Shown here piece by piece: positions 1-40,347 of a DNA stretch of 40,347 nt (the stretch's first letter is position 1; each line of letters opens with the position of its first letter). Source of the DNA: Fusobacterium sp. DD2 (GTDB taxonomy: Bacteria; Fusobacteriota; Fusobacteriia; Fusobacteriales; Fusobacteriaceae); assembly GCF_018205345.1 (NCBI RefSeq), contig NZ_JADRHM010000015.1:1-40347 (forward strand). Reading direction: 5' to 3'. The position numbers were made by a program, and so were the translations under genes. A model generated the notes under the pieces. That model was not told the DNA's origin. It saw nothing but the letters and a program-made list of their open reading frames with translations, and made no database searches.

Positions 1-17
1 TCACGTGGTTTTTTTGA

Positions 18-230
18 CATTTCGCGTACTTAAAACAACACAAAATTATAAAACCTGCTCAATATTACTACCCACAAGAGATATCACAAAAGCTTTTACA
101 AAAGATGTTAATAGACCAAATGGAAGGTGTTAAAACTTCAGAACTTGTAGAAATATTTGAAGTGTCATTAGAGTCAATTAGAAGAGATTTTGATGCTTTA
201 AAAAAGGAATTGAAATTATTAACTAAATAG
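18..230 (+). pseudogene. C-terminal fragment with DeoR-type helix-turn-helix
   Basis: The reading frame is open from an in-frame TGA at 15-17 to the TAG at 228-230. It ends in a segment that reads like a DeoR-family DNA-binding helix (SELVEIFEVSLESIRRDFDA, then LKKELKLL). The same frame carries protein-like sequence before the TGA, and the first ATG in the open part is only at 105, which would give 41 residues without a clear ribosome-binding site. It is therefore most likely the broken 3' end of a gene that starts outside the window, perhaps from a mobile element or regulator. A 41-residue HTH protein from 105 is the alternative. The parent gene is not recognised. Confidence 0.4.
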
Positions 231-436
231 AAAAGAGGCTGGTGCATTTTTAAAACTGTAAAAATAAAATTCTCGGCATTAGAAATTGTTTCGTAATTTA
301 TGAAGCGAAACAGAATAACGAAAATCCGACTGTTTGAACGAAGTGAGTTTCGGATTTTCTTTCTGTGAGCAATATTAATAGAAAGAATTTATAGCTTAGA
401 GAATTATACTTTTTACAAATTTGCACAGCCTCTTTT
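231..436. repeat. Foldback element, copy A
   Basis: A ~206-bp element that fills the gap between the upstream stop codon (228-230) and the stop of the convergent gene (439-441). Its ends are inverted: AAAAGAGGCTG (231-241) pairs with CAGCCTCTTTT (426-436), and the helix continues TGC/GCA across a one-base bulge. Inner helices are GTAAAAATAAAATTCT (258-273) with a matching segment at 400-416, GTTTCG/CGAAAC around 288-311, and GAAAATCCGA (320-329) with TCGGATTTTC (350-359). The core is about 90% identical to copy B at 2986-3190, while the terminal arms differ yet still pair. It encodes no protein. It may be a bidirectional terminator, a structured RNA or a miniature mobile element. Confidence 0.75.
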
Positions 437-438
437 AT

Positions 439-987
439 TTATTGTCTTATTAACTTTTTAACAGCTTTATTTAGCTCTTTATTCCCTTTGATTTTTACCA
501 GTTTTGAGATTAACCAGTTTAAATTTTCATCATCTAAAGATAGCTCTTCTTTTACATACTCTTCAAGCTTTTCAACCTCTCCTGGAAGCAGTCTGTATCT
601 TGTACTGTTATTGATCTCTTCTATTGTCTTATCACTTGATAGATAAGCAGTTATCTTTTTCCAGTTTTCTAAAAGCTCAACTTTTCTAACGAGCATAACT
701 ACAGTATAATTAAGCTCAGGAATATGATCAAAACCTTTTCTTTTAAGAAATGTCTTTACTACATCTCCAGCCTTTTCAGTATCAGTAAGAACCTCACCGA
801 CTTTTTTAGTATTCATTATCTTAGGCATTTTTGATGTGTGACCAGTATTTCTTAGGTATTTTGACATTGGAATAACTTTACTTGCATGGTAGAAGTCCAT
901 AGCAAATTCATTAAATGTCATACCTTCTGGAACCGTTCCCTGCTCTATATGCTCAATATATTCATCAACTTTTTTAAAGTCTACCAT
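439..987 (-). CDS. Hypothetical protein, 182 aa
   Basis: I do not recognise the family. The product is predicted soluble, lysine- and glutamate-rich and mostly helical, with no signal peptide or membrane segment. A motif-like stretch near residues 40-60 (PMSKYLRNTGHTSKMPKIMN) precedes a charged helical C-terminal half. The ATG at 987 is followed immediately by coding sequence and preceded by a purine-rich GAGGTG a few bases upstream. The gene is divergent from the pseudouridine synthase at 1119 and ends three bases from foldback element copy A, which probably serves as its terminator. It could be a conserved lineage-specific protein. Codon use matches its neighbours, so there is no sign of recent transfer. 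Confidence 0.7.
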   Translation of the reverse strand: MVDFKKVDEYIEHIEQGTVPEGMTFNEFAMDFYHASKVIPMSKYLRNTGHTSKMPKIMNTKKVGEVLTDTEKAGDVVKTFLKRKGFDHIPELNYTVVMLVRKVELLENWKKITAYLSSDKTIEEINNSTRYRLLPGEVEKLEEYVKEELSLDDENLNWLISKLVKIKGNKELNKAVKKLIRQ

Positions 988-1062
988 TATTACAACACCT
1001 CAATTAAACTTAACGTATATTTATTATAACGCAAATAACAAAATTTCTCAACTTAAAATACA

Positions 1063-1091
1063 TTTATTTGGTCCAAAATATATGGTATAAT
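1063..1091 (+). promoter_or_regulatory. Candidate promoter for the pseudouridine synthase
   Basis: A perfect -10 box TATAAT (1086-1091) is preceded by TGG, giving an extended -10. A weak -35 TTTATT (1063-1068) lies 17 bp upstream. The ATG at 1119 follows a GAAAGGA ribosome-binding site. Confidence 0.5.
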
Positions 1092-1118
1092 GGGGTAAAA
1101 TAGAGAAAGGACAATGAT

Positions 1119-1799
1119 ATGAGATTAGATAAATTTTTAGTAGAATGTGGAATTGGAAGCAGAAAAGAGGTTAAAAAACTAATTTCTGATAAACAGATTA
1201 CAGTTAATGGAAATGTTATAGTTTCACCAAAAGAAAATATAGATGAGATAAATGATGAGATTAAATATGCAGGAGAAAAGTTGGAATATAAAGAATTCAG
1301 ATATTATATTCTAAATAAAAAAGCTGGATATATCACTGCAGTAGATGATCCAAGGGATAGAACAGTAATGGAGCTTCTACCTGACTGGGTAATAAGAAAA
1401 GATTTAGCTCCTGTTGGAAGACTGGATAAAGATACAGAAGGATTACTTCTTTTAACAAATGATGGGCAGCTGAACCACAAACTTTTATCTCCTAAGAGTC
1501 ACGTTGAGAAAAAATACTATGCTGAGCTTGAAAAAGAGATATCAGAAGAGGATATAAAAAAACTTGAAGCTGGAGTTGATATAGGTGGTTATATTACTAT
1601 GCCAGCAAAGGCAGAAAAAATTGATGAGAAAAAAATATTTCTTACAATTAAGGAAGGAAAATTCCATCAGGTGAAAAAAATGCTTGAAGCAGTAGGTAAT
1701 AAAGTAATTTATTTAAAAAGAGTAAGTTTTGGGAAATTAGAGCTAAAATCACTCATGTTAGGAGAGGTAAAAGAAATTAAAATCTATGATATAGTATAG
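1119..1799 (+). CDS. RsuA/RluB-family rRNA pseudouridine synthase
   Basis: The 226-residue protein has the RsuA/RluB/E/F layout. An S4 RNA-binding domain covers residues 1-47 (MRLDKFLVECGIGSRKEVKK), followed by the catalytic domain. The signature GRLDKDTEGLLLLTNDG starts at residue 100, and Asp103 is the expected nucleophilic aspartate. The KFHQVKKML segment near residue 181 is the conserved C-terminal motif. Family members convert specific rRNA uridines to pseudouridine. Length matches RsuA (about 230) and RluB better than the larger RluA group, but whether the target is 16S or 23S rRNA cannot be told from sequence alone. The ATG follows GAGAAAGGACA at a suitable distance. The gene is followed 38 bp later by the recombinase on the same strand. 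Confidence 0.92.
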   Translation: MRLDKFLVECGIGSRKEVKKLISDKQITVNGNVIVSPKENIDEINDEIKYAGEKLEYKEFRYYILNKKAGYITAVDDPRDRTVMELLPDWVIRKDLAPVGRLDKDTEGLLLLTNDGQLNHKLLSPKSHVEKKYYAELEKEISEEDIKKLEAGVDIGGYITMPAKAEKIDEKKIFLTIKEGKFHQVKKMLEAVGNKVIYLKRVSFGKLELKSLMLGEVKEIKIYDIV

Positions 1800-1837
1800 T
1801 TTTATAATTAATATAATAGGACTTTTTAGGTGATAAA

Positions 1838-2827
1838 ATGGATATTATAAAAAAAGAAGAGACACGATTAGATTTACCCAGAAGAAAGAAAAGGAGAAAA
1901 GAGAATAAGAAAAGTATTTTTGAAATGTATCGTTCTCCTAAAACATTAAAAGACTACTTCTTTTATTTAAATGATTTTCTTCTATATATATACGACAGTG
2001 ACAAACCTATACAGAATGAAGAGGTTATAGATCTTATGACAGATATAACTGAAGAGGATGTAGAAGATTATCTATCCCATCTGTTATATGAGAGAAATCT
2101 CAAAAAGACATCTGTAAACAAGATTATCTCAGCGTTAAAGTCACTATATAAAGAATTAGAAAAACATGGAGTTCAAAACCCTTTTAAGTTTGTAAAATTA
2201 TTTAAGACTTCAAGAAATATAGATAATATCCTTAAAGTCTCGTTTGAGGATATAAAAGAGATATTTGAAAATTATAAAGTCTATAACGAAAAAGATTATA
2301 GAAATGTTATTATACTTTATACTCTTTTCTATACTGGAATGAGAAGCCAGGAGCTTATAACACTGAAGTATTCCAATATATTGTCAAGAGATAACAATTA
2401 CTTTATAAAGCTTGAAAAGACTAAAAGTGGAAGAGAACAGTATAAACCACTCCATGAAATATTAGTTGAAAAAATCGGTGAGTATAAAAACTATGTTATG
2501 GGGATGTATAATTACTCTCCAGAAGAGATGGAAGATATGTTTGTATTCCCAAGCTCTTACGAAAAAAATTCTCAGTTGTCTTATAAGGCACTTTATAAAA
2601 TTATTCAGGATATGGGTAAAGTAATTAACAAGGAAATCAGCCCTCACAACATCCGTCATGCTATTGCAACTGAATTATCTGCAAATGGAGCAGATATTTT
2701 GGAAATAAGGGACTTTTTAGGTCATGCCGATACCAGGGTAACAGAGGTTTACATCAACGCCAAATCATTACTGGATAATTCGGTAGTTGATAAGATACCT
2801 AAGTATTTACACAATAAGGACAATTAA
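1838..2827 (+). CDS. Tyrosine recombinase / site-specific integrase (XerC/D-like)
   Basis: A 329-residue tyrosine recombinase. A lysine/arginine-rich stretch (residues 5-25) precedes a SAM-like core-binding domain (about 28-125). The catalytic domain shows all expected residues: Arg169 in TGMRSQE, a lysine in KTKSGRE (194-200), His270 and Arg273 in SPHNIRHA, His296 in LGH and the nucleophile Tyr305 in VTEVYIN. Size and the LGHADTRVTEVYI box resemble XerC/XerD/XerS and chromosomal integrases rather than phage integrases with long arm-binding domains. No excisionase or phage genes adjoin it, so it may be a housekeeping Xer-type or stand-alone recombinase. The ATG is preceded by TTAGGTGATAAA. 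AT-rich palindromes lie just downstream. Confidence 0.88.
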   Translation: MDIIKKEETRLDLPRRKKRRKENKKSIFEMYRSPKTLKDYFFYLNDFLLYIYDSDKPIQNEEVIDLMTDITEEDVEDYLSHLLYERNLKKTSVNKIISALKSLYKELEKHGVQNPFKFVKLFKTSRNIDNILKVSFEDIKEIFENYKVYNEKDYRNVIILYTLFYTGMRSQELITLKYSNILSRDNNYFIKLEKTKSGREQYKPLHEILVEKIGEYKNYVMGMYNYSPEEMEDMFVFPSSYEKNSQLSYKALYKIIQDMGKVINKEISPHNIRHAIATELSANGADILEIRDFLGHADTRVTEVYINAKSLLDNSVVDKIPKYLHNKDN

Positions 2828-2985
2828 ATAGTTAATTTTACCTGATTATTTACTACAATTAATAAATATTATACAAATAAAAATTATTTAAATAATTTAG
2901 TTAGATATAATTAATATTATATGAACTTTAAATATTAATCTTTAATTACTAATAATTATTTCAAATAATTTTACCAAATAAAGCT
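2828..2985. other. AT-rich intergenic region with two related palindromes
   Basis: No gene is visible. Two palindromes share the core AATTATTT-n-AAATAATT: AAATTATTTAAATAATTT at 2881-2898 is an exact 18-bp palindrome, and AATTATTTCAAATAATT at 2954-2970 has 8-bp arms around a C. They lie 56 bp apart between the recombinase and foldback element copy B. They could be protein-binding sites, recombination sites or simply products of very AT-rich sequence. Confidence 0.4.
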
Positions 2986-3190
2986 AAAGGGACTGTTACA
3001 TTTTTAAAACTGTAAAAATAAAATTCGCGATATTAGAAATAGTTTCATAATTTATGAAGCGAAACAGAGTACTGAAAATTTGACTGTCTGAACGAAGTGA
3101 GTTTCAAATTTTCTTTCTGTAAGCTAAATAAATAGAAAATATTTATACCTGAGTGAATTTTATTATTTACTATTTTTTAACAGTCCCTTT
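2986..3190. repeat. Foldback element, copy B
   Basis: The second copy of the element at 231-436, with the same orientation and core. The terminal arms form a perfect 13-bp helix: AAAGGGACTGTTA (2986-2998) with TAACAGTCCCTTT (3178-3190), followed by T residues on the plus strand. Inner helices are GTAAAAATAAAATTC (3012-3026) with GAATTTTATTATTTAC (3155-3170), TTCATAA/TTATGAA around 3044-3058, and GAAAATTTGA (3074-3083) with TCAAATTTTC (3104-3113). It ends four bases before the nagA stop codon and lies between convergent genes, as copy A does. It may terminate nagA transcription. Confidence 0.75.
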
Positions 3191-3194
3191 TTTA

Positions 3195-4334
3195 TTAAGC
3201 CTCTTTTCCTTTTGCAATAACTTTTTCAACTTGTAAATCTTTATTTAAAAATACAATGTCAGCATAACATCCTGGTTGTAATTTTCCATATTCATTTTCA
3301 AGTCCTATTGCTTTTGCTGGATATAAAGTTGCCATTCTAATTGCTTCTTCTAAAGTAATTCCACAGTGAGCAACAAGATTTCTTACTCCTGCATCCATAG
3401 TAAGTGCAGAACCACCTAATGTTCCATCTTCTCCAAAGCATTTACCATTTTTATAATAAACCTTTCTTCCTTCAAAGAAGAAGTATTCCATCTCTGTTCC
3501 AACAGGAGATACAGCATCTGTAACTAAATACAATCTCTCTCCCATTATTTTAATAGCTGATTTTATTGCAGAGAAATGAGAGTGGAAACCATCAACAATT
3601 ACTCCTGCACAAAGATCACTATCAAATATAGTTCCTACTGCACCTGGTGCTCTATGAGCAAATGAAGACATTCCGTTAAATAGGTGAGTTGCAAGTGTTA
3701 TTCCATAGCTTTCTTTTTCTTTTAACTCTTCATAAGTTCCATTAGTATGTCCTAATGCTACGTTTATTCCTGCTTTATGCAGTTTAGCTATAACTCTTCC
3801 ATCTGTTCTTTCAGGAGCAAGAGTTAATATTCTTACATTTTCCTTACCTGATTTAATAATTCTATCTATCATCTTATCATCTGCAGGTCTTATAAATTTT
3901 TCATTGTGAATTCCTTTTTTCTCAACTGAAATATAAGGTCCTTCTATATGTAATCCTAATACCCCATATTCTTTTTTATCTATACCTTCCATTAATTCTA
4001 ATGCCTTTAGAATATTTTCATCAGTTGTTGTTATAAGAGTTGGAGTAAAAGATGTACATCCATATTTAAGGTTTGTCTTATACATTGTTTCTACACCTTT
4101 AATAGAAATCTCATCATTAAAAAGGATTCCTCCACACCCATTTATTTGTAAATCTATAAAACCAGGTACAACATAATTATGCCCAGCATCAATTTTGTCA
4201 ATTCCAGGATATGCCTCATCTAATCTATCTTGAGAAACAATATCCTCAATTTTATCTTGATTAATAACTAAAGCTTTTCCCTCATAAAACATATTTCCTA
4301 AGAAAACGTCCCCATTTATGATTGCTTTTCTCAT
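3195..4334 (-). CDS. nagA: N-acetylglucosamine-6-phosphate deacetylase
   Basis: NagA removes the acetyl group from GlcNAc-6-phosphate to give glucosamine-6-phosphate and acetate in the cytoplasm, feeding NagB. The 379-residue protein shows the amidohydrolase features of the family: PGFIDLQINGCGG (57-69), the metal ligand Glu131 in LHIEGPYIS, His195 in ALGHTNGTY, His216 in THLFNGM, and the catalytic Asp in YLVTDAVSP near residue 273. Length is typical (about 380). The ATG follows AAGGAGAAAAT. It is the last gene of an apparent operon with the radical SAM gene, the RpiR regulator and nagB; the nagB stop is 12 bases upstream. Foldback element copy B follows its stop. Confidence 0.95.
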   Translation of the reverse strand: MRKAIINGDVFLGNMFYEGKALVINQDKIEDIVSQDRLDEAYPGIDKIDAGHNYVVPGFIDLQINGCGGILFNDEISIKGVETMYKTNLKYGCTSFTPTLITTTDENILKALELMEGIDKKEYGVLGLHIEGPYISVEKKGIHNEKFIRPADDKMIDRIIKSGKENVRILTLAPERTDGRVIAKLHKAGINVALGHTNGTYEELKEKESYGITLATHLFNGMSSFAHRAPGAVGTIFDSDLCAGVIVDGFHSHFSAIKSAIKIMGERLYLVTDAVSPVGTEMEYFFFEGRKVYYKNGKCFGEDGTLGGSALTMDAGVRNLVAHCGITLEEAIRMATLYPAKAIGLENEYGKLQPGCYADIVFLNKDLQVEKVIAKGKEA

Positions 4335-4346
4335 ATTTTCTCCTTA

Positions 4347-5174
4347 TTATTTGTTAGAATCGTAGATTTCTTTTAATAATCTATCGCTATCTAGGTTATT
4401 TTTTTCAATATCTTTAAAGTATCTGTAAGTTCCAACTTTTAATTCAGAACAAGCTGCTTCGTCAGATACAATTATTCCGTTTCTATGTAGTTGAAGAGCT
4501 GATATTGTCCACATGTGATTTACTCCTTCTTCAATTCCATAGTGTAATGCTCTTGCTTTGTTAGCTCCTGTTACCATTATTAATACTTCTTTAGCATCAA
4601 GAATAGTTCCTACTCCTACTGTTAGAGCTAATTTAGGTACTTTGTTAATATCTCCACCAAAGAATCTTGAGTTAGCTATTATTGTATCCATAGTTAAGTC
4701 TTTATCTCTAGTTCTAGAAGATAATGAAGATCCAGGTTCGTTAAATGCTATGTGTCCGTCTGGTCCAATTCCTCCTAAGAATAGATGTATTCCACCATAA
4801 GATTTTATTTTTTCTTCATATCTTTCACATTCAGCTTTATAATCTTTTGCTGTACCATCTAAGATATTTATATTTTCTTTTTTAATATCTATATGGTCGA
4901 AGAAGTTTTTATGCATATAGTAGTGGTAGCTTTGGTCATTGTCTGGAGTTAATCCTACATATTCATCCATGTTAAATGTTACAACGTTTTTGAAAGAAAC
5001 AATTCCATCTTTATTCATTTGAATTAATCTTCTATACATTGCAAGTGGTGTTCCTCCAGTTGGAAGTCCTAGTACAAATGGTCTATCCTCAGTTGGTTTA
5101 AATTCGTTAATCTTTCTTGCTACATATACTGCAGCCCAATCCCCTACACTTTTATCTGTAATTATTACTCTCAT
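4347..5174 (-). CDS. nagB: Glucosamine-6-phosphate deaminase
   Basis: NagB converts glucosamine-6-phosphate to fructose-6-phosphate and ammonium, sending amino sugars into glycolysis. The 275-residue length matches the family (about 240-280). Visible motifs are [15 protein letters not shown] near residue 40, [10 protein letters not shown] near 67-76 with the catalytic Asp, and [17 protein letters not shown] near 134-150 with the catalytic His. The long C-terminal tail is like that of NagB proteins that may be allosterically controlled by GlcNAc-6-phosphate, but this is not shown. The ATG follows GAGGAGGAAACAAAA. It sits 30 bases after the RpiR-type regulator and 12 before nagA, so the three are probably co-transcribed. 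Confidence 0.95.
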
Positions 5175-5204
5175 TTTTGTTTCCTCCTCTATATTTTTAT
5201 GTTT

Positions 5205-6059
5205 TTATTTTAATTTAAATCCTTGAACAAGGTCTATGGCATTAAATATATAATCCTGCATCTTTTTATTCTCTAACATCAATTTTATATAAATCATATC
5301 TATAACTGTAAGCTGTGATATTCTTGGTGATAAAGCAGTAGATCTAAAGTTACTTTTCATCTCTACAGTGCCAAGTTTTATATTTGCCAAATCACTTATA
5401 GGATTAGGGACAATACTTGTCATTGAGATTATCTTTACTCCTCTATCTTTTGCTACTTTTGTAATATCATACATCTCAACAGTTTTTCCACTATGAGATA
5501 TTACAAATAGCACATCTTTCTTTCCCATACTGCTTAAACAGCTTAGTTGCATATGAGTATCTGTTTCCATAATTGCATGTTTACCAAGTTCCAATAATTT
5601 ATAATATAAATCTTTCGCTACTATTCCTGAAAATCCCACACCTGCAATCATTATCTTATCAGCATTTGCAATGGCTTTTACAGCATTTTCAAGCTGTTTA
5701 AAGTCAGTAATTTCACAAGTGTTATTTATTGCTAAGATATTTTCATGAGCAATCTTTTTTCCAACTACTTCAAAAGTATCCTCACTTTTTATCTCTTCAT
5801 GAATAATATTGATATGAGACTCTGCTTTTCTATTCCCAATATCCTGGCTTAAAGATAGCTTAAAATCAGGATATCCTTTAAATCCAAGCTTTTTTGCAAA
5901 TCTCACAATAGAAGCCTGACTAGCTTTGCAATTTTTTGCCACCTGATATGTATTAAGATTTTTTATACTTTCAGGATCTTTTAGAATGTATTCAGCAATT
6001 CTCTTTTCAATCGATGTCAGTTGACTCTTCATCGTGTTAATCTTGATAATTACTCCCAT
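5205..6059 (-). CDS. RpiR/MurR-family transcriptional regulator (HTH + SIS)
   Basis: The 284-residue protein has an N-terminal RpiR-type helix-turn-helix domain (about 1-77; TYQVAKNCKASQASIVRFAK and KLGFKGYPDFKLSL are characteristic) and a C-terminal SIS phosphosugar-binding domain (about 128-255; IMIAGVGFSGIVAKDL and VISHSGKTVEM). Such proteins bind phosphosugars and control sugar catabolic genes. Its position directly before nagB and nagA suggests that it senses an amino-sugar phosphate and regulates this operon; that ligand is an inference. The start ATG lies three bases after the radical SAM stop codon, and its ribosome-binding site (GGGGGAA) lies inside the end of that gene, so translation is probably coupled. 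Confidence 0.88.
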   Translation of the reverse strand: MGVIIKINTMKSQLTSIEKRIAEYILKDPESIKNLNTYQVAKNCKASQASIVRFAKKLGFKGYPDFKLSLSQDIGNRKAESHINIIHEEIKSEDTFEVVGKKIAHENILAINNTCEITDFKQLENAVKAIANADKIMIAGVGFSGIVAKDLYYKLLELGKHAIMETDTHMQLSCLSSMGKKDVLFVISHSGKTVEMYDITKVAKDRGVKIISMTSIVPNPISDLANIKLGTVEMKSNFRSTALSPRISQLTVIDMIYIKLMLENKKMQDYIFNAIDLVQGFKLK

Positions 6060-6062
6060 TAT

Positions 6063-6974
6063 TTATTCCCCCACTTCATCACCTTGAACAATATTATTAT
6101 CTTTTAAATACTTGTTTATTGTATTTAAAACATCTCTTTTATTTGCACTCCACATTGGGCCAACCAGATCTTTTTTACTTCCATCTCCTGTCAGTCTATG
6201 TATAACCATATTATACGACATATTTCTCAATATTTTAACTACTTTTTTCACATATTCTGATTTTTTTTGTAATTTTATTTCATCAATGTTATATAAAGCC
6301 TCAAGTTTCGTACCTTTAAGCACATGCAATAAATGAATTTTTATTCCCCAAGTTCCTCTTTTTTCTGCATATTTTGCTGTATTTAATGGATCATCCTCCT
6401 TTTCTCCTGGCAATCCTATTATAATGTGAGTAACAAATTTTATATTTTTTTCTCTTAGTTTTTCAGTAGCTTTATCATAAGTTTCTAATGGATAGTGCCT
6501 ATTAATAATTTCAGCAACCTCTTCATTTATAGTCTGTAATCCCAGCTCTACCCACAGAAAACACTTTTTATTAAAATCATCCAGCATCTCTATTACTTCA
6601 TCATTTATACAATCAGGTCTTGTAGCTATTGCAAGTCCCATAACACGTGGATGTGATAGTGCTTCGTTATATATCTCTTTCATATAGTTAATATCACCAT
6701 ATGTATTTGTAAAATTTTGAAAATATGCAATTACCTTTCCAGATGGAAATTTCTTTTCAATAAGCTTTAATTGCTCATCTATCTGCTCTGTAATGCTCAG
6801 TCTTCTACTACCTGCAAAATCTCCACTTCCTCTTTCACTGCAGAAAATGCACCCCTTTGTACTCAACGTCCCATCTCTATTTGGACATGTAAATCCTCCA
6901 TCCAATGATACTTTATATATCTTTTCTCCAAATGTCTCTTTAAAATAGTCGTTTAAGCTATGATATCTATTCAT
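6063..6974 (-). CDS. Radical SAM protein, TIGR01212 (YtqA/YhcC-like) family
   Basis: A 303-residue radical SAM enzyme. The [4Fe-4S] cysteines appear to be Cys30, Cys42 and Cys45 in GGFTCPNRDGTLSTKGCIFC, which is the wide CX11CX2C spacing I associate with TIGR01212 rather than the usual CX3CX2C. Other typical pieces are AYFQNFTNTYG, LAIATRPDCI, WVELGLQT and THIIIGLPGE. The family's substrate is not well established, and I do not assign one. It is the first gene of the apparent operon with the RpiR regulator, nagB and nagA, and is separated from the upstream comB-like gene by a terminator. Whether it has any role in amino-sugar use is unknown. Linkage may be accidental. Confidence 0.85.
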   Translation of the reverse strand: MNRYHSLNDYFKETFGEKIYKVSLDGGFTCPNRDGTLSTKGCIFCSERGSGDFAGSRRLSITEQIDEQLKLIEKKFPSGKVIAYFQNFTNTYGDINYMKEIYNEALSHPRVMGLAIATRPDCINDEVIEMLDDFNKKCFLWVELGLQTINEEVAEIINRHYPLETYDKATEKLREKNIKFVTHIIIGLPGEKEDDPLNTAKYAEKRGTWGIKIHLLHVLKGTKLEALYNIDEIKLQKKSEYVKKVVKILRNMSYNMVIHRLTGDGSKKDLVGPMWSANKRDVLNTINKYLKDNNIVQGDEVGE

Positions 6975-7044
6975 TAATCTTCCTCTTCTTCTTATATTTT
7001 AATTATATTGTAGCTAATTTTATTACAAAAAGAAATAGTTAAAT

Positions 7045-7092
7045 AAAAAAACTGCACCATATTCTTTTAAAACCTAGAATACAGTGCAGTTT
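7045..7092 (-). terminator. Intrinsic terminator after the comB-like gene
   Basis: Read on the minus strand, AAACTGCAC pairs with GTGCAGTTT, and inner pairs TATTCT/AGAATA extend the stem. A run of six or seven T residues follows. It begins just after the comB-like stop (7098) and separates it from the radical SAM gene. Confidence 0.85.
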
Positions 7093-7097
7093 AGCAA

Positions 7098-7810
7098 TTA
7101 TTTAATTTTTATACATCCATTTTTATATTGAGGCACAATTGTGTATTTATCCATTGTAAAGCAGTGTTCCATATCCCCTTCAAATCCTATTGACTTAAGA
7201 TATTCAAAGTGTTTACATCCTTTTAAAGTTGTAAATATGCTTTTAGAATTCTGAGCAATAAACTTAAGAGCTAAGCTTATATCTGTACATTTAACATTAG
7301 CTTCCTGTGATAGACGTTTAATTATCTCTCCAGCACATAGTGCATCGTCAAATGAAAACTTATCATCAGTTCCAGAGCATACAATAACAACATCTTTATT
7401 GTCTCTTAATAATCTGTCCACTATACTTCCAATATTTAGAAATGCTCCTATATATATATAGTATCTGCAGTTTCAGCACATTTTTCAATAGCTCTTGTAC
7501 CGTTACTTGTAGTCATATACATATATCTTCCAGCAACCTTTTCTGATGGGTATTCAAGTGGGGAGTTCCCACAGTCAAATCCATCAATTTTCAGTCCTTT
7601 TCTTTCACCACAAAGAAGTGGATTTGAATCCTTTTTTGAATTTTCTATTACACTTTCTATATCTTTATAAGGATATATCCCCTTTACACCATTTGCAAGT
7701 GCTGTTGTCATAACACTTGTAGCTCTAAGCACATCAATAATAACTACAGTTTTACCTTTAATTACTTCTGTGTCTATGCTTCCAGCTGTTTCAATTACAT
7801 CTACTATCAT
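7098..7810 (-). pseudogene. comB: 2-phosphosulfolactate phosphatase-like protein, frameshifted
   Basis: Two adjacent frames together give a ComB-family protein of about 236 residues, the usual size. The N-terminal part (7810 to 7448) has VVIIDVLRATSVMTTALANG, CGERKGLKIDGFDCGNSP and MTTSNGTRAI, which are ComB hallmarks. The C-terminal part (from about 7447 to 7098) continues with IVCSGTDDKFSFDDALCAG. The frames part exactly at a (TA)6 tract (7449-7460): one TA unit fewer would read through as ADTIYIGAFLNIGSIVDRLL. ComB hydrolyses 2-phosphosulfolactate in coenzyme M synthesis, but bacterial homologues often have no known substrate. The gene is either a recent pseudogene, phase-variable or affected by a sequence error. 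AGGAGG precedes the ATG at 7810. Confidence 0.85.
7449..7460. repeat. (TA)6 dinucleotide tract inside comB
   Basis: Six TA units lie at the exact point where the comB-like reading frame breaks. On the minus strand the sequence runs ATACTATATATATATAGGAG, with a TAG stop made by the extra unit. Loss of one unit, or gain of two, would restore the frame. Confidence 0.8.
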
Positions 7811-7880
7811 TTTAATTCCTCCTGGTTAATCTACACTAAATAATATCACAAACTGGGAGAAAATAGAAGATTTAGTAGTA

Positions 7881-8606
7881 TTAATTAAAGTATTTTTTTA
7901 ATAGTTTATCATATGTTCCATTTTCTTTGATTTCTGCCAAGGCTTTTTCAACTTGTTCCATAAGTTTTTTATCATTCTTTCTTATAGCTATTGCATATTC
8001 TTCCTGAGCACTATTTGCATCAGCTATTTGAAGGCCAGCATTTTGTTTAACAAAGTTCTTAGCTGGTTCAGAGTCTAATACAACTGCATCGATTTTCTTA
8101 GCTTTTAAAGCCATTATTCCAGCATAAGCTGCATTATATCTTTCAGGTTTTGCACCATCTATCTTACTAACAACTATATCACCAGTAAATCCTAACATAA
8201 CTCCAACTTTCTTTCCTTTTAAGTCATCGAAAGATTTTACTGAGTCATCTCCCTCTCTAACGATTATAACTTGGCTTGCAGTATAGTAAGGTTGAGTAAA
8301 TGAAACAGTTTTTTCTCTTTCTGGAGTAGCAGTCATTCCTGCAATAACAAGATCAACTTTCTTCATTTGTAAAGCTGGTAATAATCCATCAAAAGCCATA
8401 TCAACTATTTTAATATCAACATCCATCAATTTACCCATTTCATCTACAAGATCAATATCAAATCCAGTAGGTTTACCATTTTCAAGATATTCAAATGGAG
8501 GAAACTCTGCGTTAGTTCCAACATATACCTTTTTCTTTGCAAATGCACTTACAGAAATAGTTAAAGCTAAAATTCCAATTAAAGCTGATTTTAAAAATTT
8601 TTTCAT
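7881..8606 (-). CDS. Amino-acid ABC transporter, substrate-binding protein
   Basis: A 241-residue periplasmic binding protein of the polar amino-acid family (HisJ/ArtJ/GlnH-like). A Sec signal peptide is clear: MKKF, then a hydrophobic stretch ending SVSAFA before KKKVYVGTN. Family motifs are FPPFEYLENGKPTGFDIDLV, DMAFDGLLPALQ, AGMTATPEREKTVSFTQPYY and the LKGKKVGVMLG hinge. The substrate (Arg, Lys, Gln or His) cannot be fixed by eye. I place the start at the ATG at 8606, eight bases after AAGGAG, instead of the GTG nine bases upstream that overlaps that ribosome-binding site. It is the last gene of the three-gene transporter operon and is 27 bases after the ATPase gene. Confidence 0.92.
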   Translation of the reverse strand: MKKFLKSALIGILALTISVSAFAKKKVYVGTNAEFPPFEYLENGKPTGFDIDLVDEMGKLMDVDIKIVDMAFDGLLPALQMKKVDLVIAGMTATPEREKTVSFTQPYYTASQVIIVREGDDSVKSFDDLKGKKVGVMLGFTGDIVVSKIDGAKPERYNAAYAGIMALKAKKIDAVVLDSEPAKNFVKQNAGLQIADANSAQEEYAIAIRKNDKKLMEQVEKALAEIKENGTYDKLLKKYFN

Positions 8607-8633
8607 ATCTTTCACTCCTTATATTTTATATTT

Positions 8634-9362
8634 TTATTTATTAAGCACTTTATTTAAAAATTCTTTAGTTCTTTCATTTTTAGGGTTAGTAAATAGTTCA
8701 TCTGGTGTACTATCCTCTAATATAATTCCTTTATCCATAAAGAATACACGGTTAGCAACGTTTCTGGCAAATCCAAGTTCATGAGTAACTATAAGCATTG
8801 TCATTCCCTCTTTAGCTAGATCTCTCATAACATCCAGTACCTCTTTAATCATTTCTGGGTCAAGTGCTGAAGTTGGCTCGTCAAATAGCATTACTTCAGG
8901 TTCCATAGCTAATGCTCTTGCTATTGCTATACGTTGTTTTTGACCTCCAGATAACTGATTTGGATAGGCATTTGCTTTTTCTTTCAATCCAACCTTCTCC
9001 AATAGATAATAAGCTTTCTTTTCAGCAGCTTCACGAGTTATATTTTTTAATTTCATTGGAGCCATTACAAGATTTTCTAAAACGCTTTTATGTGGGAAAA
9101 GGTTAAAGTGTTGAAACACCATTCCTACTTTCTGACGGATTTTATTGATATCTACATCATCTGATAAAATATCCTTTTCATCTATGTATATATGTCCACT
9201 TGTTGGTTCTTCAAGTCTATTTATACATCTTAGAAATGTAGATTTACCACTTCCTGATGGTCCTATTATAGCTATAATATCACCTTTTTTTACCTCTGTT
9301 GATATCCCTTTTAATACATGTAAATCTTCAAAGTTTTTATATAGTTTTTCAATCTTAATCAC
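8634..9362 (-). CDS. Amino-acid ABC transporter, ATP-binding protein
   Basis: A 242-residue ATPase of the GlnQ/HisP/ArtP type. It has Walker [10 protein letters not shown] (about 33-41), the Q-loop in [13 protein letters not shown], the signature [15 protein letters not shown], Walker [16 protein letters not shown] and the switch His in [23 protein letters not shown] is typical for polar amino-acid importers. It should work as a homodimer on the cytoplasmic side of the permease encoded immediately upstream, with which it overlaps by eight bases. No residue needed for hydrolysis is missing. Confidence 0.95.
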
Positions 9363-10065
9363 TTACTTTCAACCCCTTTTCAACTTTTCTCATAAATTTA
9401 GTAAATAAGCTTGTCATTATAAGGTATATAAGACCAACTGCAAGTAGAGGTTCAACTCCTCTATAAGTTTGGCTTGTAATTATATTGGCAGATCTTAGTA
9501 AATCCACACCACCTATAAATCCAACAATTGATGTTTCTTTTAAAAGAGTTATAAATTCACTAACTAGAGCTGGAAGTATCTTTTTAATTGCCTGAGGAAT
9601 AATTACCTCTTTCATAGATTGTTTGTAGTTCATTCCTAAAGCTCTTGCTGCTTCCATTTGACCTTTATCAAGTCCTTCAATACCTGCTCTTATTATTTCT
9701 GCAACATATGCACCAGAGTTAATACCAAATGATAGAGCTGCTATAACAAGTATTGGTGTATCTCTTAAAGCTCCAACAAATATAAGGTTTGCCATTATCA
9801 TAAGTTGTACAACTGCTGGTGTACCTCTTATTAAATCTACATACCCATAAGCTATTTTAGATAGTGGATTGAAATTTTTCCATTTCTTATTATGTTTAAA
9901 TGGATAAAAATTTGATAATTCCATCAATGCTATTAATATTCCTAGCATAATCCCTATAATTGCTGCTAATGCTGTTGTTCCTATTGAAAATCCTAATCCT
10001 TGAAGAATATATTTATATCTGTCACCATCAATAAATATCTCCTTTAAAACGTGTAAATATTCCAT
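9355..10065 (-). CDS. Amino-acid ABC transporter, permease
   Basis: A 236-residue HisM/GlnP-type inner-membrane permease with about five membrane spans. Family motifs include [15 protein letters not shown] near residue 80, [20 protein letters not shown], and the EAA loop [20 protein letters not shown] that contacts the ATPase. The operon order permease-ATPase-binding protein is less common than binding protein first. The ATG follows ATAGGAGGACACA. A strong intrinsic terminator ends 36 bases upstream, with no room for a separate promoter, so expression seems to depend on read-through from the leader described at 10101-10362. Confidence 0.94.
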
Positions 10066-10100
10066 TGTGTCCTCCTATATATAAAATTAATTATTTCTGT

Positions 10101-10132
10101 AAAAAAAAATACAGACTAAACCTGTCTGTATT
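10101..10132 (-). terminator. Terminator hairpin in the leader of the amino-acid transporter (attenuator)
   Basis: On the minus strand AATACAGAC and GTCTGTATT form a perfect 9-bp stem with the loop AGGTTTA, followed by a run of T residues. It sits between the promoter at 10334-10362 and the permease ATG at 10065. A second hairpin (AAAACATA/TATGTTTT, 10137-10157) lies directly before it and could take part in switching. Confidence 0.8.
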
Positions 10133-10216
10133 ACATAAAACATAATAAATATGTTTTTTCTTTATGCTCAAGGGAATACAAAAATAAACTCCCAATCTTT
10201 TCCATAAAAAAGTAAT

Positions 10217-10237
10217 TAGAGTAATTAGGCAACTCTA
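10217..10237 (-). promoter_or_regulatory. Hairpin overlapping the leader-ORF stop codon
   Basis: TAGAGT and ACTCTA (minus strand, 10237-10232 and 10222-10217) form a 6-bp stem that encloses the stop codon of the leader ORF. A ribosome at the end of the ORF would disrupt it. That is the usual geometry of a translation-sensitive leader. The stem is short, so the call is tentative. Confidence 0.35.
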
Positions 10238-10302
10238 GTGACAAGGTTAGATATACTATTAAATTGTATTCTGCTATTCCTCATCCTTAAAGACCTTAAC
10301 AT
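10225..10302 (-). CDS. Putative 25-residue leader peptide
   Basis: A small ORF begins with ATG at 10302, seven bases after a perfect AAGGAG, and ends in TAA. The peptide begins MLRSLRMRNSR and contains five Arg among 25 residues, four of them at positions 3, 6, 8 and 11. The codons are AGG (three times) and AGA. It starts about 25 bases downstream of the expected transcription start and ends about 90 bases before the terminator hairpin. This resembles a transcription-attenuation leader in which ribosome stalling at arginine codons would control the transporter operon. There is no homology evidence, so chance cannot be excluded. Confidence 0.5.
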   Translation of the reverse strand: MLRSLRMRNSRIQFNSISNLVTRVA

Positions 10303-10333
10303 TTCTCTTCTCCTTTTCTTCTTGATTTTCCTT

Positions 10334-10362
10334 ATTATACTCTATACAGATTAAAAAGTCAA
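10334..10362 (-). promoter_or_regulatory. Promoter of the amino-acid transporter operon
   Basis: On the minus strand TTGACT (10362-10357) and TATAAT (10339-10334) are separated by exactly 17 bp. The promoter lies just after the alarmone synthetase stop codon (10383) and about 270 bases before the permease start. That leaves a long untranslated leader. Confidence 0.85.
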
Positions 10363-10382
10363 ATAATTATAATTTTTTATTC

Positions 10383-11039
10383 CTATGGCATTACTTTATG
10401 TTTAATATTTTCCATTTTCTTATCAAATTCTGATGATAAAGCAGCACATTCTGCTAATTCTTTTTCAATTGCATCTACCTGTTCTGGATCTATATTTTTC
10501 TTATACATCAATTTATGTTCCAATGTAGCCCAGGCGTCCATGGCAATTGTTCTAAATTGTATTTCAACTTTAATATTCTTTTTAGTATCGTGTAGAAATA
10601 TTGGTATCGATACAATTAAGTGTAAACTTCTATAACCATTCTTTTTAGGATTTTTGATATAATCTTTCATAGTTATAAGAGTAATATCATCCTGATTTAA
10701 AAAATTTGTTACAAGACGGTATATATCCTCAACAAATGGTGTAATTACACGAATTCCTGCAATATCATGGAGATTTTCCTGGATACTTTCCACTGTTATA
10801 GGAAGGTTTCTCTTTTTCATTTTTGTAAATATGCTCTTTAAAGTTTTTACACGACTTTTTATTCCTTCAATTGAGTTATATGTCCCATGGACCTGAAGAT
10901 CCAGTGCCAATACTTCAAATTTAGTTGTAATCTCTTTTATTGCACATTCATAGAATACAAACATCTCACGTAGAGGTAAAATATCTTTCTCCAGTTCTCC
11001 GTCTATGATTTTTTCAATAATAATATCTTTTATTTCCAT
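10383..11039 (-). CDS. relQ: Small alarmone synthetase (RelQ-like GTP pyrophosphokinase)
   Basis: A 218-residue protein made of a single RelA/SpoT synthetase domain with no hydrolase, TGS or ACT domain, which is the RelQ/YjbM (SAS1) layout. Seen are the GIKSRVKTLKSIFTKMKKR substrate segment, DIAGIRVITPFVEDIY, NPKKNGYRSLHLIVSIPI (G-loop region) and VEIQFRTIAMDAWATLEHKL with the conserved Glu/Gln. It transfers pyrophosphate from ATP to GTP or GDP to make (p)ppGpp in stress. It lies 26 bases after the aminotransferase and is probably co-transcribed with it. The RelQ rather than RelP assignment rests on length and the C-terminal helix and is less certain. Confidence 0.88.
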   Translation of the reverse strand: MEIKDIIIEKIIDGELEKDILPLREMFVFYECAIKEITTKFEVLALDLQVHGTYNSIEGIKSRVKTLKSIFTKMKKRNLPITVESIQENLHDIAGIRVITPFVEDIYRLVTNFLNQDDITLITMKDYIKNPKKNGYRSLHLIVSIPIFLHDTKKNIKVEIQFRTIAMDAWATLEHKLMYKKNIDPEQVDAIEKELAECAALSSEFDKKMENIKHKVMP

Positions 11040-11065
11040 TATTTAGAGACACTCTCCTTATGGCA

Positions 11066-12256
11066 TTATTTGCTGTTATACTCTTCTAATGCTCTTCTTA
11101 ACACTATCATTGCATTTTCTATGTCATCTATATTTGTGCAGAAAGAAAATCTTGCTTCTTGCATTCCTTTACCCTCTGTATAATAAAATCCAGGTCCAGG
11201 TGCAATAAGTATTGTCTTTCCTTCATAAGAGTAATCAGTTAACAGCCATTTAGCAAATTTTTCCACATTATCAACTGGAAGTTTTGCAAATATATAGAAA
11301 GCACCTTGAGGTTTAGAGCAAACTACTCCTGGTATTCTTTTTAAATATCCATATAATAGATCCCTTCTGCTTTTATATTTCAGTTTAACATCTTCTAAAT
11401 AGCTATCCATAGTATTGATAAGATTTGCAGCAGCGTGTTGTTCTATTGTAGATACACATAGTCTTGCCTGGCAGAACTTTAAGATATAATTCATGAGTTC
11501 ATGATTTTTACTTGCAATTAGACCAATTCTTGCACCACATGCACTATAGTGTTTAGATATACTATCTACTAAAATTACTCTATCAGCTATATCTGACATC
11601 TTCATGACTGAAGTATAAGGAGTATCATCATAAACAAATTGCCTATATACCTCATCTGCAATTATATACAGATCATGTTCTTTTGCAATCTCACCTATCA
11701 TGTGGATTTCATCTTCTGTATATACAGTTCCAGTTGGGTTAACTGGATTTGAAAACATTATAGCTCTTGTCTTAGGAGTTATATATTTTTCAATCTCCTC
11801 TTTTGATGGCAGATGGAAATTATTTTCTATTGAAGTAGGAATTGCTTTAACAGTAGCTCCTGAAAACATAGAAAAACTTGAGTAGTTTGAGTAGAAAGGT
11901 TCTGGTACTAATACCTCATCTCCCTCGTTACAAATACACATTAAAATGAAAAATATTGCTTCACTTCCACCTTGTGTAATTAAGATATCATCAACATTGA
12001 TATCTATGCCACTTTTTTGATAACTTTTTACAAAACTTTCCCTAAGTTTTAAAATTCCTTTTGAATCTGAATAAGTTACTATTTTTTCTTTATAGTTATG
12101 AAGACCTTCAAAAAATGAGTCTGGTGTTACTATATTAGGTTGTCCAATATTTAGTTTATAAACCTTTACTCCTTTTTTTTCAGCCTCATCTGCAAGAGGA
12201 ATTAACTTTCTTATTGGAGAAAAGTTCATTTCTAATGCTCTTTTTGATATATTCAT
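11066..12256 (-). CDS. Class I/II pyridoxal-phosphate aminotransferase (AspC-like)
   Basis: A 396-residue fold-type I aminotransferase. Visible are NIGQPNIVTP, the cofactor-binding TQGGSEAIFF, the NPVNPTGTVYT loop, ADEVYRQFVY, the Schiff-base Lys in DSISKHYSACGARIGL, and the C-terminal Arg in EARFSFCTN. The substrate could be aspartate or another amino acid. An in-frame ATG at 12322 would add 22 residues, but I choose 12256: it has AGAGGAG five to six bases upstream, and the promoter found at 12313-12341 would start transcription downstream of 12322. It probably forms an operon with the alarmone synthetase that follows. Confidence 0.9.
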   Translation of the reverse strand: MNISKRALEMNFSPIRKLIPLADEAEKKGVKVYKLNIGQPNIVTPDSFFEGLHNYKEKIVTYSDSKGILKLRESFVKSYQKSGIDINVDDILITQGGSEAIFFILMCICNEGDEVLVPEPFYSNYSSFSMFSGATVKAIPTSIENNFHLPSKEEIEKYITPKTRAIMFSNPVNPTGTVYTEDEIHMIGEIAKEHDLYIIADEVYRQFVYDDTPYTSVMKMSDIADRVILVDSISKHYSACGARIGLIASKNHELMNYILKFCQARLCVSTIEQHAAANLINTMDSYLEDVKLKYKSRRDLLYGYLKRIPGVVCSKPQGAFYIFAKLPVDNVEKFAKWLLTDYSYEGKTILIAPGPGFYYTEGKGMQEARFSFCTNIDDIENAMIVLRRALEEYNSK

Positions 12257-12312
12257 TTCTTCTCCTCTCTCAAGACCAAAATTGTCTTCTATACATTTAT
12301 TGATATTCATTA

Positions 12313-12341
12313 ATTTTATCACATACTAGAAAAAAATTCAA
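12313..12341 (-). promoter_or_regulatory. Promoter for the aminotransferase-relQ pair
   Basis: TTGAAT (12341-12336) and TAAAAT (12318-12313) on the minus strand are 17 bp apart. The predicted transcription start is near 12306, which supports the translation start at 12256. Confidence 0.65.
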
Positions 12342-12361
12342 AATATTTATTTAGATAAATG

Positions 12362-12389
12362 AAAAAAGACTCCCTATAAGAGAGTCTTT
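12362..12389 (-). terminator. Terminator of the cobalamin operon
   Basis: On the minus strand AAAGACTC and GAGTCTTT form an 8-bp stem followed by a T run. It starts five bases after the cbiJ stop codon and closes the 13-gene operon. Confidence 0.9.
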
Positions 12390-12393
12390 AACA

Positions 12394-13149
12394 CTATTTT
12401 ATTTCTTTAGATATTACATTTACAAGTTCATCAATATCACTATAATGATTTGGATATATTATTTGAGGTCTTGTAAGATAGATAACTTCTACATTTTTTT
12501 CTTCAGCAGCTTCTATCTTCTCCTTTTCTCCTCCTGTAGCTCCAGCCTGTTTAGTGACTAGATATTTAATATCATACTGATCAATCATTGCGATATTCAT
12601 CTCTTTTGTAAATGGTCCTTGCATAGCTATAATATTTTTCGGCAGAATCCCATTATCCTCACATCTTTTTACCATATCCCACTTAGGTAAAATTCTAAAA
12701 TAACAGTTACCTAAGTTCTTGATATTTGAAAAATGTGGAATATTATTACTTCCAAGTGTAATTAAAATATTACCGTCTAAAGTTTCCAAATCAGAAACCA
12801 ATTCATCAATTGTTTCAAATTTTCTATACTTTTTAGGGAGAAAAGAAACCTCTTCTCTTTCAAACCTGTAATACTTTATTTTTTTATTCTGAGATGCTTT
12901 TAATGCATTGGTAGAAACCTCTGCTGCATAAGGATGACTTAAGTCTATAACTGTATCAACACCGTTTTCCATAATAAACTCTTCCATCATTTCAAGAGTA
13001 AGCTTTTTACAAACTACCTTAACTGGCAGATTTTCCAGTAACTTTCCTCCATACTCTGTGGCAGTTGTTACAACAATATTCTGAGTAGTTTTTATTATTT
13101 TTTCTAAAAACTCTCTTGAATCCTTAGTTCCGCCTATGACCCAGATCAT
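12394..13149 (-). CDS. cbiJ: Cobalt-precorrin-6A reductase
   Basis: CbiJ/CobK reduces a double bond of cobalt-precorrin-6A with NAD(P)H to give cobalt-precorrin-6B. The 251-residue protein starts MIWVIGGTKDSREFLEKI, the nucleotide-binding N-terminus of this family, and has DLSHPYAAEVSTNAL near residue 92, MQGPFTKEMN near 181 and YLVTKQAGATGGEKEKIEAA near 200-220, all CbiJ signatures. It is the last gene of the operon. Its ATG overlaps the cbiH stop by four bases (ATGA), indicating coupled translation. Confidence 0.92.
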   Translation of the reverse strand: MIWVIGGTKDSREFLEKIIKTTQNIVVTTATEYGGKLLENLPVKVVCKKLTLEMMEEFIMENGVDTVIDLSHPYAAEVSTNALKASQNKKIKYYRFEREEVSFLPKKYRKFETIDELVSDLETLDGNILITLGSNNIPHFSNIKNLGNCYFRILPKWDMVKRCEDNGILPKNIIAMQGPFTKEMNIAMIDQYDIKYLVTKQAGATGGEKEKIEAAEEKNVEVIYLTRPQIIYPNHYSDIDELVNVISKEIK

Positions 13150-13877
13150 AACTTATATCCTCTAGGTGTTATCATCTTTCCATTTTTAATATATGTTTTT
13201 GAGTTACCTACTATAACCACTGTAAACATATCTATTTCGTGATTTAACATTTCATCAAGGTTAGTTAGGGTATAGTTTTGATCTTCTCTTCCAACGTGTC
13301 TTAATAAAGCCACAGGTGTCTTAGGATCTTTATGTCTTAACATAATTTCTCTTGCTTCAACTATTTGTTCAGTTCTACCTTTACTTTTTGGATTGTATAG
13401 AGAGATAACAAAGTCTGCATCACTTGCTCTATCTATTCTCTTAGTTATAACATCCCAGTCAGTTAACAGGTCACTTAAGCTTATTATAGCCTGGTCATGC
13501 ATTAAAGGTGCTCCTACTAATGATGCTCCAGCTACTGAAGATGTAATACCAGGGATAACTTCAACATCTATTCCACTTCCTAGTGCAACTTCTATCATTA
13601 TTCCTGCCATTCCATATATTCCAGCATCTCCACTGCTGATCAATGCAACTGTTTTTCCCTCTTTAGCAAGCTCTAATACTTTTTCACATCTATCTATCTC
13701 TTTTTTCATTCCTGATACATAGAACTCTTTATCTTTAAATTCATCTTTAACTAAGTCAATATAAGTGATGTATCCAGCTATTACATCAACATTTTTTAAT
13801 GTATTATAACATCTGATACTCATATCCTGCATATTTCCAGGTCCTATACCTACTACATATATTTTTCCTTTATTCAT
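13146..13877 (-). CDS. cbiH: Cobalt-precorrin-3B C17-methyltransferase
   Basis: CbiH methylates C17 and contracts the ring to give cobalt-precorrin-4. The protein, 243 residues from the start chosen here, begins MNKGKIYVVGIGPGNMQDMS, the SAM-binding start of the tetrapyrrole methylase fold, and has ALISSGDAGIYGMAGIM, VIPGITSSVAGASLVGAPLMHD and ISLYNPKSKGR typical of CbiH/CobJ. An ATG at 13895 would add six residues, but the best ribosome-binding site (GAGGAG) lies inside those codons, so I prefer 13877. It overlaps the end of cbiG by eight bases and overlaps cbiJ by four. Confidence 0.92.
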   Translation of the reverse strand: MNKGKIYVVGIGPGNMQDMSIRCYNTLKNVDVIAGYITYIDLVKDEFKDKEFYVSGMKKEIDRCEKVLELAKEGKTVALISSGDAGIYGMAGIMIEVALGSGIDVEVIPGITSSVAGASLVGAPLMHDQAIISLSDLLTDWDVITKRIDRASDADFVISLYNPKSKGRTEQIVEAREIMLRHKDPKTPVALLRHVGREDQNYTLTNLDEMLNHEIDMFTVVIVGNSKTYIKNGKMITPRGYKL

Positions 13878-14856
13878 TTTCAAACTTCTCCTCATAAATT
13901 GATATTGTTATTCCATTATAAATAAACTTTTGCTCTATAAATTTACCATTTTTATTTGATGCTAAATAAGCACATGGTTCAGATACACAAGTTACACCAA
14001 TCTGTTTTTTTACAAATTCAGATCCTTTAAAATTACTCTCTACTGTTAGTATTTTACTTCTATCTATTATAATAGGTTCATGTCCTAATTCTTTAGCTGC
14101 ATCTATTAAGCCAATTTCATCAGCTTTAACATCTACTGTTGCAATTTTACGTATACTCTTATATGAGAGATTATATTTTTTCATAAGTGTATCTACAGCT
14201 TTTAAGATATCCTCTTTTAAAGTACCTCTACGACATCCAATACCTAAAATAAGATTTTTAGGATATAATCTCATTATTTCTATATTCTCTTTATTAGATG
14301 TTATTACAACTCCCTCACTATTGCCATTTTCTCCAAATGTAACATTTTTAGGAAGCAGTATATCTACTTTTTTATTATCAACTATTAAAGATGTGATATT
14401 CTTAGCTTTTTCCAAATTCTCCATTTCACAGTTCATTTTCTGAGATAGAGTATCAATAGCTATCTTTCCAGTTATATCAGAACTTGTTGTAATTATTGGT
14501 AAAAGTGAAAACTGCTGAGCTAAATCTGATGCCAATTCATTTGCTCCACCTAGATGACCAGAGAGAAGAGATATTACAAATCTCTCCTGTTCATCTATAA
14601 CTACAACAGCTGGATCCACATCTTTACTTTTGATTAAAGGTGCAATCTTTCTAATTACAATCCCTGTTGCCATAATAAATATATGTGCATCATATCTATT
14701 AAACTGTTTTCCCAATTCATCTGTAAAGTTATCTATCTGTAAAGTATTATTAATTTCAAATTTCTTAAGTGTATATATATCTGCTGAAATTTCACTTCCT
14801 AATCTATAAGCTACTCTCCCAGCTCCCCGTGTAACACTCCATATAGCTATTTTCAT
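13870..14856 (-). CDS. cbiG: Cobalt-precorrin-5A hydrolase
   Basis: CbiG opens the delta-lactone of cobalt-precorrin-5A and releases acetaldehyde, giving cobalt-precorrin-5B. The 328-residue protein has the three-part CbiG layout: an N-terminal domain with FIMATGIVIRKIAPLIKSKD and DPAVVVIDE, a middle region with SLLSGHLGGANELA and PIITTSSD, and a C-terminal domain starting LILGIGCRRGT that ends with VTCVSEPCAYLAS. It is not fused to another Cbi protein. The start is one base after the cbiF stop. Confidence 0.93.
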   Translation of the reverse strand: MKIAIWSVTRGAGRVAYRLGSEISADIYTLKKFEINNTLQIDNFTDELGKQFNRYDAHIFIMATGIVIRKIAPLIKSKDVDPAVVVIDEQERFVISLLSGHLGGANELASDLAQQFSLLPIITTSSDITGKIAIDTLSQKMNCEMENLEKAKNITSLIVDNKKVDILLPKNVTFGENGNSEGVVITSNKENIEIMRLYPKNLILGIGCRRGTLKEDILKAVDTLMKKYNLSYKSIRKIATVDVKADEIGLIDAAKELGHEPIIIDRSKILTVESNFKGSEFVKKQIGVTCVSEPCAYLASNKNGKFIEQKFIYNGITISIYEEKFENE

Positions 14857-14857
14857 C

Positions 14858-15616
14858 TTATTTTATTCCTTTTCTAAACTCATGAGTAAATGTTTTATCA
14901 TATAATTTAGATTTTTCGTATTTATCTCCTAAAAAATCTCCAACAAGAATTTGAGCAGTTTTAGTTATTCCAGCTTCTTTTACTTTTTGTTCAATTGTTT
15001 CTAGAGTACCAATAACTATTTTTTGGTCTTCCCATGTAGCTCTTTGTACAACAGCAATTGGAGTAGTCATAGGATAAGATGTTCCAAGTCTTTTTACAAC
15101 ATCTCCTATCATATGAACTGATAAAAATATAGCCATTGATGCTCTGTGTTTAGCAAGGCTTTCTAATGATTCATTTTCTGGAACTGGAGTTCTTCCTTCT
15201 AGTCTAGTACAAATAACAGTTTGTGATACTGATGGAAGTGTAAATTCTTTTTTTACAGCTGCAGCAGATGCTAAAAATGAGCTTACTCCTGGAATTACTT
15301 CATATTCTATTCCATTTTCATCCAGGATATCCATTTGTTCTCTATGAGCACCAAATATAGCTGGGTCTCCTGTATGAACTCTAGCTACTTTCTTCCCTGC
15401 TCTGATTCCTTTTATTGTTACATCCATTACCTCTTCAAGAGTCATAGATGCTGAGTTATATATTTCTGCTCCCTCTTTGTGACAGTCGATAACTTGTCTA
15501 GGAACTAATGAACCTGCATATATAATAATGTCAGCTTCTTTAACTATTCTTTGTCCTTTTATTGTTATTAATTCTGGATCCCCAGGTCCTGCTCCTATAA
15601 AGAAAACTTTTTCCAT
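14858..15616 (-). CDS. cbiF: Cobalt-precorrin-4 C11-methyltransferase
   Basis: CbiF methylates C11 of cobalt-precorrin-4 with SAM. The 252-residue protein starts MEKVFFIGAGPGDPELITIK and has IIIYAGSLVPRQVI, RVHTGDPAIFGAHREQM, VIPGVSSFLASAAAVKKEFT and the downstream SQTVICTRLEGRTPVPE segment that marks CbiF/CobM. Length is typical of the family. The start overlaps the end of cbiL by 22 bases in another frame, one of several tight overlaps in this operon. Confidence 0.95.
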   Translation of the reverse strand: MEKVFFIGAGPGDPELITIKGQRIVKEADIIIYAGSLVPRQVIDCHKEGAEIYNSASMTLEEVMDVTIKGIRAGKKVARVHTGDPAIFGAHREQMDILDENGIEYEVIPGVSSFLASAAAVKKEFTLPSVSQTVICTRLEGRTPVPENESLESLAKHRASMAIFLSVHMIGDVVKRLGTSYPMTTPIAVVQRATWEDQKIVIGTLETIEQKVKEAGITKTAQILVGDFLGDKYEKSKLYDKTFTHEFRKGIK

Positions 15617-16323
15617 TCTTCGAATCCTCCTTTTTTAAATATCATAGTTGTGAAATATGGGATATCTTCCTTAGTTAAATTTGAAATATCATAGAATACT
15701 TTTTCTGTATCTTTACCACTGTTAGATACCATTATTACATTGTTCATATTTCCAGTTTTTGCTAATGCTTCTTTTAATTTATCAAAGTTTCTGCTGACTT
15801 TCATAAATACGATGTTATCTGTGTCATTTAATTCTTTTTCTATATCTGTATTTTCATTTATAGAAACTATTTTAAGTGACTCGTCTCCCATAACGATTGG
15901 GAAGTTAAATCTTGAAGACATATCTGCAAATGAAGATATACCAGGAACTGTTTCAACTTGTTTTTTATATTTGTCTTGAAGATTTTCAAGGATATATACA
16001 TATGTACTGTATGTCATTGAATCTCCAATAGTTAAGAATCCAACATTTTTTCCTTCATCTAATAATTTTTCTACAACTCTTGTATTAGCTTTTCTTCCTT
16101 CTACTCTATCTAATGGGTTCTTTAGCATTGGGAATTCCATGAATACTAAGTCTACACCTGGTTTTAAATACTCTTTTGAAATTTCATAAGCAGTACTTCC
16201 TTCATCTTTTTTAGCTTCTGGAACGATTACTACATCTAGTTTCTTTAAAATATTAATTGCCTTTACTGTTAATTGTTCAGGGTCTCCTACCCCTACTCCT
16301 ATTCCATAAAATTTGTTACTCAT
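15595..16323 (-). CDS. cbiL: Cobalt-precorrin-2 C20-methyltransferase
   Basis: CbiL methylates C20 of cobalt-precorrin-2 to give cobalt-precorrin-3. The 242-residue protein begins MSNKFYGIGVGVGDPEQLTV, with the GVGVGDPE motif typical of CbiL/CobI, then VVIVPEAKKDEGSTAYEI, FLTIGDSMTYSTYVYI and TVPGISSFADMSSRFNFPI. The start follows AGGAGGAAATAAATA, and the preceding cbiT stop is immediately adjacent with no gap. The C-terminal tail overlaps the start of cbiF. Confidence 0.94.
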   Translation of the reverse strand: MSNKFYGIGVGVGDPEQLTVKAINILKKLDVVIVPEAKKDEGSTAYEISKEYLKPGVDLVFMEFPMLKNPLDRVEGRKANTRVVEKLLDEGKNVGFLTIGDSMTYSTYVYILENLQDKYKKQVETVPGISSFADMSSRFNFPIVMGDESLKIVSINENTDIEKELNDTDNIVFMKVSRNFDKLKEALAKTGNMNNVIMVSNSGKDTEKVFYDISNLTKEDIPYFTTMIFKKGGFEEWKKFSL

Positions 16324-16899
16324 TTATTTATTTCCTCCTTGTTTAATTGCTGTTATTATATAAATCGGATTTTCACCATACATCATAGTGTATTTTCCTA
16401 CTTTTTTTCCTCGTGAAACCATCACATTTACTACTTCAATATCTGCAAAAGCAAAAGATTTAAGTATTTCCATGCTCTCATTTAGACTCTCTAATGTTAT
16501 AGTATTTATAACAAGTCTGCTGTTATCCTTTGCATGTTCCATAAAGTGTTTAACTATCTCTTTCATGCTTCCAGTAGACCCACCTATAAACATTCTGTCA
16601 TAAGCTATATCAGGTATATCTTCAGGTGCTCTACCATGGATAAGTTCATAGTTTGTAACTCCAATTTTAGCCACATTTTCCTTTATAATATTTAATCCTT
16701 TTTCCTCTTTTTCAATACCTATAACTTTACCATTTGGAATATATGTTGCAGCTTCTATTCCAATTGTACCAGTTCCTGCTCCAACATCTACTAAAACTGA
16801 ATCTGGTCTTAACTGAAGTTTTGCTACAGTTATAGCTCTTATCTCCTGTTTTGTCATAGGTAATTCTCTTTGTACAAAATCTTTATCATATATATGCAT
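16324..16899 (-). CDS. cbiT: Cobalt-precorrin-6B C15-methyltransferase (decarboxylating)
   Basis: CbiT methylates C15 and decarboxylates the C12 acetate side chain. Here it is a separate 191-residue protein, as in many anaerobes, and not fused to CbiE as in CobL. The N-terminal ELPMTKQEIRAITVAKL is diagnostic, and VDVGAGTGTIGIEAA (about 38-52) is the SAM-binding motif I of a class I methyltransferase. RMFIGGSTGSM follows. It lies 12 bases after cbiE and is directly followed by cbiL. Its partner methyltransferase CbiE is encoded upstream. Confidence 0.93.
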   Translation of the reverse strand: MHIYDKDFVQRELPMTKQEIRAITVAKLQLRPDSVLVDVGAGTGTIGIEAATYIPNGKVIGIEKEEKGLNIIKENVAKIGVTNYELIHGRAPEDIPDIAYDRMFIGGSTGSMKEIVKHFMEHAKDNSRLVINTITLESLNESMEILKSFAFADIEVVNVMVSRGKKVGKYTMMYGENPIYIITAIKQGGNK

Positions 16900-16911
16900 T
16901 TTTACACCAAC

Positions 16912-17538
16912 CTATTTTTTTCTTATTACTGTAATATTCATCTTAAACTCTCTATCAAGTTCCTGATAATTTTCTATATTCACTACACTGATTTTTTCAT
17001 CCTCATAAGAAAGTCTTTCTCCTACAATAACCTCCATATCTCTAAAACCATTTTCATAAATATCTCTTGCTATTGTATATGGTGTATTTTTATCATCAGT
17101 TAATAATACAATACCTGGATTACTTTCTATCTCTTTTATATAATCCATCTCTCTTCCATGGACACTTATCAAACGATAATTGTGCCAGGCTTCTCCTAGT
17201 TTTGAGAAAAGATATTGAAAAGATGAAATTCCAGGAATTACATCAAGTTCCTCTCTCTTAAAATATTTACGGAGAAAAGGAAGAAGACTGTAATATCCCG
17301 TATCTCCAGAAACAATAACTGTAATTTTCTTATCTCTGTGACCTTTAATAAAGTCTATTACTTCTACAAGTTTTCCTAAAGTATATTTTTCACAATCTTC
17401 TTTTAATAGGAATGATATCTCACTTAGCTGTCTTTTACCACCAATGGCAATATCACAACTTCCAATATTATCTATTCCCTTTTTTGTTATATAATCTATA
17501 TTTCCAGGTCCAAGCCCTACTACACTAATTTTTTCCAG
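16912..17538 (-). CDS. cbiE: Cobalt-precorrin-7 C5-methyltransferase, probable CTG start
   Basis: CbiE methylates C5 of the corrin ring. Read from 17538 the frame gives about 208 residues, the normal length, beginning xEKISVVGLGPGNIDYITKK and continuing with IAIGGKRQLSE, VIVSGDTGYYSLLPFL, VIPGISSFQYLFSKLGEAWH and SVHGREMDY, all typical of CbiE. There is no ATG, GTG or TTG at this N-terminus, and the frame is closed by TAG only one codon upstream of CTG. The CTG at 17538 has AGGTG six bases upstream and is the best start; ATT at 17529 is less likely. The first ATG (17172) would remove the SAM-binding half. The start overlaps cbiD by 14 bases. Confidence 0.88.
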   Translation of the reverse strand: MEKISVVGLGPGNIDYITKKGIDNIGSCDIAIGGKRQLSEISFLLKEDCEKYTLGKLVEVIDFIKGHRDKKITVIVSGDTGYYSLLPFLRKYFKREELDVIPGISSFQYLFSKLGEAWHNYRLISVHGREMDYIKEIESNPGIVLLTDDKNTPYTIARDIYENGFRDMEVIVGERLSYEDEKISVVNIENYQELDREFKMNITVIRKK

Positions 17539-18649
17539 CTAACTCACCTGCCAATTTATAAAAATCCTTAGTATATCCCAAAGTTGCTCCTTTAAATGAA
17601 AATAGTAAAACTTCACACTCAAGTTCTTCCCTTGAGTACTCTTCCACTCTCTTTTTAACTTTATTAGCAATGAGAGTGAAAAACTCTTTATTTTCAATAA
17701 ATTCACATGCTTCTTCAACTGTATTGGATTTTAATATTTTATGAATTGTTTCATCTTTTTCTCCACAGATAAAAGCATTAGCTGCCATTATTTCTACTCT
17801 TGCATCAGCAACTCTACTGTGTGTATTAAATATTCCACCAGCTATTTTTATTGCTTTTCCTATATGTCCTAAGAAAAGTATCTTTTTAAAACCTAATTTG
17901 ACAGCAGAATCTATCATAAATCCAGCATAGTTACTTATAACAATTGTCTGCTCCAGATCCAGTCCAAGGTTTTTACAATATTCTTTACTATAGTTTCCAA
18001 AAGTAAATATTACCCAGTCTCTATCTCTTGCCATTCTAAGTACTTTTAATTCAACAAACATGGAATCTTTAAGAGCATCTTCACTCATTGGCTTTACTAT
18101 TCCAGTAGAACCTAAGATAGAAATACCTCTCAGTATACCAAGTTTTGGGTTAAAAGTCTTTTTAGATTTTTCAATTCCTTCAGGAACGTAAACTGTTATT
18201 ATAGCTTTTTTATCTGTATTTTTTAGTTCTTCCTGTGCAATTTCACTGATCATCTTCTGAGGTCCTGGGTTAATTGCTGATTTACCTACCTGAACCTGCA
18301 ATCCATTTTTAGTTACAGTTCCAACACCACGGCCACCAACAATAACAAAGTTATCATAATAGTGACCTTTTTTAATCTCAGGTAATTTATCTACAAGTTT
18401 TATCTGAGTACAGATGCTAATCCCATTAGTTACATCTGGGTCGTCTCCTGCAAATTTTTTAATAGCACATGAAACCATATTTTTTCTAACTCTTAATCTA
18501 TATACTGGAACATTTAATTTAATTCCATTTAAAGTTGTAAATTCAATTTCCTCACAAAAATTATTGTGGAGTAAGGCCTGAAACCCTGCCTTTACCCCTA
18601 CAGCTGCACAGCTTCCTGTGGTATAGCCGCTTCTTAATTCCTGAGCCAT
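17525..18649 (-). CDS. cbiD: Cobalt-precorrin-5B C1-methyltransferase
   Basis: CbiD methylates C1 in the anaerobic pathway and has no sequence similarity to the other ring methylases. The 374-residue protein starts MAQELRSGYTTGSCAAVGVK, the conserved N-terminus, and has FAGDDPDVTNGI, GGRGVGTVTKNGLQV, INPGPQKMI, GILRGISILGSTGIVKPMSE and LFLGHIGKAIKIAGGIFNTHSRVADAR-like segments expected of CbiD. Presence of CbiD, CbiG and CbiJ-type genes marks the pathway as the early-cobalt-insertion (anaerobic) route. The ATG shares one base with the cbiC stop. Confidence 0.95.
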   Translation of the reverse strand: MAQELRSGYTTGSCAAVGVKAGFQALLHNNFCEEIEFTTLNGIKLNVPVYRLRVRKNMVSCAIKKFAGDDPDVTNGISICTQIKLVDKLPEIKKGHYYDNFVIVGGRGVGTVTKNGLQVQVGKSAINPGPQKMISEIAQEELKNTDKKAIITVYVPEGIEKSKKTFNPKLGILRGISILGSTGIVKPMSEDALKDSMFVELKVLRMARDRDWVIFTFGNYSKEYCKNLGLDLEQTIVISNYAGFMIDSAVKLGFKKILFLGHIGKAIKIAGGIFNTHSRVADARVEIMAANAFICGEKDETIHKILKSNTVEEACEFIENKEFFTLIANKVKKRVEEYSREELECEVLLFSFKGATLGYTKDFYKLAGELAGKN

Positions 18650-19296
18650 TAGAATCCCTCTCTTTTATACATTTGGTATAAAATTCCATGAAGAATTGAT
18701 ACTGCTACAGTACTTCCTCCTTTTCTTCCATTTATTGTAATATATGGAACATCCAATCCTTTGAAAACCTCTTTAGATTCAGCAGCTCCTACAAATCCTA
18801 CAGGAACTCCTACTACTAACATTGGTTTTTCAATTTCATTTTTCTCTATCATCTCTTTTAATTTATAAAGAGCTGTTGGAGCATTTCCTATTAAGAATAT
18901 CTTGGTTTCAGGATCTTTTCCTGCTTTTTCCATTCCAACTATTGATCTTGTTACTCCTCTTGATTTAGCCTCTTTTATAACTTCTGGATCTGATACTAAG
19001 CAATATGCTTTACAGTCAAATTTACCTAATACCATTTTGCTTAATCCATTTACTATCATATTTGTATCACAGTAAATTTTACATCCACCTTTTAATGCTT
19101 CCATTGCACTTTCTATTGCATTGTTTCTAAATTCAATTAAATCTGCATATTCAAAGTCTGCAGTTGTGTGAATTACTCTTTTTACTATTGGAAGAGTTTT
19201 CTCATCAAAATTGTTTACCTTTTCTCCTAACTCTTCACCTATAATTTCAAAACTTCTTTTTTCTATATCCTGAGGTACTTTTATATAATCTTTCAT
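18649..19296 (-). CDS. cbiC: Cobalt-precorrin-8 methylmutase
   Basis: CbiC moves the C11 methyl group to C12, giving cobyrinic acid. The 215-residue protein has RVIHTTADFEYADLIEF near residue 41 with the catalytic His, ALKGGCKIYCDTNMIVNGLSK near 69-89, and the C-terminal VVGVPVGFVGAAESKE and RKGGSTVAVSILHGIL segments, all characteristic. Length is normal for the family. The start and stop share single bases with cbiA and cbiD, a compact arrangement pointing to translational coupling. Confidence 0.95.
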   Translation of the reverse strand: MKDYIKVPQDIEKRSFEIIGEELGEKVNNFDEKTLPIVKRVIHTTADFEYADLIEFRNNAIESAMEALKGGCKIYCDTNMIVNGLSKMVLGKFDCKAYCLVSDPEVIKEAKSRGVTRSIVGMEKAGKDPETKIFLIGNAPTALYKLKEMIEKNEIEKPMLVVGVPVGFVGAAESKEVFKGLDVPYITINGRKGGSTVAVSILHGILYQMYKREGF

Positions 19297-20621
19297 TATT
19301 TCACTTCCTTTGCTTTATTTAAAATCTCTGTTAAAAAATCAATGCTTTTGAAGAAATGCAGATGTGGATATCCTCCATAAACATTCTTCTCTCTAAATAT
19401 ACATTTCCATTTTTTACCATTTGGTTTTTCAATATCATATTCTCTTGTATCGTCATCTACTGTATTTATTTTTGAATAGTGGAATTCGTGACCTTTTCCA
19501 ACTATCTTTTTATCCTTAATTATGTTGATATAACCAAATCTTGATATATCTAATCTATTTCTCATCTCTTCTGTACATTTTATTATTCCGCACATTTTTT
19601 CTAGATTACCATTGATGTTTTTAAATCCTTGGCTAAGGTACATGAAACCACCGCACTCACCAAAAATAACACCATCATTTTGATAAAATTTTATAATTGA
19701 ATTTATCAGACTTTTATTTCTTTGGAGCTCATTTGAATATATTTCAGGGTATCCTCCACCAAAATATAGAATATCTACTTCTGGAATATCTTTATCTTTT
19801 ATTGGAGAAAATGGAGTTATCTCTATTCCCATATATTCAAGCATCTCTATATTATCATTGTAATAAAAACTAAATGCACTATCTTTAGCAAGACCAAGTT
19901 TCAATCCTTTATATTTATTCTTTAAATCTGCATATGGACAAGGCTCTTTCTCTTTATCATCTATTTGAGCAATCTTAAGTATTGCCTCTTTATCTATAGT
20001 TTTTTCCAATGTCTCTTTTAACTTTGTAATTTTATCTTTTAGATCACTTATCTCAGTTGCCTGAAGTAATCCAAGATGTCTACTAGATAGTGCTAAAGTA
20101 TCATCCTTTGGTACATATCCTAAACATTTCAGTCCTGTATATTTTTCAATAGCCTCTCTGTAGTGTTCATACATTTTCTCAGTAACTCTATTTATAATAA
20201 CACCTGCTAAATTTACTCTAGGATCAAGCATCTTATAACCTAAAACCTGAGCTGCAATACTTGTACTTTTTCCTCCACCGTCTACTATTAAAATAACTGG
20301 AAGGTTAAGTACTCTTGATATATGTGCAGAGCTATTATTATCAAGTGAATGATCAAGGCCATCATATAGTCCCATAACACCTTCAACTATTGATAGATTT
20401 TTATGATGTTTTTGAAAAGTGTATTTTACTCCATCTTCTCCCATCATAAATAAATCTAAGTTATAACTTTTATTACCAGTTACAAACTGATGAAAACCTG
20501 GATCAATATAATCAGGACCAACTTTAAATGGAGATACATTTTCAAATAATGACATAAGTCCCATAGAAACTGTTGTCTTTCCTATTCCACTGCTTACTCC
20601 TGCAATCATAAAGGCTTTCAT
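19296..20621 (-). CDS. cbiA: Cobyrinate a,c-diamide synthase
   Basis: CbiA amidates the a and c side chains of cobyrinate using glutamine and ATP. The 441-residue protein has an N-terminal P-loop domain (MIAGVSSGIGKTTVSMGL, then SPFKVGPDYIDPGFHQ) and a C-terminal class I glutamine amidotransferase domain in which GVIFGECGGFMYLS carries the nucleophilic Cys (near residue 330) and HEFHYSK carries the catalytic His region. This two-domain order is the standard one. It overlaps cobD by four bases and cbiC by one. Confidence 0.95.
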   Translation of the reverse strand: MKAFMIAGVSSGIGKTTVSMGLMSLFENVSPFKVGPDYIDPGFHQFVTGNKSYNLDLFMMGEDGVKYTFQKHHKNLSIVEGVMGLYDGLDHSLDNNSSAHISRVLNLPVILIVDGGGKSTSIAAQVLGYKMLDPRVNLAGVIINRVTEKMYEHYREAIEKYTGLKCLGYVPKDDTLALSSRHLGLLQATEISDLKDKITKLKETLEKTIDKEAILKIAQIDDKEKEPCPYADLKNKYKGLKLGLAKDSAFSFYYNDNIEMLEYMGIEITPFSPIKDKDIPEVDILYFGGGYPEIYSNELQRNKSLINSIIKFYQNDGVIFGECGGFMYLSQGFKNINGNLEKMCGIIKCTEEMRNRLDISRFGYINIIKDKKIVGKGHEFHYSKINTVDDDTREYDIEKPNGKKWKCIFREKNVYGGYPHLHFFKSIDFLTEILNKAKEVK

Positions 20622-21676
20622 TCTACCACCTCTTTGAGAGTATTAAGTACTCTTATATTATTCTCTCTATTTTTTATTGCAAGTCTTATAAAATGCTCGT
20701 TTAATCCTTCAAAGTTTGAAGCATCTCTAACAAGAATTCCTTTTTCAAGCATTTTTTCCTTAACTTCAATAGCTGTACTTTTCAACAGCTTTATAAGCAT
20801 AAAGTTTGTATTTGTTTTGTAAGCTTTTATATTCTTTATCTTACAACACTCTTCATAGAACCATTTTTTCTCTTTATCTATCCACTCTTCTGTCTGCTCT
20901 ATATATTCACTATCTTTAAGCATAACTCTTCCTGCAATCTCTGCAAATGAATTGACACTCCATGGTTCCTTTTTCATGTTTAATTTCTCTTCTATAGTTT
21001 CATCAAAATAGATACCATAACCAAGTCTTACTCCTGGCACTGCAAAGAATTTAGTTAGAGCCCTCATGATAAAGATATTTTTATCCTTAAGATTTGCCGC
21101 TGTAAACTCTTCCCATCCTTTGATAAACTCTATAAATGCCTCATCTATAAAAAGTTTTATTTTCTTTGCTTTTAACACATTGTTTATCTTTTTTATATCC
21201 TCCAATGGAATAAATATTCCAGTTGGATTGTTCGGGTTACATATTATAACCAGATCACATTGTGGTATGTTTTTTAAGAAATCCTCTAAGTTAAATGTAA
21301 AGTTCTTTTCATGTGATAATCTATAATATAAAACTTCACACCCTATTGAATCCAAAGCTCTTTTGTATTCTGCAAATGCAGGTGCAACGATTAATGCTTT
21401 TTTAGGTTTCAGTGCCTGCGTATATAAAAATAGAATCTCTGTTGCTCCATTACCTACTACTGTATTTTTAAGATCCAATCCATTGTACTGTGCAATACTT
21501 TCTCTTAAAGCGATATATTCTGGATCTGGGTATCTCTCTAAGTTGTCAAAGTTATTTATAACTGCCTCTTTAAATTTTTCAGGTACTCCTAAAGGATTTA
21601 TATTAGAGCTGTAGTCCAATATCTCTTTTTTTCCCTCTCTGGCAAGTCTATAAATATTTCCTCCATGTAAATCCAT
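20618..21676 (-). CDS. cobD: L-threonine-O-3-phosphate decarboxylase-like aminotransferase
   Basis: A 352-residue fold-type I PLP enzyme resembling histidinol-phosphate aminotransferase. It starts MDLHGGNIYRLAREGKKEIL with LDYSSNINPLGVPE, the typical CobD N-terminus, then VGNGATEILFL, CNPNNPTGIFIP, the Schiff-base Lys in MRALTKFFAVPGVRLGYG and a C-terminal Arg in HFIRLAIKN. CobD makes (R)-1-aminopropan-2-ol phosphate, used by the CbiB encoded just upstream. Position inside the operon supports CobD over HisC. The phosphothreonine kinase PduX is not seen here. Confidence 0.9.
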   Translation of the reverse strand: MDLHGGNIYRLAREGKKEILDYSSNINPLGVPEKFKEAVINNFDNLERYPDPEYIALRESIAQYNGLDLKNTVVGNGATEILFLYTQALKPKKALIVAPAFAEYKRALDSIGCEVLYYRLSHEKNFTFNLEDFLKNIPQCDLVIICNPNNPTGIFIPLEDIKKINNVLKAKKIKLFIDEAFIEFIKGWEEFTAANLKDKNIFIMRALTKFFAVPGVRLGYGIYFDETIEEKLNMKKEPWSVNSFAEIAGRVMLKDSEYIEQTEEWIDKEKKWFYEECCKIKNIKAYKTNTNFMLIKLLKSTAIEVKEKMLEKGILVRDASNFEGLNEHFIRLAIKNRENNIRVLNTLKEVVE

Positions 21677-21686
21677 ATTTCTCTCC

Positions 21687-22655
21687 TTATATAAAATACA
21701 TTACCACTCTAGATGTGAAAATAAAAAATGCCATTCCTACCCATGATGTAACATATAGAAGTCTGATTCCCTTCTTAACATCAGGTATTCCAAAATGTTT
21801 TAATTTATCACCAATAGTTGGTTTATCATGTATTACTCCAAAATAGCTAGTCTTTCCACCAAACTGTACTCCTAATGCTCCTGCAAAAGCAGCTTCAGAG
21901 TTACCAGAGTTTGGACTTGAATGATTTAATCTATCTCTGAAGAATATCTTCCATGCACCTTTATAGTTGTAATGTAATAAAAATGCTGATATAGGAATAA
22001 ATATTCCACCTGCAAGTCTTGCAGGTATAAAGTTTGCAACATCATCAATTTTAGCTGATACAGTTCCAAAATCCATATATTTTTCATTTTTATATCCAAC
22101 CATTGAATCAAGTGTATTTATAGCTTTATATCCCATTGCAAATGGAAGAGCAAGTGATACTCCACCAACAGAAAACATGCTTCCTATAAAAGCATAAAAC
22201 ATTGGAGATATAACTCCATCTACACTGTTTTCACTAATTGTTTCTAGAATACTTCTTGTAATCTGTACTACATCCATATTTCCTGTATCTCTACTCACTA
22301 AATATGAAAGCTCTTTTTTTGCTTTTTCCATATCTCCATCAACAAGAACCTTACATACTCTAAATCCTTCATCTGCTAAACTCTTAGTAGCAAGGGTAGT
22401 ATATAAAAAGAATATTTCTAATATAGGAGATATTTTAGCTAGATAATATGAAACAACAAATGTTATTCCAATAGTAAGTATTGCAAGAACTCCTCCCGTA
22501 AACTTCTTACAACTAAATCTATATAGAAGTTTTTCAAGCCCAGTTATAAGTTTTCCAATAAATCTAACTGGATGAGGAAACCAATGAGGATCTCCTAACA
22601 GTAAATCCAAAACATAAGCTATGCTATACTTAAATAAAAAATCCACATTAATCAC
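21687..22655 (-). CDS. cbiB: Adenosylcobinamide-phosphate synthase
   Basis: CbiB attaches aminopropanol phosphate to adenosylcobyric acid at the membrane. The 322-residue protein has several hydrophobic segments and the family motifs YVLDLLLGDPHWFPHPVRFIGKLI near residues 15-37, LVSRDTGNMDVVQITRSILETISENSVDGV near 124-153, TLDSMVGYKNEKY and NSGNSEAAFAGALGVQFGG. Several motifs face the same side of the membrane in known members. It overlaps cbiP by eight bases and is followed 10 bases later by cobD, which supplies its other substrate. Confidence 0.95.
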   Translation of the reverse strand: MINVDFLFKYSIAYVLDLLLGDPHWFPHPVRFIGKLITGLEKLLYRFSCKKFTGGVLAILTIGITFVVSYYLAKISPILEIFFLYTTLATKSLADEGFRVCKVLVDGDMEKAKKELSYLVSRDTGNMDVVQITRSILETISENSVDGVISPMFYAFIGSMFSVGGVSLALPFAMGYKAINTLDSMVGYKNEKYMDFGTVSAKIDDVANFIPARLAGGIFIPISAFLLHYNYKGAWKIFFRDRLNHSSPNSGNSEAAFAGALGVQFGGKTSYFGVIHDKPTIGDKLKHFGIPDVKKGIRLLYVTSWVGMAFFIFTSRVVMYFI

Positions 22656-24129
22656 CTATTATCTCATATATTTTTTTAATATCTATATTTTCTCTCATTA
22701 TCTTTTCAAGCTTATCAAGTTCATGCATTCTATACTCATCAAATGTCATTCCCTCATCTTGGATATCCAATCCCTTTTTAGCTCTTACTAAGTTTAAGAT
22801 ATTACGGGTAACTTTTTCATTATCAAAGATTCCGTGAATATAAGTTGCAAAAATATTATCACCTTTTACAACACCAACTACTCTATCATCACCAGTAATC
22901 TGAGTCTCTTTTCCATTAGTTACTCCCTGATGAATTTCGTATCCATTTATATTTTCATTTTCAAGACCTGATAATAATCCACTGCAATTTTTTAGTGTTC
23001 CACTATACTGTCTTGTATTTTTTTCCTTTTCCATAACTGTCTCAAGTTCAAGTAATCCTAAACCTGGAATCTCTTTTATTGAACTTTCTATCTCATATGG
23101 ATCCTTTATTTTTTCTCCCATCATCTGGAATCCACCACATATACCTATAACAATTTTTCCATTTTTAGAGGCTTTTATAATCTCAGTAGCTATTCCATTA
23201 TCTTTAATCTCTTTTAAATCCTCTATTGTATTTTTTGTCCCTGGAAGAATGATTATATCTTCATTTCCAAGTTCCTTAGGAGATGTTACATATTTTATAT
23301 TTACATCATCTGCAATTTTTAATGCATCAAAATCTGTAAAATTAGACATATGTTTTAATTTTATAATAGATATTTCAATCCCTTTATTTTCTTTTAAACT
23401 TCTAAATCTTTCAGTTACACTGTCTTCATCTTCTATATCTATATTGCTATAAGGCATAACTCCTACTACAGGAACTCCAGTCAGATCTTCAATCTCTTTT
23501 AATCCAGGTTTTAAGATATTGACATCTCCTCTGAATTTGTTGATTATTACACCTTTAACTCTTTTTCTTTCTTCAGGAGAAAGTAGCATAATTGTTCCAT
23601 ATATAGAAGCAAATACTCCACCTCTATCTATATCTGCTACTAAAATAACAGGGGCATCTGCCATCTCTGCCATCTTCATATTTGCAATATCTTCCTCTTT
23701 TATATTTATTTCAACAGGGCTTCCAGCACCTTCAATAACACTTATATCATAAGTTTCTCTAATATGATTATATGCTTTCATTATCTCAGGTTTTAAAGAA
23801 GTCTTAAATTTTCCATACTCTATTCCACTCATATTTCCAATTGACTTACCATTTACAATAACCTGAATTTTTCTATCAGTAGTTGGTTTTAAAAGAATTG
23901 GATTCATAAATGCTTCAGGTTCTATTTCTGAGGCAAGTGCCTGAACAACCTGCGCTCTACCCATTTCTCTACCAGTCTTTGTAACAAAAGAATTCAATGC
24001 CATATTCTGGGATTTAAATGGACAAACACTATTTCCATCTTTTTTAAAAACTCTGCATAATCCTGTAACTGTAATACTTTTTCCAGCACCTGATGAGGTA
24101 CCTACAATCATGATATTTCTATGTTTCAT
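22648..24129 (-). CDS. cbiP: Cobyric acid synthase
   Basis: CbiP amidates the b, d, e and g side chains of adenosylcobyrinate a,c-diamide. The 493-residue protein has an N-terminal ATPase domain with IMIVGTSSGAGKSITVTGLC, PFKSQNMALNS and ILVADIDRGGVFAS, and a C-terminal amidotransferase domain with IILPGTKNTIEDL, GICGGFQMMG (nucleophilic Cys near residue 333) and YIHGIFDNE with the catalytic His. It is the first gene of the operon and directly follows the riboswitch leader. Its start ATG is 22 bases after the leader's terminator T run. Confidence 0.96.
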   Translation of the reverse strand: MKHRNIMIVGTSSGAGKSITVTGLCRVFKKDGNSVCPFKSQNMALNSFVTKTGREMGRAQVVQALASEIEPEAFMNPILLKPTTDRKIQVIVNGKSIGNMSGIEYGKFKTSLKPEIMKAYNHIRETYDISVIEGAGSPVEINIKEEDIANMKMAEMADAPVILVADIDRGGVFASIYGTIMLLSPEERKRVKGVIINKFRGDVNILKPGLKEIEDLTGVPVVGVMPYSNIDIEDEDSVTERFRSLKENKGIEISIIKLKHMSNFTDFDALKIADDVNIKYVTSPKELGNEDIIILPGTKNTIEDLKEIKDNGIATEIIKASKNGKIVIGICGGFQMMGEKIKDPYEIESSIKEIPGLGLLELETVMEKEKNTRQYSGTLKNCSGLLSGLENENINGYEIHQGVTNGKETQITGDDRVVGVVKGDNIFATYIHGIFDNEKVTRNILNLVRAKKGLDIQDEGMTFDEYRMHELDKLEKIMRENIDIKKIYEIIGD

Positions 24130-24151
24130 TACAACACTCCCATTTGAAAAT

Positions 24152-24260
24152 AAAAAAAGGCACCAAAATAATCAAGATAAATAACATTAAAACTGTTATC
24201 CAAATATTACATCTGAATAAAATCCCAAAATATTTATCTTTATTAATTAACTTTAGTACC
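24152..24260 (-). terminator. Terminator hairpin of the cobalamin riboswitch leader
   Basis: On the minus strand GGTACTAAAG (24260-24251) pairs along its full length with TTTTGGTGCC (24168-24159), allowing three G-U pairs. Inside it TAATT/GATTA and AAGATAAAT (24240-24232) with ATTTATCTT (24182-24174) extend the helix. Seven T residues follow at 24158-24152. This is the likely expression platform that stops transcription before cbiP when cobalamin is bound. Confidence 0.65.
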
Positions 24261-24282
24261 CTAATTATTTACTATACTCATT

Positions 24283-24460
24283 CTCCTCCCGTCCCCGCAG
24301 GATAGTCAAATATTTTTTAAGAAAGGTCTCCTGACTTAGATTCATCCTACTCATATCCCCTTCCCAATTTCTCAGTGGGCCTATGATACTTTCGTCATCA
24401 ACACAGTGGCGGGACCGTATAAGATTTTCACTTAATTCCCTTTTACTTAAAAAAACTGCA
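24283..24460 (-). ncRNA. Cobalamin riboswitch
   Basis: The minus strand carries the conserved cobalamin aptamer elements in order: a GGGAATTAAGTGAAAATC segment (24439-24422), the B12-box core GGTCCCGCCACTGTG (about 24416-24402), and AAGTCAGGAGACCT (about 24336-24323), followed by a GC-rich segment (24303-24283) that may form the regulatory loop. It sits between a promoter (24480-24509) and cbiP, so it senses the end product of the operon. The aptamer boundaries are approximate. The 5' GGUGCC-type arm is not clear. Confidence 0.93.
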
Positions 24461-24479
24461 TACTTATATATTTTACATT

Positions 24480-24509
24480 ATTATACTCTATATGCATCAA
24501 TTACGTCAA
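24480..24509 (-). promoter_or_regulatory. Promoter of the cobalamin operon
   Basis: TTGACG (24509-24504) and TATAAT (24485-24480) on the minus strand are 18 bp apart. Transcription would start near 24473, just upstream of the aptamer. Confidence 0.8.
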
Positions 24510-24603
24510 GCATTTATCCATTTTGAACCATATATATTATTTCTGAATTCCACTTAAATAAGTCATTTGTTATATCTATTATTTATAGATGCTATTTAAT
24601 CTG

Positions 24604-26061
24604 TCAATAATTAAGAAACCTGGACTTCTTCTCATAATACCCTGTTTTTTCATAATAAAACTTAGGATATAAAAGATATAAATTAGTTTTAGCCCTGGAA
24701 CATCCAACATAGTATAATCTTTTTTCCTCTTCTAACTCTTCCTCATTATTAAATGATGGGAATATCCCTTCCATCATTGTTGGTAAAAATACCACATCCC
24801 ATTCAAGTCCCTTTGAACTATGTACTGAAAGCAGTGCTACTCCATCTGAGGATTCATCACTTTTTGTATGATATGGAATACCATTAGATGTAAGATATTT
24901 TAATAGTCCTTTTACTCCATATCTGTTTCTATATAAAATAGCTATCTCACTATATGAAGTTCCAGACAGGTGCAGATTCATAATTTTCTTACATAGATAT
25001 TCCCACTGCTTTTCCTCATTTATAAATTGATTTTTAAATATCCTTCCACCTGAATTCCCAGTTCCAATAACTTTTTTATTATATTTAATCTTCATGCTTT
25101 TAGAGATCTTATTTGTATAGTTGATTATTTCCTCTTTACTTCTATAATTTGTTTGAAGTTTGATTAGCTTTGAATTTGGAAAGTCTTTTCCAAATTTTAA
25201 AATATTAGTAAAGTCTGCCCCTCTAAAACCATATATGCTTTGAAAGTCATCTCCAACTACCATAAGATTTTTTTCTTTTCCAACAAGTAATTTGAGAAGT
25301 CTCCTCTGTTCATCATTACTATCCTGATACTCATCAACTATGAGATACTCTATACCTCTTTGAATATATTCAAGAAAATTTCTATTTTCCATAAATTTCT
25401 CATTAACTTTTCTTATTAAATCCTCAAATTCATAGAGATTATTTTCCTCTTTCTTACTAGTGAACTTTTCATATATACTCTGTGATACCTCTTTTTGTTT
25501 ACTGTCAATAAGGATTTCTCTATTTAGTTCCTTCGCTTCAATATACTCTTCAACATCTTTTAAAGCGATTTTAAGATTACCAATCTTCTCTTCATGAAAA
25601 AGTGTTTCTATAATCTCTCTCTTTTGGTCATCTCCAAGTATATGCATCTCCTCTATATTAAATAGTGCTTTATTCTTAAAAATTATCTTTGCACATAGAG
25701 AGTGAAAAGTCATTATCCTGACTTTTGTTTCCTTCGTTTCAAGTATTCCAAGAAGTCTTTCTCTCATCTCTTCAGCTGCTTTTCTTGTAAAAGTTATCAT
25801 TAGAATCTGGCTTGGTAACACACCATTTTCAATTAAATAAGCAGTACGATAGACCATTGTTCTGGTTTTTCCAGAACCAGCTCCCGCTATTACAAGATAT
25901 TGGCCTTTTAAACAATGAAGTGCAATCTGTTGCTCTTTGCTTAAAACTTTTGAATAGTCTATCTTAAGATTTCCTATTAAATTATTTTTTTCATATTTTA
26001 CTTCTCTTTTTTCTAATTTACTTACTATCTTCTTTAACTGAACCTCTGGTGAAATCCCCAA
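24604..26061 (-). CDS. UvrD/Rep-family DNA helicase lacking the 2B subdomain
   Basis: The 485-residue protein has every superfamily 1A helicase motif: Q motif LSKEQQIALHCLKG, Walker A AGAGSGKT (59-66), Ia TFTRKAAEEMRER, II DEYQD (243-247), III GDDFQSIYGFRGAD, IV QTNYRS (303-308), V LLSVHSSKGLEWD (410-422) and VI RLYYVGCSRAK (448-458). UvrD, Rep and PcrA are about 670-730 residues; here the segment ILYRNRYGVKGLLKYL is followed almost at once by motif V, so the 2B domain appears absent. It begins with TTG (26061) after AAGGA, and I see no in-frame ATG. It lies 20 bases after the permease gene. Its role in repair or replication is not assigned. Confidence 0.85.
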   Translation of the reverse strand: MGISPEVQLKKIVSKLEKREVKYEKNNLIGNLKIDYSKVLSKEQQIALHCLKGQYLVIAGAGSGKTRTMVYRTAYLIENGVLPSQILMITFTRKAAEEMRERLLGILETKETKVRIMTFHSLCAKIIFKNKALFNIEEMHILGDDQKREIIETLFHEEKIGNLKIALKDVEEYIEAKELNREILIDSKQKEVSQSIYEKFTSKKEENNLYEFEDLIRKVNEKFMENRNFLEYIQRGIEYLIVDEYQDSNDEQRRLLKLLVGKEKNLMVVGDDFQSIYGFRGADFTNILKFGKDFPNSKLIKLQTNYRSKEEIINYTNKISKSMKIKYNKKVIGTGNSGGRIFKNQFINEEKQWEYLCKKIMNLHLSGTSYSEIAILYRNRYGVKGLLKYLTSNGIPYHTKSDESSDGVALLSVHSSKGLEWDVVFLPTMMEGIFPSFNNEEELEEEKRLYYVGCSRAKTNLYLLYPKFYYEKTGYYEKKSRFLNY

Positions 26062-26081
26062 TACACCACATCCTTTTATTT

Positions 26082-27599
26082 TTAGTCTTCAGATTTTAGA
26101 TATTCTCCAAGAATAAAAGCTGATAAAATTATCGCAATTATAATAGAGGTAAAGGCAGAACTTTCCATATACTGTTTATTGGAAACAAGTGAGTAGTTTA
26201 CCAGTGAAGCAACTGGAAATATATCCTCAAGTTGCATAGTATATCCTATAGTAAATTCTCCAAATACAATTGCAAATATCTGTAAAAAGGCTGATAAAAA
26301 TATATTCTTTAAAATTGGAAACTCAACATATATAAAACGTTGTAATGAGTTTTTACAATCTAAATCTCCACTCTCAAGTACTTCTCTTGGAAACTTCTTA
26401 ACATACTGATACATAAATGAATACCCTATTGGAATAACAACAATCAGATAACCAAGTATTAAAAGAAATGCAAGTGGTATATCAAATAAGACATTTAGGT
26501 AATATAAAGTTATTGCCAAAAATGCTCCTGAAATACCCAAATTTGAAAATATTAAAATATCTGTAAATCTATTATAATTCTTTATAATTATATATATTAA
26601 AACTACTGAAATAGCACTTACTACTATTGAAATTTTCAGTGAGTTAAAAAGGCTTTCAACAACTGCATAGTCCTCTATAAAATCTGGAGAAAATAGATTC
26701 TCATATGCTTTTATAGTAAATTTTCCAGTAATGACATTTACAAAAGAGTATAGAAATGAAAATGCTACTACTGCATATTGCAGTATTGCATAGATAAAAG
26801 AGTATATTCCCAGAACAGGGTTAAGTCTCTTACTCTCAGGATTTCCTGTAAGCTCATATTCTTTTATAAAAATTCCAAAAAGGTTTAAGATTATCAATAC
26901 AATAACCTGAATTATACCAAGATACATAGCCTTTGAAAAATTAGCACCACTCATCAGTGTATTTGCAATTTCAACTTCTATTATTGAATATTTAATTCCA
27001 CCTAATGATAATACAATTCCTAAACCTAAGAAGCAATATGTAAATACCAGTATAAACCCTCTAAATATTTGTGGCATAATAAGTGGAAGCTGACCTCTAA
27101 AAAAGATAGTAATATTATCAGCACCATCTCCTTTCATAGCTTCAATTATCTCTTTTGGAATTCTCTTCAATCCCTCTCCTATATACTTTACAAATATTGG
27201 TGAGTTGTAAAATACATTAGCAATAACAATAGCCTTTAAACTATATAGTATATTCATCTCTTTAAATATCTCCATATTAAATACAATGGAGAAAATAGTG
27301 ACAACTGATATCACTGGAAAAAAGAATGGTATAAATATCAAACCATTTATTAGTTTTGTCAGAAAATTTCTTTTGTATGCTGAATAGTACGCTGGGATAA
27401 GTGCAATAAGAAAAGCTACAACTGTAGAGTAGAAACTCTGTTTTACTGAAAAGAACAGTACATCTAAAATATTTTGCTGAGATAGTTCCCTAATCTTATC
27501 TATATGGAAAAAATCTCTTGCAAAAAAATACACTGGTAACACCCAGGCCAGTCCGCAAACTAAATTTATTGTAATTGACGTAAATCTCTTTGTATTCAT
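26082..27599 (-). CDS. ABC transporter permease, two-domain (ThiP/FbpB-like)
   Basis: A 505-residue integral membrane protein with about 12 hydrophobic segments. It consists of two permease halves, each with an EAA-type loop: EAMKGDGADNITIFFRGQLP near residue 158 and ESGDLDCKNSLQRFIYVEFP near 410. This fused layout belongs to importers for iron(III), thiamine (ThiP) or related substrates. FGEFTIGYTMQLEDIFPVAS near residue 450 resembles that group. No binding protein or ATPase lies beside it, so the substrate is not assigned. The thiamine operon nearby makes thiamine worth testing. It starts at ATG after GATGGGAGAATT and is divergent from holA. Confidence 0.78.
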   Translation of the reverse strand: MNTKRFTSITINLVCGLAWVLPVYFFARDFFHIDKIRELSQQNILDVLFFSVKQSFYSTVVAFLIALIPAYYSAYKRNFLTKLINGLIFIPFFFPVISVVTIFSIVFNMEIFKEMNILYSLKAIVIANVFYNSPIFVKYIGEGLKRIPKEIIEAMKGDGADNITIFFRGQLPLIMPQIFRGFILVFTYCFLGLGIVLSLGGIKYSIIEVEIANTLMSGANFSKAMYLGIIQVIVLIILNLFGIFIKEYELTGNPESKRLNPVLGIYSFIYAILQYAVVAFSFLYSFVNVITGKFTIKAYENLFSPDFIEDYAVVESLFNSLKISIVVSAISVVLIYIIIKNYNRFTDILIFSNLGISGAFLAITLYYLNVLFDIPLAFLLILGYLIVVIPIGYSFMYQYVKKFPREVLESGDLDCKNSLQRFIYVEFPILKNIFLSAFLQIFAIVFGEFTIGYTMQLEDIFPVASLVNYSLVSNKQYMESSAFTSIIIAIILSAFILGEYLKSED

Positions 27600-27636
27600 A
27601 ATTCTCCCATCTCTTTTATCATTTATATTTATAGTA

Positions 27637-27650
27637 TATCAAATTTGATA
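27637..27650. promoter_or_regulatory. Palindrome in the permease-holA divergent region
   Basis: TATCAAATTTGATA is an exact 14-bp palindrome, extended by one AT pair on the left, 38 bases before the permease ATG. It could be an operator for the permease gene. No regulator is identified. Confidence 0.3.
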
Positions 27651-27729
27651 ATATATTTCTATCAAGCTTTATTTTTTTCAATTATTGTGTTATGATTTAT
27701 TATAAATCAGTTTTTGGAAAGGTGAAATT

Positions 27730-28716
27730 ATGCTATATTTGTTATATGGAGATACAGCTCCACTTCAAATTAAATATGAAGAGATTATAGGTGAAATAAA
27801 AAATAAATATCCAGGTATTAGGGAGAAAATTTTTGATGGTTCAACAGATGATATTTCATCTTTTTTTGACTCAGTTTCTACAAATTCAATGTTCTCTCCT
27901 CACGAACTAATTATTTTAAAAAGAGCAGAGGATTGTAAAAATTTAGCAGATATTGGTAAAAGTCTTAAAATGTATAATCTTGCACAGAAAGAAGTAGTTA
28001 TTGTATATGAAGAGTTTTTAAATGACTATGGTAAAAGAACAAATGAGATAGGTAAACGTGTCCTTAATGCTTTTACTGATATTGCAGAAGTTATCTGTTT
28101 TAGAAAAGAAAATGAACAAAAGGCAAGTTTATTTTATATTCAACAGACATTGAATATCTCACAAACAGAAGCAGAAACACTTCAGAATCTGATTGGAGAT
28201 GACTTCTTTAAATTAAAAAATGAAATAGATAAAATTAAAAATTTTTTAGATGGAGATTCTTTTTCTCTGGAAAAAATAAAAAATATTATTTCAATAAATC
28301 ATGAGGCAAATCTGAAAAATCTTATAGAGACTTTTCTTCTAACCCATGATTATAAAAATCTTTTAAGGTATCTTAAAGAAGAAAATCTATATCCTCTGTT
28401 TATGTATCTCATTGCAGATGAGCTAATAATGTATCTCAAACTTACTCTTCTTATCAAAACAGATAGATGTAGTAGAAACATTTCATATAATAATTTTAAA
28501 GACAATGTCTATGATGAAATAAAAGATTATTTTGCAAATGATAGAGGAGCTATGCACCCATATCCAGTTTTTCTAAAACTTAAAAATGTTAATCTCTTTG
28601 ACGATAAACATCTTAAATCAAAACTTAGAAAACTAATGGAAATTGAGTATGATGTCAAAAGTGGTAATAAGCTTATAGATATAGAAGTGGAAAATTATAT
28701 TATAAGTTTTTTTTAA
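27730..28716 (+). CDS. holA: DNA polymerase III, delta subunit
   Basis: The delta subunit opens the beta sliding clamp as part of the clamp loader. The 328-residue length fits HolA. The N-terminus MLYLLYGDTAPLQIKYEE matches the family's FLLYGDE-type start. ISSFFDSVSTNSMFSPHELIILKRAE follows the conserved segment for clamp binding, and IGDDFFKLKNEIDKI near residue 156 matches the characteristic GxDLRxLxNEIEKL box. Like other delta subunits it has no Walker A motif. Overall similarity is low, as usual for HolA, so the call rests on these segments. The ATG follows GGAAAGGTGAAATT, and a terminator follows the stop. Confidence 0.85.
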   Translation: MLYLLYGDTAPLQIKYEEIIGEIKNKYPGIREKIFDGSTDDISSFFDSVSTNSMFSPHELIILKRAEDCKNLADIGKSLKMYNLAQKEVVIVYEEFLNDYGKRTNEIGKRVLNAFTDIAEVICFRKENEQKASLFYIQQTLNISQTEAETLQNLIGDDFFKLKNEIDKIKNFLDGDSFSLEKIKNIISINHEANLKNLIETFLLTHDYKNLLRYLKEENLYPLFMYLIADELIMYLKLTLLIKTDRCSRNISYNNFKDNVYDEIKDYFANDRGAMHPYPVFLKLKNVNLFDDKHLKSKLRKLMEIEYDVKSGNKLIDIEVENYIISFF

Positions 28717-28738
28717 AAGATAAATAGTGAAAATTAAG

Positions 28739-28781
28739 ATACATTCCAATTTTAAAAATAAAGATTGGAGTGTATTTTTTT
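28739..28781 (+). terminator. Terminator of holA
   Basis: ATACATTCCAAT (28739-28750) pairs with ATTGGAGTGTAT (28764-28775) with one T-G pair, followed by a T run. It begins 23 bases after the holA stop. Confidence 0.9.
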
Positions 28782-28857
28782 AAATCTTTTTTAATAAAAT
28801 AAATTTTATATTATAAATATGATTATCGGACTTTAATAATGTGGGTCCTATCTAGAC

Positions 28858-28886
28858 TTTACAATTACTGGATTTTTTGCTATACT
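28858..28886 (+). promoter_or_regulatory. Promoter of the Bax-like gene
   Basis: TTTACA (28858-28863) and TATACT (28881-28886) are 17 bp apart. The ATG at 28916 follows TTAAGGAGAAAAG. Confidence 0.7.
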
Positions 28887-28915
28887 TTTAAAAACTAAAT
28901 TTTAAGGAGAAAAGA

Positions 28916-29725
28916 ATGAAAAATAAAATTTTAAGCAGTTTATTTTTTGTCCTGTTTACAGTAATGAGTTTCCAGGCTCTTGGATTCGAATTACCTGAAT
29001 TCAGTACTAGCGATATCCCTAAAATAAAGTACAAAAATGTAAGTTTAAATAGTCTAGAGGATATAGAAAAATATAAGAACACAGAAGATTTATACTCTTT
29101 TTCAAATGTAAATTTAGACCTTAATTCACTTACTATGAATCAAAAGAAGACGGTATTTGTAGAGCTTCTTCTACCAGCTATTGAAGTTGTAAATAGTGAA
29201 ATAAACCATAATAAACAGATTGTTAAAAAATTATCTAAAAAAGAGTTTCTTAGTGAAAAAGAATATAGATATGCAAAATCTCTATTTAAAAAGTATAGAG
29301 TTCCATATGGAAAATGGAAAGAGCTGGATGATAGACTTCTTATATATCCAACATCTCTTATATTAACTCAGGGAGCTTTAGAAAGTGCCTGGGGAACATC
29401 AAGATTTTTTAAAGAAGGGAATAATCTATTCGGTATATGGTCAACTAATCCAAATGAACCGCGTATTCCTGCTAAAGGATCAAGAGCAGATGGATTTAGA
29501 CCACATCTGAAAAAGTATAACTCTATAAAGGAGTCAGTTGCAGATATTGTTCTTACTCTTTCAAGAGGAAATCCATATAAAAAATTGAGAAGATTTATAA
29601 GGGAAAATAAAAGCCCAGAGGAGATAGCTCAGGGTCTTGCATCATATTCTGAAGAGGGAGAGTTATACGTAAGAAAAGTTATCAGTACACTGAAAAGAAA
29701 TAACTTTACAGAGTATGATTCATAA
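28916..29725 (+). CDS. Bax-like glucosaminidase (cell-wall hydrolase)
   Basis: A 269-residue exported protein. The N-terminal signal peptide (MKNKILSSLFFVLFTVMSFQ, then ALGFE) suggests transport across the inner membrane. The glucosaminidase (endo-beta-N-acetylglucosaminidase-like) domain covers about residues 120-260: SLILTQGALESAWGTSRF carries the catalytic Glu156, then EGNNLFGIWS and the conserved YNSIKESVADIVLTL. The layout and length match Bax of Gammaproteobacteria, which acts on peptidoglycan. It has its own promoter and terminator and thus stands alone. Short direct repeats lie on both sides. Confidence 0.88.
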   Translation: MKNKILSSLFFVLFTVMSFQALGFELPEFSTSDIPKIKYKNVSLNSLEDIEKYKNTEDLYSFSNVNLDLNSLTMNQKKTVFVELLLPAIEVVNSEINHNKQIVKKLSKKEFLSEKEYRYAKSLFKKYRVPYGKWKELDDRLLIYPTSLILTQGALESAWGTSRFFKEGNNLFGIWSTNPNEPRIPAKGSRADGFRPHLKKYNSIKESVADIVLTLSRGNPYKKLRRFIRENKSPEEIAQGLASYSEEGELYVRKVISTLKRNNFTEYDS

Positions 29726-29742
29726 AATTAAAAGCTAATAAC

Positions 29743-29785
29743 AACAGATACAAAGCATTTTAATGCTATGCATCTGTTTTTTATT
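29743..29785 (+). terminator. Terminator of the Bax-like gene
   Basis: AACAGAT (29743-29749) pairs with ATCTGTT (29772-29778), with an inner AGCATT/AATGCT stem, followed by a T run. It lies 18 bases after the stop. Confidence 0.8.
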
Positions 29786-29837
29786 TATTTAATCATTTTT
29801 TATATATTTGATTATCGGACTTAATATGTTTTTAAAA

Positions 29838-29865
29838 TAAAAAGGCTGTTGAAAATACAACAGCC
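29838..29865 (-). terminator. Terminator of the thiamine operon
   Basis: On the minus strand GGCTGTTG (29865-29858) and CAACAGCC (29851-29844) form a perfect 8-bp stem, followed by TTTTTATTTT. It lies nine bases after the thiE stop. Confidence 0.9.
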
Positions 29866-29874
29866 CTTCGTTAT

Positions 29875-30507
29875 TTATAAAGTAATCTTCCCTATATACT
29901 CTTTAACAAATTCTGCAATGTTATCATTTGAAACTACTTCACTAACCATACAGATTGTGTGTGCGCCTCTAGATATGATTTCATCTATATTGTGAGTTTT
30001 TATCCCACCTATAGCTACAAAAGGCATATCTATATTCTTAGTTACAAAATCCAGATAATCAAGGCCAACAGGTTCTGTATCTTTAGTTGTAGTTGGATAT
30101 ATCGGCCCTACACCTATGTAGTCAACATCCTTATTATAATAAGCAGTGAATGCCTGTTCAGGACTATGTGTTGAAAGGCCTATTATTTTATCTTTTCCAA
30201 CGAGTTTTCTAACATCTGCTGGTGTCATATCATCTTGCCCTACATGAACTCCATCAGCATCTACAAGTAAAGCTAAATCTACATGATCATTGACAATAAA
30301 CAGTACTCCATTATCTCTACATAGCTCTCTTATTGCCTTTGCTTCTTTTATCTTTTCTTTCATAGATTTATCTTTTTCTCTATATTGAATTATTTTTATT
30401 CCACCTTTTATCATCTCTTTAACACATTGGAAATTGCTTTTTCCATTGCTAAATTTTTCCCCTGTTATTCCATATAAACCATTTGGTATGATTTTGTCTC
30501 TAATCAT
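29875..30507 (-). CDS. thiE: Thiamine-phosphate synthase
   Basis: ThiE joins the pyrimidine and thiazole phosphates to give thiamine phosphate. The 210-residue TIM-barrel protein has GLYGITGEKF, IKIIQYREKDKSMKEKIKEA, FIVNDHVDLALLVDADGVHVGQDDM, GPIYPTTTKDTEPVGLDYL and PFVAIGGIK, all ThiE hallmarks. I start it at ATG 30507, eight bases after AGGTGGG; this ATG overlaps the thiF stop by eight bases. A TTG upstream at 30540 would add 11 residues that do not look like ThiE. It is the last gene of the operon. Confidence 0.95.
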   Translation of the reverse strand: MIRDKIIPNGLYGITGEKFSNGKSNFQCVKEMIKGGIKIIQYREKDKSMKEKIKEAKAIRELCRDNGVLFIVNDHVDLALLVDADGVHVGQDDMTPADVRKLVGKDKIIGLSTHSPEQAFTAYYNKDVDYIGVGPIYPTTTKDTEPVGLDYLDFVTKNIDMPFVAIGGIKTHNIDEIISRGAHTICMVSEVVSNDNIAEFVKEYIGKITL

Positions 30508-31039
30508 TCTCACATCCCACCTGTAATATAATCTCTGCAACTTTTGCAGCTACCGTACAAACTTTATGCGAATAAGTTGCATAATTATCAATGTCACTAT
30601 GTAAATCACCAACAATATAAAAATTGTTTCCCTTTTTTACTGTGACTATACTCTCTGTATTCTTTCCACCAATTCCAGATACACATATTAGTAACTTTCC
30701 ACTATTATAAAACTCTTCCACCAAAAGAGATTTATACTCCTTTTTATCAAATCCATCAACTATAATATCACAATCAGAAAAATAATCTTTAATGTTATCT
30801 CTATCAAATTTAATAACGGAAAAAAAATAATGACCTTTTTTATTTATTCTTTTTAAATTTTCACATAACATCTCAGCCTTATATTTCCCTATCTGATCCT
30901 GAAAATAGAACTGTCTATTGAGATTTGATTCCTCTATCTTATCGAAATCTCCAAACTTAAAATCTGTAAATCCTGATCTAACAAGGTGCATAGCGACATT
31001 CGACCCTATGCCACCAACACCTGCTATCCCTATTTTCAT
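30500..31039 (-). CDS. thiF: ThiF-type adenylyltransferase, short form
   Basis: ThiF adenylates the C-terminal glycine of ThiS and helps to load its sulfur. This copy is short at 179 residues. It has the nucleotide-binding start [20 protein letters not shown], the DFDKIEESNLNRQFYF motif with the catalytic residues, and IVDGFDKKEYKS. It lacks the paired CXXC zinc motifs of MoeB and E. coli ThiF, as do other short ThiF proteins known from anaerobes, so the sulfur-transfer step may be handled by other proteins. The overlap with thiH is four bases. Confidence 0.9.
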   Translation of the reverse strand: MKIGIAGVGGIGSNVAMHLVRSGFTDFKFGDFDKIEESNLNRQFYFQDQIGKYKAEMLCENLKRINKKGHYFFSVIKFDRDNIKDYFSDCDIIVDGFDKKEYKSLLVEEFYNSGKLLICVSGIGGKNTESIVTVKKGNNFYIVGDLHSDIDNYATYSHKVCTVAAKVAEIILQVGCEND

Positions 31040-32142
31040 ACCAAAGTCTCCCAGTCTTTATACACAGGTTCAAGACCATGAGCTCTTATAGCTGCTACGA
31101 TTTCTTCTACGTTTCTGCTATCTGTAATATCAAATTGTGCTGTAGATTCATTTTCATGTGAATAACCACCAACTTCAACTCTTGAACCAGCAGAGAATTT
31201 AGTAATTCCAAGGTTTAAAAGGTGGTCTCTCATAAACGCACTCTCTCTTGTTGATAGATTTATTCCAGCTTTAGGTTGGAAAATTCTATTAGCTAAAATA
31301 ATTTGAACAAATGTTTTATCATTTACACTATAGCTATCTTTCAAATTCCCTTCAGCTTTATTAACTCTTGGGAAAGAGATACTAAAATCTGTATTTGGAT
31401 AGTTATCAATTAAATATTTTAGATGTAAACCAGTTCTAAAAGCATCTTCTCTTATGTTTCCAAGTCCAAGTAGGGCCCCTATTCCTATAGTTCTTAATCC
31501 CGCTTTTGCCCCTCTTTCAGGTGTATCAAGTCTATATCTGAAATTTTTCTTTTCACCTGATAAGTGTACCTGTGCATACCTAACTTCGTCATAAGTTTCC
31601 TGATAAACAGTAAGTCCATCAAGTCCATATCCTTTAAGATAGCTATACTCATCTTCATCTAATGGCATAACTTCTATTGATACAGATGTAAAATGTTTTT
31701 TTAATACATTTATTGCATCTCTTAGATATTCCTTACTTATAAGTCCCTTTGCTTCACCTGTAAGAAGTAATATATTTTGAATTTCACTCTTTGCTATCTC
31801 TTCTGCTTCTTTTTCAATCTCTTCCATCTTCATATGACGTCTTTTTATATGATTTTTCTTTGAGAACCCGCAATAAATACAGTTACTAGTACAGTAGTTC
31901 GATACATAAATTGGAAGATATAAAGATATTACATTTCCAAAATGCTGTCTAGTAAGTTTTGCAGCTCTTACTGCCATTTCTTCTAAATGGTTTTGAGCTT
32001 TTGGTGATAAAAGATTTAAATAATCATATACTGAGCAGTGATCTTTAGATATGCTATTAACAATCATCTCATCTGTTACACTGTCAAAATATTTATTATA
32101 ATCAAAATCTTTCCATTTCTCTAATTCATAGTAGTAACTCAT
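31036..32142 (-). CDS. thiH: 2-iminoacetate synthase (tyrosine lyase)
   Basis: ThiH is a radical SAM enzyme that splits tyrosine to dehydroglycine and p-cresol for thiazole synthesis, an oxygen-sensitive route that suits an anaerobe. The 368-residue protein has the cluster motif [14 protein letters not shown] (CX3CX2C, about residues 83-90), [30 protein letters not shown] and [16 protein letters not shown]. The C-terminal [12 protein letters not shown] and [15 protein letters not shown] complete the family pattern. Its ATG overlaps the thiG stop (ATGA). This anaerobic ThiH replaces the oxygen-dependent glycine oxidase ThiO. Confidence 0.96.
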
Positions 32143-32918
32143 TTGTTATCACCTAGATCTAAGAAATCTGTAAGTGGTGATGATGCACTTGCATATTTCT
32201 TTTCTTCAGCCATTTTAGATAAGAATGCTTCTCTTCCAGCTTCTACTGCTAATGCAAATGCTCTTCCCATTCTAACTGGATCCTGTGCAGTTGCTATTGC
32301 TGTATTTACAAGTACTGCATCACATCCCATTTCCATTGCCATTGCAGCATCTGATGGTTTACCAATTCCTGCATCTACAATTACTGGAAGTTTACTATTT
32401 TCAAGCATCATTTCAATAAGTTCCTTTGTTATAATTCCACGGTTTGACCCAATAGGTGATCCAAGTGGCATAACTGCTGCTGCTCCAGCTTCTTCCAATT
32501 TTTTTGCTGTAACTAAATCTGGCATTATATATGGAAGAACGATAAATCCTTCATCTGCTAAAATTTTTGTAGCTTTAACAGTTTCAGCATTGTCAGGCAT
32601 CAAATATTTATTATCATTTATTATTTCAATTTTTATAAAATCTCCACATCCTGCTTCTCTTGCAATATGTGCAATTTTAACTGCCTCTTCTGCATTTCTT
32701 GCTCCAGATGTATTTGGAAGTAATGTCATATTTTTAGGAATATAATTCAAAATGTTTTCTTTGGGATTAGTGAAATTAATTCTTCTCAAAGCCATTGTTA
32801 TTATTTCAGACTTAGATGCTTCTAACATAGGTGCTACTAAATTTTTATCTGAAAATTTTCCTGTTCCTGTTAACAATCTGCTACCAAACTTACGCCCTTT
32901 TAAAACTAATTCATCCAT
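32139..32918 (-). CDS. thiG: Thiazole synthase
   Basis: ThiG builds the thiazole phosphate from deoxyxylulose phosphate, dehydroglycine and ThiS thiocarboxylate. The 259-residue protein has [59 protein letters not shown] with the catalytic Lys, and [20 protein letters not shown] at the C-terminus. It follows thiS by 46 bases and overlaps thiH by four bases. Confidence 0.96.
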
Positions 32919-32964
32919 TTTACTATCTCCTTCTTATTTTTGTCCTATATTATGTATTATAAAA

Positions 32965-33180
32965 TTATCCACCTGAAACGAAACTTAGAACTTCTACGAC
33001 ATAATCATTGGCTATTTTTTGGACTTTCCAGTCATTTTTTTTGATTACTTCATCATTTACTAAGACTACTGCTCCACCTAATTTTAGATTATTTTCTTTG
33101 GATAATCTTTCAAGAAGTTTTTCTACAGTAATCTCTGTTCCTTCAATTTCATATTTTTCTCCATTTAGTTTTATATTCAT
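32965..33180 (-). CDS. thiS: Sulfur carrier protein ThiS
   Basis: A 71-residue ubiquitin-like protein that ends in Gly-Gly (VEVLSFVSGG), as needed for adenylation by ThiF and conversion to the thiocarboxylate. The beta-grasp sequence begins MNIKLNGEKYEIEGTEITVE. Length matches ThiS (about 65-70). It lies between thiC and thiG in the operon, which removes most doubt in favour of ThiS over MoaD. Confidence 0.95.
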   Translation of the reverse strand: MNIKLNGEKYEIEGTEITVEKLLERLSKENNLKLGGAVVLVNDEVIKKNDWKVQKIANDYVVEVLSFVSGG

Positions 33181-33195
33181 ATAACTATCTCCTGC

Positions 33196-34470
33196 CTATA
33201 TCATTTCATTACATCTTTTCATAGGACATAAGTCTCCACACATAGTGCAAACTTTTTCTTCAATTGGCATAGAAGATTTTCTATATTCTCTTGCTTTCTC
33301 TGGATCTAAACATGTTTCAAACATTCCTTCCCAGTTAAGTTCTCCTCTATATTTACTCATCTTGTTATCCCAATCTCTTGCTCCATTTAATCCTTTTGCA
33401 ATATCTGCAGCATGTCCAGCTATTCTTGATGCCATTATCCCTTCTTTCATATCTTCTAAAGTTGGAAGTCTTAAGTGTTCAGCTGGTGTTACATAACAAA
33501 GGAAATCTGCTCCTGCTGATGCAGCTATTGCTCCACCAATTGCAGCAGTAATATGATCATATCCTGGTGCAACGTCTGTTACTAAAGGTCCTAATACATA
33601 GAAAGGTGCATTATGGCATAATTTTTTCTCAAGTTGCATATTTGTAACTATCTCATGCATAGGAATGTGTCCAGGTCCTTCAATCATAACTTGTACATTT
33701 TTTTCCCAAGCTCTTTTTGTAAGTTCTCCTAATATTAATAACTCTTGAATTTGAGGACCATCTGTTGAGTCATGAATACTTCCAGGTCTTAATCCATCTC
33801 CTAAACTTAGAGTTACGTCATATTTTTGGCATATATCAAGTAATCTATCATAGTGCTCATAGAAAGGATTTTCTTTATCATTTAATACCATCCATTGGAA
33901 TAGTATTGATCCTCCTCTACTTACAACTTTAGTTAATCTTTTACTATTTTTTAATCTTTCAACACATGTTTTATTAAATCCTGCATGTATTGTTAAGAAA
34001 TCTATTCCATCTTCACAGTGTTGTTCTACTACGCTAAAAAGATCATCCACTGTCATATCTTTAATATTTTTCCCAAGTTTTGCAACTGCGTCATACATAG
34101 GAACTGTTCCTAGCATAACTGGTGAAATCTCAACTAGCTCCTGTCTGAATTTTTTTGTATCACCAAATGTACTTAAATCCATTATTGCATCTGCACCGTA
34201 TTCAATTGCTTTTTTAACTTTTACCATTTCCCCCATATAGTCACAGCTATCTTCTGATACCCCTAAGTTTACATTTACTTTTGTTTTAGTTCCTGTTCCT
34301 ATTGCTCTTGGATAAATGTTTTTATGATTTTTGTTTCCAGGAATTATAACTGAACCTTCAGCTATTCTTTTCATTAAGAGATCCTTGTCCATTTTTTCAT
34401 CCCTAGCTACAATCTCCATCTCTCTTGTAAATATCCCTTTTTTTGCTGCTTCCATTTGAGTACTATACAT
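33196..34470 (-). CDS. thiC: Phosphomethylpyrimidine synthase
   Basis: ThiC is a radical SAM enzyme that rearranges 5-aminoimidazole ribotide into the hydroxymethylpyrimidine phosphate of thiamine. The 424-residue protein has [79 protein letters not shown] and [14 protein letters not shown]. The C-terminal [13 protein letters not shown] (Cys408, 411, 415, 420) should bind the [4Fe-4S] cluster. It lacks the long N-terminal domain of E. coli ThiC (about 630 residues), as do many anaerobic forms. It is the first gene behind the TPP riboswitch. Confidence 0.97.
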
Positions 34471-34498
34471 AACATCCTCCTAAAATAATTTTTTATAT

Positions 34499-34531
34499 AA
34501 AAAAATAGCTCAATACCACGTACTGAGCTAT
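34499..34531 (-). terminator. Terminator of the TPP riboswitch leader
   Basis: On the minus strand TAGCTCA (34530-34524) and TGAGCTA (34512-34506) form a 7-bp stem, extended by one A-T pair, followed by a T run at 34505-34499. It lies between the aptamer and the thiC start, so TPP binding should stop transcription here. Confidence 0.85.
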
Positions 34532-34576
34532 ATAATCCAAATTAATATAAGTTAAAATATATTAAAGTAATTATCT

Positions 34577-34662
34577 TGCTTCCCTACGCTGGTATTATCC
34601 ATATCAGGTTCTAAGGGTCAGGACCGTATCCTTCTCAGCCAATTGGCTCCCCTAGCAAACTA
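34577..34662 (-). ncRNA. TPP riboswitch (THI element)
   Basis: The minus strand shows the full aptamer: CTAGGGGAGCC, GGCTGAGAAGGAT, ACGGTCCTGACCCTT, AGAACCTGATATGGATAAT and ACCAGCGTAGGGAAGC. The key elements CTGAGA, ACCTGAT and GGATAATACCAGCGTAGGGAA are intact. It lies upstream of thiC with its own promoter and a terminator before the gene, so it controls the whole thiCSGHFE operon. Confidence 0.97.
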
Positions 34663-34677
34663 TTCTTTTCATTCGCT

Positions 34678-34706
34678 ATTATATACTTATTTTTCTATAC
34701 TGTCAA
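34678..34706 (-). promoter_or_regulatory. Promoter of the thiamine operon
   Basis: TTGACA (34706-34701) and TATAAT (34683-34678) on the minus strand are perfect consensus boxes with 17-bp spacing. They lie only five bases beyond the stop codon of the upstream oxidoreductase gene. Confidence 0.92.
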
Positions 34707-34710
34707 ATTT

Positions 34711-36978
34711 TTATTTTTCTTTTATAAATTTATCTATTTCAAAAGCCGCTTTTTTCCCTGCTTCCATAGCCAGTATCACTGTAGCAGCTCCAGTTACAGC
34801 ATCTCCACCTGCAAATATCTCTTTTCTAGTTGTTTTTCCATTGTCATCAGCTTCGATGCCATTCCATCTATTTGCATTTAATCCTTCTGTAGTTTCACAT
34901 ATAAGTGGATTTGGAGAAGTTCCAAGTGCCATTATTACTGTATCACATTCCATAATAAATTCACTTCCAGGAATTTTAGTTACAGATGCTCTTCCTCTTT
35001 CGTCAGGTTCTCCAAGTTTCATCTTTATACATTTAACCTCTTTTACCCAACCATTTTCATCACCAATTATTTCAACTGGGTTTACAAGAAAATCAAATTT
35101 AACTCCCTCTTCTTTAGCGTGGATTATCTCTTCTTTTCTTGCTGGAAGCTCACTCTCACTTCTTCTGTAAACTATTGTTGTATCAGCTCCTAATCTTTTT
35201 GCAGTTCTTGCAGCATCCATTGCTACGTTCCCTCCACCTACAACAAACACTTTTCTACCAAGTGTAATTGGAGTATCATAATCAGGTCTATTAGCTTTCA
35301 TCAGGTTTACTCTTGTTAAAAATTCATTAGCAGAAAATACTCCATTGAAGTTTTCTCCTGGAATATTCATAAATTTAGGTAGTCCTGCTCCTGTACCAAT
35401 AAATACTGCAGAAAAACCTTGTTCATCTATTAGTTCATCTACTGTTATTGTCTTTCCAATAATAGTATCTGTTTTTACAGTTACTCCCATTTCATATAAT
35501 TTATTAATCTCTCTGTCTACTATATCATCCTTTGGAAGTCTAAATTCTGGAATTCCGTAACTTAATACTCCACCTAATTTATGCAGTGCTTCATATACTG
35601 TTACTTTATATCCCATTTTTGCAAGTTCTCCTGCTGCAGTTAACCCTGCAGGTCCACTTCCAATTACAGCGATTTTTTCTTTTTTCTCTTCTTCAATTAC
35701 TACTGGAATTTCATTTTCTATTGCCCAGTCACCTACAAATCTTTCAAGTTTTCCTATAGCAACTGGTTGTCCTTTTATTCCTAACACACATTTACCTTCA
35801 CATTGTGTTTCCTGTGGGCAAACTCTTCCACAAATTGCTGGTAAAGTTGAATATTTTGATATTACATCACTTGCTTTTCTAAGATCTCCATTTTTAATCT
35901 CTTTTATAAAAGATGGTATATCTATATTTACAGGACATCCTTTAACGCATAGTGGATTTTTACAATTTAAACATCTTTCTGCTTCTTTTTGTGCCTCTTC
36001 AAAGTTATAACCATAAGAAACTTCTGAGAAGTTTTTATTTCTTACATTTGGTTCCTGCTCTCTCACAGGAATTCTTCCACTGTCATCAATTATATCATCA
36101 TGAATTGGACAGCTGTCATTATGATGTGTCTCTCCATCTTCTATTTTTAGTATATTTTTTCCTTCTTCAGTCTTATACATATTCTGTCTTCTTAAAGCTT
36201 CATCATAATCAACTTTATCTCCATCAAATTCTGGACCATCCACACATGCAAATTTAACCTTACCATCAATAGTAACTCTACAAGCTCCACACATTCCTGT
36301 TCCATCTATCATAAGTGGGTTCAAACTTACAGTATTTTTAATTCCATACTCTCTACATTTTAATGATGCAAACTTCATCATCATTATTGGTCCAATAAGC
36401 ACTGCATGATCATACTTTTTATCTCTATTATTTATAAGGTCATCTATAACATCTGTTACTCTACCCTTTTTTCCAAAAGTTCCATCATCTGTACAGATAT
36501 ATAGATTTTTAGCAACTTTACTCATCTCATCTTTAAATATAAGAGTATCTCTATTTCTTGATCCAATAATTACATCTGCATCAATTCCATGTTCTTTAAA
36601 CCATTTCACTTGTGGATATATAGGTGCTGTCCCAACTCCACCTGCAACAAAAAGGTATTTTTTCTTTTTTAATTCTTCCAGTGGTATATCTAAAAACTCA
36701 CTTGCTTGACCTAAAGGTCCAACTAAATCCTGAAGATGTTCTCCTTCTTCATATTTAGCTATTTTTTTTGTTCCTTTTCCAACTACTTGAAATACAATAA
36801 CTACGCTTCCTCTTTCAGTATTGTAATCACATATTGTCAAAGGAATTCTTTCACCCTTTTTATCAGCTTTTACTATAAGGAATTGTCCAGGTTTTGCTGA
36901 TTTGGCAAGTAGTTTTGCCTCAATTTCCATGCTACATATCAATGGAGTTAACCATTTCTTTTTTAAAATTTTAAACAT
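34711..36978 (-). CDS. Fused NfnAB-type NADH-dependent reduced ferredoxin:NADP+ oxidoreductase
   Basis: A 755-residue fusion. The N-terminal third (1-250) is a ferredoxin-NADP+ reductase-like FAD/NAD module with RIPLTICD, VAGGVGTAPI (111-120) and a [2Fe-2S] site DGTGMCGAC plus Cys245 (Asp225, Cys230, Cys233, Cys245), as in NfnA. The rest is GltD-like: [4Fe-4S] cysteines at 336, 339, 344, 348 and 383, 387, 393, 397, a first GSGPAGL dinucleotide site (440-446), and a second VVGGGNVAMDAARTAKRLG site. In Nfn the two are separate proteins that bifurcate electrons between ferredoxin, NADH and NADPH. A plain glutamate synthase small subunit or SudAB-like sulfide reductase is the alternative. The fusion is often annotated as a DHOD-B/GltD bifunctional protein. 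The start has a far ribosome-binding site (see 36987-37009). Confidence 0.85.
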   Translation of the reverse strand: MFKILKKKWLTPLICSMEIEAKLLAKSAKPGQFLIVKADKKGERIPLTICDYNTERGSVVIVFQVVGKGTKKIAKYEEGEHLQDLVGPLGQASEFLDIPLEELKKKKYLFVAGGVGTAPIYPQVKWFKEHGIDADVIIGSRNRDTLIFKDEMSKVAKNLYICTDDGTFGKKGRVTDVIDDLINNRDKKYDHAVLIGPIMMMKFASLKCREYGIKNTVSLNPLMIDGTGMCGACRVTIDGKVKFACVDGPEFDGDKVDYDEALRRQNMYKTEEGKNILKIEDGETHHNDSCPIHDDIIDDSGRIPVREQEPNVRNKNFSEVSYGYNFEEAQKEAERCLNCKNPLCVKGCPVNIDIPSFIKEIKNGDLRKASDVISKYSTLPAICGRVCPQETQCEGKCVLGIKGQPVAIGKLERFVGDWAIENEIPVVIEEEKKEKIAVIGSGPAGLTAAGELAKMGYKVTVYEALHKLGGVLSYGIPEFRLPKDDIVDREINKLYEMGVTVKTDTIIGKTITVDELIDEQGFSAVFIGTGAGLPKFMNIPGENFNGVFSANEFLTRVNLMKANRPDYDTPITLGRKVFVVGGGNVAMDAARTAKRLGADTTIVYRRSESELPARKEEIIHAKEEGVKFDFLVNPVEIIGDENGWVKEVKCIKMKLGEPDERGRASVTKIPGSEFIMECDTVIMALGTSPNPLICETTEGLNANRWNGIEADDNGKTTRKEIFAGGDAVTGAATVILAMEAGKKAAFEIDKFIKEK

Positions 36979-36986
36979 ATATTTTT

Positions 36987-37009
36987 ACTGCTAAAGCAGT
37001 TTCACCTCC
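36987..37009 (-). promoter_or_regulatory. Ribosome-binding site with hairpin before the oxidoreductase start
   Basis: On the minus strand a strong GGAGG (37009-37005) lies 26 bases before the only plausible ATG (36978). Between them ACTGC and GCAGT form a 5-bp hairpin with a 4-base loop (37000-36987). Folding would bring the two within about 12 bases. No alternative ATG, GTG or TTG lies closer in frame; the frame is stopped by TAA upstream. Confidence 0.5.
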
Positions 37010-37016
37010 AAAATTC

Positions 37017-37715
37017 TTATGACAATATTTTTTCTATTTCTAATAAAAGTTTTGCAATTTTCTCTTTTTTCTTTTTATCTAATTCATCAAATTTATTATT
37101 TATTTTTTTATATAAATCATCAAGTTGACCAATTTCAAAATCATAATTTATCTCTTCTGTATTTCTATATTCAAGATTTTGAGTTTTTCTACTTTTAATT
37201 ATATCCATAACTCTTTTATAGTCAACATCATTATTTTCCTCATCTAATATTACAAATATATCTTCTTTTTCTTTATAAAATTGCTCTATAGCTCTTACAG
37301 GCAATATTGAGATAATCTGTTTTATTCTCTCATTCTTAGTAGCTTCAAAAAGCTCATATCTTTTTCTAAGTCTCAATGCAGTGTCTTTCTTATATCCATT
37401 GAATTCTATGTATTTTACATATAATCCTTCAGGACTTCCTTTTCTCCCTAGTTCATTAAATACCTCAGTCAAATTTTTTCCTAAAAGTATCATATTTTTA
37501 CTTTGGATAGATAACATCTCAACTGATTTTTTCTCCAAAAACTCTACCAGTTCTCTATCATCTGTCAAATCACCAAATATACTGCTATCAACTTCAAAAA
37601 CATCTGTGATTGCTATACTATTTTTATTTTTAACAACAACTTCACTATTTTCTTCTTTTTTCTCTTTTTTTCTTTTTGCTAACATAGCCTGGAATCTATC
37701 TTCTACTGTACTCAT
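37017..37715 (-). CDS. DUF3102-like protein next to a ParA-type ATPase
   Basis: The 232-residue protein has a charged N-terminus (MSTVEDRFQAMLAKRKKEKK), a central helical region about residues 70-150 (KNMILLGKNLTEVFNELGRK then GSPEGLYVKYIEFNGYKKDT and ALRLRKRYELF) that resembles DUF3102, a helical domain found near ParA and phage genes, and a charged C-terminal coiled-coil-like tail. No ParB box or HTH of the classical ParB type is visible. It starts at ATG after GTAGGAGGCATAAA, ten bases after the ParA-type stop, so the pair is co-transcribed. It may be the DNA-binding or regulatory partner of the ATPase. This is inferred from position; the family match is from memory of its pattern. Confidence 0.6.
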   Translation of the reverse strand: MSTVEDRFQAMLAKRKKEKKEENSEVVVKNKNSIAITDVFEVDSSIFGDLTDDRELVEFLEKKSVEMLSIQSKNMILLGKNLTEVFNELGRKGSPEGLYVKYIEFNGYKKDTALRLRKRYELFEATKNERIKQIISILPVRAIEQFYKEKEDIFVILDEENNDVDYKRVMDIIKSRKTQNLEYRNTEEINYDFEIGQLDDLYKKINNKFDELDKKKKEKIAKLLLEIEKILS

Positions 37716-37725
37716 TTTATGCCTC

Positions 37726-38817
37726 CTACATTTCCATTATGATATCCAGCAAGCTATTTTGAGCTTCCTCTACTGTTTTTGCTCTACTCTCCCATACTGT
37801 TTTTCCTTTTTTTACAAGAGTCTCTATAATTGATGTCTCTTTTATAGGATTAGGGAATACAACATCTGTTTCCTCAATTATATTTTTCAATTTATTCATT
37901 ATATCTTTTTGTGTTACTGTACTACGATATAGGTTTATTATTATTCCTTTTATCTTGTTTATACCTGCTTCTTCAATAACATTTATAATCCCCTTCATTG
38001 TTGGTATATCACAAAAAGCAGGAATTATTATTTTATCTGAACACTTAACAAATTCTGTATCTATCTTCATTGTTGGAATACTGTCAATTAATACATAGTC
38101 ATATTCTCTTTTTAGGTGCTCTATAAAAATAGGCAATTTCTCCAAAAATCTTTGAGTAAAAAGAGAACTTTCCAATGGAATAAAATCAAGATTTTTTCTT
38201 AACTCTATCTTCTCTCCTTTTCCAGTCATTACCCAGCTTCTAAGACCTTTTTCTAAAGTAATCTCCTTTTGCTTACTCTCAGGAACTGTAAAATCTATGA
38301 TATTATTTTGAGAGTCTGAAGTAAGTATCATTACTTTTTTACCCTGCATTGCAAGTCCATGTGCCAGTTGCACAGTCAGGAAAGTTTTCCCAATTCCACC
38401 CTTGTTTACTTTTAGAGTATAAACCTTTCCTATTCTCTCTTTCCTATCAATAGTTACAACTCCTTTTCCAGTTGTTATATTTACCTCATTATTATCTTTT
38501 TCTATTTTAAGTGTATTTACAATTGAAAAAGGAATATTTAACTTTGCAACATAGTAATCTTTATCCTTATATACCTTGCTGAAATTTACAGTGGTATTTT
38601 TCACATAATTTACTACATCACCGTGAATATCCTTCTCCTCTTTTTCTTCTTCTGCAAATCCTTTTTTCAGTGTAATAACTCCATCTGCAAAAGATAAAAC
38701 AATATTGTTGTCATCTTTATCTATATCAAGTGATTTAGTAATAGTTTTATCTACTGTTAATACGGCGTTATTAAAGCTTCCATTTTTTTTGTAAAATAAT
38801 CCTATCTTCTTCTTCAT
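37726..38817 (-). CDS. ParA-type ATPase with two N-terminal AbrB-like units
   Basis: The 363-residue protein has a ParA/MinD ATPase domain from about residue 132. The deviant Walker A KGGIGKT (139-145) has the signature Lys, and YDYVLIDSIPTM is the Walker B. Ahead of it are two segments that look like AbrB/SpoVT swapped-hairpin units: VLTVDKTITKSLDIDKDDNN with IVLSFADGVITLKK (19-52), and VAKLNIPFSIVNTLKIEKDN with NEVNITTGKGVVTIDRK (90-126). They are joined by an acidic linker. I start at 38817 (ATG six bases after AAAGGAG); an upstream ATG at 38850 lies inside a terminator-like dyad. It probably forms a cassette with the DUF3102-like gene. A role in segregation or replicon control is inferred, not shown. 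Confidence 0.75.
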   Translation of the reverse strand: MKKKIGLFYKKNGSFNNAVLTVDKTITKSLDIDKDDNNIVLSFADGVITLKKGFAEEEKEEKDIHGDVVNYVKNTTVNFSKVYKDKDYYVAKLNIPFSIVNTLKIEKDNNEVNITTGKGVVTIDRKERIGKVYTLKVNKGGIGKTFLTVQLAHGLAMQGKKVMILTSDSQNNIIDFTVPESKQKEITLEKGLRSWVMTGKGEKIELRKNLDFIPLESSLFTQRFLEKLPIFIEHLKREYDYVLIDSIPTMKIDTEFVKCSDKIIIPAFCDIPTMKGIINVIEEAGINKIKGIIINLYRSTVTQKDIMNKLKNIIEETDVVFPNPIKETSIIETLVKKGKTVWESRAKTVEEAQNSLLDIIMEM

Positions 38818-38832
38818 TATGCACTCCTTTAC

Positions 38833-38863
38833 AAAAAAACTAAGTCGCATGTATGCGACTTAG
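38833..38863 (-). terminator. Dyad / terminator-like hairpin just before the ParA-type gene
   Basis: CTAAGTCGCAT (38840-38850) and ATGCGACTTAG (38853-38863) are perfect 11-base arms around GT. On the minus strand the hairpin is followed by seven T residues (38839-38833), so it looks like an intrinsic terminator. It lies between a promoter (38881-38909) and the ribosome-binding site AAAGGAG of the ParA-type gene. It may terminate cca transcription, attenuate the ParA-type operon or be its operator. Confidence 0.7.
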
Positions 38864-38880
38864 TCAAATACTGCTTCTAT

Positions 38881-38909
38881 ATTGTATCGTATTTTTGGTA
38901 TGAAGTCAA
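38881..38909 (-). promoter_or_regulatory. Promoter of the ParA-type operon
   Basis: TTGACT (38909-38904) and TACAAT (38886-38881) on the minus strand are 17 bp apart. The -35 box overlaps the cca stop codon (38906). Transcription would start near 38874, about 11 bases before the dyad. Confidence 0.65.
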
Positions 38910-40279
38910 TGATTTTTGTTCACAACCGTTGATTTATCCGTGCTTTGCACATATTTATCTAACACCTTTAATGTATAGTTTAATAACTCTTCTTTTAGAT
39001 TCAGTTCAGGATGAATGAGTATATGTTCATATAATTCATCAATTATCTTTCCAATTATAGGTCCTTTTAAATTAAATTTTTCTATAAGGTCTTTACCATT
39101 TATAGCTAGATCACTTTTTCTATAAGGAATATTATTTTGAACTATCTTAAAGTGTAAAATTTTCATCCTATCTATTGTGGTAAAATCATAAGGTGGAAAA
39201 TGTGCAATTTTATCTCCCTCTATAAGTCTGTAAAATCTATATATATCTTCACCTAGATAGTTGAGTTTCTTTTTTACAAAGAGTTCATCTACCTCTTTCC
39301 TATAAAAAAGATGTGATGCAACTAATCTATAAACTCTTTCAATGGTTTTTTTATCATATTTCAAACTTTTCATTACTTTCTTAGCAATCTCTGCAGAAAC
39401 TAATCCATGATTATAAAAATGCATATTTCCATTTTCATCTATACTCTTACTTCTTCCTTTTCCAATATCATGAAAAAAAAGTGCAAGTCTCAGTACAAAA
39501 TCCTCTTTAACAACCCCCATAGCCTTTATTGTATGCAAAGCCACATTCATTTTCCTTCCTCTTGAAATCTGATACAGATCCTTTATCTCACTCCATTGTG
39601 GAATAAAAGTTTCTATTACTCCAATGCTGCTCATTACTCTAAGAGGAGTCATGTTGGTTGCAACAATTATTTTATTAAATTCCTCTCTCACCCTTTCTAC
39701 AGAGATATTTTTAATAAACTCAAGATTATCTTTAATAGTACTTAAATCAAATTTCATATTAAGATTTTTAGTTGCTGCAAATCTAAATGCTCTTAATATC
39801 CTCAAAGGATCCTCTTTTATTCTTCTTTCTGTATCCCCAATAAAACGTATATTTCTATTTGCAATATCATATTCACTAATATCATGATAGTAGTATTTTT
39901 CTCCATCATAGGCTATTGCATTAACAGTAAAATCACGTCTTTTTAAATCTGTATATATATCTCCTGTAAAAAGTATATCCTGCTCTTTTCTATTTTCAGG
40001 AATTCCTATATCCTCTCTCATTTTAGCTATCTCATAGGTAATATTATTTATTTTAATCTGTATTACTCCAAAATGTCTTCCTATCTCAATGGGATTGTAT
40101 TCTGTAAAAATCTCCTTAAGCTGAATATAGTCAATATCAGTTACAAAATCACAATCTAGAGGTTCATATCCAAGAAGTTTATCTCTTATATATCCACCTA
40201 CTACATAGCCTTTACCTTGTGACTGTAGCAATCTTAGTATTTTTTTTATATCATCATTTAAATCAATTTTTTCAAACAT
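38906..40279 (-). CDS. cca: CCA tRNA nucleotidyltransferase with HD domain
   Basis: The 457-residue protein adds or repairs the 3' CCA end of tRNA. The N-terminal nucleotidyltransferase domain has YVVGGYIRDKLLGYEPLDCDFVTD with the catalytic aspartates (Asp42, Asp44), the RRDFTVNAIAYDGEKYY motif, and EDPLRILRAFRFAA with the expected arginines. A C-terminal HD-type region has LALFFHDIGKG. The HD domain makes it the E. coli-like or poly(A) polymerase-like group; CCA-only and A-adding split enzymes are possible. It is preceded by GGGAGAGTATT before the ATG. The remaining 68 bases to the window end hold no gene start that I can support. Confidence 0.9.
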   Translation of the reverse strand: MFEKIDLNDDIKKILRLLQSQGKGYVVGGYIRDKLLGYEPLDCDFVTDIDYIQLKEIFTEYNPIEIGRHFGVIQIKINNITYEIAKMREDIGIPENRKEQDILFTGDIYTDLKRRDFTVNAIAYDGEKYYYHDISEYDIANRNIRFIGDTERRIKEDPLRILRAFRFAATKNLNMKFDLSTIKDNLEFIKNISVERVREEFNKIIVATNMTPLRVMSSIGVIETFIPQWSEIKDLYQISRGRKMNVALHTIKAMGVVKEDFVLRLALFFHDIGKGRSKSIDENGNMHFYNHGLVSAEIAKKVMKSLKYDKKTIERVYRLVASHLFYRKEVDELFVKKKLNYLGEDIYRFYRLIEGDKIAHFPPYDFTTIDRMKILHFKIVQNNIPYRKSDLAINGKDLIEKFNLKGPIIGKIIDELYEHILIHPELNLKEELLNYTLKVLDKYVQSTDKSTVVNKNH

Positions 40280-40347
40280 AATACTCTCCCAAATTTAGCT
40301 AAATCTCCTTTATAGGATACTTCCTTTTCTAAAATTTATCAATTTAT

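Follow-up and report, generated by a model that had tools for sequence, protein, structure and literature searches.

A hairpin element with a conserved tip in Fusobacterium sp. DD2 points to an undescribed, mobile family in many phyla

Related small repeats and hairpins

The nearest known kinds of element to the foldback repeat that we describe here from Fusobacterium sp. DD2 are bacterial MITEs (ERIC, Correia/NEMIS, RUP and YPAL, reviewed in PMC2229807) and REPs, which are mobilised by RAYT/Y1 transposases (PMC3733652). The repeat is short, non-coding, multicopy and dispersed, and resembles MITEs in its small size (100–250 bp), its intergenic position and the long stem-loop that it can form when single-stranded. 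MITEs have family-specific ends, usually with TA termini and target duplications (PMC2229807), whereas the present element has ends that vary by genome, shows no target duplication and is conserved in its hairpin tip, across phyla. With REPs, it shares a palindromic, orientation-specific and widespread character, many REPs being located less than 20 bp from the 3′ ends of convergent ORFs (PMC3733652). However, REPs are 20–40 bp long and carry an unpaired tag, GTAG or CGTC, at their foot (PMC3733652), and the present element is about 205 bp long, carries no GTAG/CGTC foot tag, has a conserved tip and is accompanied by no Y1 transposase. We file it as neither REP nor MITE, because it departs from REPs in size, foot tag and transposase and from MITEs in target duplication.

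Parts of the element also resemble simpler hairpins. Like a bidirectional intrinsic terminator, it has GC-richer arms with an A-tract before and a T-tract after them, abutting stop codons, but a structured domain of ~180 nt takes the place of the usual 3–10 nt loop and covariation runs through this domain. The tip is similar to the d(GCGNAGC) GNA mini-hairpins known, for example, from phage N4 hairpin promoters and from sites in phiX174/G4, as it has the form R-C-GNA-G-Y with a free N and would be stable in single-stranded DNA. As single-stranded DNA, C(GNA)G loops have exceptional stability, and sheared pairs can form in GA/GA beside such loops. GNA mini-hairpins are nevertheless isolated sites, whereas the present tip belongs to a fixed 22-mer that caps long stems of variable sequence and recurs in many copies. 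A search of Rfam 15 at gathering and relaxed thresholds returned only chance matches below gathering scores at or near the elements, phage and plasmid collections yielded no relatives of the window element, and the open-licence literature searched contained no description of it, which is weak evidence of novelty.

A foldback family at the ends of convergent genes

The window, by which we mean the whole 40,347-nucleotide stretch analysed, contains two copies of the element, A and B (Table 1). Both are positioned exactly where the original prediction had placed them, their outer arms pair to the base as claimed, and the inner helix differs between them by the two compensatory C-G to T-A changes that had been described. 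The core identity of ~90% given for the two copies was too high, and we measured 84% over 191 ungapped nt and 82% by BLAST. End-to-end folding energies were −61 kcal/mol for copy A and −57.5 kcal/mol for copy B (z of −5.9 and −6.7, respectively), with 0 of 200 shuffles folding as well.

Table 1 Positions of the two element copies, their paired parts, their neighbouring genes and a related short hairpin in the window
Feature	Position	Strand	Sequence	Remark
Copy A, foldback element	231..436	+		BLAST, alignment, folding
Copy A, left neighbour (ORF)	ends at 230	+
Copy A, right neighbour (gene)	439..987	−
Copy A, 5′ outer arm	235..241	+	GAGGCTG	A-tract before
Copy A, 3′ outer arm	426..432	+	CAGCCTC	then T-tract (terminator-like)
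Copy A, inner helix, 5′ strand	320..329	+	GAAAATCCGA
Copy A, inner helix, 3′ strand	350..359	+	TCGGATTTTC
Copy A, apical 22-mer	329..350	+	ACTGTTTGAACGAAGTGAGTTT	mini-hairpin AC-GAA-GT; cross-phylum part
Copy B, foldback element	2986..3190	+
Copy B, left neighbour (XerC/D-like gene)	1838..2827	+
Copy B, right neighbour (nagA)	3195..4334	−
Copy B, 5′ outer arm	2989..2998	+	GGGACTGTTA
Copy B, 3′ outer arm	3178..3187	+	TAACAGTCCC	then T-tract
Copy B, inner helix, 5′ strand	3074..3083	+	GAAAATTTGA
Copy B, inner helix, 3′ strand	3104..3113	+	TCAAATTTTC
Copy B, apical 22-mer	3083..3104	+	ACTGTCTGAACGAAGTGAGTTT
Short terminator-like hairpin	29844..29865	+	GGCTGTTG-AAAATA-CAACAGCC	element's arms, no core

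Further copies, for which a genome-wide search had been proposed, proved to be numerous in this 2.36-Mb assembly (155 contigs, 99.95% complete). BLAST detected ~41 copies at 81–90% identity to copy A, ten extra short matches being arms that matched their own complements, and a search with the apical loop gave 43 matches with at most two mismatches. The termini of the element are inverted repeats with ends GAGGCTGTTGCA at a length of about 205. Pairwise identity of the core ranged from 80 to 99% with a mean of 90% (39 aligned copies), which suggests that the family is mostly old. Since the core is present and the arms are absent in three copies of this genome (L029, L060 and L064), core and arms are separable.

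The 39-copy alignment yields one long imperfect hairpin, in which 98.4% of cells were standard pairs (50 pairs tested) and 15 pairs varied on both sides; because the structure was taken from the tested alignment, the percentage paired is favoured, while the compensatory changes under shuffling are not. Using shuffling and sliding of partners as controls, and with the reservation that cells of an alignment from a single genome are non-independent events, we obtained a covariation score of 0.138 versus 0.075 for shuffled partners (0 of 500 shuffles reached 0.138) and at most 0.053 for slid partners. One pair was split evenly between A-U and U-A (19 copies each), and a second was U-A in 23 copies and C-G in 16, with zero intermediates. 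This is the covariation test on many copies that the original prediction had called for, and its suggestion of selection on folding is borne out by covariation above all shuffled and slid controls, both within the genome and across phyla (see below).

Most of these copies are found where two genes face each other. When both neighbours could be called, the flanking genes were convergent for 21 of 26 copies, tandem for 5 and divergent for none, and the element ends were usually within ~10 nt of stop codons. Only 3 of the 40 gene junctions in the window are convergent; two of the three carry the element, and the third (29726–29874) is occupied by the short hairpin that has the element's arms (Table 1). 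An A-tract was present to the left of the arms in 32 of 39 copies (~6% predicted by composition) and a T-tract to the right in 29 of 39 (~15% predicted by composition), and the outer arms thereby form a hairpin with a T-tract at gene ends, as in a terminator. A standard terminator scan of positions 1–4400 found none, hence none at copies A and B. The scan misses them because the "loop" of about 180 nt lies outside its short-loop criterion, and, given a loop of this length and the negative scan, efficient termination is not assured.

Short hairpins with the element's arms were also recovered in related genomes, including a genus without an apical match. The site orthologous to that of copy A is occupied in one relative (G008) by AAAGACTGTTACA-ATAGAAGTT-TGTAACAGTCTTT, the arms without the core, and in four relatives by another terminator-like hairpin. 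The element itself was absent from the flanks homologous to those of copies A and B in all relatives examined; as gene order partly differs in these relatives, the empty flanks are supportive rather than clean empty sites.

The folding strand and the tip across phyla

A change from C-G to T-A passes through either T-G or C-A, and the + strand tolerates the T-G wobble and not C-A, while on the − strand the tolerated intermediate is reversed. In the inner helices of the genome's own copies, we counted 32 G-T versus 4 A-C cells, and in the outer arms 11 versus 5; a weaker strand bias in the outer helix is expected if the arms alone are used on both strands. The same asymmetry was observed in 100 copies from other genomes, with 50 G-T versus 21 A-C (p = 0.0008) and 61 G-A versus 12 C-T, every mismatch type being penalised alike in scoring. 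It was kept where the genes on both sides oppose the element (38 versus 17, p = 0.006) and was 12 versus 2 where the flanking genes run with it, although gene directions in this split came from a simple longest-ORF caller, such that we rely on the sign rather than on the exact counts. By the same caller, tandem genes ran against the element in 37 cases versus with it in 11, and the annotated copies on the Ilyobacter polytropus megaplasmid were evenly divided, with 3 running with and 3 against the neighbouring genes.

A cruciform needs both strands to fold, and the tolerated mismatches are stable on the + strand only. Of the two forms originally put forward, RNA or DNA cruciform, the cruciform is therefore disfavoured. 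Read-through mRNA is also an insufficient account, because the bias is kept where the flanking genes oppose the element and such mRNA would be the wrong strand. This leaves two candidates, a hairpin of single-stranded DNA and an RNA that is made independently, and the G-T excess by itself does not discriminate between DNA and RNA.

The loop ACTGTYTGARCGNAGYGAGTTT was found, in a slightly shorter form, in 31 of 98 Fusobacteriota genomes, and other genomes contributed at least 120 stretches with the tip, compared to ~0.9 expected by chance for the whole collection. Among the matches listed, the carriers include Bacteroidota, Bacillota, Pseudomonadota, Nitrospirota, Patescibacteria, Gastranaerophilales and more. 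Copy numbers were highest in Ralstonia (50), Arcicella (46) and a Peptococcaceae MAG (36), followed by Cellulophaga (17), Alkalibaculum (17), Anaerocolumna (14) and others (1–14), while a reversed control pattern gave 0 or 1 match per genome. The stems that carry the tip are unrelated and yet nearly every one is self-complementary: 94 flank pairs comprised 92 different 8-mers, and at least 6 of 8 flanking pairs were Watson-Crick in 85%, compared to 3% with swapped partners. In a gap-free alignment of 66 sequences, the covariation of the tip stems was 0.940 versus 0.200 when shuffled and a maximum of 0.205 when slid. Within the tip, the R-Y pair also covaries (GC 95, AT 12, GT 2, AC 0, with a search pattern that permitted all four R/Y combinations), and the N position can be any base.

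The distribution of the tip is patchy, with an exact match in 9 of 395 Bacteroidota and, at the sensitivity of the search, no match in 5,426 E. coli genomes; it is also present in two viral contigs and five plasmid records. Copies in Arcicella are near-identical units of ~240 bp that have their inverted termini in common and lie at unrelated sites, a pattern that resembles recent spread. A Y1/RAYT transposase was rejected as the current agent, as Y1 transposase PF01797 had 0 matches in the genome of the window (99.95% complete) and its presence was unlinked to copy number in the phylum. Clustering of the genes around ~120 loci gave one ABC-type cluster only, neither the genome's own copies nor the recent Arcicella copies had an excess of target-site duplications, and a search through the Arcicella termini found no autonomous partner, all terminus pairs being ~220–280 bp apart.

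Some copies in other phyla have a second hairpin. Its stem is closed by the loop xTCAAG and preceded by CTTGAx, the two x positions matching (T, A or C against its complement), and this module was present in 25 of 123 copies from other genomes and in 0 of 675 shuffled sequences. It mostly begins 47–51 nt past the tip, occurs mainly in Bacteroidota and Ilyobacter and is absent from the window family. By a looser test, the loop paired back over at least 5 bp in 42% of copies versus 17% with swapped loops. With its loop pairing back, the second hairpin makes a pseudoknot possible in some Bacteroidota and Ilyobacter copies; a pseudoknot in these phyla would fit RNA and would go against a reading as single-stranded DNA. 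Copies in Ilyobacter and Bacteroidota also have, as judged by eye, a common GGC-ATTG start and a GCGTTAAG/TTTAGC internal loop, and this common layout together with the second module suggests common descent across phyla.

Explanations for the element and their implications

The explanation that we prefer, giving it about an even chance, is an old non-autonomous palindromic element that combines a tip recognised as a single strand with terminator arms. The + strand tip of the core hairpin, ACTGTYTGARCGNAGYGAGTTT, would be the putative recognition structure, consisting of a GNA triloop closed by two pairs (C-G and R-Y) with GA on each side, and it would act during the single-stranded state of the + strand, most likely in the form of a DNA hairpin. 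A putative trans-acting factor may handle the tip and spread the element, and the dispersed copies would then be the outcome of past mobility. The outer arms GAGGCTGTTGCA/TGCAACAGCCTC with their A- and T-tracts are predicted to act as an intrinsic terminator in both directions where genes converge, and we propose that copies are tolerated and kept in place because the arms serve in this role.

The main rival is an independently transcribed RNA, namely a structured non-coding RNA family with its own + strand promoter, possibly a mobile RNA, whose tip and back-pairing hairpin would bind a conserved protein. It would account for the one-strand mismatch bias, here of the G-U type, and for the second module and its back-pairing, and the + strand RNA folds better than the − strand in 36 of 39 copies; we nevertheless consider it unlikely, since promoters are not in excess (24 found, 23.6 expected), the orientation of the element is not sense-biased to its neighbours (as in Ilyobacter), no Rfam family matches, the second hairpin is absent from the window family and single-stranded DNA can form a pseudoknot too.

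Template switching can copy one arm of a palindrome onto the other without selection. The copies could thus be domesticated bidirectional terminators only, with a passive inner hairpin and compensatory changes that arise by template-switch correction instead of selection. Convergent position and A- and T-tracts fit such an origin, but palindrome correction gives no reason for a + strand mismatch preference and does not explain one 22-mer tip frozen on unrelated stems across phyla, and the Ilyobacter copies are not at terminator positions, which together make this account improbable. The least probable is that the tip is a host-factor site on single-stranded DNA (replication or repair, e.g., priming or hairpin protection) acquired independently by unrelated selfish palindromes, which would suit an identical tip with unrelated termini in each genome and a one-strand bias independent of transcription, but is at variance with the patchiness in Bacteroidota and E. 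coli and with the common layout of Ilyobacter and Bacteroidota copies, which favours common descent. Positions read by eye in two genomes with assumed origins gave no clear preference for the leading or the lagging strand.

Returning to the preferred explanation of a tip-recognised element with terminator arms, the above analyses point to a widespread hairpin element that is undescribed, mobile and present in many phyla. More tentatively, and somewhat short of an even chance, these elements may constitute a super-family of mobile hairpins defined by a universal single-strand tip and not by their ends, which would be served in trans by a widespread factor and whose stems and termini could vary freely provided that their pairing is kept. 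In small bacterial repeats it is normally the ends that are recognised, and recognition by the tip would be different; if true, a tip-recognised family with arbitrary stems implies new machinery for mobility or maintenance. The 22 nt with complementary flanks provide a simple search key for such a family, which may explain how, in Fusobacterium sp. DD2, a selfish hairpin has turned into punctuation between facing genes.

Features of the window

The 182-aa protein encoded beside copy A of the element, on its right, had no Pfam match and is conserved in every one of the 12 congeneric genomes that were searched. The window also contains a short hairpin with the arms of the element, from which the core is absent.

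Features located in the window
Feature	Position	Strand	Remarks
182-aa protein gene	439-987	-	
Cobalamin riboswitch	24304-24481	-	Rfam, above gathering score
Coreless hairpin, GGCTGTTG-AAAATA-CAACAGCC	29844-29865		Flanked by glucosaminidase gene and thiE-like gene
TPP riboswitch	34564-34663	-	Rfam, above gathering score

Unusual core and tip loci

At one locus elsewhere in the window's genome (L064, contig C7), two cores lie in tandem ~170 bp apart and the usual arms are absent. In Alkalibaculum sporogenes, long CTTTGT-type tandem repeats adjoin two tip-bearing copies (L288 and L295), and the 3' arm of two copies (L296 and L297) appears to be split by another inserted sequence, which begins CCCGCAATAACAGGCAC.

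Short arm-type hairpins in Fusobacteriota

Short CTGTTRCA...TGYAACAG hairpins are widespread among Fusobacteriota genomes of several genera (G008, G009, G018, G019, G030, G031, G072, G073, G077 and others), including some genera without the long element, and they look like a common type of terminator.
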